Assembly (NCBI RefSeq): GCF_010550675.1
Contig: NZ_JAAGOA010000015.1
Location: forward strand, 124,001-188,000
Reading direction: 5' to 3'
DNA from: Phytoactinopolyspora halotolerans
Lineage (GTDB): Bacteria > Actinomycetota > Actinomycetes > Jiangellales > Jiangellaceae
DNA: 64,000 bases
Each line of letters starts with the position of its first letter. The first letter of the stretch is position 1. The notes beneath the pieces are model-generated. The model searched no databases. It saw nothing but the letters and a program-made list of their open reading frames with translations, and had not been told where the DNA came from. Shown piece after piece: positions 1-64,000 of this stretch. The position numbers were made by a program, and so were the translations under genes.

Positions 1-37
1 GGCGGATTCTTCAGACCGAAAGTAGGCGATCGCGACC

Positions 38-3000
38 GTGGCTCCCACCGGCCCGCCGACGGGGTTCGGACCGAACGACTGGCTCGTTGAAGAGCTGTAC
101 GCGAGCTGGCTCAAGGATCCTTCGAGTGTCGATCAACAATGGGCGGACTATTTCGCGTCCCATGCCGGTGAGGCCGGCCGTGCCGACGATTCCGGCGGCG
201 GCCCGTCCGGCAACAACTCCACCTCCACAACCACGTCCACTCGCTCCACCACGAGGACCACCGTGACCCCACAGGCCGCGCCAGCCGGCTCCCGTCCCGC
301 ACCCCAGCCCAAGGAAACCGCCCGCGCCACCTCTGCCAGCCCGGCACCCCCGCCGCAGTCCGCGCATGACCGGCCGCAGGCGCCGGTGCGCAGCGCGCCG
401 CAGGACGAATCGGGCGCAGAGGACGCGGCGACGGAAGAGGTCGTCCAGCTGCGCGGGGCACCGGCGCGCACCGCGACGAACATGGAGTCCAGCCTGGAGC
501 TGCCGACCGCGACCAGCGTGCGAGCGGTGCCGGCCAAGCTGCTGGTGGACAACCGGATCGTCATCAACAATCATCTGGCCCGGTCCCGGGGCGGCAAGGT
601 CTCGTTCACCCACATCATCGGTTTCGCGCTGGTCAAGGCGCTGAATCAGATGCCGGACATGAACTACTCCTACACCGAGACGGAAGCCGGCAAGCCCGCC
701 TTGGTCAAGCCACCGCACGTCAACCTGGGCCTCGCCATCGACATGAAGAAGTCGGACGGGACCCGGCAGCTGCTGGTGCCGAGCATCAAGAAGGCGGAGA
801 CGCTCAACTTCGCCGAGTTCTGGTCCGCCTATGAAGACCTGATCCGTCGCGCCCGCGACGGCAAGCTCGCCATCGACGACTTCGTGGGCACCACGATCAG
901 CCTGACCAACCCCGGAACGATCGGGACCGTGCACTCGGTACCGCGGCTGATGAAGGGTCAGGGCACCATCATCGGCGTCGGCGCCATGGAGTACCCGGCC
1001 GAGTACCAAGGGGCCGCGCCGGAGACGCTTGCCCGCATCGGTGTCTCCAAGACCATGACGCTCACCAGCACCTATGATCACCGGATCATCCAGGGTGCGC
1101 AGAGCGGGGAGTTCCTGCGGCTGATCCATCAGCTGCTGCTCGGCGAGCACGACTTCTACGACGAGATCTTCCGCGCGTTGCGGATCCCGTACGAACCGAT
1201 CCGCTGGGCGACGGACGTCACCTCCAGCCACGAGGACGAGGTCAGCAAGCAGGCCCGGGTGCTGGAGCTCATCCACGCCTACCGGGTGCGCGGGCACCTC
1301 ATGGCCGACACGGACCCGCTGGAGTACAAGCAGCGCAGCCACCCCGACCTGGATGTCACCACGCACGGCCTGACGCTGTGGGACCTGGATCGGGAGTTCG
1401 CCACCGGCTCGTTCGGCGGCAGCAAGCGGTTCATGCTGCTCCGGGACATCCTCGGCGTGCTGCGCAACGCGTACTGTCGCACCGTCGGTATCGAGTACAT
1501 GCACATCCAGGAGCCGGAGCAGCGGCGCTGGATCCAGGCCCGGGTCGAGAAGCCGGTGGACCTGACGCCGCGCGAGGAGCAGCTGCGCATCCTGCTCAAG
1601 CTGAACCAGGCCGAGGCCTTCGAGTCATTCCTGCAGACCAAGTACGTCGGCCAGAAACGGTTCTCGCTGGAGGGCGGCGAGTCGCTGATCCCGATCCTGG
1701 ACGAGGTGGTCGCCGCATCGGCCGAGTCCGGCCTGGACGAGGTCACCATCGGCATGGCGCACCGGGGCCGGCTGAACGTGCTGGCGAACATCGTCGGCAA
1801 GAGCTACGCCCAGATCTTCGGCGAGTTCCAGGGCAACATCAACCCGCGAAGTGTCCAGGGCTCCGGCGACGTCAAGTACCACCTCGGCGCGGACGGCGAG
1901 TACACGGCGCTGGACGGGTCGAAGATCAAGGTCTCGCTGAGCGCCAACCCGAGCCACCTGGAGGCGGTCAACCCCGTCCTGGAGGGCATCGCCCGCGCCA
2001 AGCAGGACATCCTGGACCGGGGCGAGGAGTTCCCGGTGCTGCCGATCCTCGTGCACGGGGACGCGGCGTTCGCCGGTCAAGGCGTCGTCGCCGAGACCCT
2101 CAACCTGTCCCAGTTGCGCGGCTACCGCACCGGAGGCACGGTGCACGTCGTCGTGAACAACCAGGTGGGCTACACCACCTCGCCCGAACAGTCGCGCTCG
2201 TCCACATACTGCACGGACGTCGCGCGCACGGTGCAGGCGCCGATCTTCCACGTCAACGGCGACGATCCCGAGGCCTGCGCCCGGGTCGCCCGGATGGCCT
2301 TCGACTTCCGGCAGGCGTTCAACAAGGACGTCGTCATCGACATGGTCTGCTACCGGCTGCGCGGCCACAACGAAGGCGACGACCCGAGCTACACGCAGCC
2401 GCTGATGTACGACCTGATCAAGGCCAAGCGCCCGGTGCGCAAGCTGTACACCGAGGCGCTGGTCGGCCGCGGGGACATCACCATCGAAGAGGCCGAGCAG
2501 GCGATGGCCGACTACCAGCAGCAGCTGGAGCGGGTGTTCGCCGAGACCCGGCAGGCGGAGATCGCCGCCGCGGCGCGGGTGCCCAGTTACCCGGAGAAGC
2601 CCGAGCCCGAGGGTGAGGTCGTCACGGCCGTTACGTCTGAGGTGCTCAAGCGGATCGCCGACGCACACCTCAACGTGCCGGACGGGTTCACGGTCCACCC
2701 GAAGGTGCTGCCACAGATCCAGCGACGAGCGGCGATGCTGACGGACGGCGGCATCGACTGGGCCACCGCCGAGATCACCGCGTTCGGCTCGCTGCTATTG
2801 GACGGGCGTCCGGTCCGGTTGGCGGGACAGGACAGCCGGCGCGGCACGTTCGTGCAGCGGTTCGCCGCCGTCGTGGACCGGCATACCGGTGAGCCCTGGA
2901 TACCGCTCCAGAATCTGGACGAGCAGCAGGCCAAGTTCTACGTCTATGACTCGTTGCTCTCCGAGTTCGCCGCGATGGGCTTCGAGTACGGGTATTCGGT

Positions 3001-3781
3001 GGCCCGGCCGGAATCGCTGGTGCTGTGGGAGGCGCAGTTCGGGGACTTCGTCAACGGCGCCCAGACGATCATCGACGAATTCCTCACATCCGGTGAGGCC
3101 AAGTGGGGCCAGCGCTCCGGTGTCGTGTTGCTGCTCCCGCACGGCTACGAGGGGCAGGGCGCGGACCACTCGTCGGCCCGGATCGAGCGCTTCATGCTGA
3201 TGGCCGCCGAGGAGGCGTTCCGGGTGGCGCAGCCGTCCACGCCGGCGTCGTACTTCCACCTGCTCCGGCTACACACGCTGGCGGCGCACCACAAGCCGCT
3301 GATCGTCTTCACCCCGAAGTCGATGTTGCGCAGCAAGCGGGCGATCTCCGAGCCCGATGACTTCACCGGGTCCACCACCTTCCGACCGGTTCTGGGCGAC
3401 CCCGGCGACATCGATCCGAACAAGGTGGAACGGGTGCTGCTGTGCAGCGGCAAGATCACCTGGGAGTTGTTGAACACGCGGGAGAAGCGCTCGGACGACC
3501 GCACAGCCATCGTCCGGCTGGAGCAGCTCTACCCGCTGGCGACCGAGCAGATCAACGCGGAGCTCGCGGCGTACCCGAACCTGCGCGAGGTCCGCTGGGT
3601 GCAGGATGAGCCGGAGAACATGGGTCCCTGGCCGTTCCTGGCCCTGCATCTGCCGTCGCGGCTGCCGGACGGCCTGCCGTTGCACCATGTCACCCGGCCG
3701 GCCAGCACGTCGCCGGCGGTCGGATCGCCGAACCGGCACATCGAGGAGCAGAACGAGCTGCACGACGCGGCGTTCGCCTGA
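38..3781 (+). CDS. kgd: Multifunctional 2-oxoglutarate decarboxylase/dehydrogenase E1 with fused succinyltransferase domain (Kgd)
   Basis: A 1247-residue protein of the actinobacterial fused type. The N-terminal helix (about residues 8-40) is followed by an Ala/Pro/Thr-rich linker to about 150. A 2-oxoacid dehydrogenase acyltransferase domain spans about 150-380, with the catalytic His near 348 in a YDHRIIQG motif. A thiamine-diphosphate E1 domain fills the rest, with a GDAAFAGQG motif near 674. In the family it converts 2-oxoglutarate to succinyl-CoA, or decarboxylates it, in the TCA cycle. The length is typical. The GTG at 38 opens the conserved [13 protein letters not shown] start. Only 37 bases upstream are in the window, so the promoter cannot be judged. 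Confidence 0.97.
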
Positions 3782-3817
3782 CATCGTCATCCGGCACCGC
3801 CGGAATGTGACGCATGG

Positions 3818-3857
3818 GATGCGAGTTCAGGGCGCTATGACGCACTGAACTCGCATC
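3818..3857 (+). terminator. Hairpin terminator after kgd
   Basis: A perfect 13-bp inverted repeat (3818-3830 with 3845-3857) with a 14-base loop starts 36 bases after the kgd stop. No T-tract follows. Placement and perfect pairing support a terminator; activity is inferred. Confidence 0.65.
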
Positions 3858-4048
3858 TCATCATGACGGCTCCCGTCACGCGGCTCGGCGGTGCTCGCGT
3901 GACATGGCAGTGGGGCGCGTGGCAGGGTTCATGGTTGGCGCGGGCGCCGATACCGGCACCGGACGCGGCAGGATTATGTCAGAGTGAGCAGGATCGCCGC
4001 AGACAACGGCGTCGCGGCTACGTACGTACGGTCCCTCGGGAGCATTGC

Positions 4049-4231
4049 GTGTACTTCACCGACCGCGGAATCGAGGAGCTCGAGCAGCGCCGGGGTGACG
4101 AGCAGGTCACCCTCGGCTGGCTCGCCGAGCAGTTGCGTGACTTCGTCGACGAGAATCCGGAGTTCGAGACCGCCGTGGAGCGGCTGGCCACCTATCTGGC
4201 CCGGCTGGACGACGACGAGACGGACGACTGA
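4049..4231 (+). CDS. Small conserved actinobacterial protein, DUF6104-like
   Basis: A 60-residue acidic soluble protein beginning MYFTDRGIEELEQRRGDE and ending in a run of Asp. From memory this matches the short actinobacterial DUF6104 family (about 60 residues), whose function is unknown. The frame is open further upstream to 3863, but that part is Arg-rich and unlike the family. The GTG at 4049 is therefore preferred; it has a GGGAG about 8 bases before it. There is no signal peptide, membrane segment or metal motif. It lies alone between kgd and the SGNH/ATPase pair. Confidence 0.8.
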   Translation: MYFTDRGIEELEQRRGDEQVTLGWLAEQLRDFVDENPEFETAVERLATYLARLDDDETDD

Positions 4232-4350
4232 GCGGTCGCCGCCTCCGTCGCCCCCGGCCCGGGGCGGTCGACGTGCCGTCCGCCACGGGCGCGGCGGGCA
4301 TCACCGCCACGCCCCCGGCGGCGACGGATCACACGTGGGAGGATGGGGCG

Positions 4351-4980
4351 GTGCGTGACGTCAGGGTGTGCGTGTTCGGAGACTCTCTCGTGGCCGGCTT
4401 CGGCGACCCCAAGGCGCTCGGCTGGGTCGGGCGAGTGGCCGCGCGCACTCCGCCGTCCACCGGGCTCGAGCTGACCACGTACCAGCTGGGCGTCCGCCGG
4501 CAGACCACCGAGGAGGTGGTGCTCCGGATCCCGATGGAGTGTGCGCCCCGCTTCGCACACGGCGACGAGCATCGGATCGTCGTCGCGACCGGCGTGAACG
4601 ATGCGAACCTCGGCGTCGATCCGGCACGGTCAGCCGCGGCCCTGCAGTTCGGGCTTGCGTCGATGGATGTGCCGGCTCTGGTGATCGGCCCCCCGCCGCT
4701 CGGTGACGCCGAGTTGCGCGCCCGCATTCATGACCTGGACGCCGCCTTCGCCGCGCTCTGCCAGAGCCGCGACGTGCCGTACATCTCGACGTACCACCCG
4801 CTCGCCGAGCACCACGCTTGGGACGAGGCTCGCGCCGAGGACGGCATCCACCCGAACCAGGCCGGCTACGGGCTGCTCGCCTACGTGATCCTGCACGAAG
4901 GCTGGTATCGATGGCTCGGCGTGGAGCCGCCTCCGGAGCCGGTGAAGAAGCGGCGGGGCGCGGCCGACGACGCGTCGTGA
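4351..4980 (+). CDS. SGNH/GDSL-family hydrolase
   Basis: A 209-residue cytosolic esterase-like protein. The nucleophile block is FGDSLVAGFGD near residue 10, block III is GVNDANLG near 80, and the catalytic Asp-His pair is DGIHPNQAGY near 170. All family catalytic elements are present, so it is likely an active lipase, esterase or thioesterase of unknown substrate. The GTG at 4351 is chosen for the GGGAGG 9-14 bases upstream and because the GDS motif then sits at the usual distance from the N-terminus. Its stop codon overlaps the next gene's start by four bases (GTGA), so the two are translationally coupled. Confidence 0.88.
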   Translation: MRDVRVCVFGDSLVAGFGDPKALGWVGRVAARTPPSTGLELTTYQLGVRRQTTEEVVLRIPMECAPRFAHGDEHRIVVATGVNDANLGVDPARSAAALQFGLASMDVPALVIGPPPLGDAELRARIHDLDAAFAALCQSRDVPYISTYHPLAEHHAWDEARAEDGIHPNQAGYGLLAYVILHEGWYRWLGVEPPPEPVKKRRGAADDAS

Positions 4981-5729
4981 GCCCGGTCGATCGCCGGCCG
5001 GTACGACGGATCGAGTTCCGGCCGCCACCTGACCTGGAGGTCGACACGCGCGTGTGGCCGTGGAGTCTGCCGGCGGTCCGGCACCTGATCGACCACGGGT
5101 GGGAACTCCCGTCCGTCACCGTGCTGGTGGGTGAGAACGGCAGCGGCAAGTCGACACTGGTCGAGGGCGTCGGGCTCGCGTTCGGTTTCTCACCCGAGGG
5201 CGGCTCCGCGCACGCATCGCACTCGACCCGGCCGTCCGAGTCCGAGCTGCATCGAGCCATCCACATCGACCGCGGCATCGGGGCTCCACGCTGGGGCTTC
5301 TTTCTCCGCGCCGAAACGATGCACGGCTTCTTCAGCTACCTGGAGGAGAATCCCAACCCCTATGCGCGCCGGCGCGAACCGGCCTTCCACGAGATGAGCC
5401 ACGGCGAATCCTTCCTGGAGGTGCTGAATACCCGGTTCGATTCGCCGGGCTTCTACTGCCTGGACGAACCGGAGTCGGCGCTGTCCTTCAGCGGATGCCT
5501 GGCCCTGGTCGGCGTGCTGCATCAGATCGCGACGGCAGGCGGCCAGGTCGTCGTCGCGACGCACTCGCCCATCGTGGCCTCCATCCCGGGAGCCACCATC
5601 CTGGAGGTCGGAGACTGGGGATTACGGGAGACCGCGTGGGAGGACCTGGACCTGGTGCGCAACTGGCGCTCGTTCCTCGATGCCCCCGAACGCTACCTTC
5701 GCCACGTCGTCGACGAGGCTAGTGCGTGA
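4977..5729 (+). CDS. AAA/ABC-type single-domain ATPase
   Basis: A 250-residue ATPase with Walker A GENGSGKST near residue 53, a signature-like MSHGESFL near 140, and Walker B with a catalytic Glu (YCLDEPESALS) near 163. A switch-like THSP motif lies near 200. This is the compact ABC/SMC-like cytosolic ATPase group with no membrane partner. The function is unknown; such proteins are often annotated only as AAA family ATPase. It is translationally coupled to the SGNH hydrolase through a GTGA overlap, and its 3' end overlaps the convergent oxidoreductase gene by 11 bases. Confidence 0.85.
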   Translation: MSPVDRRPVRRIEFRPPPDLEVDTRVWPWSLPAVRHLIDHGWELPSVTVLVGENGSGKSTLVEGVGLAFGFSPEGGSAHASHSTRPSESELHRAIHIDRGIGAPRWGFFLRAETMHGFFSYLEENPNPYARRREPAFHEMSHGESFLEVLNTRFDSPGFYCLDEPESALSFSGCLALVGVLHQIATAGGQVVVATHSPIVASIPGATILEVGDWGLRETAWEDLDLVRNWRSFLDAPERYLRHVVDEASA

Positions 5730-6684
5730 AGACGATCTTGCCGAAGACGTCGCCACGCGCCATCGCGGCGAAGCCGTCACGCGCCTCGGAGAGCGGCAGC
5801 GACCGGTCGATCAACGGGCGGACACCGGTGCGCTCGCAGAAGGCGAGCAGCCGGCCCAGCTCGTCGCGGGTGCCCATGGTGGAGCCGAGCACCCGCAGCT
5901 GAAGGAAGAACACCCGGTTCAGCTCCGTCTCCCCGGTCAGACCGGACGTCGCCCCGCAGATGACCACGGCGCCACCGGGCCGCAGGGAGCGCAATGAATG
6001 CTTCCACGTGGCGGCGCCGACCGTCTCCATGACCGCGTCGACCCGCTCCGGTAGCCGTTCGCCTGTGGGAAATACGCGGTCCGCTCCGAAGTCCCGGGTG
6101 CGCTCCGCCTTCTCCGGGTCGCGTGAGGTTACCCAGACCCGGATCCCGGCCGCCGACGCCAGCCGGATCAGGGCCGTCGCCACCCCTCCGCCGGCGCCTT
6201 GAACAAGGACCGTCTGTCCCGGCGTGACCTGCGCCTGGGTGAACAGCATGCGATACGCCGTCAGCCAGGCGGTCGGCAGGCACGCGGCCTCCTCGTAGGA
6301 CAGCCCGGCCGGCTTCGGCACCAGGTTCCGCCGTGGCACCGCCACCTGTGCGGCGAACGTGCCCGGATGGCGCTCGGAGAGCAGCGAACGTCGCGGATCC
6401 AGTGTCTCGTCGCCCAGCCAGGCCGGGTCGGAGACGACCGCGTGCACCACGACGTCGTTGCCGTCCTGGTCGACCCCGGCGGCGTCGCACCCGAGGATCA
6501 TCGGAAGCCGGCTCTCGTCCAGCCCCACGCCGCGCAGCGACCACACGTCGTGGTGGTTCAGCGACGAGGCTCGCACGTCGACCACGGTCCAGCCGTCCGG
6601 AACCGCGGGCTCCGGCCGTTCTCCCAGGGCGAGCCCGTTGAGCGGCTCGTCGGCATCGAAGCGTTCAGCGTATGCGGCGAACAT
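5719..6684 (-). CDS. Zinc-independent MDR/quinone oxidoreductase-like alcohol dehydrogenase
   Basis: A 321-residue medium-chain dehydrogenase/reductase. The GroES-like N-terminal half contains SLNHHDVWSLRG and GCDAAG near residues 41-75. The NADPH-binding Rossmann half has VQGAGGGVATALI near 165. The Cys ligands of the structural zinc are not visible, so it fits the quinone oxidoreductase branch rather than classical zinc ADHs. It probably reduces quinones or enals with NADPH; the substrate is unknown. It is a single gene, convergent with the ATPase gene and downstream of the malic enzyme terminator. Confidence 0.88.
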   Translation of the reverse strand: MFAAYAERFDADEPLNGLALGERPEPAVPDGWTVVDVRASSLNHHDVWSLRGVGLDESRLPMILGCDAAGVDQDGNDVVVHAVVSDPAWLGDETLDPRRSLLSERHPGTFAAQVAVPRRNLVPKPAGLSYEEAACLPTAWLTAYRMLFTQAQVTPGQTVLVQGAGGGVATALIRLASAAGIRVWVTSRDPEKAERTRDFGADRVFPTGERLPERVDAVMETVGAATWKHSLRSLRPGGAVVICGATSGLTGETELNRVFFLQLRVLGSTMGTRDELGRLLAFCERTGVRPLIDRSLPLSEARDGFAAMARGDVFGKIVFTH

Positions 6685-6721
6685 GCTCCGACCCTACCGG
6701 CCACGTGATCGACGCCCGAAC

Positions 6722-6763
6722 GTCTCGACATCGTCCCTGCGCACGCATGGACAATGTCGAGAC
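6722..6763 (-). terminator. Hairpin terminator after malic enzyme gene
   Basis: A 10-bp perfect arm pair (6722-6731 with 6754-6763), continued after one unpaired base on each side by a 4-bp inner stem (6733-6736 with 6749-6752), closes a 12-base loop. It begins 16 bases past the end of the malic enzyme gene on the minus strand. No T-tract is present. Confidence 0.65.
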
Positions 6764-6778
6764 TTCGGACGTGCGAGG

Positions 6779-7972
6779 TCAGATACGGGCCACGTTCTCG
6801 GCGCGCGCCGCCCCGGCGACGGCGTCGGCGACCGCGGGCGCCACGCGCGGGTCGAACGGGCCGGGAACGACGTAGTCCGCGGTGAGCTCGTCGCCGACGA
6901 TCTCCGCCAGCGCCTCCGCCGCGGCCTGTTTCATTCCCTCGGAGATCCGGCTTGCCCGCACGTCCAGAGCGCCCCGGAAGATGCCCGGGAACGCCAGCAC
7001 ATTGTTGATCTGGTTCGGAAAGTCGCTCCGCCCCGTCGCGACGACCGCTGCGTGCCGGCGTGCGAGTGTCGGATGCACCTCGGGGTCCGGATTCGCCAGC
7101 GCGAAGACGATCGCCTCCGGCGCCATCCGGGCGACCGAACTCTCGTCCACCGTGCCGCCCGACACGCCGATGAAGACGTCCGCGCCGTCCAGGACGTCGT
7201 GCACGCTCCCACGACGCCGCTCCGGATTGGTCGCCTCGGCCATCTCGCGCTTGATCGGGCTCAGCCCCTCCCGGCCGGGGTGGATCGCGCCCTGCCGATC
7301 GGCGACCACCAGGTCGCGCGCTCCCATCGACAGCAGGATCCTCGCCACGGCGACGCCGGCGGCGCCCGCGCCGGAGACGACGACGCGGGTGTCGGAGAGC
7401 ACACGGCCGGTCAACCGCAGCGCGTTCACCAGCGCGGCGGCCACGACGACGGCGGTCCCGTGCTGGTCGTCGTGGAAGACCGGGATATCGAGCCGCTCCT
7501 GCAGCCGGCGCTCGACCTCGAAGCAGCGGGGCGCGGAGATGTCCTCCAGATTGATCCCGCCGAACGTCGGCGCCATCCGGGCGACGGTCTCCACCAGCTC
7601 GTCGACGTCCCGGCAGTCCAGGCAAACCGGAACCGCGTCGACCTTGGCGAACTCCTTGAACAGCAGCGCTTTGCCCTCCATGACGGGAAGCGCGGCTTCG
7701 GGGCCGATGTCTCCCAACCCGAGCACGGCAGACCCGTCGGTCACCACGGCGACCGTGTTGCCCTTCCAGGTCAGCTCATTCACCAACGCCGGCGCGTCGG
7801 CGATCGCTGTGCACACCCGGGCCACGCCGGGCGTATACGCGAGAGACAGGTCCCCGGCGTCCCGGACGGGGACAGTGGACCGGACCTCGAGCTTGCCGCC
7901 TCGGTGCAACTCGACCGCGCGGTCGGTCAGCGTATCGGCATCAGGTTGGTGCGGGATGAGTTCGGCGACCAT
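6779..7972 (-). CDS. NAD(P)-dependent malic enzyme (malate oxidoreductase, decarboxylating)
   Basis: A 397-residue short bacterial malic enzyme that converts malate to pyruvate and CO2. Visible signatures are [10 protein letters not shown] near residue 48, the [18 protein letters not shown] block near 85, [12 protein letters not shown] (metal site) near 140, FHDDQHGTA near 160, and the Rossmann [10 protein letters not shown] near 190. The ATG at 7972 is chosen because it is preceded by GAAGAAGGGG; the frame is open for 29 more codons without family similarity. It lies divergent from the amino-acid ABC transporter operon with about 270 bases between. The cofactor preference cannot be read from sequence. 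Confidence 0.93.
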
Positions 7973-8241
7973 GGATGACCCCTTCTTCGGGCAGATGAGC
8001 AGAGTAGAGAGCTGGAAAGCCGGCGAACCTGGCGATACGTGATGCCGCGGCACAGGCATGACCGGCGACGGGGGTCACCCGCGAGAGTTGCATTCTGTCA
8101 TGTCGCGTCCGATAGTGAAACCGGAAATCCGCCTGCATCTTTACCTGATCGTGGCCGGAAGATGACAGGATTGCCGCACAAAAGTGGCAAAATTCCTGCG
8201 ACGCTACTGAGCAGTAGAACAACCGCACCCTGGGAGACCTT

Positions 8242-9099
8242 ATGTCCACGCCATTCATGCGCCGGGCGATCCTCGGCGCCGCTGCCGCCGGCCTGTTGCT
8301 CCTCTCCGCCTGTGGCGACGACGATGAGCCGACCACCACGTCGAACGGTGAAGACACGCCTGCCGCCGATGGCGAGGGCGCACCGGCAAGCGAGGATCTC
8401 GAGCTCGTCTCCGACGGCACGCTCACCGTGTGCTCGGACGTCCCGTACCCGCCTTTCGAGATCGAGGACTCGGACGCACCGAGCGGCTACAGCGGATTCG
8501 ATATCGACATCGTCCAAGCCATCGCCGACGGCCTCGGTTTGGAGCTGGTTGTGCAGGACGTCGGCTTCGACGCGCTGCAGAGTGGCACCGTACTCGCGGC
8601 CGGCCAATGCGATCTCGGAGCGTCAGCCATGACGATCACCGAGGAGCGCAAGGAGAACCTGGACTTCTCCGATCCCTACTACGACTCGCTGCAGTCACTC
8701 CTCGTCCCGGTGGATTCCGACATCGATTCACTTGACGATCTTGCCGGTCAGGCACTCGGCGTCCAGCAAGGCACCACAGGCAAGGCCTACGCCGAGGAGA
8801 ACGCGCCGGAAGACACCGAGATCACCGACTTCCCGAGCGACGGAGAACTCTGGCCGGCCTTGCAGGCAGGCACCATCGCAGGCATCCTGCAGGACTTCCC
8901 GGTCAACGATGAGCACGCCACAGCGGACGAGGGATACCACATCGTCGAGACGTACGAGACCGACGAGCAGTACGGCTTCGCCTTCCCCAAGGACGAGAAG
9001 CCCGCGCTGCTGGCAGCGGTCAACGAGCAACTTCAGGAGCTCCGCGACAACGGTACGTATGACGAGATCTACAACACGTACTTCTCGACCGACTCCTAA
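8242..9099 (+). CDS. Polar amino-acid ABC transporter substrate-binding lipoprotein
   Basis: A 285-residue family-3 solute-binding protein. The signal peptide ends in the lipobox LLSAC (Cys about residue 24), followed by an acidic/Thr-rich tether. The binding domain starts at GTLTVCSDVPYPPFE, with GYSGFDIDIVQAIA and the family block CDLGASAMTITEER. It should be anchored outside the membrane and feed the following permease and ATPase. The family binds glutamine, glutamate, arginine or cystine; the exact ligand is not readable. It is the first gene of a three-gene operon. Confidence 0.93.
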   Translation: MSTPFMRRAILGAAAAGLLLLSACGDDDEPTTTSNGEDTPAADGEGAPASEDLELVSDGTLTVCSDVPYPPFEIEDSDAPSGYSGFDIDIVQAIADGLGLELVVQDVGFDALQSGTVLAAGQCDLGASAMTITEERKENLDFSDPYYDSLQSLLVPVDSDIDSLDDLAGQALGVQQGTTGKAYAEENAPEDTEITDFPSDGELWPALQAGTIAGILQDFPVNDEHATADEGYHIVETYETDEQYGFAFPKDEKPALLAAVNEQLQELRDNGTYDEIYNTYFSTDS

Positions 9100-9119
9100 G
9101 GCTCGGGGACACCTTCACA

Positions 9120-9905
9120 GTGCGCAGAACCACACGTAGAAGGCTCCGTAGGGGCATCCTCTACGCGATTTTCGTCGCTTTCGTGGCCCTGGTCGCTCTG
9201 GCAGCGGACTGGGGCCGGCTGCGCCAGCAGTTCCTCCAGATCGATATCGCGCGCGAGCAGTTCCCGGAGATCATCACGATCGCGGCGAAGAACACTCTGT
9301 TGTTCACCGTGGTCGCCTTCATCGGCGGCCTGATACTCGGCATCGTGCTGGCCCTGATGAAGCTGTCGACGATCGGTCCCTATCGCTGGTTGGCCACCGG
9401 CTATATCGAGCTATTCCGAGGCCTGCCGGCGCTGCTGACCATCTTCGCGATGGCCTACGTGCTGCCCATCGCGCTGGAGATACGGGTACCTTTCGGTCAG
9501 GTCGGCGCCGGACTCGTCGGACTCATCTTGGTCGCCGGCGCCTACATGGCCGAGACGATCAGAGCGGGGATCCAAGGCGTTCCCAAGGGACAGGCCGAGG
9601 CCGCACGCTCGCTTGGCATGTCCCCGTCGTGGACGATGGTATCCGTCATCCTTCCGCAGGCGTTCCGGATCATCGTGCCTCCCTTGACGAACGAATTCGT
9701 CCTGCTGATCAAGGATACGTCGCTGCTGTTCATCGCCGGCTCGACGATTCAGACCAAGGAGCTGACGACGTTCACTCGCGATGCCCAGTCGGTGTACTTC
9801 AACGGCACTCCGTTGTTGATGGCCGCGATGCTCTACCTGTTTATCACGATCCCGCTCACCCGGCTCGTGGCTGTGCTCGAGCGACGGATGGCGAGGTCAC
9901 GATGA
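9120..9905 (+). CDS. Polar amino-acid ABC transporter permease (HisM/GlnP type)
   Basis: A 261-residue integral membrane protein with a basic N-terminus ([12 protein letters not shown]), a first helix at about 12-30, and then the core permease helices. The EAA loop that docks the ATPase reads [20 protein letters not shown] near 160-180. It is a single permease, so the transporter probably uses a homodimer. The GTG start at 9120 follows the lipoprotein stop by 20 bases, and its stop overlaps the ATPase start (ATGA). Confidence 0.93.
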
Positions 9906-10660
9906 CCGAGTTCCCTACCCCTCCGACGGACGTCCCCGCCATCGAGGTGGTCGACCTGTACAAGAGGTTCGGCGAGCTCGAGGTGCTCAAGGGCGTGAGC
10001 CTCACCGTCAAGGCCGGCCAGGTGGTGTGCGTGATCGGGCCCAGCGGTTCCGGCAAGTCGACGCTGCTGCGCTGTGTGAACCGGCTCGAGGAGCCGACGG
10101 CGGGTCAGTTGCGGGTGGAGGGGATCGACATCCTCGACCCCGAGATCGACGTGGATAAGGTGCGCACCCGGATCGGCATGGTGTTCCAGCAGTTCAACCT
10201 GTTCCCGCACCTGTCCGTCCTGCGCAACCTCACCCTCGCGCAGCGGCGCGTACTGGGACGCGGAAAGGAGGAAGCCGCCGAGGTCGCCCGGCAGAACCTG
10301 GAGCGGGTGGGCCTGCTGGACAAGGCCGACGCATATCCGGCGCATCTGTCCGGCGGGCAGCAACAACGCGCCGCCATCGCTCGGTCGCTTTCGATGAATC
10401 CGGACATGATGCTGTTCGATGAGCCGACGTCGGCGCTGGATCCCGAGCTCGTCGGCGACGTGCTCGACGTCATGCGCAACCTTGCCGGCAGCGGCATGAC
10501 CATGATGGTGGTCACCCATGAGATGGGCTTCGCCCGTGAGGTCGGCGACGACCTGGTGTTCATGGACGACGGCATGATCGTCGAGGAGGGCAACCCGCGC
10601 GACGTGCTCGCCAACCCCCGCCACACGCGCACCCAGTCGTTCCTCTCCAAGGTGCTGTGA
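9902..10660 (+). CDS. Polar amino-acid ABC transporter ATP-binding protein (GlnQ type)
   Basis: A 252-residue ABC ATPase. Walker A is [11 protein letters not shown] near residue 45, the Q-loop [12 protein letters not shown] near 95, signature LSGGQQQR near 150, Walker [14 protein letters not shown] near 170, and the switch His in VTHEMGFA near 208. These are typical of the glutamine/polar amino-acid importers. The ATG at 9902 overlaps the permease stop by four bases; open reading frame upstream belongs to the permease in another frame. It completes the binding protein, permease and ATPase operon. Confidence 0.94.
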
Positions 10661-10790
10661 GCACCGGCATAGGTCGTTGACGGGAACGGACTCCGGGCGA
10701 GGTAGCCTGAGGCCCACCGCGTTGAAGTTGCGCCTTCATGTGGATGTGACAGGCTGTCGGGCGGATGGATCTTTCGCGTCAGGAGGCCAG

Positions 10791-11177
10791 GTGAGCGAAC
10801 CGCAAGCCGCCACAGGAGATCTTGTGGAGCTGAGCGTGCCCGCGTCGAGCGCGTACCTTGCGGTGTTGCGCACCACGTCGGCGGGCCTAGGTGCGCGCCT
10901 TGGGCTTACGCTGGACGATATCGAGGATCTCCGGATCGCTGTGGACGAGGCCTGCGCGATGCTGCTTCCCATCGCCGAACCCGGCGCCAACCTGCAATGC
11001 CGCTTCGAGCTGCAGAACGATGCGCTCGAGGTGCACGTGTCGGTCGCCGCCTCCCGCTCAGAGCTACCCGGCCCGGACAGCTTCGCCTGGACGGTCCTGT
11101 CGGCGCTGGCCGGAGACGTGCGCTCGTCGGCGACCGGCGACGGAGTCGTCATCATGCTGCGCAAGGAGCGGGGCTGA
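10791..11177 (+). CDS. RsbW-like anti-sigma factor with HATPase domain
   Basis: A 128-residue protein of the serine-kinase/anti-sigma ATPase type (HATPase_c_2). The region LTLDDIEDLRIAVDEACAML near residues 38-57 matches the N-box helix, and GDGVVIMLRKE near 120 closes the fold. It should bind the sigma factor encoded six bases downstream and hold it inactive, as RsbW does for SigB/SigF. No anti-anti-sigma partner is adjacent. The GTG at 10791 is chosen for the AGGAGG at 10781-10786; the open frame to 10677 lacks a ribosome site. The canonical Asn of the N-box is not obvious, so kinase activity is uncertain. Confidence 0.87.
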   Translation: MSEPQAATGDLVELSVPASSAYLAVLRTTSAGLGARLGLTLDDIEDLRIAVDEACAMLLPIAEPGANLQCRFELQNDALEVHVSVAASRSELPGPDSFAWTVLSALAGDVRSSATGDGVVIMLRKERG

Positions 11178-11183
11178 CCGGCG

Positions 11184-11972
11184 GTGGAGCAGACCACCAT
11201 CGACCGCGACGAGAGCCGGGAGCTGCTGTTCAAGCTCGCCGGCCTCGGTCCAGACGACCCGGAGCGCCTGCAGACGCGGAATCGGCTCACCACCTTGCAT
11301 CTGCCGCTCGCCGAGCACCTGGCCCGGCGATTCTCCGGGCGCGGGGAACCGTACGAGGATCTGGTCCAGGTGGCGACGATCGGTCTGATCAAGTCGCTCG
11401 ACCGCTATGATCCGCGGCGCGGCGTCGAGTTCTCCACCTACGCCACGCCGACGATCCTCGGCGAGATCAAACGGTGGTTCCGGGACAAGGGCTGGGCCGT
11501 GCGCGTGCCGCGGCGGCTGCAGGAGCTACGCCTGTCGATCAGCTCCGTCACCACGGAGCTCACCCACGCGCTCGGCAGATCGCCGACGGTCAGCGAGCTG
11601 GCGGCGGCGCTGAACATCGGCGAGGACGCGGTCTTGGAGGCGTTGGAGTCGGCGACGGCGTACAGCGCGGTGTCCCTGGACGCCCCCGAACCGGGGCTGG
11701 ATCAGGACGGTGCCGCGCCGCTGGAGGCGATCGGCCACGAAGACAAGGCCCTGGAGGGCGTGGAGAACCGGGAGGCGGTCAGCCGGATCCTGGCCGGGCT
11801 GCCCGACCGGGAGCGCCGGATCATCGTGCTCCGCTTCTTCCGGGGCATGACCCAGTCGCAGATCGCCGACGAACTCGGGATCTCCCAGATGCACGTCTCG
11901 CGGCTCCTATCACGCACGCTGGCGCATCTGCGCCGCACCCTCACCGCAGACCCCGGCGAGCCGTCGCAGTAG
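11184..11972 (+). CDS. SigB/SigF/SigG-type RNA polymerase sigma factor
   Basis: A 262-residue group-3 sigma factor. Region 2 runs at about 30-110 with the promoter-melting block GVEFSTYATPTILGEIKRWFRDKGW. Region 3 lies at about 115-175 (RRLQELRLSI, ALGRSPTVSELA). Region 4 lies at about 205-255, with the helix-turn-helix MTQSQIADELGISQMHVSRLL. This is the actinobacterial general-stress SigF class. It sits six bases behind the RsbW-like anti-sigma gene and is probably coupled to it; no strong ribosome site precedes the GTG at 11184. Confidence 0.94.
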   Translation: MEQTTIDRDESRELLFKLAGLGPDDPERLQTRNRLTTLHLPLAEHLARRFSGRGEPYEDLVQVATIGLIKSLDRYDPRRGVEFSTYATPTILGEIKRWFRDKGWAVRVPRRLQELRLSISSVTTELTHALGRSPTVSELAAALNIGEDAVLEALESATAYSAVSLDAPEPGLDQDGAAPLEAIGHEDKALEGVENREAVSRILAGLPDRERRIIVLRFFRGMTQSQIADELGISQMHVSRLLSRTLAHLRRTLTADPGEPSQ

Positions 11973-11992
11973 TCCGCCTTAAAGTGGTGCAT

Positions 11993-12916
11993 ATGCGAGC
12001 ACTTGTCGTGGTCAACCCCAACGCTACGACCACGTCGGAGCGCACTCGCGATGTGCTGCTGTCAGCCCTGGGCAACGACATGGACCTCGACGTGGTCGCG
12101 ACCACTCACCGAGACCATGCGACGGACCTCGGCCGCCAGGCGCGGGAGAAGCGGTTCGAGCTCGTCGTCGCCGTCGGCGGTGACGGCACCATCAACGAAC
12201 TGGTCAACGGCGTGCTGGACGGCGGCGGCGACGGCGACTTGCCGGACCTCGCCATCGTGCCGGGCGGCAGCACCAACGTTCTCGCCCGCAATCTGGGCAT
12301 ACCAGAGAATCCGGTGGAGGCGACCGGCCTGTTGCTGGACGCACTCCGCACCGGCCGGCGGCATCCGCTCGGACTCGGTCGCCTGGACCAGCGCTACTTC
12401 ACTTTCGCCGCCGGCTTCGGGCTGGACGCCGACGTTATCCGCGCGGTCGAGGAGGCGCGCACGGCGGGACGCAAAGCCACCCCCGCGCTGTACGTGCGCA
12501 CAGCACTGCGCCGGTATTTCGCGCAGCGGAACCGCCGTCACGGCAGCATCACCTTGGAGGCTCCCGGCATCGACCCGGTCACCGGCGTGGCCGTGGCCAT
12601 CATCAGCAACTGCTCGCCCTGGACCTACCTGGGCAACCTGCCGTTGCGGCCGACGCCGCAGGCCGATTTCAATGCCGGCCTGGACGTCTTCGGGCTGACC
12701 AGTCTCGGCCTCCTGCCGACACTGTCGTCGGTTGCACAGATGGCGACCCGGCACAACGGCACCCGCGGCCGACGGGTGGTCACGCTGCACAACCAGGCCA
12801 CACTCACACTGCGATCACCGGTTCCGTTGCCTGCCCAGGTCGACGGGGACTACATCGGCGAACGCGAGACCATCACGCTGACATCGATCCCGGACGCCGT
12901 CCGCGTGGCATTTTGA
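11993..12916 (+). CDS. Diacylglycerol/sphingosine-type lipid kinase (DagK/YegS family)
   Basis: A 307-residue member of the diacylglycerol kinase catalytic family. It begins MRALVVVNPNAT and has the nucleotide-binding VVAVGGDGTINELVNG near residue 60 and PGGSTNVLARNLG near 97. The C-terminal beta domain ends with a VDGDYIGERE motif near 280. It should phosphorylate diacylglycerol or a related lipid at the inner membrane face. The ATG at 11993 fits the family start. It follows the sigma gene by 20 bases, so co-transcription is possible. Confidence 0.92.
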   Translation: MRALVVVNPNATTTSERTRDVLLSALGNDMDLDVVATTHRDHATDLGRQAREKRFELVVAVGGDGTINELVNGVLDGGGDGDLPDLAIVPGGSTNVLARNLGIPENPVEATGLLLDALRTGRRHPLGLGRLDQRYFTFAAGFGLDADVIRAVEEARTAGRKATPALYVRTALRRYFAQRNRRHGSITLEAPGIDPVTGVAVAIISNCSPWTYLGNLPLRPTPQADFNAGLDVFGLTSLGLLPTLSSVAQMATRHNGTRGRRVVTLHNQATLTLRSPVPLPAQVDGDYIGERETITLTSIPDAVRVAF

Positions 12917-13264
12917 GCGCGCAACGTCTGGCGCTGAGGCGCTCCCGAGGCACGAGCGAGAGCGTAGGCTTATGTCCGCTTTTGCCATGATTCGTGCGGT
13001 TATTGTGACGGACGCTACATGAACTTTGATGAGACGGAACACACAAAGCCCTTGTACACGCGTCACGAACTTGTCACCCTTGTACTGCCACATGGTTACC
13101 GGCATGCGAAAGACGTGGGCCGGGTAGTCATTGTGGTGAACTGAGACTCCCCCCTGGCTGACAGCCGGGCGGAGGTTGTCGACAGTTCGTGAATGAATTC
13201 ACGTAATGCCACGCATCGGACAGAAACGCTGTCAGATGCCATCATACGAGGAGCTGTGAGACCC
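12917..13264. promoter_or_regulatory. Intergenic leader region of whiB1
   Basis: About 350 bases between the lipid kinase gene and whiB1 with no coding signal. It is less GC-rich than its surroundings (around 12965-13100), which suits a promoter. A short hairpin (13153-13159 with 13163-13169, one G-T pair, three-base loop) lies about 95 bases before the whiB1 start. A GAGGAGCTG ribosome-site-like stretch precedes the ATG. I could not assign -35/-10 boxes or a CRP site with confidence. Confidence 0.45.
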
Positions 13265-13516
13265 ATGGACTGGCGCCACCGTGCCGCCTGTCGCGACGAG
13301 GACCCGGAGCTGTTCTTCCCGATCGGGAACACCGGGCCTGCGTTGCTGCAGATCGAGGAAGCCAAGGCGGTCTGCCGACGGTGCAACGTCCGCGAGGAGT
13401 GCCTGCGCTGGGCGCTCGAGAGCGGACAGGATGCCGGCGTATGGGGCGGGCTGTCCGAAGATGAGCGTCGCGCTCTGAAGCGTCGCAACGCCCGCGCCCG
13501 TGCCCGCGCGTACTGA
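13265..13516 (+). CDS. whiB1: WhiB-family iron-sulfur transcription factor, WhiB1-like
   Basis: An 83-residue WhiB protein with the four cluster cysteines C9, C37, C40 and C46, the GVWGG turn at 58-62, and a basic Arg/Ala tail. The start MDWRHRAACRDEDPELFFP and the SEDERRALKRRNAR tail closely match M. tuberculosis WhiB1 as I remember it. WhiB1 carries an NO-sensitive [4Fe-4S] cluster, binds the housekeeping sigma factor and is essential there. The ATG at 13265 is preferred over upstream in-frame starts because it gives the canonical family start. It neighbours pdtaS as in mycobacteria. Confidence 0.93.
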   Translation: MDWRHRAACRDEDPELFFPIGNTGPALLQIEEAKAVCRRCNVREECLRWALESGQDAGVWGGLSEDERRALKRRNARARARAY

Positions 13517-13534
13517 CCACGACCACCGAGAACG

Positions 13535-15025
13535 CTAGCCACTGACGTTCATCTGCCCGCGCTGATCCGGCGCGGGCAGGTCTAGTGTGACCCGCGTCCC
13601 GCCACCCGGCCGGTCGCTGATCTCGATCGTCCCGCCTAGCTCACCCACAACCAGCGTCCGAACGATCTGCAGCCCCAGATTGCCGGACGTGTCGGGCACG
13701 AATCCGGCCGGCAGCCCCACGCCGTCGTCCTCGACAACGATCCTCAGCCGCCCGGCCAGCCGGCTGGCGGCCAGTTCGACCAGCCCCGGGCGGCCCTCGA
13801 GACCGTGCTCGACGGCATTCTGCAAGATCTCGGTCAGCGCCATCGCCAGCGGCGTCGCGATGTTGGCCGACAGCACGCCGAACGAGCCGCTGCGCTTGCC
13901 GCGCGCCGTGGGTTCCGCCGTCGCGACCTCGCCGACCATGGCCAGCAGTCGGTCCGCGACGTCGTCGAAGTCGACCGTGTCGTCGACGGTCTGCGAGAGT
14001 GTCTCGTGTACGACGGCGATCGTGCCGACCCGGCGCACCGCCTCCACCAGCGCCGCACGCCCCTCGGGGGCATCGATCCGGCGGGCCTGCAGCCGCAACA
14101 GCGCAGCGACGGTCTGCAGGTTGTTCTTCACCCGGTGGTGGATCTCCCGGATGGTGGCGTCCTTCGTCAGCAGTTCACGCTCGCGCCGCCGCACCTCGGT
14201 GACGTCCCGGCAGAGGATGAGCGCACCCGTGTATCGCCCACCCGGATCGAGCGGGATGGTCCGCACCGTCATCACGGTGCCGTTGCCCTCGATCTCGGTG
14301 CGGACGTGTTGCCGCCCCGCGATCAGCGCGTCCAGCGACTCGTCGACCGCACCCTCCCGCGGCGCCAGTGCCGCCGTCGCCTTACCGAAGTGCTGTCCGA
14401 CCAGGTCGGCCGTCAGCCCCAGCCGCCGGTACACCGACATCGCGTTCGGGCTCGCATAACGGACGATCCCGTCGGCGTCGACCCGGACGAACCCATCGCC
14501 GACGCGCGGCGCGCCCCGCCGGCCCATATCGGTCCGGCGGGCATGCGGAAACCGGCCCTCCACGATCAGCTTGGCCAGATCGCCGGCGGACTCCAGGTAC
14601 GCAAGTTCGAGCCGGCTCGGAGTCCGGACCGAGACCAGGTTGGTGTGCCGGCCGATCACGGCGATGATCCGATCGCGTCGCCGCACCGGGATCAGCTCCA
14701 CCCGCACGGGCACGTCGTCCCACCATTCCGGGTCGCCCTCACGCTTGATCGCGCCCTCGGCGTAGGCGGCGTCGATCAACGGCTTTCGCCCCTTGGGCAG
14801 GAACGTGCCGACCAGATCTTCGACGTATGCCGTGGGGCCAGTGGTCGGGCGCATCTGCGCGACCGCCCAGTACCCGGTGTCCTCGCGATCGGGCACCCAC
14901 AGCACCAGATCGGCGAACGACAGATCCGCCATCATCTGCCAGTCTGCAACCAGCGAGTGCAACCACTCCAGCTCGGCTTCGGTCAGATCGGTATGGCTAT
15001 GGACGACATCGTTCAACGACGGCAC
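13535..15025 (-). CDS. pdtaS: Two-component sensor histidine kinase, PdtaS-like
   Basis: A 496-residue soluble kinase with GAF-like, PAS, HisKA_2 and HATPase_c domains. The N-terminus (SLNDVVHSHTDLTEAELEWLH) and first 150 residues match the PdtaS sensory region. The PAS domain covers about 180-290. The phospho-acceptor box REIHHRVKNNLQTV is near 305, and the ATP site includes NAVEHG and DDGVGLP. There is no transmembrane helix. PdtaS in mycobacteria phosphorylates the RNA-binding antiterminator PdtaR, which is not in this window. The GTG at 15025 has a GGGAGG upstream. It is convergent with whiB1, the same arrangement as Rv3219/Rv3220c. Confidence 0.92.
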   Translation of the reverse strand: MPSLNDVVHSHTDLTEAELEWLHSLVADWQMMADLSFADLVLWVPDREDTGYWAVAQMRPTTGPTAYVEDLVGTFLPKGRKPLIDAAYAEGAIKREGDPEWWDDVPVRVELIPVRRRDRIIAVIGRHTNLVSVRTPSRLELAYLESAGDLAKLIVEGRFPHARRTDMGRRGAPRVGDGFVRVDADGIVRYASPNAMSVYRRLGLTADLVGQHFGKATAALAPREGAVDESLDALIAGRQHVRTEIEGNGTVMTVRTIPLDPGGRYTGALILCRDVTEVRRRERELLTKDATIREIHHRVKNNLQTVAALLRLQARRIDAPEGRAALVEAVRRVGTIAVVHETLSQTVDDTVDFDDVADRLLAMVGEVATAEPTARGKRSGSFGVLSANIATPLAMALTEILQNAVEHGLEGRPGLVELAASRLAGRLRIVVEDDGVGLPAGFVPDTSGNLGLQIVRTLVVGELGGTIEISDRPGGGTRVTLDLPAPDQRGQMNVSG

Positions 15026-15171
15026 GCCACGAGCGTACCTCCCACGCGTGCGCCGACCCTTCCTCGCGTCCCCCGGCCGGGCGGGCGTCAAGTCCCCGCG
15101 GACCGGCGTTATCGATCTGAAGCCGGACCTCCCCTCGTCAAGATGAGGGTGGATCTGGGAAGATTCTGTCC

Positions 15172-16092
15172 GTGCAGAGGTCGTCGTACTGGGAACGGGT
15201 CGTCGCCGAGGGCTACCGCGTACCCCAGGGCGAAGCGCTCGATGAATTGACCACCGAACTCGTCGCCATGCTGGGTGAACGAGACCCGCATGTCCGGGAG
15301 GACATCGCGTATTCGGTACTGCACACCTGGATCTCCGAGGGCGTCTATGATCACCTGCTCGGCGGACTGGGCGATGGGCTCGCCTATGGGCTGCGGGACA
15401 GCGGAGGCGCCGACGATCTCCAGGCCGTGCTGCGGCGGTCCTATTCCGCGCTGACCCTGGGCGCCGTCGTCGCTCGTGACAACCTGATCTACAGCCTGTC
15501 CCCCACCGTCGTGCTCACCTGGGCGGATTACGCCGTCGCATGGTTTCTTTCCGAGAAGGACCTGCGCGGCTGGGTTCCGGAGGTGGGGTGGGTGCACGCC
15601 ATCACCCATGGCGCGGATCTGATCGCGACGTTGACCGCTTCCCGCCATCTCGGCACCGACGAACTCACCGTGCTGCTGGATGTGATCGCCGAGCGTCTGC
15701 TGAAGCCCGCTGATCGCCGCTTCGACGGCCTGGAGGATCAGCGGCTGGCGTTCGCGACGATGTCCCTGCTCCACCGCGACCTGGTGCCGACCGAGACCCT
15801 GGAGGCGTGGCTGGAACGGCTGGCCGAGCGCATCGCCGATTCCGAGCCGCCGACCAGCCCGGAGTCGCCGAACCGGGCCAACATCACGGCGTATCTGCGG
15901 GCCCTGCATCTTCAGCTGCTCCTCGGGGTGCACGGAACACCGGCCCAAGATGCCTCGGCCACGCCCCACACGCCGCCGGCGGCTCGCTCAGATCTGCTGA
16001 TCGCGCTGCAGAACGCACTGCGGGCCGGCTCCCCCTGGCTGTACCGGCAGGCCGTTCCGCTCTCCCCACCCCCTCCGCGACCGACGCGCTGA
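15172..16092 (+). CDS. DUF2785 family protein
   Basis: A 306-residue soluble, largely helical protein. It begins SSYWERVVAEGYRVPQGEALDEL and contains LREDIAYSVLHTWI-like and YSALTLGAVVARDN segments plus GWVHAITHGADL near residue 140. From memory this is the DUF2785 family, known in Bacillus and actinobacteria and of unknown function. The tail after about 250 is Pro-rich and probably disordered. The GTG at 15172 follows a weak GGGAAGA. It is a single gene between pdtaS (divergent) and the GlxA-type regulator (convergent). Confidence 0.8.
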   Translation: MQRSSYWERVVAEGYRVPQGEALDELTTELVAMLGERDPHVREDIAYSVLHTWISEGVYDHLLGGLGDGLAYGLRDSGGADDLQAVLRRSYSALTLGAVVARDNLIYSLSPTVVLTWADYAVAWFLSEKDLRGWVPEVGWVHAITHGADLIATLTASRHLGTDELTVLLDVIAERLLKPADRRFDGLEDQRLAFATMSLLHRDLVPTETLEAWLERLAERIADSEPPTSPESPNRANITAYLRALHLQLLLGVHGTPAQDASATPHTPPAARSDLLIALQNALRAGSPWLYRQAVPLSPPPPRPTR

Positions 16093-16111
16093 GCTGCCCG
16101 GGCAGCATGGC

Positions 16112-17083
16112 TCAGCCGGTTCGATACCGGAATGTCGCCCGATAGGCATGCGGAGTGGTGCCGAGACGGCGTCCGAAGTGGTGCCGTAGCGCAGCTGCGG
16201 TGCCGAATCCGGTGGCGGAGGCGATCGCGTCGATGGTGTCGTCGCCGCGTTCCAGCATCCGTTGGGCAGCGGCCACCCGGCGTCCGAGCAGCCAGTCGTA
16301 CGGGGTGGTGCCGGTCTCGGCGCGGAAGCGGCGGGCGAAGGTCCGCGGCGACATGGCCGCCATCGCCGCCAGACCGTCGATGGTCATCTCCTCCGCCAGG
16401 TGCACTTCCATGTAGTCGAGTACACCAGCGAGCGTCTGCGCAGGCGTCGGACGTACCGGAGCCTCCACGAACTGAGCCTGTCCCCCGTCGCGGTGCGGTG
16501 GCACGACCATCCGGCGGGCCACCGTGCTGGCTGCCTCGGCGCCGAACTCCTTGCGCCACAGGTGCAGGCATGCGTCCAGGCCGGCCGCCGTGCCCGCACT
16601 GGTGATCACCGGGTCCTCGTCCACGTAGAGCACGTCGGGATCGACTTTGGCGGCGGGGAAGCGCTCGGCCAGTTCATCGGCGTACAGCCAATGCGTCGTG
16701 CACCGCCGGCCGTCCAACAGGCCGGCATGCCCCAGCACGAACGCGCCGGAGCAGACCGAGAGCACCCGCGCTCCGCGATCGACCGCGTCCCGTAAGGCGG
16801 ACAGCACCCTTTCCGCGAACACTTCCGGGTAGACGTCCATGAGGTTTCTCGGCACGGCCGGAATGCCGATCAGATCGGCTTCCCGCAACGGGCTCAAGTC
16901 ATGCGGCACCATCAGGTCGAACCCCATCGAGGTCCGCACCGGACCAGGCTCGGCGGCGCAGACCTTGAAGTCGAAAGACGGCAGGCCCTGTGCGGATCGG
17001 TCGATACCGAAACTCTCACAGAGCACACCCAGCTCGAACGGCGCGACGCCATCGAAGGCCACGACCGCGACTTTTCGCAGCAT
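16112..17083 (-). CDS. GlxA-type AraC-family transcriptional regulator with DJ-1/PfpI domain
   Basis: A 323-residue regulator. The N-terminal DJ-1/PfpI amidotransferase-like sensor spans about 1-190, with the SVCSGAFVLGHAGLLDGRRCTTHW elbow holding a Cys near 110. The C-terminal AraC DNA-binding domain spans about 220-320 (MTIDGLAAMAAMSPRTFARRFRAETG and TGFGTAAALRHHFGRRLGTTPHAYR). Such regulators respond to small metabolites, often amines or nitrogen compounds. It is transcribed away from a small membrane-protein gene, and the 93 bases between carry repeated TGGCAGGA elements, which are candidate operators. Confidence 0.92.
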   Translation of the reverse strand: MLRKVAVVAFDGVAPFELGVLCESFGIDRSAQGLPSFDFKVCAAEPGPVRTSMGFDLMVPHDLSPLREADLIGIPAVPRNLMDVYPEVFAERVLSALRDAVDRGARVLSVCSGAFVLGHAGLLDGRRCTTHWLYADELAERFPAAKVDPDVLYVDEDPVITSAGTAAGLDACLHLWRKEFGAEAASTVARRMVVPPHRDGGQAQFVEAPVRPTPAQTLAGVLDYMEVHLAEEMTIDGLAAMAAMSPRTFARRFRAETGTTPYDWLLGRRVAAAQRMLERGDDTIDAIASATGFGTAAALRHHFGRRLGTTPHAYRATFRYRTG

Positions 17084-17103
17084 TCGCCCATTCTGTCAGG
17101 AAG

Positions 17104-17151
17104 TTGGCAGGAAGTCGATGCCTGATGACTGTCCTGCCACTGTTGGCAGGA
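17104..17151. promoter_or_regulatory. Candidate operator with three TGGCAGGA elements
   Basis: In the divergent region, TGGCAGGA occurs at 17105-17112 and 17144-17151 and inverted at 17132-17139. The last two form a perfect 8-bp palindrome around four bases. A partial copy lies near 17093. The likely binder is the adjacent GlxA-type regulator; this is inference from position. Confidence 0.5.
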
Positions 17152-17176
17152 TCATGATGAGAGAAGACTTACTGCC

Positions 17177-17341
17177 ATGCCTCAACTCGTCGTCCTTCTC
17201 GCACTACTGATCGTTGCCCTCGCCTGGCTGATCCGCCAGGCGCGCAACGACGGCGGGCCTCGTCCCGCACCGCGGCGGCACCAGGATGAGTGGTCCTCCG
17301 ACCTTCCCAGCCACCCCTACACCCACAAGATCCAGCCCTGA
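17177..17341 (+). CDS. Small single-pass membrane protein, unknown
   Basis: A 54-codon frame encoding MPQLVVLLALLIVALAWLIR, one strongly hydrophobic helix at residues 3-19, followed by a positively charged, then polar and Pro/His-rich tail ending HKIQP. This is the look of a short inner-membrane protein with an N-out or signal-anchor helix. A purine-rich GAGAGAAG lies 9-16 bases upstream of the ATG. It is divergent from the GlxA-type regulator across the TGGCAGGA repeats, so it may be that regulator's target. I recognise no family. Confidence 0.5.
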   Translation: MPQLVVLLALLIVALAWLIRQARNDGGPRPAPRRHQDEWSSDLPSHPYTHKIQP

Positions 17342-17395
17342 TCCGAAGAGATCATCAACCGCCGGCCGCGACCATGGCGGGCCACCGGTCGGTGA

Positions 17396-17614
17396 TCACG
17401 AGGAGAGTACGACGAGAATGTCCCCCTCCTGGACGACGTCCCCTGCGGCCACCTTCACGTCGGTCACCACACCGCCGCTCTCGGCCAGAACCGGAATCTC
17501 CATCTTCATCGATTCCAGGATGAGCAGAGTGCCGCCGGCGTCGATACGGTCGCCCTCGGACACCACCACGGAATGCACGTTCGCCACCATCTCGGCGGCC
17601 ACCTGCTCAACCAC
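17396..17614 (-). CDS. Biotin/lipoyl attachment domain protein (biotinyl carrier, TB7.3-like)
   Basis: A 72-residue single biotinyl domain with the biotinylated Lys at position 37 in ESMKMEIPV. It closely resembles M. tuberculosis Rv3221c (TB7.3), a small biotinylated protein encoded next to pdtaS there. It probably acts as a biotin carboxyl carrier for an acyl-CoA carboxylase; the partner is not local. The GTG start at 17614 is preceded by AAGGAG eight bases away. In this genome the DUF2785, GlxA-type and small-protein genes separate it from pdtaS. Confidence 0.92.
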   Translation of the reverse strand: MVEQVAAEMVANVHSVVVSEGDRIDAGGTLLILESMKMEIPVLAESGGVVTDVKVAAGDVVQEGDILVVLSS

Positions 17615-17733
17615 GTGACGTTCTCCTTACGTTGATCCGAGCGGCGATGTTCACCCTACGCTGCGCCTCTCGCGCCTCGACGTCGTCGCCGTACGGGCGT
17701 GGCAACCACAAGATGCCACCTATTGCGGCCAGT

Positions 17734-18546
17734 ATGAATAACGTGGTCCTCATTGTGCTCGCACTGGCAGCCGGCCTCACCGTCGGCTACGTCAAGGGCG
17801 GGCGCCTGCGCCGGTTGGCCGAGCCGCCGCCGGCGCGCAACCGTTTGCTCCTGACCGCGCTCGGCCTCTACGTCATCGCGGTCTTCGCGAGCTGGGCCTG
17901 GGAGACGGCCCTGGCCCTGCTGTCCGGCCTGGCGTGGCTGGTGGTGGCGTTCTACGCATGGGTGAACCGATGGGCTCCCGGCGCCAGACTGATCGCGCTC
18001 GGCATCTGCGCCAACGCATTGGTCCTCATCGTCAACGGTGCTGTGCCGGTCGCCGAGACGGCGGCCGCCCGGGCCGGAGCCGAGACCGCGACGGCCGACA
18101 CCGAGAATGCCGAACCGGCCGACGATTCCACCCGCCTGAGCTGGCTGGGCAAGAACATCCCGATCGCGTTTCCGCCGCGCCCCGAGGTGGCCAGCCCAGG
18201 CGACCTCGCCATCGCCGCAGGGCTCGCCACCTTCCTCGCCACCGGGATGCTCGGACACCGCCCGCTCAGCAACGCGCTACCCGACCGGCGCCGCGCCCGG
18301 TACCCGGAGGATCAGGCGGACGAGCCGGAACCGATCGATGATCAACCAGCGGACACCACGGACACGGACGGGCCCGTCCACACCACGGCCCACGACGCCG
18401 CCACCGGCCAGGCCACCCGCGCCAGCAGCACACATGGGCGAGTCCAGCACATCCATGCGACAATGAGGCGCCGGGAGAAGGGCGATATCGCCCCCACCCA
18501 GCATTCTGAACGCAGTGGAAACGACCTAAGGAGTGGTCATGGGTAA
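17734..18546 (+). CDS. DUF5317-like multi-pass membrane protein
   Basis: A 270-residue membrane protein. Hydrophobic helices lie at about 2-17, 38-55, 58-75 and 85-105, and the block VASPGDLAIAAGLATFLATGML lies near 155-175. From memory this layout and the GDLAIAAG motif match DUF5317, a family without known function. The last 90 residues are charged, Asp/Thr/His-rich and likely disordered. The ATG at 17734 places the first helix at the N-terminus; the 34 codons upstream are basic and unlike the family. Its 3' end overlaps the bL37 gene by eight bases. Confidence 0.72.
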   Translation: MNNVVLIVLALAAGLTVGYVKGGRLRRLAEPPPARNRLLLTALGLYVIAVFASWAWETALALLSGLAWLVVAFYAWVNRWAPGARLIALGICANALVLIVNGAVPVAETAAARAGAETATADTENAEPADDSTRLSWLGKNIPIAFPPRPEVASPGDLAIAAGLATFLATGMLGHRPLSNALPDRRRARYPEDQADEPEPIDDQPADTTDTDGPVHTTAHDAATGQATRASSTHGRVQHIHATMRRREKGDIAPTQHSERSGNDLRSGHG

Positions 18547-18613
18547 GCGGGCGCGCAAGCGCAAGGGCCGCAAGAAGAACGCCGCCAACCACGGCAAGCG
18601 CCCCAACGCGTGA
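18539..18613 (+). CDS. 50S ribosomal protein bL37
   Basis: A 24-residue very basic protein, MGKRARKRKGRKK followed by NAANHGKRPNA. The NHGKRPNA tail is the hallmark, as I recall it, of bL37, the actinobacteria-specific large-subunit protein seen in mycobacterial ribosome structures. AAGGAG sits six bases before the ATG. The gene starts inside the last three codons of the upstream membrane-protein gene, so expression may be coupled. It is easily missed by gene finders because of its size. Confidence 0.85.
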   Translation: MGKRARKRKGRKKNAANHGKRPNA

Positions 18614-18623
18614 CACATCGCAG

Positions 18624-19430
18624 CTAGCGAGCTACGCCGGATCGCGGGCCGAGGCACATGCCACCGGCCCCATCCGGCAGCTCCGCTGCATACTCCTCCG
18701 AATCGCACGCCGGCTCGTACCCGAGTTCTCGCCTCGCGTTGTCGATGCTGTACCTCGCCCGAGTGTTGGCCGAAACCCCGAAGTACGTGCCGTATGCGAC
18801 GTTCGCCGTGAGCGCGGAACGGACGAGCCGCTGAAGATCATCCGGCGCTAGCCAGCCGGGCAGAGCACCAGTGTCCTTCGGGCTCGGCTGACACGCACCG
18901 AGCCGGAGCGCCACGACGCTGACATCGCTCGTCCCGGCGGTCACGTATCCGTACGCCTCCGCGAAGGCCTTCGTCGCGCCGTAGGCACAGCACGGACGCG
19001 CCGGCCACGACGGGTCGACGAGATCGGCGTCGATGAACCCACGATCCCCCAGCCCGCCGACGTCGAGACCGTCGTCACCGCGTACATAGCCACCCATCGC
19101 GTGCACCGAGCTGGCCAGAACGACCTTATGCGCGCCCACGTCGCGCGCCGCGTCAAGTACCTGCACAGCGCCGTCCAGATTGGGTCCGCGCAGCGCGGAC
19201 CACTCGGCCCGCGGGTTCGGATTCGCCGCCAGGTGGACGACGGCATCGACACCCTCCACGGCCGAACGGACGAAATCGGGATCCGTGAGGTCACCGACTG
19301 CCGTCTGTGCACCCTGCCATCCGGAAACCTCGCGCACGTCGACGGCGCGAACGTCATATCCATCCAGGCCGGGCGCGAGCATACGGGCGACGCCGCCGGC
19401 CGCCCCGGTGACGAGAAGACGAGAGATCAC
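18624..19430 (-). CDS. Uronate dehydrogenase-like NAD-dependent epimerase/dehydratase family enzyme
   Basis: A 268-residue extended SDR. The Rossmann start is RLLVTGAAGGVARML at residues 4-18, the Ser of ASSVHAMGGY is near 108, and the catalytic YGATK motif is near 145. The later blocks RLGACQPSPKD and GVSANTRARYSIDNARRELGY match the uronate dehydrogenase group, which oxidises glucuronate or galacturonate to the aldarolactone. The GTG at 19430 is preceded by GATGGGGGC. The substrate is inferred from family resemblance. It is convergent with bL37. A DgoD-like dehydratase 2.5 kb away could suggest a sugar-acid theme, but they are not in one operon. Confidence 0.82.
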   Translation of the reverse strand: MISRLLVTGAAGGVARMLAPGLDGYDVRAVDVREVSGWQGAQTAVGDLTDPDFVRSAVEGVDAVVHLAANPNPRAEWSALRGPNLDGAVQVLDAARDVGAHKVVLASSVHAMGGYVRGDDGLDVGGLGDRGFIDADLVDPSWPARPCCAYGATKAFAEAYGYVTAGTSDVSVVALRLGACQPSPKDTGALPGWLAPDDLQRLVRSALTANVAYGTYFGVSANTRARYSIDNARRELGYEPACDSEEYAAELPDGAGGMCLGPRSGVAR

Positions 19431-19618
19431 GCCCCCATCATCACACCCTGCGCGACGCCCTCCATCTCCAGCGTTGCGCCTGCGATGCCTGTCCCCACGT
19501 GTGATCCGTCCATAGCAAAGACCCCTGGTCGACTGGGCCGAGAACCGTACGCACCGGATTTGTTCCGTGTACTCGTTGCCGTACATGGGATAGTGTCGGT
19601 GAACGAGGAGGTTATGTA

Positions 19619-20221
19619 GTGAGTGCTCTTCCCGCGCCGCAGGACTCGCCGGGGCTGGTGGGACCCGATCGGTTGCTCACTGTCGACGAGTATGCCGCTC
19701 TGGGCGAGGTCGAGTCTGGCTACACGGAGTTGATCGAGGGCCGGATCATGATGTCGCCTAGCCCCACGCCGATGCACAACATCGCATCATTCGAGTTGGC
19801 TGCACAGCTGAAGCGCCAGCTGCCGAGCCACCTGCGTGTGGTTCAGGACGTCGACCTCGACCTCGAATTTGTTGCATCTGATCATCCGGGTTTCTCTCGG
19901 CGACCAGATCTCGTCGTCATCGAACGAGAAGCAGTCGATCGCGTGGCGCGTGAGGGTGGCATGCTTCGGGCGTCCGAGGTTGCCGTCGTGATCGAGATCG
20001 CTTCCCCTGGCTCCCGTCGCATCGATTACCGGGATAAGCACGGAGAGTACGCCGACGCAGGTATTCGACACTACTGGATCGTCGATCTCCGCGACCCGGT
20101 ATCGGTCGTCGCCTGCCACCTCGCCGGTGAGTTCGGCTACCAGAACGCTCCCGACGTGACCGGGGTGTTCGAGGCCACCGAACCCTTCAACGTGCGCCTG
20201 GACCTCGACAAGTTGCGCTAG
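19619..20221 (+). CDS. Uma2 family (DUF820) restriction-endonuclease-fold protein
   Basis: A 200-residue Uma2 protein. The PD-(D/E)xK core is visible: SGYTELIEGRIMMSPSP near residue 40, RRPDLVVIE near 100, VVIEIASPGSRRIDYRDKHGEYADAGI near 125-150, then HYWIVDL. Uma2 genes are abundant and laterally spread in actinobacteria and cyanobacteria; a clear role is not established. The GTG at 19619 has GAGGAGG upstream. It lies next to a decayed ATPase gene, an accessory patch. Confidence 0.9.
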   Translation: MSALPAPQDSPGLVGPDRLLTVDEYAALGEVESGYTELIEGRIMMSPSPTPMHNIASFELAAQLKRQLPSHLRVVQDVDLDLEFVASDHPGFSRRPDLVVIEREAVDRVAREGGMLRASEVAVVIEIASPGSRRIDYRDKHGEYADAGIRHYWIVDLRDPVSVVACHLAGEFGYQNAPDVTGVFEATEPFNVRLDLDKLR

Positions 20222-20517
20222 TCAGCTACCTGATTTGATCATGGAGTCATCGCCGCGCCGACATTCAGGAGATGTCAACCAACACGTACATATCGAATGT
20301 GAGCGTTCGTTAACACCGATCGCACGGTCGACGGGTACGACGATGTGTTCGGCTACGCGGCCAGCCTCGAGGCGTGTGACTGTTACGGACCGCGACGCCG
20401 AAGTACCGGACGACCCGGGCGTGGAACGGCGACACCTCCTAGCCGCGGTTCGCCCAGGAGAGGGCAACCGGTGACACGACGACGAACTCGTCGTGCGCCG
20501 TCGTCGAACCAAGCGCA
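20222..20517. other. Intergenic region without recognisable gene
   Basis: About 296 bases between the Uma2 gene and the 3' end of the decayed ATPase gene. It shows no convincing coding frame, hairpin or repeat. A short stretch at about 20300-20400 could read FVNTDRTVDGYDDVFGYAAS in one frame, but it lacks a start and family match, so no gene is called. Confidence 0.4.
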
Positions 20518-21890
20518 TCATTCGCCCCGGTACAGGCGATTCAGATCGATGAGCTGTACGGACTCGTCCGCAGCAGCGCGGCGGTGAAGATCCCCGGTGA
20601 AGCCGTGGCCGCTGAAGCAGAGCAGGCGCATGGTCGCAGCAGCACCATGCCTGGTACGCAGCAGATCTCGGAGATGTTCCAGCCGCTGGAGATGCTCGGC
20701 ACCCATGGTCTCGTGCCACGTGGCTTCTCCGATCGCCTGCAGCACCTCACGCCCGTCGTCGTCCCGCCCGAACGCGGCTACATCGACGTCGTGGGTCGTG
20801 TGGGCCGACGGATCGTTGACGGTGCCGCTCGCCACTCGCGACACATAACCGCCGCACGTCTCGGCCGAGGCATACCAGCGGACCCATTCCCTGCACAGCC
20901 GTTCTAAGTGCGGACCGACGACCTGGGCCAGGAAGACGTGCTTCGCCCGCTGCCACACCGCCGGCGCACGGCTCGGCCGTTCAAGGTCACCCCATACCGG
21001 ACGCATGATCGCGTGGTAGAAGGTGATCAGCGGCTCGGCGATGTGGAACGTCGCACGGTTCTTGCGAAAGGCATCGACTTCATGGATCACCATGCCGATG
21101 TCCTCGAGCACGCCGAGAGAGTGCGCAAGATCCGTGGATCTCCTACCCAGATAGTTGGCGATGCCACCACGCGTGGCGTTGCCGTCCGCGATGGCGCCGA
21201 GAACCCAATGATAGAGCGCCGTGTCCCGCAGATCGGGTTCTTCCGCCAAGAGATAGCGAGCTTCCCGGAACAGCGGACGTGCCGCGTTCAACACGGCACG
21301 CACCGCCCAGGCATCGAAATCGCCCGGACCGGCAGGTACGTCGTCCTGGACGAACTCTCGCCGGTACGCCGGTGTCCCTCCCACAATCGCATTCGTCAAC
21401 ACGGCTGTATGCGCGTCGTCGATTCCCCAGAACTCAGCGGCGAGCCGGAAGTCCAGCGTCGGGACCACGAGCGCTAGCCCCGCACGCCCACGCAACGGCG
21501 CGTTTCCGGCCAGCAGACTCCCCATGAAGGACAAAGGCTGATCCGCACAGCAGGAGGCGGACGGCGCTGTTGGTCCGCTGCGCGGTCGGATCGAGCGCAC
21601 GCTGAATCACAGACGGAAGGGCCGGAGATGCCCTGGCCAGAAAGGGAAACTCATCGATGACAGCCGTGATCGGCCCGTCGGCGCCGATCTTCATGAGCCT
21701 CCGTCGCGGTGAACATGAAGCCACCGGAGGCATGCGCCAACGCGTCGAGCAAGAACCTCTTGCCTTGCCGACGCCGTCCCGAGGCGACGCCTAGCGTGGC
21801 CCCCGGCCTGTTGTCCGACGCGAACCGAGTCAGTTCGGACCACTCGAAGTCACGAGTCGAACATCGTGCGGGGTTTGTCCACGGTGTCAC
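20518..21890 (-). pseudogene. Decayed archaeal-type AAA ATPase gene (ATPase plus DUF234-like C-terminus)
   Basis: Three successive minus-strand frames together cover one protein. The N-terminal part (21890 to about 21690) has FEWSELTRFASDNRPGATLG and a Walker-A-like SGRRRQGKRFLLDAL. The middle part (about 21700-21540) has Walker B AVIDEFPFLARASPALPS and LLLCGSA. The long C-terminal part (about 21550-20518) begins MGSLLAGNAPLRGRAGL and ends with the DUF234-like nuclease domain. Relatives are single proteins of about 460 residues, as I recall. About 30 residues between Walker A and B are missing and there are two frame changes, so the gene is broken. It lies 18 bases behind the DgoD-like gene. 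Confidence 0.85.
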
Positions 21891-21908
21891 TCGCTCTACG
21901 TCGCGTCG

Positions 21909-23048
21909 TTACCAATTGGTGAAAGAGCCATCGGCACGCCGGTACTGTGGTGGCGGACCAAGCCGGTCAGCAGCAGAGTTCTTCCGCGCATAGTCGAGGT
22001 CGATCTGGACCCCGAGGCCTGCCAGATCGGCCGGCCGGACCGATCCGGCTGCGATGACGGGGCCGACCTCGACGAGCGGATCGTCGTCCCAGCCGTGCGG
22101 TCGCAACTGTTCCTGCACGCTCACGTTCGGTAACGCGGTGTTCAGGTGCGCCGACGCGGCGGAGCAGACCGGCCCAAGCGGATTGTGCGTGGCAACCTGG
22201 ATGTGGTGCGCCTCCGCCATCGCCGCGATCTTGCGCCCCTCGGTGATCCCGGTGTTGGCCAGATCGATGCGCGCGTGATCGATCAGGTCGCCCTCCAGCA
22301 GCGGCCGGAACGCCCACTTCGTGGTGTACTGCTCGCCGGCCGCGAGCGGCACCCCGGTCCGTTCCCGCAGCGTGCGGTACAGGCCCGGATCCTCAGAGCG
22401 CAGCGGATCCTCGACGAAGTACGGCCGGAACGGCTCCGCCTCCCGGCAGAACGTGACCGCGTCGGCGGGATCGAGTCGCGTGTGCACGTCGATCAGCAGC
22501 TCGACGCCGTCGCCCAGCGCGTCCCGTAAGGCGCCGAGCACGCCGAGCGTGTCCCGAACCGCCTGCCGCGGTTCGAAGATCGGGTCGGTCCGGCCGTCGA
22601 GGCTGAAGCGCAGGTGGGACCAGCCCAGCTCCACCAGCCGCCGGGCGTTGTCGACATACGCCTCGACGTCGGTTCCCCGCAGGTGGACATACGCCGGCAC
22701 CTGATCCCGGCATGGCCCGCCGAGAAGCTCGTACAGGGGCACTCCCAGGGTCTTGCCGCGCAGATCCCACAGCGCCATGTCGATCGCTGCCATCGCGGCT
22801 CCGGCGTCGCGGTCGGCCGGGAAGAACCCACCGCGATACATCGTCTGCCACACGTGCTCGATCCGATTGGCGTCCTGGCCGATCACGATGTCGGCCAGAT
22901 CGCGCAGCGCCCCTAGGACCGTGCCCGGTCTGGAACGCATGCCGACCTCACCCAGGCCGTGGGCGCCGTCAGCGGTATGTACCGCGATGAGGAGGTAGGT
23001 GCCGGCGCCGGCAGCCACCGGCAGCGATTCGATCTCCGTGATTTTCAT
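21909..23048 (-). CDS. Mandelate racemase/enolase-superfamily dehydratase, galactonate-dehydratase-like
   Basis: A 379-residue enolase-superfamily protein. The N-terminal capping domain starts MKITEIESLPV. Barrel metal ligands are visible as the Asp of LLIDVHTRLDP near 190, the Glu of YFVEDPLRSED near 217, and the Glu of AAGEQYTTKW near 243. The HNPLGPVCSAASAH block near 293 holds the catalytic His as in D-galactonate dehydratase. It probably removes water from a sugar acid to give a 2-keto-3-deoxy acid. The ATG at 23048 is the family start; the frame is open further to 23111. No sugar transporter or kinase is adjacent. Confidence 0.85.
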   Translation of the reverse strand: MKITEIESLPVAAGAGTYLLIAVHTADGAHGLGEVGMRSRPGTVLGALRDLADIVIGQDANRIEHVWQTMYRGGFFPADRDAGAAMAAIDMALWDLRGKTLGVPLYELLGGPCRDQVPAYVHLRGTDVEAYVDNARRLVELGWSHLRFSLDGRTDPIFEPRQAVRDTLGVLGALRDALGDGVELLIDVHTRLDPADAVTFCREAEPFRPYFVEDPLRSEDPGLYRTLRERTGVPLAAGEQYTTKWAFRPLLEGDLIDHARIDLANTGITEGRKIAAMAEAHHIQVATHNPLGPVCSAASAHLNTALPNVSVQEQLRPHGWDDDPLVEVGPVIAAGSVRPADLAGLGVQIDLDYARKNSAADRLGPPPQYRRADGSFTNW

Positions 23049-23157
23049 CGTGCCTATTCTGGCCCGTACGCCTCGCGAGCGGTGAGCCGGCGTCCCTCCC
23101 GGCAAAACCACGCGACACCGGTGAGCGCGCTGCCACGCTGGCCCGGTTCACGCGCGT

Positions 23158-24423
23158 TCACGACGCGGCCGCGTCCATGTCAGCCGCACGCCGGGACAGG
23201 TAACGTCGTTCAGCCTCGTTCTCGGTCAGCGTCGCGGCCGTGCGGTAGGCGGCCGCGGCCTCCCGGTTCCGTCCTACTCGGCGCAGCAGATCCGCCCGGG
23301 TGGCGGGCAGACCGTAGTAGTCCTGCAGGCGTGGATCCGCGGCGAGCCGTTCCACGTCCTCCAGCGCCGCCGCCGGGCCGTCGATCATCGACCGCGCCGC
23401 CGCCCGGGCCAGCCCCGTGACCGGCGACGGCTGGACCGTAAGCAGCACGTCGTACAGCGCGACGATCTGTTCCCAATCCGTCTCGGCGTACGACGACGCC
23501 TCGGCATGCACCGCAGCGATCGCCGCGTGCAGGGTGTACACCCCCGGGGCGCGGCCCGCCGTGCGCCGCATCGCCGCGTGTGCCAGAGCCACACCGTCCC
23601 GGATGGCCTCCTGATCCCACCGGGTCCGGTCCTGTTCCTCCAGCGGCACCAGATCACCGGCCGCGTCGACGCGGGTGATGCCGCGGGCTTCACCGAGCCG
23701 GATCGTCGCCAGCATCCCGAGCACCTCGGGTTCGTCGGGCATCAGCTCGGACAGCGTCGCCGCCAGATCACCGGCGAGCCGTACCAGCTCCGCCCGCCCC
23801 GGTCCGGCGCCCACGGATGCGGTGTGCCCGTTGGTGTAGACGAGCCACACCACGGCCAGGACGGCCGGCAGCCGATCCGGCAGCTCGTGGTCGGTAGGCA
23901 TCCGGTACGGAATGCCGGCCGCCCGGATCCGCTTCTTCGCCCTGGTCAGCCGGGCCGCCATGGTGGGTTGGCTGACCAGGAACAAACGCGCGATCTCCGG
24001 TGTGGTCAGCCCGCACACCAGCCGCAGGGTCAGGGCCACCCGTGCGGTGAGGGCGAGCGCCGGATGGCAACACGTGAAGATCAGCTGCAGCCGGTCGTCC
24101 GCGACGGAACTCGCGGGCGCCGGCTCGTCGTCCTCGTCCGGCACGATCAGCAACGGAAGCCTGCGCGCCAGGGCCTCATCACGGCGGAGACCGTCCAGCG
24201 CCTTCCGCTTGGCCACCGTCGTCAACCAGGCCACCGGGCTATCCGGCACCCCCTGCCGGGGCCAGTCGCGCACGGCCGCGGCGAAGGCCTCCTGAGTGGC
24301 GTCCTCAGCGGCGTCGAAGTCGCGGGTGACGCGCACCACCGAGCTGAGCACCCGGGCCCAGCCGTGGCGGTGCGCGTCCGCGAGCGCGGCCTCGACCCGG
24401 TCGCTCAACCGGCGGCGTCCCAT
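23158..24423 (-). CDS. ECF RNA polymerase sigma factor with C-terminal helical (DUF6596-type) extension
   Basis: A 421-residue sigma factor. Region 2 is at about 15-85 (VVRVTRDFDAAEDATQEAFAAAV, WLTTVAKRKALDGLRR) and region 4 at about 115-180 (GLTTPEIARLFLVSQPTMAARLTRAKKRIR). A large TPR-like helical extension follows from about 190 to 415 (PTDHELPDRLPAVLAVVWLVYTNG). This ECF class carries the extension in place of a separate anti-sigma and is paired with a YCII/DGPF protein, as here. The start is uncertain: ATG at 24423 overlaps the YCII gene by 19 bases, and a TTG at 24408 would give a TTGA overlap. Confidence 0.92.
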   Translation of the reverse strand: MGRRRLSDRVEAALADAHRHGWARVLSSVVRVTRDFDAAEDATQEAFAAAVRDWPRQGVPDSPVAWLTTVAKRKALDGLRRDEALARRLPLLIVPDEDDEPAPASSVADDRLQLIFTCCHPALALTARVALTLRLVCGLTTPEIARLFLVSQPTMAARLTRAKKRIRAAGIPYRMPTDHELPDRLPAVLAVVWLVYTNGHTASVGAGPGRAELVRLAGDLAATLSELMPDEPEVLGMLATIRLGEARGITRVDAAGDLVPLEEQDRTRWDQEAIRDGVALAHAAMRRTAGRAPGVYTLHAAIAAVHAEASSYAETDWEQIVALYDVLLTVQPSPVTGLARAAARSMIDGPAAALEDVERLAADPRLQDYYGLPATRADLLRRVGRNREAAAAYRTAATLTENEAERRYLSRRAADMDAAAS

Positions 24424-24752
24424 ATCGGGCGCACTTCGATTCCCGAGCCCATCGGGCATTTCCGGGCCACCTCGATCGCCTCGTCGAGGTCTCGCACATC
24501 GATGACGTAGTAGCCGCCGAGGTTCTCCTTGAGCTCCACGTACGGGCCGTCGGTCACCAGCGCGCCGTCGCCGTCCGGGCGCAACGTGGTCGCCGCGGAC
24601 GATGGCCGGAGCGCGGCGCCGCTGAACGGAATGCCCTGCTGCTCCAGGTACGCGATGAAGGTGGAGTGTTCGGCCAGCGCGGCGTCGAGTTCGTCCTTCG
24701 GCACCGACAGCCAGTCCGTGTCCGGCTCGAAGAGCATGAGCATGTACTTCAC
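24405..24752 (-). CDS. YCII-related (DGPF domain) protein
   Basis: A 115-residue protein beginning MKYMLMLFEPDTDW. It contains the DGPF-like segment LVTDGPYVELKENLGGYYVIDVRDLDEAIEVARKCP at about 70-105. YCII proteins are small ferredoxin-fold proteins routinely encoded with DUF6596-type ECF sigma factors; they may modulate the sigma factor, but the mechanism is not established. The GTG at 24752 has GGAGAGGGG upstream. It is first in a two-gene operon with the sigma gene. Confidence 0.9.
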   Translation of the reverse strand: MKYMLMLFEPDTDWLSVPKDELDAALAEHSTFIAYLEQQGIPFSGAALRPSSAATTLRPDGDGALVTDGPYVELKENLGGYYVIDVRDLDEAIEVARKCPMGSGIEVRPIWDAAG

Positions 24753-24873
24753 GGTGGTTCCCCTCTCCGTGTGGGTGGTTTCTACACCCTTGACGGACGG
24801 CACCGCCAGAAATCGACAGCTTCCTCCGGGCGATTTTCCGATCCCCGGAGACCGTTGATGATCTCTCCGCGGT

Positions 24874-25500
24874 CTACGGCCGATCTCGACCGTCGCCGCC
24901 GCGCCCGAAGACCGACCGCAGCCACTCGGAGAACGAACGACGGGGGTAACGCGCGATGATGGATCCGGACTTCACCTGGCCGGATACCCGCACCAGCGGA
25001 GCATCGGGGTCGCGGCGCTGGTTGACGCGGTTGCTGGCGCTCCCGCTGGTGCAGGAGACGTCGTCCACGTCCACCGCCCAACCGTGCGGCACGATGATCA
25101 GCACGGAGCCTGACGCCGCGGTGGCCTCGACGCTGATCTCGCGGTGCGGGCAGTCCGCGGCGGTGAAATCAAGCCGGATGGAGCCGGAGCTGCACTCGGC
25201 GATGATCCGCGCGGGGACGGTCCAATAACCGTCCTTCTTCAACGAACCGCTCTTCGTCTGCAACGTCAGCACCGGACGCGCCGCGGATCTCGGCGCCGGC
25301 TCCCGGTCCAGGTCGGCGGTCACGGCCTCCAGCTCTGCCCGGGTCTTCGCGGCGTAGATCGCGGCCAGCCGTTCATCCAGCTCGGACAACTCGAGCTGCC
25401 CGTCCGCCACGGCACCGCGCAGCAGCTCGGCCACCGCATCGCGGTCCGCGTCGCTGGCACGCGTCGCCGGCAACGGCGGCTCGTACGATTCGGAGGACAT
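24874..25500 (-). CDS. DUF1707 domain protein
   Basis: A 208-residue protein. The N-terminal DUF1707 (SHOCT-like) domain covers about 10-65 (RASDADRDAVAELLRGAVADGQLELSELDERL, then YAAKTRAELEAVTADL). The rest is a beta-rich domain of alternating Ser/Gly strands (SGSIRLDF, SGSVLIIVP, SGSIIARYP) resembling the adhesin-like beta-helix region of cell-wall-active antibiotic-response proteins. There is no signal or membrane helix. The ATG at 25500 opens the family motif; open frame upstream belongs to the neighbour's strand region. It follows the membrane PH-like gene by 11 bases, so it is an operon member. Confidence 0.85.
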   Translation of the reverse strand: MSSESYEPPLPATRASDADRDAVAELLRGAVADGQLELSELDERLAAIYAAKTRAELEAVTADLDREPAPRSAARPVLTLQTKSGSLKKDGYWTVPARIIAECSSGSIRLDFTAADCPHREISVEATAASGSVLIIVPHGWAVDVDDVSCTSGSASNRVNQRRDPDAPLVRVSGQVKSGSIIARYPRRSFSEWLRSVFGRGGDGRDRP

Positions 25501-25511
25501 GTCCGCAAAGC

Positions 25512-26108
25512 CTAGTCGAGCAGCATCGAGGCGGATACCAGCAGTGTGGCGATCACGGCTACGACGGCCACGCCGGAGAGGAACGGGAAGCGCTCGGAGA
25601 GCGGTACCGCGTGCGGGAACCTGCGGCCGAGTTGCCGCGCGGTGACCGCTTGGTCCAGCTCCTCTGGGCTCACGCCGAGCCAGCGGACCAGTTGCCGCAT
25701 GTCCTCCGGGCTCCATTGCGGGCTCTTCAGCCTCAGAATCAGCCGTTCCCGGCGGTCGAGCAGGAGCAGATTGCGGTTCGCCCGCGTTCCTGAGGAGGCC
25801 GAGACCCGCACACTGACGGCCTTGGCGATGTCGGCGCGTTCTCGGGTCCGGGCCAGCATGATCGGCCGCTCCATCTTCAGGTGCGAACCGGTCACGATGA
25901 CGCGCTGCTCCCGGCGCATCACCTGCACGACGGCCGCCAACGTCAATGCCACCAGCGCCGCGGCGAGCACGCTGACCGGACCGTTGCGCACCACCAGGAG
26001 CGGAGCGAGCGCTCCCAGCAGTACCGGGGTGCTCTTCAGTAGCCGGCGGTAGTTCTGCCCGGACGGGGAGAGCACGCGCTCCGACGGGGCCACCGCTCGC
26101 TCGGACAT
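25512..26108 (-). CDS. Membrane protein with PH-like domain
   Basis: A 198-residue protein. Two hydrophobic helices near 27-62 (TPVLLGALAPLLVVR and VSVLAAALVALTLAAVVQV) are followed by a cytoplasmic domain of about 65-165 (VIVTGSHLKMERPI, NRNLLLLDRRERLILRLK). A third helix is at about 178-196. The middle part resembles the bacterial PH/bPH2 fold by pattern only. The function is unknown. It is first of a two-gene operon with the DUF1707 gene, which suggests a shared membrane or envelope role. Confidence 0.68.
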   Translation of the reverse strand: MSERAVAPSERVLSPSGQNYRRLLKSTPVLLGALAPLLVVRNGPVSVLAAALVALTLAAVVQVMRREQRVIVTGSHLKMERPIMLARTRERADIAKAVSVRVSASSGTRANRNLLLLDRRERLILRLKSPQWSPEDMRQLVRWLGVSPEELDQAVTARQLGRRFPHAVPLSERFPFLSGVAVVAVIATLLVSASMLLD

Positions 26109-26196
26109 GGACCGATCATAGGGTGATCGCCGCCCGCATGGCTATCGCACTGCGGTGGGCATCGCCGCAGGCGCCTCAGCCCGCGCGGTCCCGCCG

Positions 26197-26475
26197 TCAC
26201 AAGTGGTCGGTAACCTGAACCCGCACCTCGCGGATACGTGCCAGCACCTTCATCCGCAGTTCCTCCGGAGCGTGCTCACAGGCGCACGAGCGAGCGAGCA
26301 CCGCCCGCACGGCCCGCTCCAGGTCGTACTTGGACAGGCATCCGCCACAGTCGTGCAGGTGAGCCTCGATCTCCGCGTAGGTCAGTGTGCGATCCTCATC
26401 CAGCTCGCGATCGAGAAACGCGTACACCTTGTCGAGCACTTCGCCGCAGTCAACGTCGTCGTCGTCACAGCTCAT
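26197..26475 (-). CDS. rsrA: Mycothiol-system zinc-binding anti-sigma factor RsrA (RshA)
   Basis: A 92-residue redox anti-sigma factor. The ZAS ligands C10, H39, C43 and C46 are visible (HLHDC then GGC), matching the RsrA layout; extra Cys lie at 3 and 63-65. Under thiol oxidation RsrA loses zinc, forms a disulfide and frees SigR. Its start overlaps the sigR stop by four bases (ATGA), the standard translational coupling that keeps the two products balanced. Confidence 0.95.
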
Positions 26476-27218
26476 GACAGTCGCGCACCCCCTGGTCCGC
26501 CTTCACCTGCAGGCACGAGTCCCCGCTCACGCGCGTAGTCCTCCAACAGCTCCCGGAGCTGGCGACGGCCCCGGTGCAGCCGGGACATCACGGTACCGAT
26601 CGGGGTTCCCATGATCTCCGCGATCTCCTTGTAGGGGAAGCCCTCGACGTCGGCCAGATACACCGCGATCCGGAATTCCTCCGGGATCTGCTGCAGCGCG
26701 TTCTTGACGTCCGAGTCAGGCAGATGCGCAAGCGCTTCGGCCTCCGCCGACAGCAGCCCGGTCGAGGTGTGCGCCTCGGCACGCGCCATCTGCCAGTCTT
26801 CGATCTCCTCGGCGGCGCTCTGCTGTGGCTCGCGCTGCTTCTTCCGATACGAGTTGATGAACGTGTTGGTCAAGATGCGGTACAGCCACGCCTTGAGGTT
26901 CGTACCTTCCTTGAACTGGTGGAACGACGCGTACGCCTTGGTGAACGTCTCCTGGACCAGGTCCTCCGCGTCGCTGGCGTTGCGGGTCATCCGCAGCGCC
27001 GCCGAGTAGAGCTGATCAAGGAACGGCAGCGCATCGCGTTCGAACCGCTGTGCGCGCTGCTCGGCACTCTCTACTGTGGCCATCGCATCCGATGCTACCG
27101 AGACCGCCGGCGTCGCCGCCTTCCAGTCCTTCGTCGCCACGTTCCAGGCTTGCCAATCCACGGACGCGGAATCGTTGGATCGGGGCGCTTCAAGGCAGGC
27201 CGTGCCGGGTGTACTCAC
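26472..27218 (-). CDS. sigR: Thiol-oxidative-stress ECF sigma factor SigR (SigH)
   Basis: The core [22 protein letters not shown] through [31 protein letters not shown] is nearly identical to Streptomyces SigR and M. tuberculosis SigH as remembered. Region 2 is at about 60-130 and region 4 at about 170-225 of the long form. The start is ambiguous. A GTG at 27218 (248 residues) has an excellent GGGAGGG ten bases upstream. The ATG at 27083 (203 residues) gives the classic length but lacks a good ribosome site. Streptomyces makes a long unstable SigR isoform from an upstream start, so both may be used. The antioxidant regulon is known for the family; rsrA follows. Confidence 0.93.
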
Positions 27219-27294
27219 GAGTATTCGTCCCTCCCGGGGCTGTGGTTGCCGATCATCCGGCGGTCACATCGTCTCGACGCGACCGTCACGCTCG

Positions 27295-27921
27295 TCAACC
27301 ACGCAACGGCTGCAGGAATTCCCGCACCGCCTCGACCGCGGTCGTCAGCGCTTCCTGCTGGTCATATGCCTTCGGCACAGCCATGCCGTGGTCCGCGTGG
27401 GGCACCGGCGTCACGTACCAGGCGCCGTCCGGGAACTCCGCAGGCGTTCCGAACGTGTCGCGGTCGCCTTGCACGACCAGCACCGGCACGGTGACGCCGG
27501 TCAGCTCGTCCAGCCGCGACCGCTCCGGCTTGCCCGGCGGATGCAGCGGAAAGGCCAGCGCGACGACGGCTACCGCGGCGACGTCCGTATGCGTCCGGCA
27601 GGCGACGCGGGCGCCGGCGCTGCGGCCACCCACCACAAGCGGCACGTCCCGCGGCAGCCCGTCGACCACCGAGCGCCACGCGTCATCCAGGACGGCGGGC
27701 CGCGGAGCGACCTTCTTGCCGGCGACTCGCCACGGTTGCTCGACCCGGACCACCTCGATACCGGACTCCGGCAACCGCTCGGCCAGCGCCGCGAGGTCTC
27801 GTGCCTCCACGCCGCCGCCGGCGCCATGCCCCAGGACCAGCCGCAACCTCGGCTCGGCGGGTTCGTCGAACCACAGCCGGGCCGGACCGTTGGGCGTCTC
27901 CACCACGCGTTGCCGGCTCAA
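27295..27921 (-). CDS. Small alpha/beta hydrolase (dienelactone-hydrolase/Tex30-like)
   Basis: A 208-residue hydrolase. The oxyanion region is LVLGHGAGGGVEARD near 30, the nucleophile elbow is VVGGRSAGARVA near 98, an acid residue lies in VVQGDRDTFG near 152, and the catalytic His is in PHADHGMAV near 176. All triad elements are present. This is the KANL3/Tex30-like cytosolic group; the substrate is unknown. It ends 76 bases before sigR and starts 28 bases after the SRAP gene, so it may share that transcript. Confidence 0.87.
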   Translation of the reverse strand: MSRQRVVETPNGPARLWFDEPAEPRLRLVLGHGAGGGVEARDLAALAERLPESGIEVVRVEQPWRVAGKKVAPRPAVLDDAWRSVVDGLPRDVPLVVGGRSAGARVACRTHTDVAAVAVVALAFPLHPPGKPERSRLDELTGVTVPVLVVQGDRDTFGTPAEFPDGAWYVTPVPHADHGMAVPKAYDQQEALTTAVEAVREFLQPLRG

Positions 27922-27949
27922 CTCCGCCTCCTCATCACCGCGAAAACGG

Positions 27950-28663
27950 TCACAGCGTGGCCGGCTCGATCAGCTGCGGCCCGTTGTTGTCCGCCTTGTT
28001 CACTTCGGTGGAGACCGGGTAGGCGTCCAGCACCCCCGGCACCGCGGGGGCCAGTAGCGACGTCAGGCCCCGGACATCGCCGTTGGCCGGGTCGAGCCAC
28101 TCGGCCCAGTGCTCCCGCCCCACCAGCATCGGCATACGGTCGTGGATCTCACCGATCTCGTCGACGGCGTCTGTGGTCAAGATCACCATGCTCCACCGGA
28201 AGCGGTGCGGGTCGTCGTCGCTGCGGGTGGGATCGCGCCAGATCTCATACAGCCCGGCCATGGCGAGCATGCCGTCGCGCGGATGGATGTAGAACGGTTG
28301 CCGCTTGCCCTTCTTCTCGCCGCGCCATTCGTAGAATCCGTCCGCCGGCAGCAGGCAGCGGCGGGCGGCGAAGGCGCGCCGGAAGGACGGTTTCTCGGCA
28401 GCCGTCTCCACGCGGGCGTTGATCAGCCGGTTCCCGATGGACGGATCCTTCGCCCAAGACGGAATCAAGCCCCAGCGGACGGTGGCGAGCCGCCGCTCCT
28501 GGTCGCCGGTGTCCCGGTCCCGGCGGGTCAGGACCGCGTAGACGTCCTTGCTGGGTGCGACGTTCCAGTCCGGCTCCAGCCGCTCCCGGACGTCCACCCG
28601 ATCGACGCCGAATTCCTCCGCAAGGTCATCCGGGTCCTGGCTCACCACGTAGCGTCCACACAT
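27950..28663 (-). CDS. SOS response-associated peptidase (SRAP/HMCES/YedK family)
   Basis: A 237-residue SRAP protein that protects abasic sites in single-stranded DNA by forming a thiazolidine link through Cys2. The mature start MCGRYVVSQ gives Cys2 after Met removal. Other conserved blocks are WNVAPS near 35, RWGLIPSWAKD near 67, NARVETAAEKPSFR near 82, DGFYEWRG near 110, and the late HDRMP motif near 190. The ATG at 28663 is fixed by the need for Cys2. M. tuberculosis Rv3226c holds a similar place next to aroA. Confidence 0.94.
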   Translation of the reverse strand: MCGRYVVSQDPDDLAEEFGVDRVDVRERLEPDWNVAPSKDVYAVLTRRDRDTGDQERRLATVRWGLIPSWAKDPSIGNRLINARVETAAEKPSFRRAFAARRCLLPADGFYEWRGEKKGKRQPFYIHPRDGMLAMAGLYEIWRDPTRSDDDPHRFRWSMVILTTDAVDEIGEIHDRMPMLVGREHWAEWLDPANGDVRGLTSLLAPAVPGVLDAYPVSTEVNKADNNGPQLIEPATL

Positions 28664-28709
28664 ACCTCTATGGTCCACATCCGCGGTGGTTTCGTGGTAG
28701 GCAGGAGGT

Positions 28710-29228
28710 ATGAGCCTCGTCCGAATGATCGCGCGCCCGATGCTGGCGTCCGTCTTCGTCGTCCAGGGGTGGAAGAACTTCCGCGACCCGGAGCAGCAGA
28801 TGCCGGCCGCGAAGTCTTTCACCGACAAGGTCGGCCCGGCACTGGAGAAGAACGCGCCCAACCTCCCCACCGATCCGAAACAGCTGGTGCGGATCAACGC
28901 CGCGACTCAGCTCGGTGCCGGCCTGGCGCTGGCCACGGGGAGATTCCCGCGGCTGGCCGCCGCGGTGCTCGCCGTGTCACTCGTCCCGACGACCGTGGCC
29001 GGGCATCCGTTCTGGGAGTCCGACGATCCCGAGGAGCGCAGCCATCATCGCGCCCAGGCGTTGAAGAACGCCGGTCTGGCCGGCGGCCTGCTCCTGGCCA
29101 GCGTGGACACCGAAGGAAAGCCCGGCCTGGCGTGGCGGGCCAAGCACGCCGCCGGCAGAGCGCGGAAGAGCTCGAAGACGGCCGGCCGCAAGGCGAAGAA
29201 GGCCGCGAAGAGCGCCAAGCCCTCTTGA
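28710..29228 (+). CDS. DoxX family membrane protein
   Basis: A 172-residue DoxX protein with helices near 5-22, 65-82, 85-105 and 118-132. The conserved start RMIARPMLASVFVVQGWKNFRDP and the HPFWE motif are visible. A Lys/Ala/Ser-rich basic tail covers 145-172. DoxX proteins are small quinone- or thiol-linked membrane proteins of loosely defined role. AGGAGGT touches the ATG at 28710 with about one base between, unusually close; an in-frame ATG at 28725 would have more normal spacing. It is divergent from the SRAP gene. Confidence 0.86.
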   Translation: MSLVRMIARPMLASVFVVQGWKNFRDPEQQMPAAKSFTDKVGPALEKNAPNLPTDPKQLVRINAATQLGAGLALATGRFPRLAAAVLAVSLVPTTVAGHPFWESDDPEERSHHRAQALKNAGLAGGLLLASVDTEGKPGLAWRAKHAAGRARKSSKTAGRKAKKAAKSAKPS

Positions 29229-29341
29229 CGCGCCACGCGCGAACGGCCGTCCTCCCCAGCGCGGCCGCGAAGCGCCACGGTCACTCGCTGATCCCAGCCA
29301 TGGCGCGTTGAGCCGGCAACTCTCGGGTGCGGGACGGACGT

Positions 29342-30271
29342 TCAGTCCCGCGCTGCCCGTCCGTCGGCATCGCCGGGTGTCCCGGAGGCGGCAGCAGTGC
29401 TCTGGGACACGGAGCGTCCGGACAAGGCCTCGCCGTCGCCGTCACCCAGCGCCGTGCGCAACAGCCGGCGCGCCGCGTCTCGCGCATAGTCCATCGCGTC
29501 GGGCATGCCGCCCGCGGTCCACATCATCAGCGCCCCCTCCTGCACCATCGCCAGCTGCGCGGAGAGACGATCGGTGACCGTTCCCTCCAGCCCGGACTCG
29601 CGGAGCAATTCGGCGTAGAGAGCGCGCGTCCAGTCCTTCTCGGCACGGATCACGGCGACGCCCGGATGGTCGCCACCGCCGATCTCCGCGAACGCGTTGA
29701 TGAAGGCGCAACCGCGGCTGAGTGTCGAGTTCCACTCCTCCAGGGCGTCCAGCACGGCGCACACCCGCTGGACCGCCGCTTCGTACACAGCCCCGTGACC
29801 GTCGTCACCTGCGCTGACCCCGGCGATGCCCACGGCCGCGGCACCGTCGGCCGCTGGAGCGTCGCCAGCGCTGGGCCCGACCGGGCTTCTCCCGATCTTG
29901 GCCGCGGTACGGTCGGCTGGTGCGGCGTCGTCGTTCTTCGATCGATCATCGCCGTCCGCACCGCCGGTCGTCCGCACAGCGATCAGGTGCTCCTCGACGA
30001 ATCGTCGCCACCGCTCCGCCCGACGCTGCAGGTAAAGCGAGACCAACACATCTTTGGAGCCGAACCGGTCATACAGCGTCTTCTTGGTGGTGCCGGCCAT
30101 CTCGGCGATGGTGTCCACCCCGACCGCGTGGATCCCGCGCGCGTAGAACAGGTCACTCGCCGCGTTGAGCAGCTTCTCACCAGCCGGCGTGAGCCGGGTC
30201 AGATCCGGGGCCGGCCTCGGACGCCGCCCCTTGATGATCACCGGGGGAACGCTCGACATCTCCGCCATCAT
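29342..30271 (-). CDS. TetR family regulator with long low-complexity insertion
   Basis: A 309-residue TetR repressor, long for the family (about 200). The N-terminal DNA-binding domain is at about 26-75 (GEKLLNAASDLFYARGIHAVGVDTIAEMAGTTKKTLYDRFGSKD). Residues about 100-160 are an Asp/Ala/Gly-rich insertion without predicted fold, and the last 30 residues are also disordered. The ligand domain is split around it (EWNSTLSRGCAFINAFAEIG). A palindrome (30302-30317) overlaps its own promoter, suggesting autorepression. No divergent target gene is adjacent. Confidence 0.88.
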   Translation of the reverse strand: MMAEMSSVPPVIIKGRRPRPAPDLTRLTPAGEKLLNAASDLFYARGIHAVGVDTIAEMAGTTKKTLYDRFGSKDVLVSLYLQRRAERWRRFVEEHLIAVRTTGGADGDDRSKNDDAAPADRTAAKIGRSPVGPSAGDAPAADGAAAVGIAGVSAGDDGHGAVYEAAVQRVCAVLDALEEWNSTLSRGCAFINAFAEIGGGDHPGVAVIRAEKDWTRALYAELLRESGLEGTVTDRLSAQLAMVQEGALMMWTAGGMPDAMDYARDAARRLLRTALGDGDGEALSGRSVSQSTAAASGTPGDADGRAARD

Positions 30272-30299
30272 CCACTCCTTGCGTGACCGATACGTGCAC

Positions 30300-30317
30300 A
30301 GTATACCGACCGGTATA
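30300..30317 (-). promoter_or_regulatory. TetR promoter -10 with overlapping palindromic operator
   Basis: TATACC-GACC-GGTATA at 30302-30317 is a 6-bp palindrome around four bases. On the minus strand the sequence ending at 30300 reads TATACT, a good -10 box about 30 bases before the TetR start. Overlap of the two suits autoregulation by the TetR protein; this is inferred. Confidence 0.55.
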
Positions 30318-30343
30318 ATGCCTCGGCCACGCTACGGTCTCGG

Positions 30344-30412
30344 GCTTGTTGAGTCTGTGTTGCGCACAGGCCCCTCTATGGAGCCCTCAAACAACACTGA
30401 CGTTCAACAAGC
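30344..30412 (-). terminator. Long hairpin after glpD, copy 1 of a dispersed element
   Basis: Arms 30344-30352 and 30404-30412 (9 bp), then 30353-30355 with 30399-30401 (3 bp) and 30357-30362 with 30392-30397 (6 bp), form an 18-bp interrupted stem. It starts 18 bases beyond the glpD stop on the minus strand. Its left arm matches that of the hairpin at 47396-47464. Confidence 0.6.
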
Positions 30413-30429
30413 GCCCCGAACAACCACGT

Positions 30430-32175
30430 TCAGCTGACCGGCGCGGAGATCAACGGCCGCGGCTCGGCCGCCGCCGACCTGACCTCATCCGCGGCCTGGT
30501 CGTCCGGCTTCGTCTGCGAGTTCCGCTCCGCCGTCACCCGCTCGGTGTAGACCTGAACCTCGTGCGCGCGCCGGGCGTCGTCCCAGCCGAGAACCTCTCC
30601 CATCAACGCCGCCACCGCCTCGGCACATTCCAGCCCTCGGTGCGGATACTCGATCGAGATCCGGGTGCGACGGGTCAGCAGATCGTCCAGGTGCAACGCA
30701 CCCTCGTCCCGCACGCCGTAGACCACCTCCACCTTCAGGTAGTCCGGAGCCCCGGGAATCGGCTCCAACAGGTCCGGCTGAGCCGCCGTGAGGTCCAGCA
30801 GGTCATACACCAGCGACCCGTACCGATCGAGCAGGTGACGGACCCGGTACGGATGCAGGCCGTACTCCTCGGCCAGCCGATCGATCTGGTTGACCAGCGC
30901 GTGGTAGCCGTCCGCACCGAGCAACGGCACCCGATCGGTGATCGACGGTGCGATGCGCCCACGCAGGTCGCTCTCTGCCGCATCGATCGCGTCGGCGGCC
31001 ATCACGCGATACGTCGTGTACTTGCCGCCCGCGATCGCCACCATGCCGGGAGCCACGTGCGCCACGGCATGCTCCCGGGAGAGCTTGGACGACTGGTCGC
31101 TCTCCCCCGCCAGCAGCGGCCGCAACCCCGCGTACACGCCCTCGATGTCGTCATGCGTGAGCGGCGTGGCCAGGACGGCGTTGACATGGTCGAGGATGTA
31201 GTCGATGTCGGACTGAGTAGCGGCGGGGTGCGCCAGATCGAACGTCCAGTCGGTGTCCGTGGTGCCGATGATCCAGTGGCTGCGCCACGGGATGACGAAC
31301 AACACCGACTTCTCGGTACGCAGAATCAGCCCGGAGTCCGCCGCGATCCGGTCGCGCGGGACGACGATGTGCACACCCTTGCTGGCGCGCACCCGGAACC
31401 GGCCGCGTGCTCCCGCCAGCCGTTGCATCTCGTCGGTCCAGACGCCCGTGCAGTTCACCACCACGTCGCAGCTGACGTCTCGCTCGTCGCCGGTCTCGAC
31501 ATCGCGCACACGAACTCCGGTGATCCGGTCGGCTTCACGGAGGAACCCGATGACCTGAGTCGAGGTACGGACCGCGGCGCCGTAGTGCGCGGCCGTGCGG
31601 GCCACGAAGAGGGTATGCCGGGCGTCGTCGGCCTGCGCATCGAAGTAACGGATGCCGCCGACGAGCGCGTCGTGACGCAACGCCGGGAACAGCCGCAGCG
31701 CGCCGGATCGCGTCAGATGCTTCTGCCCGGGCACCGAGCGGGCACCGCCCATTGTGTCGTACATCAGCAGACCGGCGGCGGTGTACGGGCGCTCCCACAC
31801 CCGGCGCGTCAGCGGATACAGGAAGCTCACCGGCTTGACCAGATGTGGCGCAAGGCGGGTGAGCATCAGCTCCCGCTCCCGCAGCGCTTCACGCACCAGG
31901 CCGAACTCGAACTGCTCGAGATACCGGAGACCGCCATGGAACAGCTTGCTGGACCGGCTCGACGTCCCCGCGGCCAGATCGCGCGCCTCGACCAGCGCCA
32001 CCTTGAGGCCTCTGGTGGCGGCATCGAGTGCCGCACCCGCTCCGGTGACTCCGCCGCCGATGACGACGACGTCGAAGTGCTCCTCGCCCAGACGCTGCCA
32101 GCTACGTTCCCGCTCTTCCGGGCTGAGGCGACCGATCCGGCCGCCGGACACTGACTCTGGGTTACGCTCGGCCAC
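30430..32175 (-). CDS. glpD: Aerobic glycerol-3-phosphate dehydrogenase
   Basis: A 581-residue FAD enzyme that oxidises glycerol-3-phosphate to dihydroxyacetone phosphate at the inner membrane. FAD-binding DVVVIGGGVTGAGAALDA lies near 35, SSRSSKLFHGGLRYLE near 72, the IGTTDTDW block near 315, and AGGKYTTYR near 385. The C-terminal DAO_C domain runs from about 410. The GTG at 32175 has AAGGAGG ten bases upstream; the 26 codons before it lack family similarity. It is divergent from the iclR/glpK operon, and a shared operator-like motif lies 85 bases upstream. Confidence 0.95.
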   Translation of the reverse strand: MAERNPESVSGGRIGRLSPEERERSWQRLGEEHFDVVVIGGGVTGAGAALDAATRGLKVALVEARDLAAGTSSRSSKLFHGGLRYLEQFEFGLVREALRERELMLTRLAPHLVKPVSFLYPLTRRVWERPYTAAGLLMYDTMGGARSVPGQKHLTRSGALRLFPALRHDALVGGIRYFDAQADDARHTLFVARTAAHYGAAVRTSTQVIGFLREADRITGVRVRDVETGDERDVSCDVVVNCTGVWTDEMQRLAGARGRFRVRASKGVHIVVPRDRIAADSGLILRTEKSVLFVIPWRSHWIIGTTDTDWTFDLAHPAATQSDIDYILDHVNAVLATPLTHDDIEGVYAGLRPLLAGESDQSSKLSREHAVAHVAPGMVAIAGGKYTTYRVMAADAIDAAESDLRGRIAPSITDRVPLLGADGYHALVNQIDRLAEEYGLHPYRVRHLLDRYGSLVYDLLDLTAAQPDLLEPIPGAPDYLKVEVVYGVRDEGALHLDDLLTRRTRISIEYPHRGLECAEAVAALMGEVLGWDDARRAHEVQVYTERVTAERNSQTKPDDQAADEVRSAAAEPRPLISAPVS

Positions 32176-32259
32176 GGGGACCTCGCCTCCTTGCGGGTCT
32201 TTCGTCTCCAACGCACACCACGCTACCGGCTCGTACCCGCCTGGATACGCCACTCGTAT

Positions 32260-32272
32260 GACATTGTCGAAC
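32260..32272. promoter_or_regulatory. Putative glycerol-regulon operator between glpD and iclR
   Basis: The 13-mer GACATTGTCGAAC occurs here and again upstream of glpF at 34769-34781. The copy near glpF is embedded in the palindrome TCGAC-ATT-GTCGA. Placement in both glycerol promoter regions suggests a binding site for the IclR-type regulator; this is an inference. Confidence 0.5.
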
Positions 32273-32298
32273 GCCCTGCGAGGTTATACCGTGGCGAC

Positions 32299-33060
32299 GT
32301 GCCAGGAGCGGTTCAGTCGATAGAACGCGCAGCCGCCATCCTTCGCCTGCTGGCGCACGGCTCCGGGCCACTCGGCGTCGGAGAGATCGCCGGCTCACTC
32401 GGCCTCGCCAAGGGCACGGCCCACGGAATCCTGCGCACCCTGCAGGGCGTCGGCTTCGTCGAGCAGGACAAGACGACCGGCAAGTACCAGCTCGGCAGCG
32501 CGCTGCTCCATCTCGGCACCAGCTACCTGGACGTGAACGAGCTTCGCTCGCGCGCGTCGAACTGGGCGGACTCGCTGGCGTCCCGGTGCAACGAGGCGGT
32601 GTGGATCGGCGCACCGCTGCAAGGTCAGGTGCTGGTCGTGCACCACGTCTTCCGCCCCGACGACACCGCCCAGGCCCTGGAGATCGGCTCGCTGCTTCCA
32701 CCGCACGCGACCGCGCTCGGCAAGGTGTTGCTCGCCTACGATGCCGGCCTGCTCTCCGCAGTGGTGCGCACCGGGAGCCTGGAGCCGTTCACCTGGCGCA
32801 CGATCACTGATCCGAAGACACTCAAGCGGGCCGTCTCGACCGTGCGTGAGATCGGCTGGGCGGGCGAGACGGAGGAACGCGAGCTGGGGCGGGCGAGCAT
32901 CGCCGCTCCCATCCGGGGTAGTGGCGGGCTTGTCGTCGGCGCGATCGGCGTGGCCGGTGCGCGCGAGCGGATCTGCGACGCCAAGGGCCGCCACGACGCG
33001 GCCATGGTCGATCACGTCCTCCGCGCGGCACGCGCGATCTCCCGTGACCTCGGCGGCTGA
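32299..33060 (+). CDS. IclR family regulator of the glycerol cluster (GylR/GlpR-like)
   Basis: A 253-residue IclR regulator. The winged helix is at about 4-60 (VQSIERAAAILRLLAHGSGPLGVGEIAGSLGLAKGTAHGILRTLQGVGFVEQD). The effector domain is at about 75-250, with HATALGKVLLAYD and GLVVGAIGVAGARERI. It lies 18 bases before glpK and divergent from glpD, the arrangement of the Streptomyces gyl operon, where GylR represses glycerol genes until induced. The GTG at 32299 gives the family start; the ribosome site is weak, so the protein may be made at low level. Confidence 0.92.
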   Translation: MPGAVQSIERAAAILRLLAHGSGPLGVGEIAGSLGLAKGTAHGILRTLQGVGFVEQDKTTGKYQLGSALLHLGTSYLDVNELRSRASNWADSLASRCNEAVWIGAPLQGQVLVVHHVFRPDDTAQALEIGSLLPPHATALGKVLLAYDAGLLSAVVRTGSLEPFTWRTITDPKTLKRAVSTVREIGWAGETEERELGRASIAAPIRGSGGLVVGAIGVAGARERICDAKGRHDAAMVDHVLRAARAISRDLGG

Positions 33061-33078
33061 CGAGAAGGGGGCCAGACA

Positions 33079-34578
33079 GTGCAGCGCTACGTGATGGCGA
33101 TCGATCAGGGGACGACCTCGACCCGTTGTATCGTGTTCGATTTCCGCGGCCGGCTCAACGCCGTCGTCCAGCGTGAGCACCGGCACCACTTCCCCCGGCC
33201 CGGCTGGGTCGAGCACGACGCCGAGGCGATCTGGCGCGACGTCCAGCGGATCGTGCCCGAGACGCTGAACCAGGCCGGCATCGCGGTGGACCAGGTCTCC
33301 GCACTCGGGATCGCGAATCAACGCGAAACCACCGTCCTGTGGGACCGGCACACCGGGGCCACCGTCGGCCGTGCGATCGGCTGGGAAGACACCCGGACCC
33401 AGGCCCTGGTCGACGAACTGGCCGCAGTGCCCGGCGCCGAGCAGGTCAACACGCGATGCGGACTGCCGATCTCGAGCTACTTCTCCGCGCCGAAGATCCG
33501 CTGGATGCTCGATCACGTGCCCGGGCTGCGCGAGCGAGCAGAGACCGGCGACATCCTCTTCGGCACCATGGACAGCTGGCTGGTGTGGCAGCTGACCGGC
33601 GGACCGGACGGCGGCGTCCACGTCACCGACGTGAGCAACGCCAGCCGCACCCTGCTGATGGACCTGCGGACGCTGTCCTGGGACGACGAGCTGCTGAGCT
33701 TCTTCGACGTCCCCAAGGCCATGCTCCCGCAGATCCGCTCCTCCACGGGCGACTACGGGCGGACGACGACGGCGGTCCCGGGCATCCCGATCACCGCCGT
33801 GCTCGGGGATCAGCACGCCGCGCTGTTCGGCCAGACGTGCTTCGCCGCCGGCGAGGCGAAGTGCACCTACGGAACCGGCAGCTTCCTGTTGCTGAACACC
33901 GGCGCGGAGCCGGTGCGGTCGACGCACGGCCTGTTGACCACGGTCGGTTTCCAGATCGGTGACGAGCCCGCGGTCTACGCGTTGGAGGGGTCGATCGCGG
34001 TCACCGGCTCCCTGGTGCAGTGGCTCCGGGACCAGCTCGGCATCATCGGCAGTGCGCCGGAGATCGAGACACTCGCGCGCACCGTCTCCGACAACGGCGG
34101 TTGTTACATCGTCCCGGCGTTCTCCGGTCTGCTCGCGCCGCATTGGCGCGGCGAGGCACGCGGCGTCATCGCCGGGCTCACGTCGTACATCAACCGCGGG
34201 CACCTGGCCCGCGCGGTGCTGGAGGCGACCGCCTGGCAGACGAAGGACGTGGTGGAGGCGATGAACGCCGACTCCGGCCTGGAGCTCAACATGCTCCGGG
34301 TGGACGGCGGCATGACCGCGAACCACCTGTTGATGCAGTTCCTCGCCGACGTGCTCGACGTGCCGGTGGTCAGGCCGATGGTCTCCGAGACCGTCTCGCT
34401 GGGTGCGGCCTACGCCGCCGGCTTGGCCGCCGGAGTATGGCCCGATCTGCACGGCCTGCGGGCGAACTGGCACCGCGCCGGCCAGTGGCTGCCGAACATG
34501 GCCGCCGAGCATCGGCAAGCCGAGTACGAGAACTGGCAGCGCGCTGTCGAGCTCACCTTCGGCTGGATCAAGAGCTAG
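33079..34578 (+). CDS. glpK: Glycerol kinase, first copy
   Basis: A 499-residue FGGY kinase that phosphorylates glycerol. It begins [18 protein letters not shown] (phosphate-1 loop), with [16 protein letters not shown] near 75, the FGGY signature-like [15 protein letters not shown] near 160, [15 protein letters not shown] near 260, and the [16 protein letters not shown] block near 300. The GTG at 33079 has AAGGGGG upstream. It is co-transcribed with the IclR gene. A second full-length kinase lies after glpF; the first copy differs mainly at surface positions. Confidence 0.95.
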
Positions 34579-34641
34579 CCGTCTACCGTGCGCGGCACGA
34601 TAGATGTTCACGCCGCGATCTGGACTCGCCCTCCGCGTGCG

Positions 34642-34685
34642 CTGAGGCACCTTGCTGTCGCCGCAGCGACAGCAAGGTGCCTCAG
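34642..34685 (+). terminator. Perfect 20-bp hairpin terminator after first glpK
   Basis: Arms 34642-34661 and 34666-34685 are perfect reverse complements with the four-base loop CGCA. It lies 64 bases beyond the glpK stop. There is no T-tract. This is one of the strongest hairpins in the window. Confidence 0.75.
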
Positions 34686-34766
34686 TGTCGTATCGAGTTC
34701 TCGTATCGAGTTCTCGTCCCGAGAGCGCAAGTTTTCCCGACAAACCGCGCCAAGTCGGCATAGCGG

Positions 34767-34781
34767 TCGACATTGTCGAAC
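34767..34781. promoter_or_regulatory. Putative glycerol-regulon operator upstream of glpF
   Basis: TCGAC-ATT-GTCGA (34767-34779) is a perfect 5-bp palindrome and contains most of the 13-mer shared with the glpD-iclR region (34769-34781 here). It lies about 115 bases before the glpF start. Confidence 0.5.
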
Positions 34782-34895
34782 CAAAGGCGGTGACGCCGAG
34801 CGTATCCAGCGGTTACCGTCCAGTTACAGATCGCAACGACGCGATGTCCGGGGGTCCGGACGGTCGTTGCCCCGTTCAACGAAACGGAGGCCTCC

Positions 34896-35621
34896 ATGGA
34901 CCTGAACTTCGGCGAGATCTTCTACTGGGAGCTGCTCGGCACCGGCATGCTGGTCCTGCTCGGTTGCGGTGTCGTCGCCAATGTCATCCTTCCCCGGAAC
35001 AAGGGCTACATGCGCGGCCCGCTCCAGGGCAATTGGTTGCTGATCAACTTCGGCTGGGGGCTCGGCGTGTTCGCCGGTGTCTATGTCGCAGCCGAGTCCG
35101 GTGCCCACATCAACCCGGCCGTCACCTTCGGTCTCGCGGTGGAGGGCACGACGGAGTGGAGCGACGTTCCGGCATACCTGCTCGGTCAGATGACCGGCGC
35201 CTTCCTCGGCGCGGTTGTGATGTTCCTGGCCTACAAGCTCCAGTTCGACGCCGGCGAGGAGCCCGACCTGAAGCTCGGCGTCTTCTCCACCGGACCGGAG
35301 GTGCGCAGCTACCCGTGGAACTTCATCACCGAGGTCGTCGGCACCTTCGTCCTCGTCTTCGTCGTCCTCTCCTTCGGCCCGCATCCGATCGACATCGGTC
35401 CCCTCGCCGTGGCGCTGCTGGTTGTCGGGATCGGCGCCTCGCTCGGTGGTCCGACCGGCTACGCCATCAACCCCGCCCGTGACCTCGGACCGCGTATCGC
35501 CCATGCGCTACTGCCGATCAAGGGCAAGGGCTCCAGCGACTGGGGCTACTCGTGGGTGCCGATCGCCGGGCCGATCGTCGGCGGTGTGCTGGCGGGCCTG
35601 CTCGGGGCCGCCGTGTTCTGA
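34896..35621 (+). CDS. glpF: Glycerol facilitator (aquaglyceroporin)
   Basis: A 241-residue MIP channel that lets glycerol cross the inner membrane. The two pore half-helix motifs are HINPAVTFG (Asn 73) and AINPARDLGPR (near 198). The Asp after the second NPA-R is the mark of glycerol-transporting members rather than pure aquaporins. About six membrane helices are visible. The ATG at 34896 has GGAGG seven bases upstream. It is followed after 78 bases by the second glpK, so it is probably an operon with it. Confidence 0.95.
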   Translation: MDLNFGEIFYWELLGTGMLVLLGCGVVANVILPRNKGYMRGPLQGNWLLINFGWGLGVFAGVYVAAESGAHINPAVTFGLAVEGTTEWSDVPAYLLGQMTGAFLGAVVMFLAYKLQFDAGEEPDLKLGVFSTGPEVRSYPWNFITEVVGTFVLVFVVLSFGPHPIDIGPLAVALLVVGIGASLGGPTGYAINPARDLGPRIAHALLPIKGKGSSDWGYSWVPIAGPIVGGVLAGLLGAAVF

Positions 35622-35699
35622 TCGAGCCGACCGTCGCTGCGCACCCACATCCGAACCTGAACGCACGGCATTAGAAGTCCCGACCCGAGGAGTGCACCC

Positions 35700-37217
35700 A
35701 TGCCTCAGTACGTAGCAGCCATCGATCAAGGCACCACCTCCACCAGGTGCATGATCTTCGACCACTCCGGGAACGTGGTCGCAGCCGACCAGCGCGAACA
35801 CCAGCAGATCTTCCCCCGCGCCGGCTGGGTCGAGCATGATCCGGAGGAGATCTGGCGGAACACGCGGGAGGTCTGCGCCGGCGCGCTGGCCAAGGCCGAC
35901 CTCGTCGACCAGGACATCGTCGCCGTCGGCATCACGAATCAGCGCGAAACCACGGTCGTCTGGGACCGCACCACCGGCAAGCCCGTCTACAACGCGATCG
36001 TCTGGCAGGACACCCGCACCGACCGGATCATCGAGGAACTCGGCAACCTGGGCGGCGGCCAGAACCGCTACCACGCCTCCACCGGGCTGCCGCTGGCCAC
36101 GTACTTCGCCGGTCCGAAGGTGAAGTGGATCCTGGACAACGTGGACGGTGCCCGCGCCAAGGCGGACGCCGGCGACCTGCTCTTCGGCACGATCGACAGC
36201 TGGCTGTTGTGGAACGCCACCGGAGGGCCGGACGGTGGACTGCACATCACCGACGCCACCAACGCCTCCCGCACCCTGCTGATGGATCTGGACACCCTGA
36301 CCTGGAACGAGCAGAACGCGGCGGACATGGGCATCCCGATGTCCATGCTCCCGGAGATCCGATCCTGCTCAGAGGTGTACGGCAACATCCGCCAGCGTGG
36401 AGCGTTCGCCGGACTGCCGCTGGCCGGGAGCCTGGGCGACCAGCAGGCGGCCACGTTCGGCCAGGCCTGCCTGTCCGTCGGAGAAGCGAAGAACACCTAC
36501 GGCACCGGCAACTTCGTCCTGCTCAACACCGGCAACGAGAAGGTGATGAGCGAGAACGGGCTGCTGACCACGGTCTGCTACAAGATCGGGGAGAACCAGA
36601 CGGTCTACGCGCTGGAGGGGTCGATCGCGGTCACCGGCTCGCTCGTGCAGTGGTTGCGCGACAACCTCGGCATGATCGGCAGCGCGCCGGAGATCGAGCA
36701 GCTCGCCGCGAGTGTCGATGACAACGGCGGGGTGTACTTCGTGCCGGCGTTCTCCGGCCTGTTCGCACCCTACTGGCGCTCCGACGCCCGCGGGGCCATC
36801 GTCGGGCTCACCCGGTACGTGACCAAGGGCCACCTCGCCCACGCTGTACTCCAGGCGACGGCGTTCCAGTCCAAGGAGGTCATCGACGCGATGAACGCGG
36901 ACTCCGGAGTACCGCTGAAATCGCTGAAGGTGGACGGCGGCATGGTCGGCAACGAGCTGCTCATGCAGTTCCAGGCGGACATCCTCGGGGTGCCGGTGAT
37001 CCGTCCCGTCGTCGCCGAGACCACCGCATTGGGTGCCGCGTACGCCGCGGGGTTGGCCGTCGGGTTCTGGCAGAGCGAGGACGATATCCGCACCAACTGG
37101 GCCCAGGACAAGCAGTGGGACCCGCAGATGGACGAAGCTGAGCGCGAGAAGCAGTACCGCAAGTGGAAGAAGGCCGTAACCAAGACCTTCGATTGGGTAG
37201 ACGAGGACACCGACTAG
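35700..37217 (+). CDS. glpK: Glycerol kinase, second copy
   Basis: A 505-residue glycerol kinase with every block seen in the first copy: [86 protein letters not shown]. It has GAGGAG upstream of the ATG at 35700. This copy, coupled to glpF, is the likely main catabolic enzyme; the iclR-linked copy may have different regulation. The two are paralogues with some almost identical DNA segments. Confidence 0.95.
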
Positions 37218-37239
37218 GCAGCCATCCTGCGCCGACGCT

Positions 37240-37350
37240 TCGGCGACCCCGGGCGTCCCCGGGCGACCCAGGCCATCCCGGGCCACTCCGGGCGACCCAG
37301 GCCATCCCGGGCCACTCCGGGCGACCCGGGCGATCCGGGCGACTCCGGCA
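37240..37350. repeat. GC-rich short tandem repeat after second glpK
   Basis: A 29-bp unit (GGGCGACCCAGGCCATCCCG then GGCCACTCC) occurs twice without mismatch at 37261-37289 and 37290-37318. Degenerate nested units of about 9-14 bp (GGGCGAYCC) extend on both sides. It lies in the 260-base gap before aroA and encodes no convincing protein. Confidence 0.8.
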
Positions 37351-37477
37351 CGGCCCGTACGGACCTAGCACGGACCCGGGACGGTGGCTCGCTCTTGAGC
37401 ACGCCGCGCGAGCCGCCGCCCGGGCCCGCTCTTCGCGTGCCGTCACCGCGGTGCGACGCACGGTATGCTAAGGGCCG

Positions 37478-38773
37478 ATGACACTCTCTTCCACGCCTCT
37501 CTGGCCTGCACCGACAGCAGCCGGGCCGGTCGATGCGACCGTCCGCCTGCCCGGCTCGAAATCGGTCACCAACCGGGCGCTGATCCTCGCGGCGCTGGGC
37601 ACGGCGCCGTCGTTGATCCGTCGTCCGCTGGACGCACGCGACACCCGGCTGATGGCCGCGGCTCTGCGCGTCCTCGGAGCCGAGGTCGCCGAGGAGGCCG
37701 ACGGCTGGCGGGTGACACCGGCGACGTTCGCCTCCGGCGGCACCGTCGACTGTGGCCTGGCCGGCACCGTCATGCGGTTCGTCCCGCCGGTTGCCGTCTT
37801 GGCCGACGGCGACGTCCACCTCGACGGCGACGAGCATGCCCGGGTCCGGCCGATGGAGGTCATCATCTCCGCACTGAAGACGCTCGGTGCGGACATCGAC
37901 GACGCCGACGGGCAGCCGGGTTTCCTGCCGCTGACCGTCCGCGGTTCCGGCGCGCTGCCCGGCGGCAAGGTCACCATCGATGCCTCGGCGTCGTCGCAGT
38001 TCGTCAGCGGTTTGCTGCTTGCCGGCGCCCGCTACGAGCGTGGTCTGACGGTCCTGCACGACGGCAAGCCGATCCCGTCGACGCCGCACATCCAGATGAC
38101 GGTGGGCATGCTCCGCGAGCGTGGCGTCGAGGTGGACGACACCGAGCCGGACACCTGGCGGGTCCTGCCTGGACCGATCGCCGGCTTGGACACCGTCGCC
38201 GAACCGGATCTGTCCAACGCGGCGCCGTTCCTGGCGGCCGCGATGGTGACCGGCGGCGTGGTACGCGTCTCCGGTTGGCCGTCGGCGACCGCCCAGCCCG
38301 GGGATCAGCTGCGTGACCTGCTGAACCGGATGGGCGCGCGGTGTGAGCTCGCCGACGGAGTGCTCACCGTGACCGGCTCCGCCATCCACGGCATCGACGC
38401 GGACCTGCACGACGTGGGTGAGCTGACCCCGGTCATCGCCGCCATCGCCGCGCTGGCCGACTCGCCGTCGCACCTGCGTGGCATCGCGCACCTACGGGGC
38501 CACGAGACCGACCGGCTGGCAGGGCTGGCGGCCGAGATCAACGGCCTGGGCGGCGACGTCACCGAGACCGACGACGGCCTGACCATCCACCCGCGGCCGC
38601 TGCACGGCGGCGTGTTCGCCAGCTACGACGATCATCGGATGGCCCAGGCCGGCGCCGTCCTGGGACTCGCCGTCCCCGGCGTCCAGGTGGAGAACATCGC
38701 GACCACCGCCAAGACCCTCCCCGAGTTTCCGAGCATGTGGGCCGAGCTGCTCGAGCTGGAGCGCGCAGCGTGA
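37478..38773 (+). CDS. aroA: 3-phosphoshikimate 1-carboxyvinyltransferase (EPSP synthase)
   Basis: A 431-residue enzyme of the shikimate pathway that joins shikimate-3-phosphate and phosphoenolpyruvate. Visible are the phosphate-binding [15 protein letters not shown] near 24, the [12 protein letters not shown] block near 90, [12 protein letters not shown] near 110, [11 protein letters not shown] near 168, and [13 protein letters not shown] near 385. The start ATG has AAGGG upstream. Its stop overlaps the rsgA start (GTGA), so the two are coupled, an order conserved in actinobacteria. Confidence 0.96.
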
Positions 38774-39786
38774 GTCCCCGGCGGCGCCCGTCGTACGACG
38801 AGAGCGACGTCAGGGTCCGCCCCGGCCGCGGCTCGCGGCCACGCAGCAAGATCCGCCCCGCCCATCGCAACGCGGTCGCCGGGATGGTGATCGCGGTGGA
38901 CCGAGGGCGCTACACCTGCGTCACCGGGGAGGGCCGCATCGTGGTCGCGATGACCGCACGCGAGCTTGGCCGGGGCGCCGTGGTGGTGGGCGACCGGGTC
39001 GGTCTGGTGGGCGATGTCTCCGGCCAGGAAGGGTCGCTGGCGCGCATCGTGCGGGTGGAGCCCAGGGAGTCGGTGCTGCGCCGCACCGCGGACGACGACG
39101 ATCCGATCGAGCGGATCGTGGTCGCCAACGCTGATCAGATGGTGATCGTCACCTCGGTGACCGATCCGGAACCGCGGCCGCGGCTGATCGACCGCTGTCT
39201 GGTGGCCGCCTTCGACGCCGGGATGGACCCGCTACTGTGCGTGACCAAGGCCGATCTCGGCGATCCGGCGCCGCTGCTGGACAGGTACGCGCCGCTCGAT
39301 ACCCCGGCGGTGGTCACCTCACTGAGCGACAGCGATGTCCCGCCGCGCTCGCTGGACGAGCTCCACGGTGAGCTGCACGGCCGCACCAGCGTGCTGGTCG
39401 GCCACTCCGGCGTCGGGAAGTCGACACTGGTGAATGCGCTGGTCCCCGGGTCGGACCGGGCGACCGGCGCGGTCAACGTGGTCACCGGCCGGGGCCGGCA
39501 CACCTCGACCAGCGCGGTCGCGCTGCGGCTCCCCGGCGAGGGCTGGGTGATCGACACCCCCGGGATCCGTTCGTTCGGGCTCGCGCATGTCGATCCGGAC
39601 ACGTTCATCGATGCCTTCTCGGACCTGGCCGAGGAGACGGACGCATGCCCGCGCGGTTGCACGCACGGCTACCAGGAGCCGGAATGTGCGCTCGACGACG
39701 CCGTCGCCGCCGGCCGGCTCGCACCCGAGCGCGTGGAGTCCTTCCGCCGGCTGCTGTCCAGCCGGGAGCGGCAGGCCGGCGACTGA
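38770..39786 (+). CDS. rsgA: Ribosome small-subunit-dependent GTPase A
   Basis: A 338-residue circularly permuted GTPase that checks late 30S assembly. An OB fold lies at about 35-110. The G motifs are CVTKADLG (G4) near 157, then [14 protein letters not shown] (G1) near 215, then [10 protein letters not shown] (G3) near 262. The C-terminal zinc-finger residues C-P-R-G-C-T-H and PEC are near 295-310. The GTG at 38770 overlaps the aroA stop. The stop codon itself lies inside a 24-bp tandem duplication. Confidence 0.95.
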
Positions 39787-39828
39787 ACGCCCGCACCGGA
39801 CACTGACTGAACGCCCGCACCGGACACT
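39781..39828. repeat. 24-bp perfect tandem duplication at the rsgA stop codon
   Basis: A 24-bp unit beginning GACTGAACGCCCGCACC is present at 39781-39804 and again at 39805-39828, followed by a partial third copy. The first copy contains the rsgA stop. It looks like a recent slippage event between rsgA and hisN. Confidence 0.85.
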
Positions 39829-39877
39829 GACCGGACGCCACGCCCACCGTCGGCGCGGAACGCGCTACATTCTGCGG

Positions 39878-40660
39878 GTGGCCCACGATGACGACCTGAG
39901 GTTCGCGCATGTTCTCGCGGATGACGCCGACGCACAGACGCTGTCCCGGTTCCGCGCCGAAGACCTGCGGATAGAGACGAAGGACGACGACACACCGGTC
40001 ACCGATGCCGATCGTGAGACCGAGGAGGCGATCCGCCGGACGCTGTCCCGGGCCCGTCCACGGGACAGCATCGTCGGCGAGGAGTTCGGCACCGACGGGT
40101 ACAGCGCGCGCCGGTGGGTGATCGATCCGATCGACGGGACCAAGAACTACGTGCGCGGCGTCCCGGTGTGGGCAACGCTGATCGCGCTGATGGTCGAGGA
40201 CAAGGTGATGGCCGGCGTGGTGTCGGCTCCGGCTCTGAATCGGCGCTGGTGGGCGGCGCGGGGCTCCGGGGCGTGGACGGGGCGCTCGCTCTCGGCCGCG
40301 AGCCGGTGTCGCGTCTCCGACGTCGCGTCGCTGGCCGAGGCCTCGCTCTCCTACTCCGACCTGGAGGAATGGGAGTCGCGCGGTGCGCTGCCGCGATTCC
40401 TCGATCTGACCCGGGCCTGCCGGCGCACCCGCGCGTACGGCGACTTCTGGTCCTACATGCTGCTGGCCGACGGTGCCGTGGACATCGCGACCGAGCCCGA
40501 GCTGGCGCTGCACGATGTCGCCGCGCTGATCCCGATCGTCGAGGAGGCCGGCGGCACGTTCACCGATCTGGCCGGCAAACCCGCCGCGTACGGCGCCGGG
40601 GCGGTGGCGACCAACGGCCGATTCCACGACGAGGTGCTCGCCTACCTCTCCGCCGGCTGA
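39878..40660 (+). CDS. hisN: Histidinol-phosphatase of the inositol monophosphatase family
   Basis: A 260-residue metal-dependent phosphatase. Metal ligands sit in IVGEEFG near 70 and the signature WVIDPIDGTKNYVRG near 82-96; a later ALHDVAALIPIVEEAGG block is near 215. Position after rsgA and overall similarity point to HisN, which removes phosphate from histidinol phosphate in actinobacteria. Inositol phosphatase activity cannot be excluded. The GTG at 39878 gives the family start. It overlaps the convergent MFS gene by 19 bases. Confidence 0.88.
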   Translation: MAHDDDLRFAHVLADDADAQTLSRFRAEDLRIETKDDDTPVTDADRETEEAIRRTLSRARPRDSIVGEEFGTDGYSARRWVIDPIDGTKNYVRGVPVWATLIALMVEDKVMAGVVSAPALNRRWWAARGSGAWTGRSLSAASRCRVSDVASLAEASLSYSDLEEWESRGALPRFLDLTRACRRTRAYGDFWSYMLLADGAVDIATEPELALHDVAALIPIVEEAGGTFTDLAGKPAAYGAGAVATNGRFHDEVLAYLSAG

Positions 40661-42180
40661 GCCTCTGGCAGCGGTGTCCTGCGGAGCAGGACGGTCACGA
40701 CGACGGCGGCGACGGCCAGTGTGGCGGCGCCGACGAGCGCGGTGGTGTTGATGCCGTGGACGAAGGCGTCCTGCGCCTGCTGAACCAGCACCGTCGCCGA
40801 TGAGGACGGCAGCTCTTCCGCGATGGCCACCGCGCCGCCGAGCGTTCCACCCGCCGTGTCGGCCGCCTCGGGTGACAGGTTCTGCGGGAGCGCGTCGCGG
40901 ATCTCGTTGCTGTACACCGCCGAGGCGATGCTGCCGAGCGTCGCGATGCCCAGCGCTCCGCCGAGCTCGGAGCCGGTCTCGTTCACGGCTGCCGCGGCGC
41001 CCGCGTTCTCCGCCGGTGCGGTGGCGATGACCATGTTGTACGCCATCGACAGGGCGGTGCCCATGCCGAACCCCAGCACGCTGTACCCGGTGATCAGTGT
41101 GGCGATCGAGTCGCCCGCGCTCAGCTGGGTGAGCGAGCCGAAGCCGACGGCCGCCACCGCCAGGCCGGCGCCCACCACCAGGCCGGGCCGGATCCACCGC
41201 ACGGCCACGGTGCCGAGCGAGATCCCCACCATCATCACCGCCACCATCGGCAGCATCCACAGCGCGGCGACCACCGGCCGATAACCCATCACCAGCTGCA
41301 TGTGCTGCACCACGAGCATGCCGACACCGGCGCTGGCCAGCACCAGGATGAGGTTCACCCCGATCGAGGCGGAGAACGCGGGGAACCGGAACAGGCCGAC
41401 ATCGAGCAGCGGGTCGGGACGCGATCGCTGCCGTCGCACGAACAGATAGCCGAGGAGCACGCCGACGACGATCGCCAGCGCCGGCACCGGTTCCCAACCG
41501 TACTCGGCCAGTTCCTTCAAACCCCAGATGGCCGCCAGCACGGCGCCCATGGCCAGCGCGGCGCCGGACAGGTCGAACCGTCCCGGTCGTGGGTCCTTGT
41601 ACTCCGGCAGCAGCACCGGCGCGAGCACCAGCAGCGCCACCATCACCGGGATGTTGATCAGGAAGACCGATCCCCACCAGAACCGCTCGACCAGCAGTCC
41701 GCCGATGATCGAGCCGAGGGGGAATCCGGCGCTGAACGAGCCGGTCCAGATCGCGACGGCACGACGGCGTTCGGCGTCGTCGTGAAACATGTTGCGGATC
41801 AACGCCAAGGTCGACGGCGCCAAGGTGGCACCACCGACGCCGAGCAGCGCGCGGGCGATGATCAGCATATCCGCACTCGTCGAGTAGGCGGCCAGCAATG
41901 AGGCCGCGCCGAAGGCCACGGCACCGAACATCAGCAGCTTCCGCCGCCCGATCCGGTCGCCGAGAGTGCCCATAGTGAGCAGCAGGCCGGCGATGAAGAA
42001 CCCGTAGATGTCCATGATCCACAGCAGCTGCGTCCCGCTGGGCTCCAGGTCCGCACTGAGCCAGGGCACCGCCATGAACAGCACGGAGAGGTCCATCGAT
42101 GCCAGCAAAGCCGGCAGGACCAGGACGGCGAGCCCAAGCCACTCCCGTCGGCCCGCACGGTAGGTGATCTCGTGTGTCAT
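40642..42180 (-). CDS. MFS multidrug transporter, DHA2 (EmrB/QacA) family
   Basis: A 512-residue 14-helix exporter. Motif A (GTLGDRIGRRKLLM) follows helix 2 near 75, and the motif-C-like GSFSAGFPLGSIIGGLLV is near 152. The helix-1 segment contains the conserved Asp of ASMDLSVLFMAVP near 30. It should expel hydrophobic or cationic drugs by proton antiport. The ATG at 42180 has a poor ribosome site and may be near-leaderless. It is divergent from a TetR gene across 13-bp direct repeats, the usual arrangement for ligand-induced efflux. Confidence 0.93.
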   Translation of the reverse strand: MTHEITYRAGRREWLGLAVLVLPALLASMDLSVLFMAVPWLSADLEPSGTQLLWIMDIYGFFIAGLLLTMGTLGDRIGRRKLLMFGAVAFGAASLLAAYSTSADMLIIARALLGVGGATLAPSTLALIRNMFHDDAERRRAVAIWTGSFSAGFPLGSIIGGLLVERFWWGSVFLINIPVMVALLVLAPVLLPEYKDPRPGRFDLSGAALAMGAVLAAIWGLKELAEYGWEPVPALAIVVGVLLGYLFVRRQRSRPDPLLDVGLFRFPAFSASIGVNLILVLASAGVGMLVVQHMQLVMGYRPVVAALWMLPMVAVMMVGISLGTVAVRWIRPGLVVGAGLAVAAVGFGSLTQLSAGDSIATLITGYSVLGFGMGTALSMAYNMVIATAPAENAGAAAAVNETGSELGGALGIATLGSIASAVYSNEIRDALPQNLSPEAADTAGGTLGGAVAIAEELPSSSATVLVQQAQDAFVHGINTTALVGAATLAVAAVVVTVLLRRTPLPEAQPAER

Positions 42181-42189
42181 GGCCGGAAT

Positions 42190-42215
42190 TATACGTTCGT
42201 CTTATACGTACGTCT
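42190..42215. promoter_or_regulatory. Direct-repeat operator of the MFS/TetR divergent promoter
   Basis: TATACGTTCGTCT (42190-42202) is followed at once by TATACGTACGTCT (42203-42215), a 13-bp tandem with one mismatch. A TATAAG -10-like box for the TetR gene lies at about 42225. The adjacent TetR protein is the likely binder. Confidence 0.55.
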
Positions 42216-42246
42216 AGCACGGCTGTATAAGGTAGGGTACGGAGCC

Positions 42247-42858
42247 ATGGGGCACCGTGAAGACCTGCTCGAAGGCGCCAAGCGCTGTCTGTATGAGAAG
42301 GGCTACGCACGCACGACGGCGCGCGACATCGTCGCCGCTTCGGGCACCAACCTCGGCTCCATCGGCTACCATTTCGGCTCCAAGGAAGCGCTGCTCAACA
42401 CGGCCTTGATCGAGGCCATGCGAGATATGGCCCGCGAGTTCACCAGGCTCAGCGCAGAGGATCTCAGCGATCTCGGCTGGGAGGACATGGCGACGGGATG
42501 GACGCGTGTCGTCGGCAGGTTCGACGAGTACCGCCCCCTCTTGGTGTCGCAGATCGAGGCGTGGGCCCAAGCCGAGCGCTCGGAGGAGCTACGGACGCAA
42601 CTCGCCGAGCACTACCAGCAGGAGATCACACACGGCGCCACCCTGACCCGGCAGTACTACGACACGCCGGACGACCGCACCGCCTGGGCGGTTTCCGCCG
42701 TCATCACCGCACTGGCCGACGGCCTCGTCCTGCAGTGGCTGATCGATCCCGGACGGGCGCCGAGCGGACGGGACGTGGCGACCGCACTGCGGGCCGTGGC
42801 ACGTGCCGCCAACCGGTCGGAACACGACACAGACAAGGACTCCTCCGCGGAGTCGTGA
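42247..42858 (+). CDS. TetR family repressor of the divergent MFS exporter
   Basis: A 203-residue TetR regulator. The DNA-binding domain is at about 3-55 (REDLLEGAKRCLYEKGYARTTARDIVAASGTNLGSIGYHFGSKEALL). The ligand domain follows with ITALADGLVLQWLIDP near 160. The ATG at 42247 is chosen as the family start; the longer frame begins in the promoter. Its position opposite the DHA2 exporter and the shared direct repeats support local drug-responsive repression. Confidence 0.93.
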   Translation: MGHREDLLEGAKRCLYEKGYARTTARDIVAASGTNLGSIGYHFGSKEALLNTALIEAMRDMAREFTRLSAEDLSDLGWEDMATGWTRVVGRFDEYRPLLVSQIEAWAQAERSEELRTQLAEHYQQEITHGATLTRQYYDTPDDRTAWAVSAVITALADGLVLQWLIDPGRAPSGRDVATALRAVARAANRSEHDTDKDSSAES

Positions 42859-42959
42859 CGCCATCCCGTCCGTTTCGGTTTGAGATTCACCTCTTGTTGG
42901 CGCAAAGTATCTGCCCAGAGCACAGCAGACCGACTTTTCGAAAGAATCTTCCAAGATCA

Positions 42960-42992
42960 CGTCATACCCGGCACACAGTTCCGTCATGACGG
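42960..42992 (+). promoter_or_regulatory. Paired CGTCAT element upstream of the sigma-fusion operon
   Basis: CGTCAT occurs at 42960-42965 and 42982-42987, start to start 22 bp. The second is inside the 12-bp palindrome CCGTCATGACGG (42981-42992). The distance to the start codon at 43036 is 54 bp. The same pair, spacing and distance recur before the WhiB-like gene at 47027. It is probably a promoter or twin operator. Confidence 0.6.
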
Positions 42993-43035
42993 GTGACTGG
43001 GGAATGCGGACGCACGCCTGAGGAGGGGGTGAGTA

Positions 43036-43863
43036 GTGCGCCACGTGTCGGGGTGCAGCCGGCAGCGTGGGCCGGCGGGGACGCTTGCGGCGTCTTGGCT
43101 GGCCCACCTCCACGGCGACTACACACAACTGGACGACCTGATCCCACCGCCCGGCGTGGACGCCGTACTCGAAACCCTGGCCGAAGCGAGTCCGTCGCCG
43201 GAACGGATCGCCGAGGCCCTGACGACGTACGCCTGGGACTCCATATCCGACAATTCGGATTTAACGTGCGCATTGGACGATGTCGATGCGCTATGGAGCA
43301 TTCTGGAATCCAACGGCCATCCACCCATATCCCGGAACCGGGCGCGACATATCGTCACCGACGCGTGGGTCGACGCGGTTGCGGCGAATCGAGCCTCTCC
43401 CGGAATCGACGCCCTTTCCGGGCTCCACACGATGGGGTACTTGCTTGGCCGCATATCCGAACTCGACCGTTTGACTGACGACGAGGCGGCACCTCTGGTA
43501 GTTCTAGTGGTGACCTGGCATGAGCCCGCAAGCCCGTGGGAGCGGATCTCGTGCATCCTCCAGGTGGCCTCGGCACTCCAGGATCGGGTGCGCGCGGAAG
43601 CCACATTGAGTCAATTCGGGACACACTGCGCAGTAGCCTTAGTTCCGGACGATAACCGCGCTCGACTCGAGAGGGGCAGCTTGACAAAAAGGCTCAATAC
43701 TGGAGAACTCAGCACGTTTGGCTTCGACGTCGACCTGATCCCACTACCAGAAAATCGGTCTCATGTAACTGAACTAATCGTACGACTTCAGGACGGATCA
43801 ATGGTCGGCGACAAATCTGGTCCGATTGGCCGGTTCCCTCACGACTGGAACTCCCTAGACTGA
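43036..43863 (+). CDS. Unknown protein encoded just upstream of the sigma-fusion gene
   Basis: A 275-residue soluble protein with no signal peptide or membrane helix and no family I recognise. It is acidic and apparently helical, with ASWLAHLHGDYTQLDDLIPP near 20 and repeated Leu/Ala helices to about 200, then a beta-like tail (LSTFGFDVDLIPLPENRSHV). The GTG at 43036 has AGGAGGG eight bases upstream. The last 200 bases are noticeably less GC-rich than the neighbours, which may mean recent acquisition. It ends 31 bases before the sigma-fusion gene and is probably on the same transcript. Confidence 0.72.
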   Translation: MRHVSGCSRQRGPAGTLAASWLAHLHGDYTQLDDLIPPPGVDAVLETLAEASPSPERIAEALTTYAWDSISDNSDLTCALDDVDALWSILESNGHPPISRNRARHIVTDAWVDAVAANRASPGIDALSGLHTMGYLLGRISELDRLTDDEAAPLVVLVVTWHEPASPWERISCILQVASALQDRVRAEATLSQFGTHCAVALVPDDNRARLERGSLTKRLNTGELSTFGFDVDLIPLPENRSHVTELIVRLQDGSMVGDKSGPIGRFPHDWNSLD

Positions 43864-43894
43864 CGGAAGACCGGAAGAGGTAGGGACTGAACCG

Positions 43895-46783
43895 TTGACC
43901 ACACCAGCTGAAGCGCCGAGCGACGCCGAACTCATCGCGCGCACTCGCGACGGCGATATGAACGCCTATGACGAGCTGTACCGCCGTCATTACGACGACG
44001 CGTCGCGCGTTGCCCGGATCGTGACCAACAACAGCGACGAGGCTCAGGACGTCGTCGCCGAAGCCTTCACCCGCGTACTGACCCGGATCCGCGAAGGCGG
44101 CGGACCGGAGGCCGAGCTGACCCCGTACCTGCGCACGGTGGTGCGACGGCTCGCAGTGGACCGGCACCGGAGTGCACAGCGCGACGGCCAGCCGACGGAC
44201 CAGGCCATCCTCGAGATCCTGCCGCGCACCGACGACCCGATGGCCCGCGCCACCGACCGCGAGCTCGTCCGTCAGGCGTTCGAGACGCTGCCGGACCGCT
44301 GGCAGCAGGTGCTCTGGCACACCGAGATCGAGGGCCGCTCGCCCGCGTCGCTCGCGGCGACGCTGGGCAGCACGCCGAACGCGGTGGCTGCGCTGGCATA
44401 CCGAGCCAGGGAAGGGCTGCGTCAGGCGTATCTGGCCGTCAACCTGTCGTCGGACGTGCGGCCCGAATGCCGGCCCTACGCTCCGAAGGTCGCCGCGTAC
44501 GTCCGGGGCACGCTCTCCGCGCAGCACACCCGCGCCGTCACCACACACCTCGGCGAGTGCGAACACTGCCGGGAACGTCGCGACGAACTGCTGCTGCTGG
44601 TCTCCGACCTGCGTGGCACATTGTGGCCCGCGCTGCTGCTGCCCGCCACGGCCGGCACCGCGGTCATCGCCGGAGCCGCCGCCACTGGAGCGGCGGTCGC
44701 CGGGGCGGGAGCGGCTGGTGCCGGGGCTTCCGCAGGAGGCGGCGCCGCGGCGGATCCCACTTCCACGGCCGTGCTGGCCGGCACCGGGGCGGCCGCCGCC
44801 GGCACTGCCACCACGGGTTCTGGCGGCGGTGCCGCGGCCGGAACGGGGGCGGCCGCGGGTGCGGGCGCCGCGAGCGGCGCCTCGTCCGGATCGGGCGGAG
44901 GAGCACTGTCGGTGCTCTCGCCCGGCCGGCTGGCCCGGATGGGCAGCAAGACACTTGCCGGTGCGGCCGGTGTGGTAGCGGCCGGCATCATCGCGGCAGG
45001 CGCGTACATGATGCTCAGCGGCTCATCGGACGATCCGCCGAACGTCGCGGGTCCGCCGACGTCCGAGATGGGCGGTCCGGACGGCGGCGGCGACGCGCCT
45101 GCTTCCGATTCCACCGGTTCGACCGGTGGCCCGACCCAGGACTCCGAATCCGAGACTGATCCGACGTCGCCACCGACCGACCCCGCCGACACACCGCCGC
45201 CGTACTCTCCGGACGCGGTGCCGCCGAGCGACGGTGGCAACCTGCCGATCAGTTTCCCGCGCCCGACGACACAGGATCCGGAGTCGCCCTCGGCCGACCC
45301 GGAGACGCCGAGCGACCCGGACGATCCGACGCAGACCCCGGACGACGAGCCGGACGAGACACCCGATGAGACTCCGGATGAAACCCCGGATGATCCGGAC
45401 ACCAGTCCGCCTCCGGACAACGACGAAGAGACGTCGGCCCCGACGGTGCGCAGCGGCCCGCAGAACACGACAGCCCGAGCCGGCCAGCCGACGACGCTCA
45501 CCGTCGACGTCGCCGGCAGCCCGGCACCATCGTTGACCTGGCAGTACCGGGATCCGTCGTCGGCGTCCAGCGCGAGCGGCAGCTCGGTGACGATGTCGCC
45601 GGCCAGCGGCGGCTGGAGCGACATCTCCGGTGCCACCTCGTCGAAGCTCACTGTCACGCCCAAGCCCGAGCACGACGGACGCCAGTACCGGGTTGTCGCG
45701 AAGAACGCGCATGGCACCGTGACCACCGATCCGGCCGTCCTGACCGTGCACTACGCACCGCACAAGGTCTCCGGACCGGACAGCGCCAACGTGAACGAGG
45801 GCGGCAGGGTGACCTTCACCGCCTCGGCCGAGGCCAACCCCGCGCCGAGCAGTGTCACCTGGCAGCGGAAGGCACCCGGCGGTTCGTGGCAGAACACCGG
45901 TGCCGGCAGCACCAGCCAGCGCGGAACGAAGACCACGCTGGAGGTGTCCGGGGTCGATCGGGACCAGCACAAGTACGAGTACCGCGCGGTCTTCAAGAAC
46001 GACATCGGCGAGGCCAGCACCGGTGCAGCCCAACTGACCGTGAACTGGGCGCCCGCGATCGAGCGGAACCCGTCAAGCGCACACGCCTCCACAGGCAGCA
46101 AAGCCACCTTCGAAGCGAAAGCGGAGGCGGGCAATCCCAGCACGACCAAGGCCCGGTGGCAGATCAACGAGGGCAACGGCTGGAAAGACCTCGGCGTCAC
46201 TTCCCAAGGCACCACGGCTACGTTGACGGTGGATGTCACGAGCGCGAGCCAGGATGACAATCAGTATCGCGTCGTCTTCGAGAACTCGATCGGCGGCGCG
46301 GAAAGCAGCCCGGCCACGCTCAACGTCGAGGCCAATACCAGCGGTTCGATCAGTACCACCGCATCGGGCGGGCACCACAATCTATGCGTCCAACCCACCG
46401 GAAGCAGCGATTCCATTCAACTGGAGAGCTGCTCGGATCCGCCTGATTGGGATGTCTATACCGAGTATGAAGATGCCGGGCCCAACGGACACGCCGTCCG
46501 TTGGGCCGATGGCCGTTGTCTGAGCGTCTCACCTACACCCGACCAAGATGGCGCGCGCAACTTCCCCGTGGAGTTGCGGCCGTGCAGCACCCCAGTGCCG
46601 TCCTCTGACCAGCTCTGGCAGTTCGATCCGTACGCCAATGGTGCACAGCGGTTCCTCACGACATTTCCCGGGCTGGGCACCGAGGTCTGTCTCGACGTGG
46701 AGGGTGGCACCATCACCAGCGGCTCCCGGCTGATCGCATACGCCTGCCACGGCGGCGCCAATCAGAAGTTCAAGTTCCGCTAG
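43895..46783 (+). CDS. Membrane-anchored ECF sigma factor fused to zinc anti-sigma motif, Ig-like domains and ricin-type lectin
   Basis: One 962-residue protein. Sigma region 2 is at about 22-95 (MNAYDELYRRHYDDASRVARI, YLRTVVRRLAVDRHR) and region 4 at about 123-182 (QAFETLPDRWQQVLWHTEIEG, SLAATLGSTPNAVAALAYRAREGL). A zinc anti-sigma-like motif follows with C192 and H218-x3-C222-x2-C225. After an Ala/Gly-rich stretch (245-335) a membrane helix lies at about 352-375. An Asp/Pro/Thr-rich tether (378-515) leads to three Ig-like domains (about 516-618, 619-718, 719-812) and a ricin-B-type trefoil (815-962). This suggests surface carbohydrate sensing wired to transcription in one chain, perhaps released by proteolysis. 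The start is TTG at 43895. Fused membrane ECF groups have been reported in actinobacteria. Confidence 0.88.
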   Translation: MTTPAEAPSDAELIARTRDGDMNAYDELYRRHYDDASRVARIVTNNSDEAQDVVAEAFTRVLTRIREGGGPEAELTPYLRTVVRRLAVDRHRSAQRDGQPTDQAILEILPRTDDPMARATDRELVRQAFETLPDRWQQVLWHTEIEGRSPASLAATLGSTPNAVAALAYRAREGLRQAYLAVNLSSDVRPECRPYAPKVAAYVRGTLSAQHTRAVTTHLGECEHCRERRDELLLLVSDLRGTLWPALLLPATAGTAVIAGAAATGAAVAGAGAAGAGASAGGGAAADPTSTAVLAGTGAAAAGTATTGSGGGAAAGTGAAAGAGAASGASSGSGGGALSVLSPGRLARMGSKTLAGAAGVVAAGIIAAGAYMMLSGSSDDPPNVAGPPTSEMGGPDGGGDAPASDSTGSTGGPTQDSESETDPTSPPTDPADTPPPYSPDAVPPSDGGNLPISFPRPTTQDPESPSADPETPSDPDDPTQTPDDEPDETPDETPDETPDDPDTSPPPDNDEETSAPTVRSGPQNTTARAGQPTTLTVDVAGSPAPSLTWQYRDPSSASSASGSSVTMSPASGGWSDISGATSSKLTVTPKPEHDGRQYRVVAKNAHGTVTTDPAVLTVHYAPHKVSGPDSANVNEGGRVTFTASAEANPAPSSVTWQRKAPGGSWQNTGAGSTSQRGTKTTLEVSGVDRDQHKYEYRAVFKNDIGEASTGAAQLTVNWAPAIERNPSSAHASTGSKATFEAKAEAGNPSTTKARWQINEGNGWKDLGVTSQGTTATLTVDVTSASQDDNQYRVVFENSIGGAESSPATLNVEANTSGSISTTASGGHHNLCVQPTGSSDSIQLESCSDPPDWDVYTEYEDAGPNGHAVRWADGRCLSVSPTPDQDGARNFPVELRPCSTPVPSSDQLWQFDPYANGAQRFLTTFPGLGTEVCLDVEGGTITSGSRLIAYACHGGANQKFKFR

Positions 46784-46811
46784 GGCTCCTCACAACCGAA
46801 CACCCATACCC

Positions 46812-46838
46812 GCCGCGCGGCCTGACTGGTCGGGCGGC
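46812..46838 (+). terminator. Hairpin terminator after the sigma-fusion gene
   Basis: Arms 46812-46822 and 46828-46838 pair over 11 bp with one mismatch and a five-base loop, 29 bases past the stop. A second hairpin (46851-46858 with 46886-46893, 8 bp perfect) follows. Neither has a T-tract. Confidence 0.55.
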
Positions 46839-46951
46839 ATTGACGCGTCCTGGGCCCGGTCCGGTCCGCCTCTGTCGGGCAGGCTCGGGCCCATACGTCG
46901 TTCCTGGTCAGAGCCGACTTCAGAAAAATCCAGAGAAAATCTCAGATCTGG

Positions 46952-46984
46952 CGTCATGACGGTTCTGCGTCAGCGTCATGTCGG
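46952..46984 (+). promoter_or_regulatory. Paired CGTCAT element upstream of the WhiB-like gene
   Basis: CGTCATG occurs at 46952-46958 and 46974-46980, start to start 22 bp, as GCGTCATGACGG and GCGTCATGTCGG (11 of 12 identical). The second lies 53 bp before the start codon at 47027. This matches the pair upstream of 43036. An A-rich tract precedes it. Confidence 0.6.
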
Positions 46985-47026
46985 GTATGAGGGTCTTGAT
47001 CGTCTCGGTTAGGGGGACACGGCCAC

Positions 47027-47305
47027 ATGACCGCCATGATCGACATCAGTGAGATGCATGCCCGCGACTGGTTCGGGCAGCAGGAGAGCTGGCGTGCGTT
47101 CGCTGCCTGTCGCGGCATGGACACCGACCTGTTCTATCCCGAAGGGCGCGGGAGCACACTCCGCAAGCGCGAAGCCGTCGCCAAGAACGTCTGCGCCTCC
47201 TGCCCAGTCGCGGCGCAGTGCCGGGATGCCGCCTCCCAACAGCCGGAGAGATTCGGCATCTGGGGCGGTCTCACCGAAGGTGAGCGAGGTTGGGCCCGGC
47301 GCTGA
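47027..47305 (+). CDS. WhiB-like iron-sulfur transcription factor
   Basis: A 92-residue Wbl protein with cluster cysteines C28, C56, C59 and C65, the GIWGG turn at 77-81 and TEGERGW after it. It lacks the basic tail of WhiB1, so it belongs to another Wbl class, which I cannot name. The ATG at 47027 has AGGGGG ten bases upstream. It lies just behind the sigma-fusion gene and shares its paired CGTCAT element, so it may belong to the same regulon. Confidence 0.9.
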   Translation: MTAMIDISEMHARDWFGQQESWRAFAACRGMDTDLFYPEGRGSTLRKREAVAKNVCASCPVAAQCRDAASQQPERFGIWGGLTEGERGWARR

Positions 47306-47395
47306 CGGGTACTCGCCACCGGCAAGGAGACGTGGTGGCGGAACCGCTGCACCGGGGACAGCGGATCCGCCACCATCACCATCGACTCGCAGCGA

Positions 47396-47464
47396 GCTTG
47401 TTGAGTGTCAGTTGCGCGCAGAGGCCACTACGACGGTCGTTGACGCAACGGACACTCAACTAGC
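47396..47464 (+). terminator. Long hairpin after the WhiB-like gene, copy 2 of a dispersed element
   Basis: Arms 47400-47409 and 47451-47460 (10 bp perfect) and inner arms 47411-47416 with 47444-47449 (6 bp perfect) form the stem, with three further outer pairs. The left arm shares GCTTGTTGAGT and GTTGCGC with the hairpin at 30344-30412. Confidence 0.6.
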
Positions 47465-47561
47465 GGTCTGGTGTTCGGCCTGATCCGCGTAGAATTCGCT
47501 GGCGCGCTGCTCGTGCGGCTACGTACGCTCTCGGTGTTTGTGATCACACATGGGAGGTTCT

Positions 47562-48392
47562 GTGGCCGTCGCCAACTCCGTACAGCCGGCTCTCGCCGGC
47601 CGAGTCGCCATCGTCACCGGAGCGAACCACGGCATCGGTGCCGCCACAGCGAGCGCCCTCGCGCGTCAGGGCGCCGCCGTACTGATCAGCTATCTGCGCG
47701 TCGACAACAAGCCGGATCCCGGCACACCGGACGCTTACAACCAAGGCCGTGCCCGTCATGCCGAGCACGTCGTCGAGGAGATCCGGAACGCAGGCGGGCA
47801 GGCTGAGGCGGTCGAAGCCGACCTGTCGGACGTCAGCACCCCGGCGATGCTGTTCGACGCCGCGGAGCGCGCCTTCGGACCCGTCGACATCCTGGTCAAC
47901 AACGCCAGCGGGTGGATGGCGGACACGTTCACGGCCACGTCCACCGACGGTTTCGGCAGGACCCTTCAAGCGGTGTCCGCAACCACCGCCGACCGCGTCC
48001 TCAACGTGGACGCGCGAGGCGCGGCGCTGCTCATCGCCGAGTTCGCGCGCAGACACATCGACCGCGGCGGCACGTGGGGACGGATCGTCGGCCTGACGTC
48101 CGGCGGCGACATGGGCTTTCCCGGCGAGGTCTCCTACGGAGCCGCGAAGGCCGCGCAGGCGAACTACACCATGTCGGCGGCGTCCGAACTGGGCACGTTC
48201 GGCGTGACGGCCAACGTCGTCCATCCGCCCGTCACCGACACCGGGTGGGTGACGCCCGACGTCGTCGACTTCGTCGAGTCCAGCCCGGTGCTGTTCAACG
48301 TCGCCGAACCGGCCGAGGTCGCCGAGGTCATCGCCTACCTGTGCTCGGACGCGGCGTCGCTGATCACGGGGAACACCATCTACCTCCGCTGA
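47562..48392 (+). CDS. Short-chain dehydrogenase/reductase
   Basis: A 276-residue classical SDR. The cofactor loop is VTGANHGIGAATA near 18, the NNASGW motif near 112, the catalytic Ser in GLTSGGDMGF near 180, and SYGAAKAA (Tyr and Lys) near 192. A YLCSDAASLITGNTIYL C-terminus is typical of the ketoreductase-like group. An insertion near 45-65 (RVDNKPDPGTPDAYNQG) lengthens it relative to the 250-residue norm. The GTG at 47562 follows GGAGG by five bases. The substrate is unknown. Confidence 0.9.
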   Translation: MAVANSVQPALAGRVAIVTGANHGIGAATASALARQGAAVLISYLRVDNKPDPGTPDAYNQGRARHAEHVVEEIRNAGGQAEAVEADLSDVSTPAMLFDAAERAFGPVDILVNNASGWMADTFTATSTDGFGRTLQAVSATTADRVLNVDARGAALLIAEFARRHIDRGGTWGRIVGLTSGGDMGFPGEVSYGAAKAAQANYTMSAASELGTFGVTANVVHPPVTDTGWVTPDVVDFVESSPVLFNVAEPAEVAEVIAYLCSDAASLITGNTIYLR

Positions 48393-48483
48393 CGAGGCCG
48401 ATCGTTCGGGCGGAGGCCAGCGTCGTCGTCCGTGGTGTCCTGCACGTGCCGCCCCGGGCCATGTCCGGCAGGACGCCAACGGC

Positions 48484-50400
48484 TCAGTACCGGTAGGTCG
48501 AGGCGCGGTTCCCGTAGCGGTCATAGAGACGCCCGACATCGCCGTCGTTGTTCCAGATCGGCGAGTTGTACCCGAGGTAGATGTGCCCGGTGCGCTGGGA
48601 ACCGGAGCCCGTGTGGATCCGCACGGACTTGCCTGGGCTCAGCGTATAACTCGGCAGCGACTTGCGCTGAGGTGTCGCGTCGAGCGTCCAGTCCTTCAGG
48701 TTGATGGTGACCGACCCGGTGTTCTTCACCACGGCGTACTCGTCGTTGAGGTTGTGCCAGTCGTTGCCCGCCGCGTCATAGTGGATACTGGTGATCTTGG
48801 CCGCGTAACGGACCACCGTCTTACTGCTCGACGCGGCCGAGTAACGCCGATCGGTTGCGGGCACACGCACCCGGTAGGTGTACTTGCCGGTGCTGCTCGG
48901 CTTCACGCTGAAGCTGTAGGCACCACTCGACGACGGCTTCTTGGTCGACACGGTGCGCCACGTTCCCGAGACGCGGCGCTGCAGTTGCACAGTCTGCTTC
49001 GAGTAGTACGGGCTGACCGTGCCCTTGAACGTCGTCGTGCGCCCGAGCAGTCCGGAAAGCCGCGACGTCGTCAGAGTCAGCGCCGCGCGCACACTCACCC
49101 GGGTGACCGGGCTCTTGGAATACCCGTAGGACGTGTTGGATGAATGCACCAGGCGGTATTCGGTGTGCCGGGACGGCTTGGCCGTGAAACTCACCCGCCC
49201 GGTGCTACTGGTGTTCTTCGAGCTCACCGTGGTCCACGACGTCGCACCGACAAAGCGCCGCTGGAATGTCACCTTCTCGCCGCTGACGTTGACCCCGTCA
49301 CCGGTGCGCAGCCGCCCGGATATCGTCACGGACTTCCCCGCGGTGATGGTGGAGTTGGAGCGGGCGATGGACAGCGTGGTGGGCTGCTGTACCAGGACCG
49401 TCTTCGAAGCGCTGGTGGACCCGGCATACGCATCCGACTGAGCATGGCGCAGCCGATACTCGACGTGCTTGGACGGCGTGCGGGCGAAACTCACCCGCCC
49501 GGTGCTGCCGGTGTCTTTCGTCGTCACCGTCTTCCAGGTCGTCGTCCCGGGATACCGGTACTGCAGTGACACCGGGCGGCCCGGCACCGCACTGGACGAC
49601 GAGGTCAGCTTGCCGCTCACGGTGACCGTCTGCCCACGCTTGATGGTGCCGTCGTCGACGGCGATGGAGAGCGTGGTCGGCTGCCGGACGTCGACCCTGG
49701 TGATATCGCTGATCTGACCGCCATACCGGCCAGTGGCCTCATAGCGCAGCCGGTACTGCGTGTGCTTGCTCGGCTTGGCGGTGAAGCTCACCCGCCCTGC
49801 GCCGTCCGTGCTCTGGGTACCGTGCGTCGTCCATGACGTCACACCGACGAAGCGCCGCTCGAGCACCACGGATTCTCCGGCCACGGTTGATCCGTCGGTG
49901 GTCCGCAGCTCTCCGGTGAGGGCGACCGTGTCTCCGTGGTCGATCAGGCTCGCGCTGCGTTGGATCGTCAGCGTCGTCGGCTGTTGCTCACACGCGCCGC
50001 TGTCGACGACGGTCTCGAGCAACGACGAGCCGCCCTGGCTGACGACGACCGTGTCCGACTGCGTCGGCGCCGTGACGGCGATGCTGTGCAGAAACTCGGT
50101 GTCTCCGCTCGCTTCGGTGGTGTCGAACGCGACATCGTCGTCCGGCTGGACAGCTGCGCCGTTGACCGTGACGTCGTAGGCATAACCAGGAGCGAGGACA
50201 AGGCGCAGCAGGTTCGTGTTGTGCTGATTGACGGGCGTGTACACACACTCGTCCCTCAGCTCCACCACGCTGGGATCCGCTTCAGTGGGCTCCTCAGCGG
50301 CCGTGGACGCCGTCGCCCCTATCCCGACGACGAGCGCCGACGTCACGATCAATGCGCATAGACGACGAACGCACCCAACCAGCCGCGCATCAGCGAACAC
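48484..50400 (-). CDS. Secreted protein with four 100-residue Ig-like repeats and a C-terminal lamin-tail domain
   Basis: A 638-residue secreted protein. The signal peptide covers about 1-36 (VRRLCALIVTSALVVGIG, cleavage near STAA-EEP). A Cys-containing N-terminal domain reaches 138. Four beta-sandwich repeats of about 100 residues (near 139, 239, 339 and 439) share PTTLSI, SGKL, RVSF and PSKHTEYRLRH motifs. A lamin-tail domain (about 534-638; AKITSIHYDAAGNDWHNLNDEYAVVKNTG) closes it. LTD domains occur on bacterial surface proteins and nucleases; no catalytic domain is present here, so an adhesive or structural role is likely. The GTG at 50400 follows GAGGGG. Confidence 0.87.
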   Translation of the reverse strand: MFADARLVGCVRRLCALIVTSALVVGIGATASTAAEEPTEADPSVVELRDECVYTPVNQHNTNLLRLVLAPGYAYDVTVNGAAVQPDDDVAFDTTEASGDTEFLHSIAVTAPTQSDTVVVSQGGSSLLETVVDSGACEQQPTTLTIQRSASLIDHGDTVALTGELRTTDGSTVAGESVVLERRFVGVTSWTTHGTQSTDGAGRVSFTAKPSKHTQYRLRYEATGRYGGQISDITRVDVRQPTTLSIAVDDGTIKRGQTVTVSGKLTSSSSAVPGRPVSLQYRYPGTTTWKTVTTKDTGSTGRVSFARTPSKHVEYRLRHAQSDAYAGSTSASKTVLVQQPTTLSIARSNSTITAGKSVTISGRLRTGDGVNVSGEKVTFQRRFVGATSWTTVSSKNTSSTGRVSFTAKPSRHTEYRLVHSSNTSYGYSKSPVTRVSVRAALTLTTSRLSGLLGRTTTFKGTVSPYYSKQTVQLQRRVSGTWRTVSTKKPSSSGAYSFSVKPSSTGKYTYRVRVPATDRRYSAASSSKTVVRYAAKITSIHYDAAGNDWHNLNDEYAVVKNTGSVTINLKDWTLDATPQRKSLPSYTLSPGKSVRIHTGSGSQRTGHIYLGYNSPIWNNDGDVGRLYDRYGNRASTYRY

Positions 50401-50580
50401 CACGAATCCCCTCGTTCCCTCTCCACCCAGCACCGGCCCACCCCTTTGGCCCGGCGACGTCACACGCCGCTCACGAGCACTGATCGTGCACCTTATCGGA
50501 GGGGCGGCACGCACAATAGGGACCAAAGACTCTGGTAGAGCGCCTGGGGTGCCCGCGATCTGGGGACGCCAGGTGACGGA

Positions 50581-51171
50581 TCACAGGACCGGATCCGCCT
50601 GAGCCCGTGGGGTCCCGAGGGCAGAGCGGGAATGCGCGCGCCGGATTCTGGCGACCAGCTGTGTGAGGTCCACCGGAGACGTCGTGTCAACCACGTGCAC
50701 ATGCCCAAGTGCCAGCGGCTCCGCCTGCGTGGACCACTCGCCCCAACCAGCATCGTCGTTCTGATCGTTGACGTGCACCGGATGCCGGCCGGCCGCCCTC
50801 TCCGCGAACCTGCGGCGCGCGAAGTCCAACGGAACCTCGCACCAGATCTCGTGTACGCGATCGACGTCAACCTGAGCGCGGTCCAGCCCTGCTAGGACGA
50901 TCGGCCGGAGATGGGCAAGCCATGGACTCTCGAGAACAGCCCCAGGGCACGAGTCGGCGAGGAGCGTCCACAGCATCTCTGCCGCCGCGGCACCGAGTCT
51001 CTGGCTCCACTCCCTCGCGGTGAGCCCGTCCGGAGCCGGGCCGAGCATGTCCGCCAGGGTTTCCTTGACGCTGTCCTTGCTGAACAGCGGCAGGTTCATC
51101 GTCTGCGCCAAGCCTTTGGCCAGCGTCGTCTTACCTGAGCCGGGGATTCCGTTGACGATCACCACCATCAT
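50581..51171 (-). CDS. P-loop kinase-like AAA ATPase
   Basis: A 196-residue protein starting MVVIVNGIPGSGKTTLAKGLA, with Walker A at the N-terminus. A FSKDSVKE segment near 30 and the lid-like Arg-rich LDFARRRFAERAAGRHP near 115 suggest a small-molecule phosphotransferase of the zeta-toxin or chloramphenicol-phosphotransferase fold. VLESPWLAHLR near 80 fits the beta strand before the catalytic region. Two adjacent ATGs (51171 and 51168) are equally possible. The function is unknown and no antitoxin is adjacent. Confidence 0.82.
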   Translation of the reverse strand: MMVVIVNGIPGSGKTTLAKGLAQTMNLPLFSKDSVKETLADMLGPAPDGLTAREWSQRLGAAAAEMLWTLLADSCPGAVLESPWLAHLRPIVLAGLDRAQVDVDRVHEIWCEVPLDFARRRFAERAAGRHPVHVNDQNDDAGWGEWSTQAEPLALGHVHVVDTTSPVDLTQLVARIRRAHSRSALGTPRAQADPVL

Positions 51172-51263
51172 CCGACGACGCTAGCGCTCGAACGATTCGG
51201 CGGCAACGCGCACGTGGCGGTGCAACGCCCCTGTCGTGCCGCTGGGCACCTGTTTGGCGAGAA

Positions 51264-51291
51264 CCTAAGCAATTTGCCTAACACTTTTAGG
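51264..51291. promoter_or_regulatory. AT-rich promoter region with CCTAA repeats
   Basis: CCTAA at 51264-51268 and 51277-51281 and its inverse TTAGG at 51287-51291 cluster in an AT-rich patch 27-54 bases before the TetR start. This could be the TetR operator; the evidence is only position and symmetry. Confidence 0.35.
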
Positions 51292-51317
51292 AAAATGTAG
51301 AGTCACGCTAGCTAAGC

Positions 51318-51914
51318 ATGGGGGTGGATATGGCACGGGTGGGCCTGACGGTCGATCGATTGGCTCGGGCCGGCGCAGAACTGGCGGATGAGGTCGGCTT
51401 CGAGCACGTGACGGTCTCGGAGCTGGCCAGACGGTTCGACGTCAAGGTGGCGAGCCTGTACTCACACCTGAAGAACTCCCGGGACCTCAAGACCAGGATC
51501 GCCCTGCTCGCTCTAGAAGAACTTGCCGACCGGGCAGCCGACGCGCTCGCGGGCCGTGCAGGAAAGGACGCCCTCATCGCCTTGGCCAACGTCTACCGAG
51601 ACTACGCCCGCGCGCATCCCGGCCGGTACGCCGCAGCCCAGTTCCGGCTCGACCCGGAGACGGCGGCCGCTAGCGCCGGCGTCAAGCATGCCCAGATGAC
51701 CCGGGCGATCTTGCGGGGCTACAACCTGACCGAACCCGACCAGACACACGCCGTGCGGCTCCTGGGCAGCGTGTTCCACGGCTACGTGACTCTGGAGATG
51801 GGCGGTGGCTTCAGCCACAGCGCACCGGACAGCGAGGAGACCTGGTCCCGGACGATGGACGCTCTCGACGCCCTCCTGCGGAGCTGGCCTGCGCCCTCGA
51901 CGACAACAGGATGA
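51318..51914 (+). CDS. TetR family regulator (WHG-type C-terminal domain)
   Basis: A 198-residue TetR protein. The helix-turn-helix is at about 15-55 (AGAELADEVGFEHVTVSELARRFDVKVASLYSHLKNSRDLK). The C-terminal part (RDYARAHPGRYAAAQFR, RLLGSVFHGYVTLEMGGGF) matches the TetR_C_33/WHG group. Its stop is four bases before the SGNH hydrolase start, so the pair is co-transcribed, and the regulator may control that enzyme together with itself. Confidence 0.92.
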   Translation: MGVDMARVGLTVDRLARAGAELADEVGFEHVTVSELARRFDVKVASLYSHLKNSRDLKTRIALLALEELADRAADALAGRAGKDALIALANVYRDYARAHPGRYAAAQFRLDPETAAASAGVKHAQMTRAILRGYNLTEPDQTHAVRLLGSVFHGYVTLEMGGGFSHSAPDSEETWSRTMDALDALLRSWPAPSTTTG

Positions 51915-51918
51915 GACG

Positions 51919-53100
51919 ATGCACACCGAACAGGCCTTGATCACCGTGCCCATCACGCCCGACCTGATCCGCGGCGCGCTGACCCTCGAGCCCACCCCGC
52001 AGGGCGTGCTACCGCACCGACTGCCTGCCCGTGCCCGCGCCCAAGCCGCCGACCCGCAGCTGGCCATGGCTGAGTCGCAGCCTTCCGGGGTTCGCCTCGC
52101 CTTACGCACCCGCGCCACTGTGGTGGAGCTCGACACGCTGCCCACCAAGCGGATCTACGTCGGCGTACCGCCACGACCTGAAGGTGTCTACGATCTTCTC
52201 GTCGACGGTCACCTCGCTGACCAGGCCGTCGCGGCCGGCGGCAACAGCGTCATCGTCGACATGGCCACTGGCAGCGTGCAGAAACAGCCCGGTCCGGTCG
52301 CCACGCTCCGCTTCGCCGGCCTGTCCGACCGGCCGAAGGATGTCGAGATCTGGCTGCCACACTACGAGACCACCGAGCTCGTCGGGCTGCGAGCCGACTC
52401 CCGGATCGAGCCCGCGCCGGAGCGGAGCCGCCCAGTCTGGTTGCACCACGGCAGTTCGATCAGCCAGGGCTCCAACGCCGCCAGCCCCACAACCACCTGG
52501 CCGGCTCTCGCTGCATCGCTCGGCGGGGTGGAACTGATCAACCTCGGCCTCAGCGGCAGCGCCCTGCTCGATCCGGGCATCGCGCGCGCCATGCGCGACA
52601 CCGCCGCCGATGTGATCAGCCTCAAGATCGGCATCAACCTGGTGAATGCAGACCTGATGCGGATGCGTGCTTTCACCACGGCGGTACACGGGTTCCTCGA
52701 CACCATCCGCGAAGGACAACCCGCCACGCCGCTACTGGTGGTCTCACCGCTCTACTGCCCCATCCATGAGGACACACCGGGGCCCGGCGCCTTCGACGTC
52801 GACGCGCTTCGCACGGGGAAGCTACAGTTCCGCGCCACCGGCGACCCCGCCGAGGGTGCTGCCGGAAAGCTGACCCTCAGCAGCATCCGAGACGAGCTGA
52901 ACCGCATCGTGCGGGAACGAGCCGCCGACGACCCCCATCTCACCTACCTCGACGGTCGCGACCTCTACGGTGAGGCGGACTTCGCCGACCTGCCGTTGCC
53001 CGACCAGCTGCACCCAGACGCCGTCACGCACAGGCGCATCGGCGAACGCTTCGCCAAGCTCGCGTTCGATGACGGCGGCCCGTTCTCCATGACGCCGTAA
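51919..53100 (+). CDS. Two-domain SGNH/GDSL hydrolase (SsfX3-like N-terminal domain)
   Basis: A 393-residue enzyme. The N-terminal 165 residues form a beta-rich carbohydrate-esterase-like accessory domain (VVELDTLPTKRIYVGVPPR, LWLPHYETTELVGLRAD). The SGNH domain follows with the nucleophile in HHGSSISQGSNA near 178, LGLSGSALLDPG near 215, KIGINLVNAD (block III) near 237, and DQLHPDAVTH (Asp-His) near 360. There is no signal peptide. This is the polyketide-tailoring or sugar-ester hydrolase type by pattern; the substrate is unknown. The ATG at 51919 lies four bases after the TetR stop. Confidence 0.87.
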   Translation: MHTEQALITVPITPDLIRGALTLEPTPQGVLPHRLPARARAQAADPQLAMAESQPSGVRLALRTRATVVELDTLPTKRIYVGVPPRPEGVYDLLVDGHLADQAVAAGGNSVIVDMATGSVQKQPGPVATLRFAGLSDRPKDVEIWLPHYETTELVGLRADSRIEPAPERSRPVWLHHGSSISQGSNAASPTTTWPALAASLGGVELINLGLSGSALLDPGIARAMRDTAADVISLKIGINLVNADLMRMRAFTTAVHGFLDTIREGQPATPLLVVSPLYCPIHEDTPGPGAFDVDALRTGKLQFRATGDPAEGAAGKLTLSSIRDELNRIVRERAADDPHLTYLDGRDLYGEADFADLPLPDQLHPDAVTHRRIGERFAKLAFDDGGPFSMTP

Positions 53101-53331
53101 CGCCGATCTGGTCTGGCGGGCCCTCGGCTGTGTCGAGCCGCCTCGTCCGGTTGAGGCAGGAATCGCGCGGGGTGTCCGCCAAGTCAACCCCGGGTCTCGT
53201 TTCAAGAACGATCCAGATGGCGGCCTACCCTGGTGAACTCGCGAGACCCATGCTGCTGGAATCAGCGACGGCATTCGACCACGTCGCCACCCGTACCGAC
53301 CGCACTACGCCAATGAGTCGTCGAGGGACGG

Positions 53332-53958
53332 ATGGAAGACTTCATTCGGGTGATCGCGACGGTCATGACCGCTGCCAATGCCCTCGTCGCGGTGGTGGCC
53401 ACCCGCTGGGAACGCCCCGGTCGCACGATGGACATGCGGGCCACAGTGCGCATCCCGGGTGTCATTCGATGGTGCAGTGGACCGCTGCAGGTCATCCCGC
53501 TGGCCTTTCCCGCCCTCGTGGCCATCGCACCATCGTGGACGTTCACCGGACCTCTGAACTGGCCACCGGTTCCGATCGTGACGGGTGCCGGTGCGCTCGT
53601 ATGGGCTGCGGGAATCAGCCTGCTCGTGTGGGCGGAATCCGTGATGCGCGGGTACGCGGCGGTGAGTGGGGCTACGGTCGGCCACCGGCTGGTGACTGCC
53701 GGTCCCTATCGGCTCATGCGCCATCCGATCTACACCGCGATGATCGCAGTAGCAGTGGGCACATCACTGGTGTTCGCCAGCTGGCTGCTCGCCGCCATGG
53801 CTGCATTGTCCATCGCGCTACACCTATGGTGGGCCACCGCCGAGGAGCGGTTGTTGGCTTCTGATGCGCAACTCGGTGCGGAGTACCGCATGTATGCGTC
53901 CCGCACTGGCCGGTTCCTTCCCCGGCCGCCGCGTTCACCGAACATCGGGACGGGCTAG
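53332..53958 (+). CDS. Isoprenylcysteine carboxyl methyltransferase (ICMT/PEMT-like) family membrane protein
   Basis: A 208-residue membrane protein with helices near 5-22, 48-66, 80-100, 130-150 and 150-168. The family motif GHRLVTAGPYRLMRHPIYTAM at about 117-137, followed by EERLL and YASRTGRFLP, marks the ICMT-like SAM-dependent methyltransferases. The bacterial role is unclear; lipid or small-molecule methylation is likely. The ATG at 53332 follows GAGGGACGG. It stands alone, with 231 non-coding bases before it in which I see nothing distinctive. Confidence 0.85.
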   Translation: MEDFIRVIATVMTAANALVAVVATRWERPGRTMDMRATVRIPGVIRWCSGPLQVIPLAFPALVAIAPSWTFTGPLNWPPVPIVTGAGALVWAAGISLLVWAESVMRGYAAVSGATVGHRLVTAGPYRLMRHPIYTAMIAVAVGTSLVFASWLLAAMAALSIALHLWWATAEERLLASDAQLGAEYRMYASRTGRFLPRPPRSPNIGTG

Positions 53959-54068
53959 ACATCCAGTCTGTCGCGCCGCGACGGCAGTTCCATGATGCCC
54001 TCGTTCCAGCACAGCCAATGACCGCAGCGAAGAAGACGTCGTGAGCCCTCAGCTGGCAAGCAACGCGA

Positions 54069-54102
54069 AGACGCCCCCGGAAGGATTCCTCCGAGGGCGT
54101 CT
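54069..54102 (-). terminator. Terminator of the initiator tRNA gene
   Basis: On the minus strand, five bases beyond the tRNA 3' end, an 8-bp perfect stem (54069-54076 with 54095-54102) with further inner pairing forms a hairpin followed by a mixed T-rich stretch. This suits termination of the tRNA transcript. Confidence 0.65.
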
Positions 54103-54106
54103 CGCC

Positions 54107-54183
54107 TGGTAGCGGGGGCAGGATTTGAACCTGCGGCCTCTGGGTTATGAGCCCAGCGAGCTACCGAGCTGCTCCACCCCGCG
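54107..54183 (-). tRNA. Initiator tRNA-fMet (anticodon CAU)
   Basis: Read on the minus strand it starts CGCGGGGTGGAGCAG and ends with an encoded CCA. The anticodon loop is CTCATAA within a stem holding three consecutive G-C pairs (GGG/CCC), the initiator hallmark. Position 1 (C) cannot pair with position 72 (U), also an initiator feature that permits formylation. The T arm GCAGGTTCAAATCCTGC is intact. Without CCA it spans 54110-54183. Confidence 0.96.
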
Positions 54184-54539
54184 TCGCTGGTGTCCCGTCG
54201 CCGGGCCACCGACACAGAACTCCTGGTCAGAAGAAATCTTTCCGATCCAACCTGGCAGCTCAGTGTCGAGGTTACCGCATCCCTCGGGCCGGGTCGAACC
54301 GACTCGGAATGCCTAACCGCCGAGTTAATCCGTCGGCGCGCCTCCTCGAGCACCATCACCGCAGCGTGGACCCCAGGCGGATGCCGGCGAATCGGCGGAG
54401 ACGTGTCCGCGGAAATCGGCGAGCCAACCCCTATGACCGGGCGACTGGAAGCCCTCGCTGTCACGGCATCGGCCCTTCATGAAAGCCTCGCATCGATCCC
54501 ATCGACGTCATCGTGGCGCCGTGGGACTCGTGCCGCGCG
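54184..54539. other. Non-coding stretch upstream of the tRNA gene
   Basis: About 350 bases hold no recognisable gene. Open frames here are short, Ser/Arg-rich and lack family similarity. The tRNA promoter should lie just above 54184 on the minus strand. I see no direct repeat of the tRNA 3' end that would mark an integrated element. Confidence 0.4.
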
Positions 54540-54800
54540 ACGCGCAAGCATGACGACGTGCATCCGGCTGATCAAGGCCGGTGACCTCTCAGTGTCACGG
54601 GGGGGTCCGCCGAAGAGGCAACCGACGTCTTGGATTCCGTACTTCACCGTCGACTCCGCCGCCACCGCGATCGAAGCCGCGGAGGCGCTGGGCGGCGGGA
54701 TGCTAGCTGGGCCCGCATAGCCGGCACGGGAAACAGTGCCATGATCAACGACCCGGTGGGCGCTGTGTTCCATGTGTTCGACGGCGAGGTCGATGACTGA
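54540..54800 (+). pseudogene. Remnant of a VOC (glyoxalase-like) gene
   Basis: One frame to about 54719 reads PTSWIPYFTVDSAATAIEAA then EALGGGMLAGPA and stops. A second frame from about 54730 continues GNSAMINDPVGAVFHVF to a stop at 54800. Joined, these match the C-terminal half of two-domain VOC proteins of the Cfp30B type, which read PYFxVDDADA...GGxVLxGP...IADPxGAVFxV. The N-terminal domain is absent and a frameshift separates the two parts, so this is a decayed gene. Confidence 0.65.
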
Positions 54801-55212
54801 CGGATCCGCCCAGACGGGCCTGCGAAATGCGGTGCGCACACCCGCACGGGCGCCCCTAGCCGCGGCGTTTCGCGACCGGCACGAGCCGACGACAACGATT
54901 CGTCGACTCCTGATGACTCGTCAATCTTCGCCGGCGAGCTCGGCGGACAGATCGTCAAGCCACATCAACAGCATCTCGCGCCTCCGCAAAGGCGGGACCG
55001 GGTGTCGGTGAGCGTACGTCGCGCTGGCCACGGCTGCCGAGCGCAGCTAGATCATCCTCCAGCGGTGCGAGTGGGCACGTGATGTTCCAGACCCCATGGC
55101 CGCTGGGCGCGGCACCGGAACGACCTGGCACAGCCGATAATGACGTGTCGGGCCTGGGTGCCGCGTTTCCCGAATAGACGTCGCAAACCATGAGCTCCGC
55201 CGTCACCGACGG
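54801..55212. other. Gene-poor stretch with a possible minus-strand gene remnant
   Basis: No intact gene is seen in these 412 bases. On the minus strand, two overlapping frames read VWNITCPLAPLEDDLAALGS (near 55100-55040) and REMLLMWLDDLSAELAGED (ending at 54921). These have protein-like composition and could be the frameshifted C-terminus of a lost gene. I cannot name the family. Confidence 0.3.
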
Positions 55213-56007
55213 TCAGTGCCCGTACGGGTGCTTGATGATGCCGTCCGCGGTGCCGCGTGAGCGGAGGTAGTTCTCGAAAGTCACCGTCCCTTGGTCACCG
55301 TCGGTGAGCAGCTGGCCGCCCACACCGAATGCCGTTCGGAGTCTGCCGGGCACTGGGATCGCGACCATCGAGCGACGCCGATGCGTCGCGGTCAGGTAGG
55401 TGCGGATCAGATCTGTCATCGACTCCACCTTCGGTCCTCCGAGCTCACGTACATGGCCGGCCGGCTGCCCCATGATCAGTTCCACCATCCGTTCGGCCAC
55501 GTCACCGACGTCGACGGGCTGGAACAGCGATCCGCGCGGCACGACGGCGACTGGTGCCTTGCACAGTCGCATCACGAACATCAACATCAGATCGTGGAAC
55601 TGGGTGGCCCGCAGTGTCGTCCACGGCAATCCGGATTCCTCGACGAGCCGCTCAGCCTCCAGCTTGGCTCGCAAGAAACCGAATGGGACCCTGTCCGCAC
55701 CGACAATCGAGATGTAGACGATATGCGGGCGTTCACCACCTACCGCATCCAATAGTCGCTGGGTCTGAGCGACATCGCGCTGTGGTCGCCGATAGTCGGC
55801 CGCACTCGCGCAATGCGCGATCGCATCCACACCTTCTACCGCCGCGACCAAACCCTCGCCAGTCTCAAGATCACCCTGCACAGAACCGGTGTCCTGTGCG
55901 GGCCGCCGGCTCAGTACACGCACCTCGGCGTGGTCCCGCAGGCGGTGCGTCAGCTCACGCCCCAATACTCCCGTACCACCGGTGACGAGCACTTTCATGC
56001 GTGCCAT
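55213..56007 (-). CDS. NmrA/SDR-like NAD(P)-binding protein
   Basis: A 264-residue atypical SDR. The Rossmann loop is VLVTGGTGVLGRELTHRL at residues 6-23, and AHCASAADYRRPQRDV near 70 and HIVYISIVGADRV near 97 follow. FLRAKLEAERLVEESGLPWTTLRATQFHD near 112-140 replaces the YxxxK motif, as in NmrA-like proteins. It probably acts as an oxidoreductase or redox sensor on a hydrophobic substrate. The ATG at 56007 has GAAGGGGGC upstream; an in-frame ATG three codons later is also possible. Confidence 0.9.
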   Translation of the reverse strand: MARMKVLVTGGTGVLGRELTHRLRDHAEVRVLSRRPAQDTGSVQGDLETGEGLVAAVEGVDAIAHCASAADYRRPQRDVAQTQRLLDAVGGERPHIVYISIVGADRVPFGFLRAKLEAERLVEESGLPWTTLRATQFHDLMLMFVMRLCKAPVAVVPRGSLFQPVDVGDVAERMVELIMGQPAGHVRELGGPKVESMTDLIRTYLTATHRRRSMVAIPVPGRLRTAFGVGGQLLTDGDQGTVTFENYLRSRGTADGIIKHPYGH

Positions 56008-56091
56008 GCGCCCCCTTCACACCCTCGTGAGTGGATACTCGCCGGCCCGAACGCCCCCACGGGACACCGAGCGAGCAGTGCACCGTGATCC

Positions 56092-56511
56092 TCAGTATTT
56101 CCGCACGCGGGTCGGGGTCACGCGGATCACCTGGGAGAACTCTTCGAGCGCCGTCTCAGGTGTGAAGCCGCTGGCCCTGATCTCGTCAGCGTACCTCTCG
56201 ACGTAGGTCGACGCCTCACGTTGGGTCAAGGGTGCGGGATCGAGTTCGGCCGTTCCCTCGACGGTGATGACGCCTCCGTCCGCGGCGTTCTCATCGATGT
56301 CGAGGTGGAGAGCGGCCTTGGGATTCTCGGCCAGATTCGCGACCTTAGCGGCCTCGGGCTGGCTGATGATGAGGAAGCGCGCCCCATCCCAGATGAATCC
56401 CACGGGCGACGATTGAGGCTGCCCCGAGCGCGCGACGGTGGTGAGCCAGATGATCTTCGCCTCCTCGAGCCGACGACGGATTTCGTCGGTGGCCAAAACG
56501 CCAGTGTTCAT
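56092..56511 (-). CDS. Pyridoxamine-5'-phosphate-oxidase-fold F420/FMN-dependent protein
   Basis: A 139-residue split-beta-barrel flavoprotein or F420-binding protein. IIWLTTVARSGQPQSSPVGFIWDG near 20-43, FLIISQPEAAKVANLAENPKAALHLD near 46-72 and ITVEGTAEL near 82 are the usual blocks. The family contains F420H2-dependent reductases and FMN oxidases; it cannot be split further by eye, though TIGR03667-like F420 enzymes share this pattern. It is a single gene in a run of three minus-strand genes. Confidence 0.87.
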   Translation of the reverse strand: MNTGVLATDEIRRRLEEAKIIWLTTVARSGQPQSSPVGFIWDGARFLIISQPEAAKVANLAENPKAALHLDIDENAADGGVITVEGTAELDPAPLTQREASTYVERYADEIRASGFTPETALEEFSQVIRVTPTRVRKY

Positions 56512-56571
56512 CGTGCTCTCCCTTCATGGTCGGTCGAGGGTGTCAGCCATACGGCCACGGCTCGGTACGGA

Positions 56572-56964
56572 TCAATCGACCGCCGTGGCCTCGAGTTCGA
56601 TGAGAATCTCCGGCCGCGCCAACTGGCTCACCTGCGCGAGCACTCCCGGCGGCCGAACGTCGAACCGGGCAAGGCGTTCCGAGACGAGCTCGTCGGCGTA
56701 GCGGAAGTAATCGTCGACGTCGACGACGTAGGTGTTCATGCGCACGATGTTGGCCAGCGTCATGCCGGCGTCGTCGAGTACTCGTTCGATGTTGTCCAGG
56801 GTCAGTCCCGCCTGCGCACGGATGTCACCGACGTGCATGGTCTCGGCCTCGGAGGACACGGCGGCCTGGCCGTTGAGGAACAAGATCCGGCGGTGGCCTT
56901 CGACCATCACACCTGCGTCGAAGAATGCGGGATGCGTCCACGGGTTGACCTTGGTGAGCTGCAT
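56572..56964 (-). CDS. RidA family protein
   Basis: A 130-residue RidA/YjgF protein. FLNGQAAVSSEAETMHVGDIRAQ near 25-50, IERVLDDAGMTLANIVRMNTYVVDVDDY near 58-86 and the late RPEILIELEATAVD are family blocks. The Arg expected near 105 of canonical deaminases is not in the usual RxA context, so imine deaminase activity is uncertain. The ATG at 56964 has GGAGG upstream. It is divergent from a TetR gene across a palindrome. Confidence 0.88.
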   Translation of the reverse strand: MQLTKVNPWTHPAFFDAGVMVEGHRRILFLNGQAAVSSEAETMHVGDIRAQAGLTLDNIERVLDDAGMTLANIVRMNTYVVDVDDYFRYADELVSERLARFDVRPPGVLAQVSQLARPEILIELEATAVD

Positions 56965-57003
56965 GAGCCGACCTCCGATCGGCACGAGACTATATATATT
57001 CCG

Positions 57004-57021
57004 ATACGTAACGTAATGTAT
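57004..57021. promoter_or_regulatory. Palindromic operator between ridA-like and TetR genes
   Basis: An 18-bp imperfect palindrome, ATACGTAACGTAATGTAT, matches its reverse complement at 14 of 18 positions. It sits in the AT-rich gap of 74 bases between the two divergent start codons, next to TATATATATT. It is the probable binding site of the TetR protein. Confidence 0.55.
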
Positions 57022-57038
57022 TAGCTATACTGGAGACC

Positions 57039-57710
57039 ATGCAAGGCGCGTCAGAGTCCGCCCGACCGGCGCCGGTCGGCCGACCCCGAAACTCCCAGAT
57101 CGACGAGGCAGTGCTGTGCGCGACGATCGAGGTGCTCGAAGAGACCGGCTATCACCGATTCGCCCTCGAACAGGTCGCCCGGCGCGCAGGAACCACCAAA
57201 CCGACCATCTACCGGCGCTGGCCGACCCGTCAGCACCTCGTCCTCGCCGCCCTGGCCGGCCGGCTGGGTCAGCTGCCCGTGCCCGATACCTCCTGTACGA
57301 TCTGCGACCTCGCTGAATGCCTGAGCGTCTTCGCGGCGGCGTTCCAGCGGTTGCCACCCGACGTGCTCGGCTCGCTGCTGTCCGACTGCGCGGACAACCC
57401 CGACCTTCGCGCCGAGTTCATGAACAGCCTGTTCGATCCGCCACGACGCGCGGTCGAGCAAACCCTGCTCCGCGCCATCAGACGTGGTGATCTCCGATCC
57501 GATCTGGACCTGGACCTCACCCTCGACCAACTCGGCTCGCTCGTGCACTACCGCGCGTTGTTCCGCCACGCGCAGACCACGGACGCGGAGATCGAACGGG
57601 CCGTGGAGAACATGTTGTGCGGCATCGCCACCGACTATCCCGCGCTCGTCGAACACAACCGCCGGTTGAGCGCCGAGGCCCAGGCACATGCACACCACAT
57701 CGATGGGTAG
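57039..57710 (+). CDS. TetR family regulator
   Basis: A 223-residue TetR protein. The DNA-binding domain is at about 20-65 (IDEAVLCATIEVLEETGYHRFALEQVARRAGTTKPTIYRRWPTRQHLV). The C-terminal domain is of the TetR_C_16-like type (RRAVEQTLLRAIRRGDLRSDLDLDLTLDQLGSLVHYRALF). Divergence from the RidA-like gene and the shared palindrome suggest it represses that gene and itself. Confidence 0.93.
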   Translation: MQGASESARPAPVGRPRNSQIDEAVLCATIEVLEETGYHRFALEQVARRAGTTKPTIYRRWPTRQHLVLAALAGRLGQLPVPDTSCTICDLAECLSVFAAAFQRLPPDVLGSLLSDCADNPDLRAEFMNSLFDPPRRAVEQTLLRAIRRGDLRSDLDLDLTLDQLGSLVHYRALFRHAQTTDAEIERAVENMLCGIATDYPALVEHNRRLSAEAQAHAHHIDG

Positions 57711-58179
57711 CGGCCGCTCGTCCGCACATGGCGCTGTCGGCGGGTCATCGGGTACTCGATCTCGCGCGTAAGGCAAGTCTGCTGATCGAGCTGCGCCAAT
57801 CACAGGCCGCTCCCGGCCGACGACGCGGCGAGCGCAGAAGGCTTCGCTGCTCTCGCCCAGCTACCGAACCCCGAGGTCGTACTGCGCGCCGAAGTCGGCC
57901 CGAGCCAGGCATCCACCGTGTTGCACGTCCGCTGAGTCGCCGCCTCCGCCATCGGCACCTGGTCGCCTGAAAAGCGCTGCGGCACATCGCGATCCGGCGG
58001 CGAATCGGTGGCGGTTTGCCAGACGGCGACCGTTCCGCGAACGGGCCGGAGAGAAAGACAGTGGGTGCTGACTACTTTCGCATCCGTCTTGACAAAGCGC
58101 TACGGTGTTCCGTTACTTTCAATGACAGAGCCGTGCGATCACGTGGTCCGACGGGGGACGGCGCGACCTCCACGGAGCC
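57711..58179. other. Gene-poor region with a possible frameshifted remnant and the M14 operon promoter
   Basis: About 470 bases without an intact gene. From 57728 a frame reads MALSAGHRVLDLARKASLLI, and a different frame ending at 57935 reads PADDAASAEGFAALAQLPNP, both protein-like. Together they could be a frameshifted small gene (57728-57935) of unknown family. A TTGACA -35-like box at 58089-58094 with a GTTACT -10-like box 17 bases later precedes the carboxypeptidase gene. Confidence 0.35.
58089..58117 (+). promoter_or_regulatory. Possible promoter of the carboxypeptidase operon
   Basis: TTGACA at 58089-58094 is a consensus -35 box. GTTACT at 58112-58117, 17 bases on, is a fair -10 box. 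Transcription would begin about 55-60 bases before the first M14 gene. This is consensus matching only. Confidence 0.4.
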
Positions 58180-59373
58180 GTGATGTTCCTCTCACGTCTG
58201 CGTCCGACTCGTAACGTCCTCTTCTCCGCAGGCCTGGCAACTGCCATCGCCGCGTCCACGCTGGCCGCGGGCCCGGCCGGCGCCGAGCCGGACCACGCGC
58301 ACTGTGGTTCGCAGACCGGCGATGCAGGACGTCCGTCGTGGACCGATCACGCCGAGCTCGGCGCGAAGCTGGCCGGCCTGGCGGAGCGGTCGGACGGTCT
58401 CGTGTCGGTCGAGGAGATCGGGCGTTCCAATCAGGGACGCGAGATCTGGGCCGCCCGGGTCGGCGCAGGTGAACGAGTGGTGCTGGCACAGAGCGAGATC
58501 CACGGAAACGAGAAGACCGGCACCGAGTCGCTCCTCTCGCTTCTGCGCACCCTCGCGGCTCCGACACCGCGGGCCGAGCAACTCCGCGAGCAGGTCACCG
58601 TCGTCGTGGTGCCGAAGATGAATCCGGACGCATCCGAGATCGACCGCCGCGGCAACGACCGTAGCTGGGCCGACGTGGTGGCCGACTTTCCACAGCTCGC
58701 GACCGCCGAACCAGCGTGGAACTACTACACCGGGATTCTCCAGGGCGATGACTACCGCGAGCGTCCCGGCTTCGACGTGAACCGGGACTTCCATCCGGAC
58801 CTCGACTACGTCCCCGCTCCGGAGGACTTCCCCGGCTTTTCCGCAGCCCCAGGGTGGTATATCCATCCGGAATCGCAGGCGATCCGCGACCTTTACGTCG
58901 GACTGCAAGCCGAGTTCGGCACCGTCGACGCTTTCCTCGACCTGCATCACCAAGCGCCGTGTTACGTCGTCGACGGTGGCGACGACCGGGTCACCATGTC
59001 GCTGTCCGGCAAGTTCGTCGATATCGAGAATCATCAGGAGTACAACAACGGGTACGACCTCGACCTGTCCAAGCAGCTGACTCTTGCCGCCTATGACGAG
59101 CTACAGCAAGCGAATTCGCCGTTCAGCAACATCACCCTGTACCCCCAAGGCATCGACCTGCCGGGGACCGCGCTCGGATCGTTCGCACTCAACGGCTCCG
59201 GAACGGTCCTGTTCGAGGTCCGCGGGCAGACCCACAGCTGGGGCGCCAAGCAACGCGGGCAGCTCATCACCGCTGTCGAACGCGGCGTGATGGGCATCAT
59301 TCAGGCCGTCGCCGACGGTTCGGCTCGGGAGATCGACCCCGGCCGATACGACGACATCCCAGACCGCGGCTGA
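58180..59373 (+). CDS. Secreted M14-family zinc carboxypeptidase, first of two
   Basis: A 397-residue secreted metallopeptidase. The signal peptide is at 1-36 (SAGLATAIAASTLAAGPAGA). Zinc ligands are H108 and E111 in EIHGNEKTG and a later His in FLDLHHQAP near 255. The substrate Arg lies in FDVNRDFHP near 200, and the catalytic Glu probably in LFEVRGQT near 350. Both GTG at 58180 and ATG at 58183 could start. The unusual insertion with DDRVTMSLSGKF near 268 is not in short M14 enzymes. It is followed after 34 bases by a second M14 gene. Confidence 0.88.
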   Translation: MMFLSRLRPTRNVLFSAGLATAIAASTLAAGPAGAEPDHAHCGSQTGDAGRPSWTDHAELGAKLAGLAERSDGLVSVEEIGRSNQGREIWAARVGAGERVVLAQSEIHGNEKTGTESLLSLLRTLAAPTPRAEQLREQVTVVVVPKMNPDASEIDRRGNDRSWADVVADFPQLATAEPAWNYYTGILQGDDYRERPGFDVNRDFHPDLDYVPAPEDFPGFSAAPGWYIHPESQAIRDLYVGLQAEFGTVDAFLDLHHQAPCYVVDGGDDRVTMSLSGKFVDIENHQEYNNGYDLDLSKQLTLAAYDELQQANSPFSNITLYPQGIDLPGTALGSFALNGSGTVLFEVRGQTHSWGAKQRGQLITAVERGVMGIIQAVADGSAREIDPGRYDDIPDRG

Positions 59374-59407
59374 TGCCGGTCAGCCGACGACCGAAGGAGC
59401 AACCGCC

Positions 59408-60445
59408 ATGCGACGACACCACACCGCGCTGGCTGCAGTAACCGCCGTCGCGACTGCCATCGGCCTGAACGTCGGCGGCGTCGCCGCCGCGGACCCGACC
59501 ACCGTTCCCAACGGGCCATGGGTGAACGACGCCCAGCACGTCTCGCTGGAGCGCCTGCACACCTACGACGAGCTCACCGACGCTCTGCACCGACTGGAAA
59601 GCCGCAGCCAGGGCCGCGTCGACCTGTCCAGCCTCGGCACCACCCACGAGGGCCGCGACATCTGGTACGCCGAGGTGGGCTCCGGACCGACCAGACTGCT
59701 CTACGTCACCCAGCAACACGGCAACGAACCCCTCGGTACCGAGGCGGCGCTGCAGGTACTCCAGCAGCTGGGCACCTCGAATGCAGCCTGGGTGCGCGAC
59801 ATGCTCGACGACATCACCGTCGGCGTCGTGGTACGGGCCAACCCGGACGGGACCGAACGGTTCCAGCGGCAGAACGTCGACCCGGACTGCACCGGCAACT
59901 TCTGCGCGCCCGGCGTCGGCTATGACATCAATCGGTTCCACGATCCGGCCCTCGATCCGGCGGACAACCCGGTGCCCGAGGCTGCTGCCATCCAGGCCCA
60001 CGTGCGCGAATGGCAGCCGGACATCACGGTCGACTATCACCATCAGGGCTCCTACGTCGCCGATGACGGCAGCCTGATCACCACCTCGATCCTCTGGCCC
60101 ACCCATACGGACGTCGACCCGGCTGTCGTGACAGCATCCAAGCAGGTGGCGGTCACCGTCTTCGACACCGTATCCGCCTACGGCCACGGCGAGGTCAGCC
60201 TCTACCCCGGCAGTGATCTGGCCGGCATCGCACGTAACTCATTCGGCCTGCAAGGAAGCGCCAGCCTGTTGGTCGAGCTTCGCGGCGGAATCGGCCAAAA
60301 GAGCAGTGGATACCTCATCCGCCAGGCATACGTGGCGATGATGGCCGTCGCTCAGGCGGCCGCCGACGGAACCCTCAGCGAGGTCGACCCTTCCCGCGCT
60401 GATGAGATCCCACCACGCGGACCGTTCGTCCCAGGAGAGGAGTAG
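59408..60445 (+). CDS. Secreted M14-family zinc carboxypeptidase, second of two
   Basis: A 345-residue secreted paralogue. The signal peptide is at 1-28 (LAAVTAVATAIGLNVGGVAA). Zinc ligands lie in QQHGNEPLG near 105 and in VDYHHQGSY near 213; the Arg block is YDINRFHDP near 178; the probable catalytic Glu is in LVELRGGIG near 292. A Cys pair (DPDCTGNFCAPG) near 160-165 may form a disulfide. It differs strongly from the first copy outside the active site, so the duplication is old. It has AAGGAGC upstream of the ATG. Confidence 0.88.
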   Translation: MRRHHTALAAVTAVATAIGLNVGGVAAADPTTVPNGPWVNDAQHVSLERLHTYDELTDALHRLESRSQGRVDLSSLGTTHEGRDIWYAEVGSGPTRLLYVTQQHGNEPLGTEAALQVLQQLGTSNAAWVRDMLDDITVGVVVRANPDGTERFQRQNVDPDCTGNFCAPGVGYDINRFHDPALDPADNPVPEAAAIQAHVREWQPDITVDYHHQGSYVADDGSLITTSILWPTHTDVDPAVVTASKQVAVTVFDTVSAYGHGEVSLYPGSDLAGIARNSFGLQGSASLLVELRGGIGQKSSGYLIRQAYVAMMAVAQAAADGTLSEVDPSRADEIPPRGPFVPGEE

Positions 60446-60501
60446 AGCCTGAGCGGACACCCGCCTCGGCGGAGAACGATCAACCCAGGGAGGCCGACGG
60501 G

Positions 60502-61299
60502 TCAGTTTGCAGCCTGTGCCAGCTTCTGGGTCACCTCGGTGACCAGGTCACGCGCCCCGGCGCTGATCCTGGTCCCGGAGGTGAGCCCTCGGCGTTGCTC
60601 GTCCAGTGCCCGGGAGATGACTGCGGCGTGGCCCGGCAGGTGGGCACAAGCCCACTCCCCGCCGGCGGTCTTCGCGAGGATCGCACCGCTGCGCACGTAG
60701 GCCAGCGCGCGGCAGGCGTTCAGGACGACGTACTTCTCGCTGCCGTGGTTCAGTCCCCACTCCAGTTCGCTGATCAGATAGCCCAGCACCTGCGCACGCT
60801 GGATCTCTCCGAACAGGTCACGAGGCGCGGGTCCTTCAACGGCTATCCCGGCCGACCTGGTCACGGCGATGTGCATGAGGAGGTCGGGGTCGCCGTCGCC
60901 GGTGTCGTGCACGATCCGTGGCGCAGCGGCGGGTGCGGTGGCGACGTGCAACCTATACGGCCACGGCGTGCGGGGTCGCTCGGCCAGATCGCGGGTGATG
61001 ACCGAAAGCTCCACTCCCGAGGTCGGCGCCAGCGTTGTCGCCTCGTCTGCGGCAACGGCCAGGACGTCGATTGCGGCCTGGGCAGCCCCATCTTCGACGA
61101 CCACCAGCACATCAAGGTCACTGGCGTCAGGCACCCAGTCACCGAGCGCGACCGACCCGTGCAGGTACACACCAACCAGTGCCCCGTCCAGGGCGTGGCG
61201 GGAGGCGTCCAGCAGGTGCCGAATAGCGTCCACCCACGCAGCCTTCGCCGGTACATCGCGGCTATCGCCGGGATCGCCAATGCGCGAACTACCGGCCAC
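60502..61299 (-). CDS. Nucleotidyltransferase of the AadA type (aminoglycoside adenylyltransferase-like)
   Basis: A 265-residue protein. The N-terminal nucleotidyltransferase domain has VYLHGSVALGDWVPDASDLDVLVVV near 40-65, which contains the GS and DxD catalytic motifs. A DUF4111-type helical C-terminal domain follows (DLFGEIQRAQVLGYLISELEWGL, YVVLNACRALAYVRSGAI, SKTAGGEWA-like). This is the architecture of streptomycin/spectinomycin adenylyltransferases; resistance is possible but the substrate is unproven. The GTG at 61299 is nine bases after GAGG; another GTG at 61305 is too close. Confidence 0.85.
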   Translation of the reverse strand: MAGSSRIGDPGDSRDVPAKAAWVDAIRHLLDASRHALDGALVGVYLHGSVALGDWVPDASDLDVLVVVEDGAAQAAIDVLAVAADEATTLAPTSGVELSVITRDLAERPRTPWPYRLHVATAPAAAPRIVHDTGDGDPDLLMHIAVTRSAGIAVEGPAPRDLFGEIQRAQVLGYLISELEWGLNHGSEKYVVLNACRALAYVRSGAILAKTAGGEWACAHLPGHAAVISRALDEQRRGLTSGTRISAGARDLVTEVTQKLAQAAN

Positions 61300-61504
61300 A
61301 TTCACATACCTCAGTATGTCATCCGTCCGTTGGCCCTGCTCGCCGTTGTCGCCGCGGGCCTCCAAGGCGGCACCATCTTCGGGCTTCGGCCGGCGCTGCC
61401 GGACATGCACGCCACATCTGCGGCTGGTGTCGTGTTCGGCTATGTGCCGATCGTCTTGTAGATGAGAGCAAAATGGCCGAGCCGGAGAGCAGAAGGAGAG
61501 CGCC

Positions 61505-61840
61505 GTGCCGGGAGATGACAAGAAGCGGGCAGCGCATCGAGCGCTCGTGGATCACGTACTGAACGCAGAGAGCACCACATCGGCGCAGCAACGAGCACGT
61601 GCCTTCAACAACGACGCGCTCCCACCGCCGCTGCACACACTGATCAGCAAGGTCGTCGCCAGACCGGCGCAGGTCACCGATGCCGACGTCGCAGCGGCAC
61701 AAGAGTCGGGCTACACCGAGGACGAACTCTTTGAACTGGTGATATGCGCCGCGCTCGGTCAGTCCGACCGGCTGTATGAAACGGGGCTGGCGGCCCTGAC
61801 CCAAGCCACCATCGACGGGAGGCCGGACAGTGCGACTTGA
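61505..61840 (+). CDS. Carboxymuconolactone-decarboxylase/AhpD-like small protein
   Basis: A 111-residue helical protein. TDADVAAAQESGYTEDELFELVICAALGQSDRLYETGLAAL near 58-98 resembles the AhpD/CMD fold, but the redox CxxC and the following His are absent, so it is not a peroxidase by itself. The GTG at 61505 has AAGGAGAG seven bases upstream. Its end overlaps the next CMD-type gene by 11 bases, so the two are translationally coupled and probably partners. Confidence 0.72.
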   Translation: MPGDDKKRAAHRALVDHVLNAESTTSAQQRARAFNNDALPPPLHTLISKVVARPAQVTDADVAAAQESGYTEDELFELVICAALGQSDRLYETGLAALTQATIDGRPDSAT

Positions 61841-62411
61841 CCTCCTCAACCATGGCTACCGCCCCGGGACCAAGCTGCTGTTCGCGCTCATCCGGGCCTT
61901 CTCAGGGCACCCGTTGCCAGACGCCGCCAAGCTCGTCTTCTACCGGCCCGGCTTCTACGGCGCCCGGGCGAAGACGTTCACCCACGAGGCGATGCGCGGG
62001 CCGTCCGCCTGGTCTATAGGTGACCGGGAGTTGATGGCGGCTTACGTGTCGAAGGTCAACGAGTCCGCGTTCTGCGTCGCCGCACACACGGCAACCGCGG
62101 AGCAGGCGTACCCGGACAGCGCGAAGGTACAGGCCGCGCTGACCGACCTCGACTCGGCCCCCATCGGGGAACCGCTCCGAGCCACGCTACACATGCTCGG
62201 CAAGCTCACCCGGCAGGGAACGATCGGCGCCGAGGACATGCGCGACGTGCTCGCCGCCGGTGTCACACCTGAGCAGGTCGAGGACGCGCTGGCGGTATGC
62301 GCGGCGTTCAACGTAACCGACCGGCTCGCTGACGCCTTCGGCTTCGAACTACTCAGCCCCGAGGACCTCGAGGCAGGAGCCAACTATTTGCTCAAACGGG
62401 GCTACCGATAG
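61830..62411 (+). CDS. Carboxymuconolactone-decarboxylase/AhpD-like protein with incomplete redox motif
   Basis: A 193-residue AhpD-like protein. The core motif reads VNESAFCVAAHT (E78, C82, H86). The expected CxxC has only its second Cys, so classical disulfide peroxidase activity is doubtful, though the proton relay Glu/His remains. The C-terminal half (LAAGVTPEQVEDALAVCAAFNVTDRLADAFGFEL) is a typical CMD-helix pair. The GTG at 61830 lies inside the end of the preceding gene. Confidence 0.82.
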   Translation: MRLDLLNHGYRPGTKLLFALIRAFSGHPLPDAAKLVFYRPGFYGARAKTFTHEAMRGPSAWSIGDRELMAAYVSKVNESAFCVAAHTATAEQAYPDSAKVQAALTDLDSAPIGEPLRATLHMLGKLTRQGTIGAEDMRDVLAAGVTPEQVEDALAVCAAFNVTDRLADAFGFELLSPEDLEAGANYLLKRGYR

Positions 62412-62505
62412 CGCCGTAGCAACAGAGACGTTTCGACCTGTCGACCTCGCCATACGGTTTCGCGTTGGAGACTCCGGCGGCGCCGCACTATGGCATCTGA
62501 TGTGA

Positions 62506-62550
62506 ATCTTGTCCAATGAGAAACGTGTATCTTGTCTGATGGAATACGTG
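62506..62550. repeat. 22-bp imperfect direct repeat
   Basis: ATCTTGTC at 62506 and again at 62529 start two 22-bp copies (62506-62527 and 62529-62550), 17 of 22 identical, both ending ACGTG. They lie in the 228-base gap between the CMD-type gene and the convergent peroxiredoxin gene. The stretch is AT-rich relative to the window. Confidence 0.6.
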
Positions 62551-62639
62551 ACGACGGCGTACACGTCATCCCGTTCGCTTGCCTCGGCCCCCTAACCAAT
62601 CGCCACCTCAGCACTGGCAGGCCACTCCGTCGTCGACGA

Positions 62640-63179
62640 CTAGCGCGCCCTGGCGAGTTCGAGCAATTCGTCCACGGTCCATTGGTCGTCCACGTATGTG
62701 CCGTATTTGGCCGCGAGCACCTGGCCGTCGGTGCCGATGAGAAAGTCCGCGGGCAGGCCGAGGTGTTCCTCGCCTCGCCCGGCGACCGCGCGCAGGCTCG
62801 GAGCGTGCCTGAGCCCGCGCGCGACAGCGTGGACAGAGCGCGGAGCCATGATGCGTCCTAGCGACATCGTCTCCACGCCGAACTCGGCGTAGAGCTTCTT
62901 GTCCGGGTCCGCGATCAGCGCGAACGGCAGGTCTGGCTGAAGCTCTCGCATCGTCTGCGCGCGCGAATGGAACACGACAACCTCCCGGATCCCGGAAGCC
63001 GCGATCTCGCCGTGCCGTGCGGCGATCGAACGAAGATGCCGATTGCATACCGGGCAGCCTGCATACCGGCGGAACTGCAGGTGCACCAGCCAGTCGGCGT
63101 CCGGGATGAATACGCGGTCGCCGTAGATGGTCGCCAGGTCTCGCTGACCGGCTAGGCCGCCGGTGTTCAGCCGCGTCAT
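62640..63179 (-). CDS. AhpC/TSA-like thioredoxin-fold peroxiredoxin
   Basis: A 179-residue thioredoxin-fold protein. The redox motif is FRRYAGCPVCNRH with C42 and C45. FALIADPDKKLYAEFGVE near 88 and LPADFLIGTDGQVLAAKYG near 142 complete the peroxiredoxin-like pattern. It belongs to the PRX-like2 or redoxin branch. The ATG at 63179 has GAGG about nine bases upstream. It follows, with 19 bases between, the truncated flavoprotein gene on the same strand. Confidence 0.86.
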   Translation of the reverse strand: MTRLNTGGLAGQRDLATIYGDRVFIPDADWLVHLQFRRYAGCPVCNRHLRSIAARHGEIAASGIREVVVFHSRAQTMRELQPDLPFALIADPDKKLYAEFGVETMSLGRIMAPRSVHAVARGLRHAPSLRAVAGRGEEHLGLPADFLIGTDGQVLAAKYGTYVDDQWTVDELLELARAR

Positions 63180-63198
63180 GTCGCACCTCGACCGCGTA

Positions 63199-63720
63199 TC
63201 ATGACAGATCGCGCAGGGCATCCTCGATGCCGCGGTGGAACGTCGGGTAGGCGTAGATCATGTGACGCAGCCGCTCGACAGTGACCTCGCCGTGCACGGC
63301 AACGGCGAGCGCCCCGAGCACCTCGCCGCCGTTGGGTCCCGCCGACGTGGCGCCGACGAGCACGCCTCGGTCGGCGTCGGCGATCAGCTTGATCACACCG
63401 GCGTTGCCCGCCTTGTGGATCCAGCCACGCGCCGTCGACGCTACGTCGGCCACGCCCACTCGCACGGCCACTCCCGCCTCGCGCGCCTGGGCCTGAGTGA
63501 GCCCGACCGAGCCGACCTCCGGATCGGTGAAGGTCACCCTGGGCAACGCGCGATAGTCGGCCATCAGGCCGTCCTGGCCGAGAATGTCGCGGACGATGAT
63601 GCCGGCTTGGTAGGTCGCGACATGGGTGAATGCGCCGTGGCCGGTGACGTCGCCGACCGCCCACAGCCGCTCCCCCGCGCGCAACCGATCGTCGACGACG
63701 ATGCGGTGCCTGGCCGGCCA
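63199..63720 (-). pseudogene. 5'-truncated FAD-dependent pyridine nucleotide-disulfide oxidoreductase
   Basis: Similarity begins abruptly at HRIVVDDRLRAGERLWAVGDVTG, the second FAD site, and continues through the dimerisation domain (PRVTFTDPEVGSVGLTQAQA, GFATxG-like DVASTARGWIHKAGNAG, AYPTFHRGIEDALRDL). The N-terminal FAD and NAD halves with the redox CxxxxC are missing. The frame stays open to 63879, but upstream codons do not resemble the family. It is therefore a truncated gene of the mercuric reductase/lipoamide dehydrogenase group, not an active enzyme. Confidence 0.82.
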
Positions 63721-63871
63721 GAGCCTGGAGGCGGTGCCGTTCATCGACACGTTCTGGTTCACCTGGGCCACATTCCAGCCCGACACTCGAATGGTGCCGT
63801 GAACCAAGCGCCCGGCCGCCCCTCTCTGTCCGGCGGCTGGACGTGACCACCGGCATGCCGCTGTGGCACCC

Positions 63872-64000
63872 ATGAACACGGACCGAAACTGGACCGACTA
63901 TCTCACCCGCTACCACGACGAACGCCCAGGCATCACCGAGGTCGCCTTCGAGCACGCCCGTGACCCCGAGGGCGGCACCCCCTACGACTTGGCTACTCGA
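63872..64000 (+). CDS. Start of a class I SAM-dependent methyltransferase gene (partial)
   Basis: From the ATG at 63872, 43 codons run off the window end without a stop. They read MNTDRNWTDYLTRYHDERPG then ITEVAFEHARDPEGGTPYDLA. This N-terminus (YxxxHxERPGITExxxxxAxD...TPYDWLA) is, from memory, typical of actinobacterial class I SAM methyltransferases annotated in the UbiE/menG-like group. The catalytic region is outside the window. It is divergent from the truncated flavoprotein gene. Confidence 0.6.
   Translation, partial: MNTDRNWTDYLTRYHDERPGITEVAFEHARDPEGGTPYDLATR

What the first reader, a model, noticed from the sequence alone, without database searches (positions are those of the whole stretch)
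43895..46783. One-protein surface sensor: ECF sigma factor fused to its own zinc anti-sigma motif, a membrane helix, Ig-like domains and a ricin-type lectin
Seen: sigma regions 2 and 4 (about 22-182), C192/H218/C222/C225, a single strong membrane helix near 352-375, an Asp/Pro-rich tether, three Ig-like domains and a C-terminal ricin-like trefoil. Known: ECF sigma factors are normally held by separate membrane anti-sigma factors; fused membrane forms are reported for a few actinobacterial groups. Inferred: a sugar or wall polymer binds outside, and the sigma domain is released inside by conformational change or proteolysis. The combination of Ig repeats with a lectin on a sigma factor is unusual.
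Basis: partly seen in the sequence, partly recalled or inferred. Interest (0 to 1): 0.88.

Follow-up and report, generated by a model that had tools for sequence, protein, structure and literature searches.

The report
Membrane sigma factor with lectin sensor
A soil actinobacterium makes a single protein that appears to reach from the cell surface, where it carries antibody-like and sugar-binding domains, to the gene-reading machinery inside; the class is known, but this outer part is found only in one bacterial family, and an inactive signalling-enzyme relative encoded next door looks like a dedicated partner.

Summary
ORF 43895-46783 is one intact 962-aa protein: ECF sigma regions 2 and 4, an HxxxCxxC zinc anti-sigma domain (all four ligands invariant in 70 relatives), one likely membrane helix (about 353-376), an acidic Pro-rich tether, three I-set Ig domains and a C-terminal ricin-type trefoil. 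Orthologues with the same ectodomain occur across Jiangellaceae, so a sequencing fusion is excluded. It is a new variant of a known class: fused, membrane-anchored actinobacterial ECF sigma factors (ECF48/52/53; studied member SCO4117, ECF52). Of 48 sampled relatives in other families all keep sigma plus zinc domain and none has I-set or ricin. The gene directly upstream (43036-43863) is a GGDEF-fold protein without the catalytic motif. In 297 genomes all 45 strong hits to it lie beside a fused sigma gene. A promoter-like pair, CGTCAY-N16-CGTC, precedes this operon; its core GTCA-N17-CGTC is upstream in 41 of 76 relatives, against 1-7 for other spacings. The same pair precedes the downstream WhiB gene, a predicted target. 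Proposed mechanism: glycan or wall sensing outside, cis-inhibition by the zinc domain inside, release by proteolysis or rearrangement, with the pseudo-GGDEF protein as second input. Ligand, release step and partner binding are inferred.

The parts
43895..46783 (+). Fused ECF sigma / zinc anti-sigma / membrane helix / 3 Ig / ricin-type lectin protein, 962 aa, TTG start
   Evidence: conserved start column
43958..44185 (+). sigma region 2 (residues 22-97)
   Evidence: Pfam; PDB sigma matches
44261..44440 (+). sigma region 4 (residues 123-182)
   Evidence: Pfam; 90% identity in family
44468..44572 (+). zinc anti-sigma domain zf-HC2 (residues 192-226; C192, H218, C222, C225)
   Evidence: invariant in 70 relatives
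44615..44914 (+). Ala/Gly-rich linker (residues 241-340) with a weaker hydrophobic stretch at 245-274
   Evidence: poorly conserved, 52% gap
44951..45022 (+). main transmembrane helix (residues 353-376), positive-inside flank
   Evidence: hydropathy and charge
45023..45430 (+). acidic Asp/Pro-rich tether (residues 377-512; 37 D/E, 1 K/R)
45431..46333 (+). three I-set Ig-like domains (residues 513-614, 615-714, 715-813)
   Evidence: Pfam; AF2 ectodomain model pLDDT 88.7; Foldseek titin/Robo
46334..46780 (+). ricin-type beta-trefoil (residues 814-962); six Cys, three likely disulfides; last repeat CBM13-like
   Evidence: Pfam; xylanase CBM13 1knl E 1.9e-10
43036..43863 (+). pseudo-GGDEF partner gene, 275 aa, ends 31 bp before the sigma start (operon-like)
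42960..42985 (+). promoter-like motif CGTCAT-N16-CGTC upstream of the pseudo-GGDEF/sigma operon
47027..47305 (+). WhiB-family gene, syntenic downstream of the sigma gene in Jiangellaceae; predicted target
   Evidence: Pfam; synteny
46952..46977 (+). same promoter-like motif upstream of the WhiB gene (-75)

Best explanation
A membrane-tethered, autoinhibited ECF sigma factor. Inside, the zinc domain directly behind sigma region 4 masks the sigma regions in cis. One helix and an acidic Pro-rich tether carry three Ig spacers and a ricin-type lectin out through the cell wall. Binding of a glycan or wall polymer, or loss of that binding, changes the ectodomain; regulated proteolysis or rearrangement then frees the sigma portion. 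The freed sigma reads promoters of the form CGTCAY-N16-CGTC, which include its own pseudo-GGDEF/sigma operon and, in Jiangellaceae, the neighbouring whiB gene. The co-encoded pseudo-GGDEF protein is a dedicated cytoplasmic partner, probably an interaction module that shifts the sigma/zinc-domain balance rather than an enzyme. Shown by sequence: domain order, zinc ligands, linkage, motif. Inferred: cis-inhibition, ligand, proteolysis, partner binding, promoter use.
For: Domains and zinc ligands. TM and charge asymmetry: 70 of 76 relatives more positive before the helix. Extracellular character: six paired Cys only in the trefoil, AF2 ectodomain model pLDDT 88.7, Ig folds. Conserved sigma/zinc (79-90% identity) against a fast-changing ectodomain (25-47%). 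Sigma plus zinc module in 48 of 48 relatives with swapped ectodomains. Pseudo-GGDEF beside sigma in 55 of 76 named loci and in 45 of 45 strong hits. Motif with fixed spacing: 41 of 76 loci at spacer 17 versus 1-7 at others, 39 of 55 GGDEF-linked versus 2 of 21 not. Precedents: SCO4117 (PMC5826349); an inactive GGDEF domain binding a sigma factor and antagonising its anti-sigma (RmdB/sigma-WhiG, PMC13232838).
Against: No experiment exists for this protein. The sigma/zinc model has low global confidence (pTM 0.43), so masking of the sigma surfaces was not shown. The lectin is partly degenerate (first repeat lacks QxW; Jiangella lost the third Cys pair), so it may bind protein or nothing. The second hydrophobic stretch could alter topology. 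The motif could belong to another regulator; it differs from the motif published for SCO4117 (CSGYN-17-SRHA, also only predicted). In Jiangella the WhiB -10 half reads TGTC.
Confidence: 0.6

Rival explanations
1. The fused sigma is controlled only by the extracellular domain, as proposed for ECF52; the pseudo-GGDEF gene is merely a co-regulated target or a hitch-hiking neighbour.
For: ECF52-type proteins are modelled this way (PMC5826349, PMC8999054); many relatives (for example L046, L047, Kocuria, Arthrobacter) lack the neighbour.
Against: The neighbour never occurs away from the sigma gene in the sampled genomes (45 of 45 strong hits adjacent), and adjacency survives a change from divergent to co-directional order.
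Confidence: 0.25
2. The ectodomain is mainly a wall anchor or adhesin and the real signal is cytoplasmic (redox or zinc state of the zinc domain, or the pseudo-GGDEF partner).
For: Ectodomain evolves fast and is replaced or reduced to a Pro-rich tail in many relatives; trefoil sites partly degenerate; zinc anti-sigma domains such as RsrA respond to redox (PMC4960319 abstract).
Against: All Jiangellaceae orthologues examined keep the Ig plus trefoil arrangement with conserved Trp and Cys.
Confidence: 0.2
3. The conserved motif is the site of an unrelated regulator and the sigma domain is not functional.
For: The motif was never tested; SCO4117 has a different predicted motif.
Against: Rigid hexamer-16-CGTC spacing with a CGTC -10-like half is promoter-like, and sigma residues are strongly conserved.
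Confidence: 0.08

Closest known systems
ECF52, SCO4117 of Streptomyces coelicolor (PMC5826349)
   Same: One protein with ECF sigma, zf-HC2 zinc finger, membrane segment, Pro-rich region and C-terminal carbohydrate-binding domain; Actinobacteria only
   Different: Carbohydrate domain is NPCBM (smart00776), not Ig plus ricin; NPCBM-bearing relatives L046/L047 form a separate clade and lack the pseudo-GGDEF neighbour
ECF48 and ECF53 fused groups (review PMC8999054)
   Same: C-terminal fusion of a ZAS domain with one or two TM helices, predicted activation by proteolysis
   Different: Group models are not held here, so assignment is untested; no Ig/ricin ectodomain or pseudo-GGDEF partner found described in the searched papers
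IutY of Pseudomonas putida (ECF243, per PMC8999054)
   Same: Sigma and anti-sigma in one membrane protein; proteolysis releases sigma
   Different: Gram-negative iron/xenosiderophore signalling system
RmdB / sigma-WhiG / RsiG (PMC13232838)
   Same: A catalytically inactive GGDEF domain binds a sigma factor and antagonises its anti-sigma
   Different: Separate proteins, sigma-WhiG is not an ECF, RmdB also has an active EAL domain; only a mechanistic precedent

Membership tests
Fused membrane ECF sigma factors (ECF48/52/53 type) | ECF sigma regions 2 and 4 | tested here: met
Fused membrane ECF sigma factors (ECF48/52/53 type) | zinc anti-sigma domain fused C-terminal to sigma | tested here: met
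   zf-HC2 above cut-off; HxxxCxxC in 70/70
Fused membrane ECF sigma factors (ECF48/52/53 type) | one or two TM helices after the zinc domain | tested here: met
   hydropathy only, no trained topology predictor
ECF52 (SCO4117) | Pro-rich extracytoplasmic region | tested here: met
   residues 377-512
ECF52 (SCO4117) | C-terminal NPCBM carbohydrate-binding module | tested here: not met
   I-set x3 plus Ricin_B instead; NPCBM found in L046/L047
ECF52 (SCO4117) | phylogenetic grouping with NPCBM-type members | tested here: inconclusive
   Jiangellaceae and NPCBM rows are separate clades, each SH-aLRT 100, but deep branches are open; SCO4117 itself not held
ECF52 or ECF53 group | match to the published ECF group models | not testable with these tools
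   group HMMs not held
Canonical ECF sigma plus separate membrane anti-sigma | anti-sigma encoded by a separate adjacent gene | tested here: not met
   zinc domain in cis; neighbours are pseudo-GGDEF and WhiB genes
Ricin-type beta-trefoil / CBM13 | Pfam PF00652 above cut-off | tested here: met
   33.6 bits against 29
Ricin-type beta-trefoil / CBM13 | sugar-binding function | not tested
   last repeat resembles xylanase CBM13; first repeat degenerate
GGDEF diguanylate cyclase (gene 43036-43863) | GGDEF fold homology | tested here: met
   profile vs PDB FimX E 2e-6; hhalign 94-96%; Pfam alone finds nothing
GGDEF diguanylate cyclase (gene 43036-43863) | GG[D/E]EF catalytic motif | tested here: not met
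   absent in 40/40 rows

The most novel reading that the evidence does not exclude
A two-input sigma receptor: a membrane-tethered sigma factor inhibited in cis by its own zinc domain, gated from outside by an interchangeable glycan/wall-sensing ectodomain (Ig plus ricin in Jiangellaceae) and from inside by a dedicated pseudo-GGDEF protein that binds sigma or zinc domain. A self-recognised promoter class (CGTCAY-N16-CGTC) drives the partner and, in Jiangellaceae, a WhiB regulator.
Probability: 0.35. Interest if true: 0.75.

Novelty: new variant of a known kind. Interest (0 to 1): 0.52.

Why it matters
Fused membrane sigma factors are widespread in actinobacteria but barely studied; how they are released and what they regulate is open. 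This family offers a stable sigma/zinc core with exchangeable sensors, a conserved partner gene not mentioned for this class in the papers searched, and a promoter motif, so inhibition, release, ligand and regulon become directly testable. If the pseudo-GGDEF protein acts on the sigma factor, it would add a second case of an inactive GGDEF domain controlling a sigma factor.

Tried and rejected
Sequencing fusion of two genes: rejected, 16 orthologues share the order. The shortened copy in P. endophytica (405 aa) has undetermined bases (X) in the Ala/Gly linker and its ectodomain is present further on, so it is an assembly gap. Whole-protein search of relatives failed twice on the server and was replaced by N-terminal, profile and ectodomain searches. 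Two Pfam calls failed on wrong coordinates and one alignment used a wrong L028 stretch (repeated in 27). Reading the upstream gene from Pfam or NCBIfam alone failed; only the family profile showed GGDEF homology. The conserved CTAGACTGA just before the sigma start looked like a -10 box but is the end of the upstream reading frame. Genome-wide motif counts (103 sites, control 14) are too unspecific to list a regulon.

Full report
What is there. Window 43895-46783 (+) is a 962-codon ORF starting at TTG. Pfam finds Sigma70_r2, Sigma70_r4_2 (just under cut-off), zf-HC2, three I-set domains and Ricin_B_lectin; NCBIfam adds TIGR02937 above its cut-off. C192, H218, C222 and C225 are invariant in 70 relatives and HxxxCxxC is present in all 70. 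Hydropathy gives a main helix at about 353-376 with K/R before and only D/E after; a weaker hydrophobic stretch lies at about 245-274. 70 of 76 named relatives are more positive before the helix than after it, which favours inside-to-outside single-pass topology. No trained topology predictor was available.

Not an artefact. The window lies in a 7.3 Mb genome. The nearest named matches are Phytoactinopolyspora endophytica (98% over residues 1-240) and P. alkaliphila (94%), then Jiangella, so the source is a Jiangellaceae bacterium, most likely Phytoactinopolyspora. The N-terminal search matched 19 of 22 family genomes, the window's own included; the two without any hit are incomplete (75-81%) and the third, G012, has the ectodomain at a contig end. 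The same domain order holds in 16 orthologues, most 880-1015 aa. Identity to the window protein falls from 85-90% (sigma regions) and 79% (zinc domain) to 37-47% (Ig) and 28% (trefoil). One orthologue (L040) has a fourth Ig unit.

Ectodomain. AlphaFold2 on residues 505-962 gives mean pLDDT 88.7, all beta; Foldseek matches tandem Ig structures such as titin I67-I69 and Robo1. The trefoil has six Cys at spacings that suggest one disulfide per repeat; the third pair is missing in Jiangella. Its last repeat resembles xylanase CBM13 (1knl, E 1.9e-10); the first repeat is degenerate. Sugar binding is plausible, not shown. A search of 297 genomes of the class with the ectodomain profile finds the full arrangement only in this family; other hits are Ig stretches in unrelated long proteins.

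Sigma/zinc module. The model of residues 1-258 has pLDDT 76 but pTM 0.43; its sigma regions match ECF sigma structures, including sigma/anti-sigma complexes, but the mutual placement is unreliable, so masking by the zinc domain is an inference from zinc anti-sigma families.

Relatives. A genome-collection scan gave 80 named loci from many actinobacterial families, cut at 80. In 48 of these outside Jiangellaceae every protein has Sigma70_r2 and zf-HC2 and none has I-set or ricin; ectodomains are Pro/Thr-rich tails or DUF11, CARDB, NPCBM-associated, Big_9 or cadherin-like domains. Two further relatives (L046, L047) carry NPCBM, the architecture described for SCO4117 (PMC5826349). In a quick tree the Jiangellaceae rows form one clade (SH-aLRT 100) and the NPCBM rows another; deeper branches are unresolved. 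The class is thus known, ECF48/52/53 by description (PMC8999054), with an exchangeable sensor.

A dedicated neighbour. The gene 43036-43863 ends 31 bp before the sigma start and is present in the same place in all family loci examined. Pfam finds nothing, but a 40-row profile matches GGDEF structures (FimX, E 2e-6) and hhalign to bona fide GGDEF domains gives 94-96% probability while controls give under 1%. None of the 40 rows has a GG[D/E]EF motif. In 55 of 76 named loci outside the family a homologue lies next to the sigma gene, on the opposite strand. In 297 genomes there are 45 strong hits (E 1e-41 or better); comparing coordinates, 44 lie within about 0.5 kb of a fused-sigma hit and the last, G102, was checked separately and is also adjacent. 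Weaker hits are ordinary GGDEF proteins. In the searched literature I found no mention of this linkage. A precedent exists for an inactive GGDEF domain binding a sigma factor and displacing its anti-sigma (PMC13232838).

A promoter-like motif. Aligning upstream regions revealed CGTCAT-N16-CGTC before the pseudo-GGDEF/sigma operon in the Jiangellaceae loci aligned. In 76 named loci the core GTCA-N17-CGTC occurs within 330 bp upstream of sigma in 41, against 1-7 for other spacings from 12 to 23; 39 of 55 GGDEF-linked and 2 of 21 unlinked loci have it, covering 19 genus-level labels; in the 39 linked loci it reads towards the GGDEF gene in 28, towards sigma in 5 and both ways in 6. These loci are related, so the counts are not independent events. 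In the 64 kb window the CGTCAY form occurs twice: at 42960 and at 46952, 75 bp before the WhiB gene. The GCGTCAT half is conserved before whiB in all 18 sequences compared, with CGTC as the second half in 6 of 6 Phytoactinopolyspora-group sequences and TGTC in the others. WhiB is therefore a predicted target, and the operon is predicted to be self-regulated.

Mechanism. The best-supported reading is a cis-inhibited membrane sigma factor released by an extracellular event, with a pseudo-GGDEF partner as a second, cytoplasmic input. Sequence shows the parts, linkage and motif; ligand, release, masking and partner binding are inferred. Two rivals remain open: the partner is only a co-regulated target, or the ectodomain is mainly an anchor.

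Verdict. The ectodomain alone would be a modest novelty; the linked pseudo-GGDEF gene and the motif raise the interest.

Noticed in passing
window 43036-43863: Pseudo-GGDEF protein invisible to Pfam; found only next to fused sigma genes in the sampled genomes.
   Followed up: yes
window 46952-46977 and 47027-47305: WhiB-family gene preceded by the same motif as the sigma operon; syntenic in Jiangellaceae, not found near the fused sigma in the other families.
   Followed up: partly
window 37478-40660: aroA-like, rsgA-like and inositol-monophosphatase-like genes upstream; the monophosphatase gene also lies about 5 kb downstream of the fused sigma in many Pseudonocardiaceae and Nocardioides loci.
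   Followed up: partly
window 48484-50526 (-): 680-aa likely secreted protein with bacterial Ig-like repeats and a C-terminal Lamin Tail Domain.
   Followed up: no
window 40642-42858: Divergent TetR regulator and MFS transporter, lost or moved in some relatives.
   Followed up: no
L084, L086, L095, L082: Fused sigma relatives of 1540-1770 aa with long repetitive ectodomains, for example about 1460 aa in a Nocardioidaceae MAG.
   Followed up: partly
G096:C6:43867-45090: A 1262-aa frame in another family has tandem Ig stretches close to this ectodomain without a sigma match.
   Followed up: no
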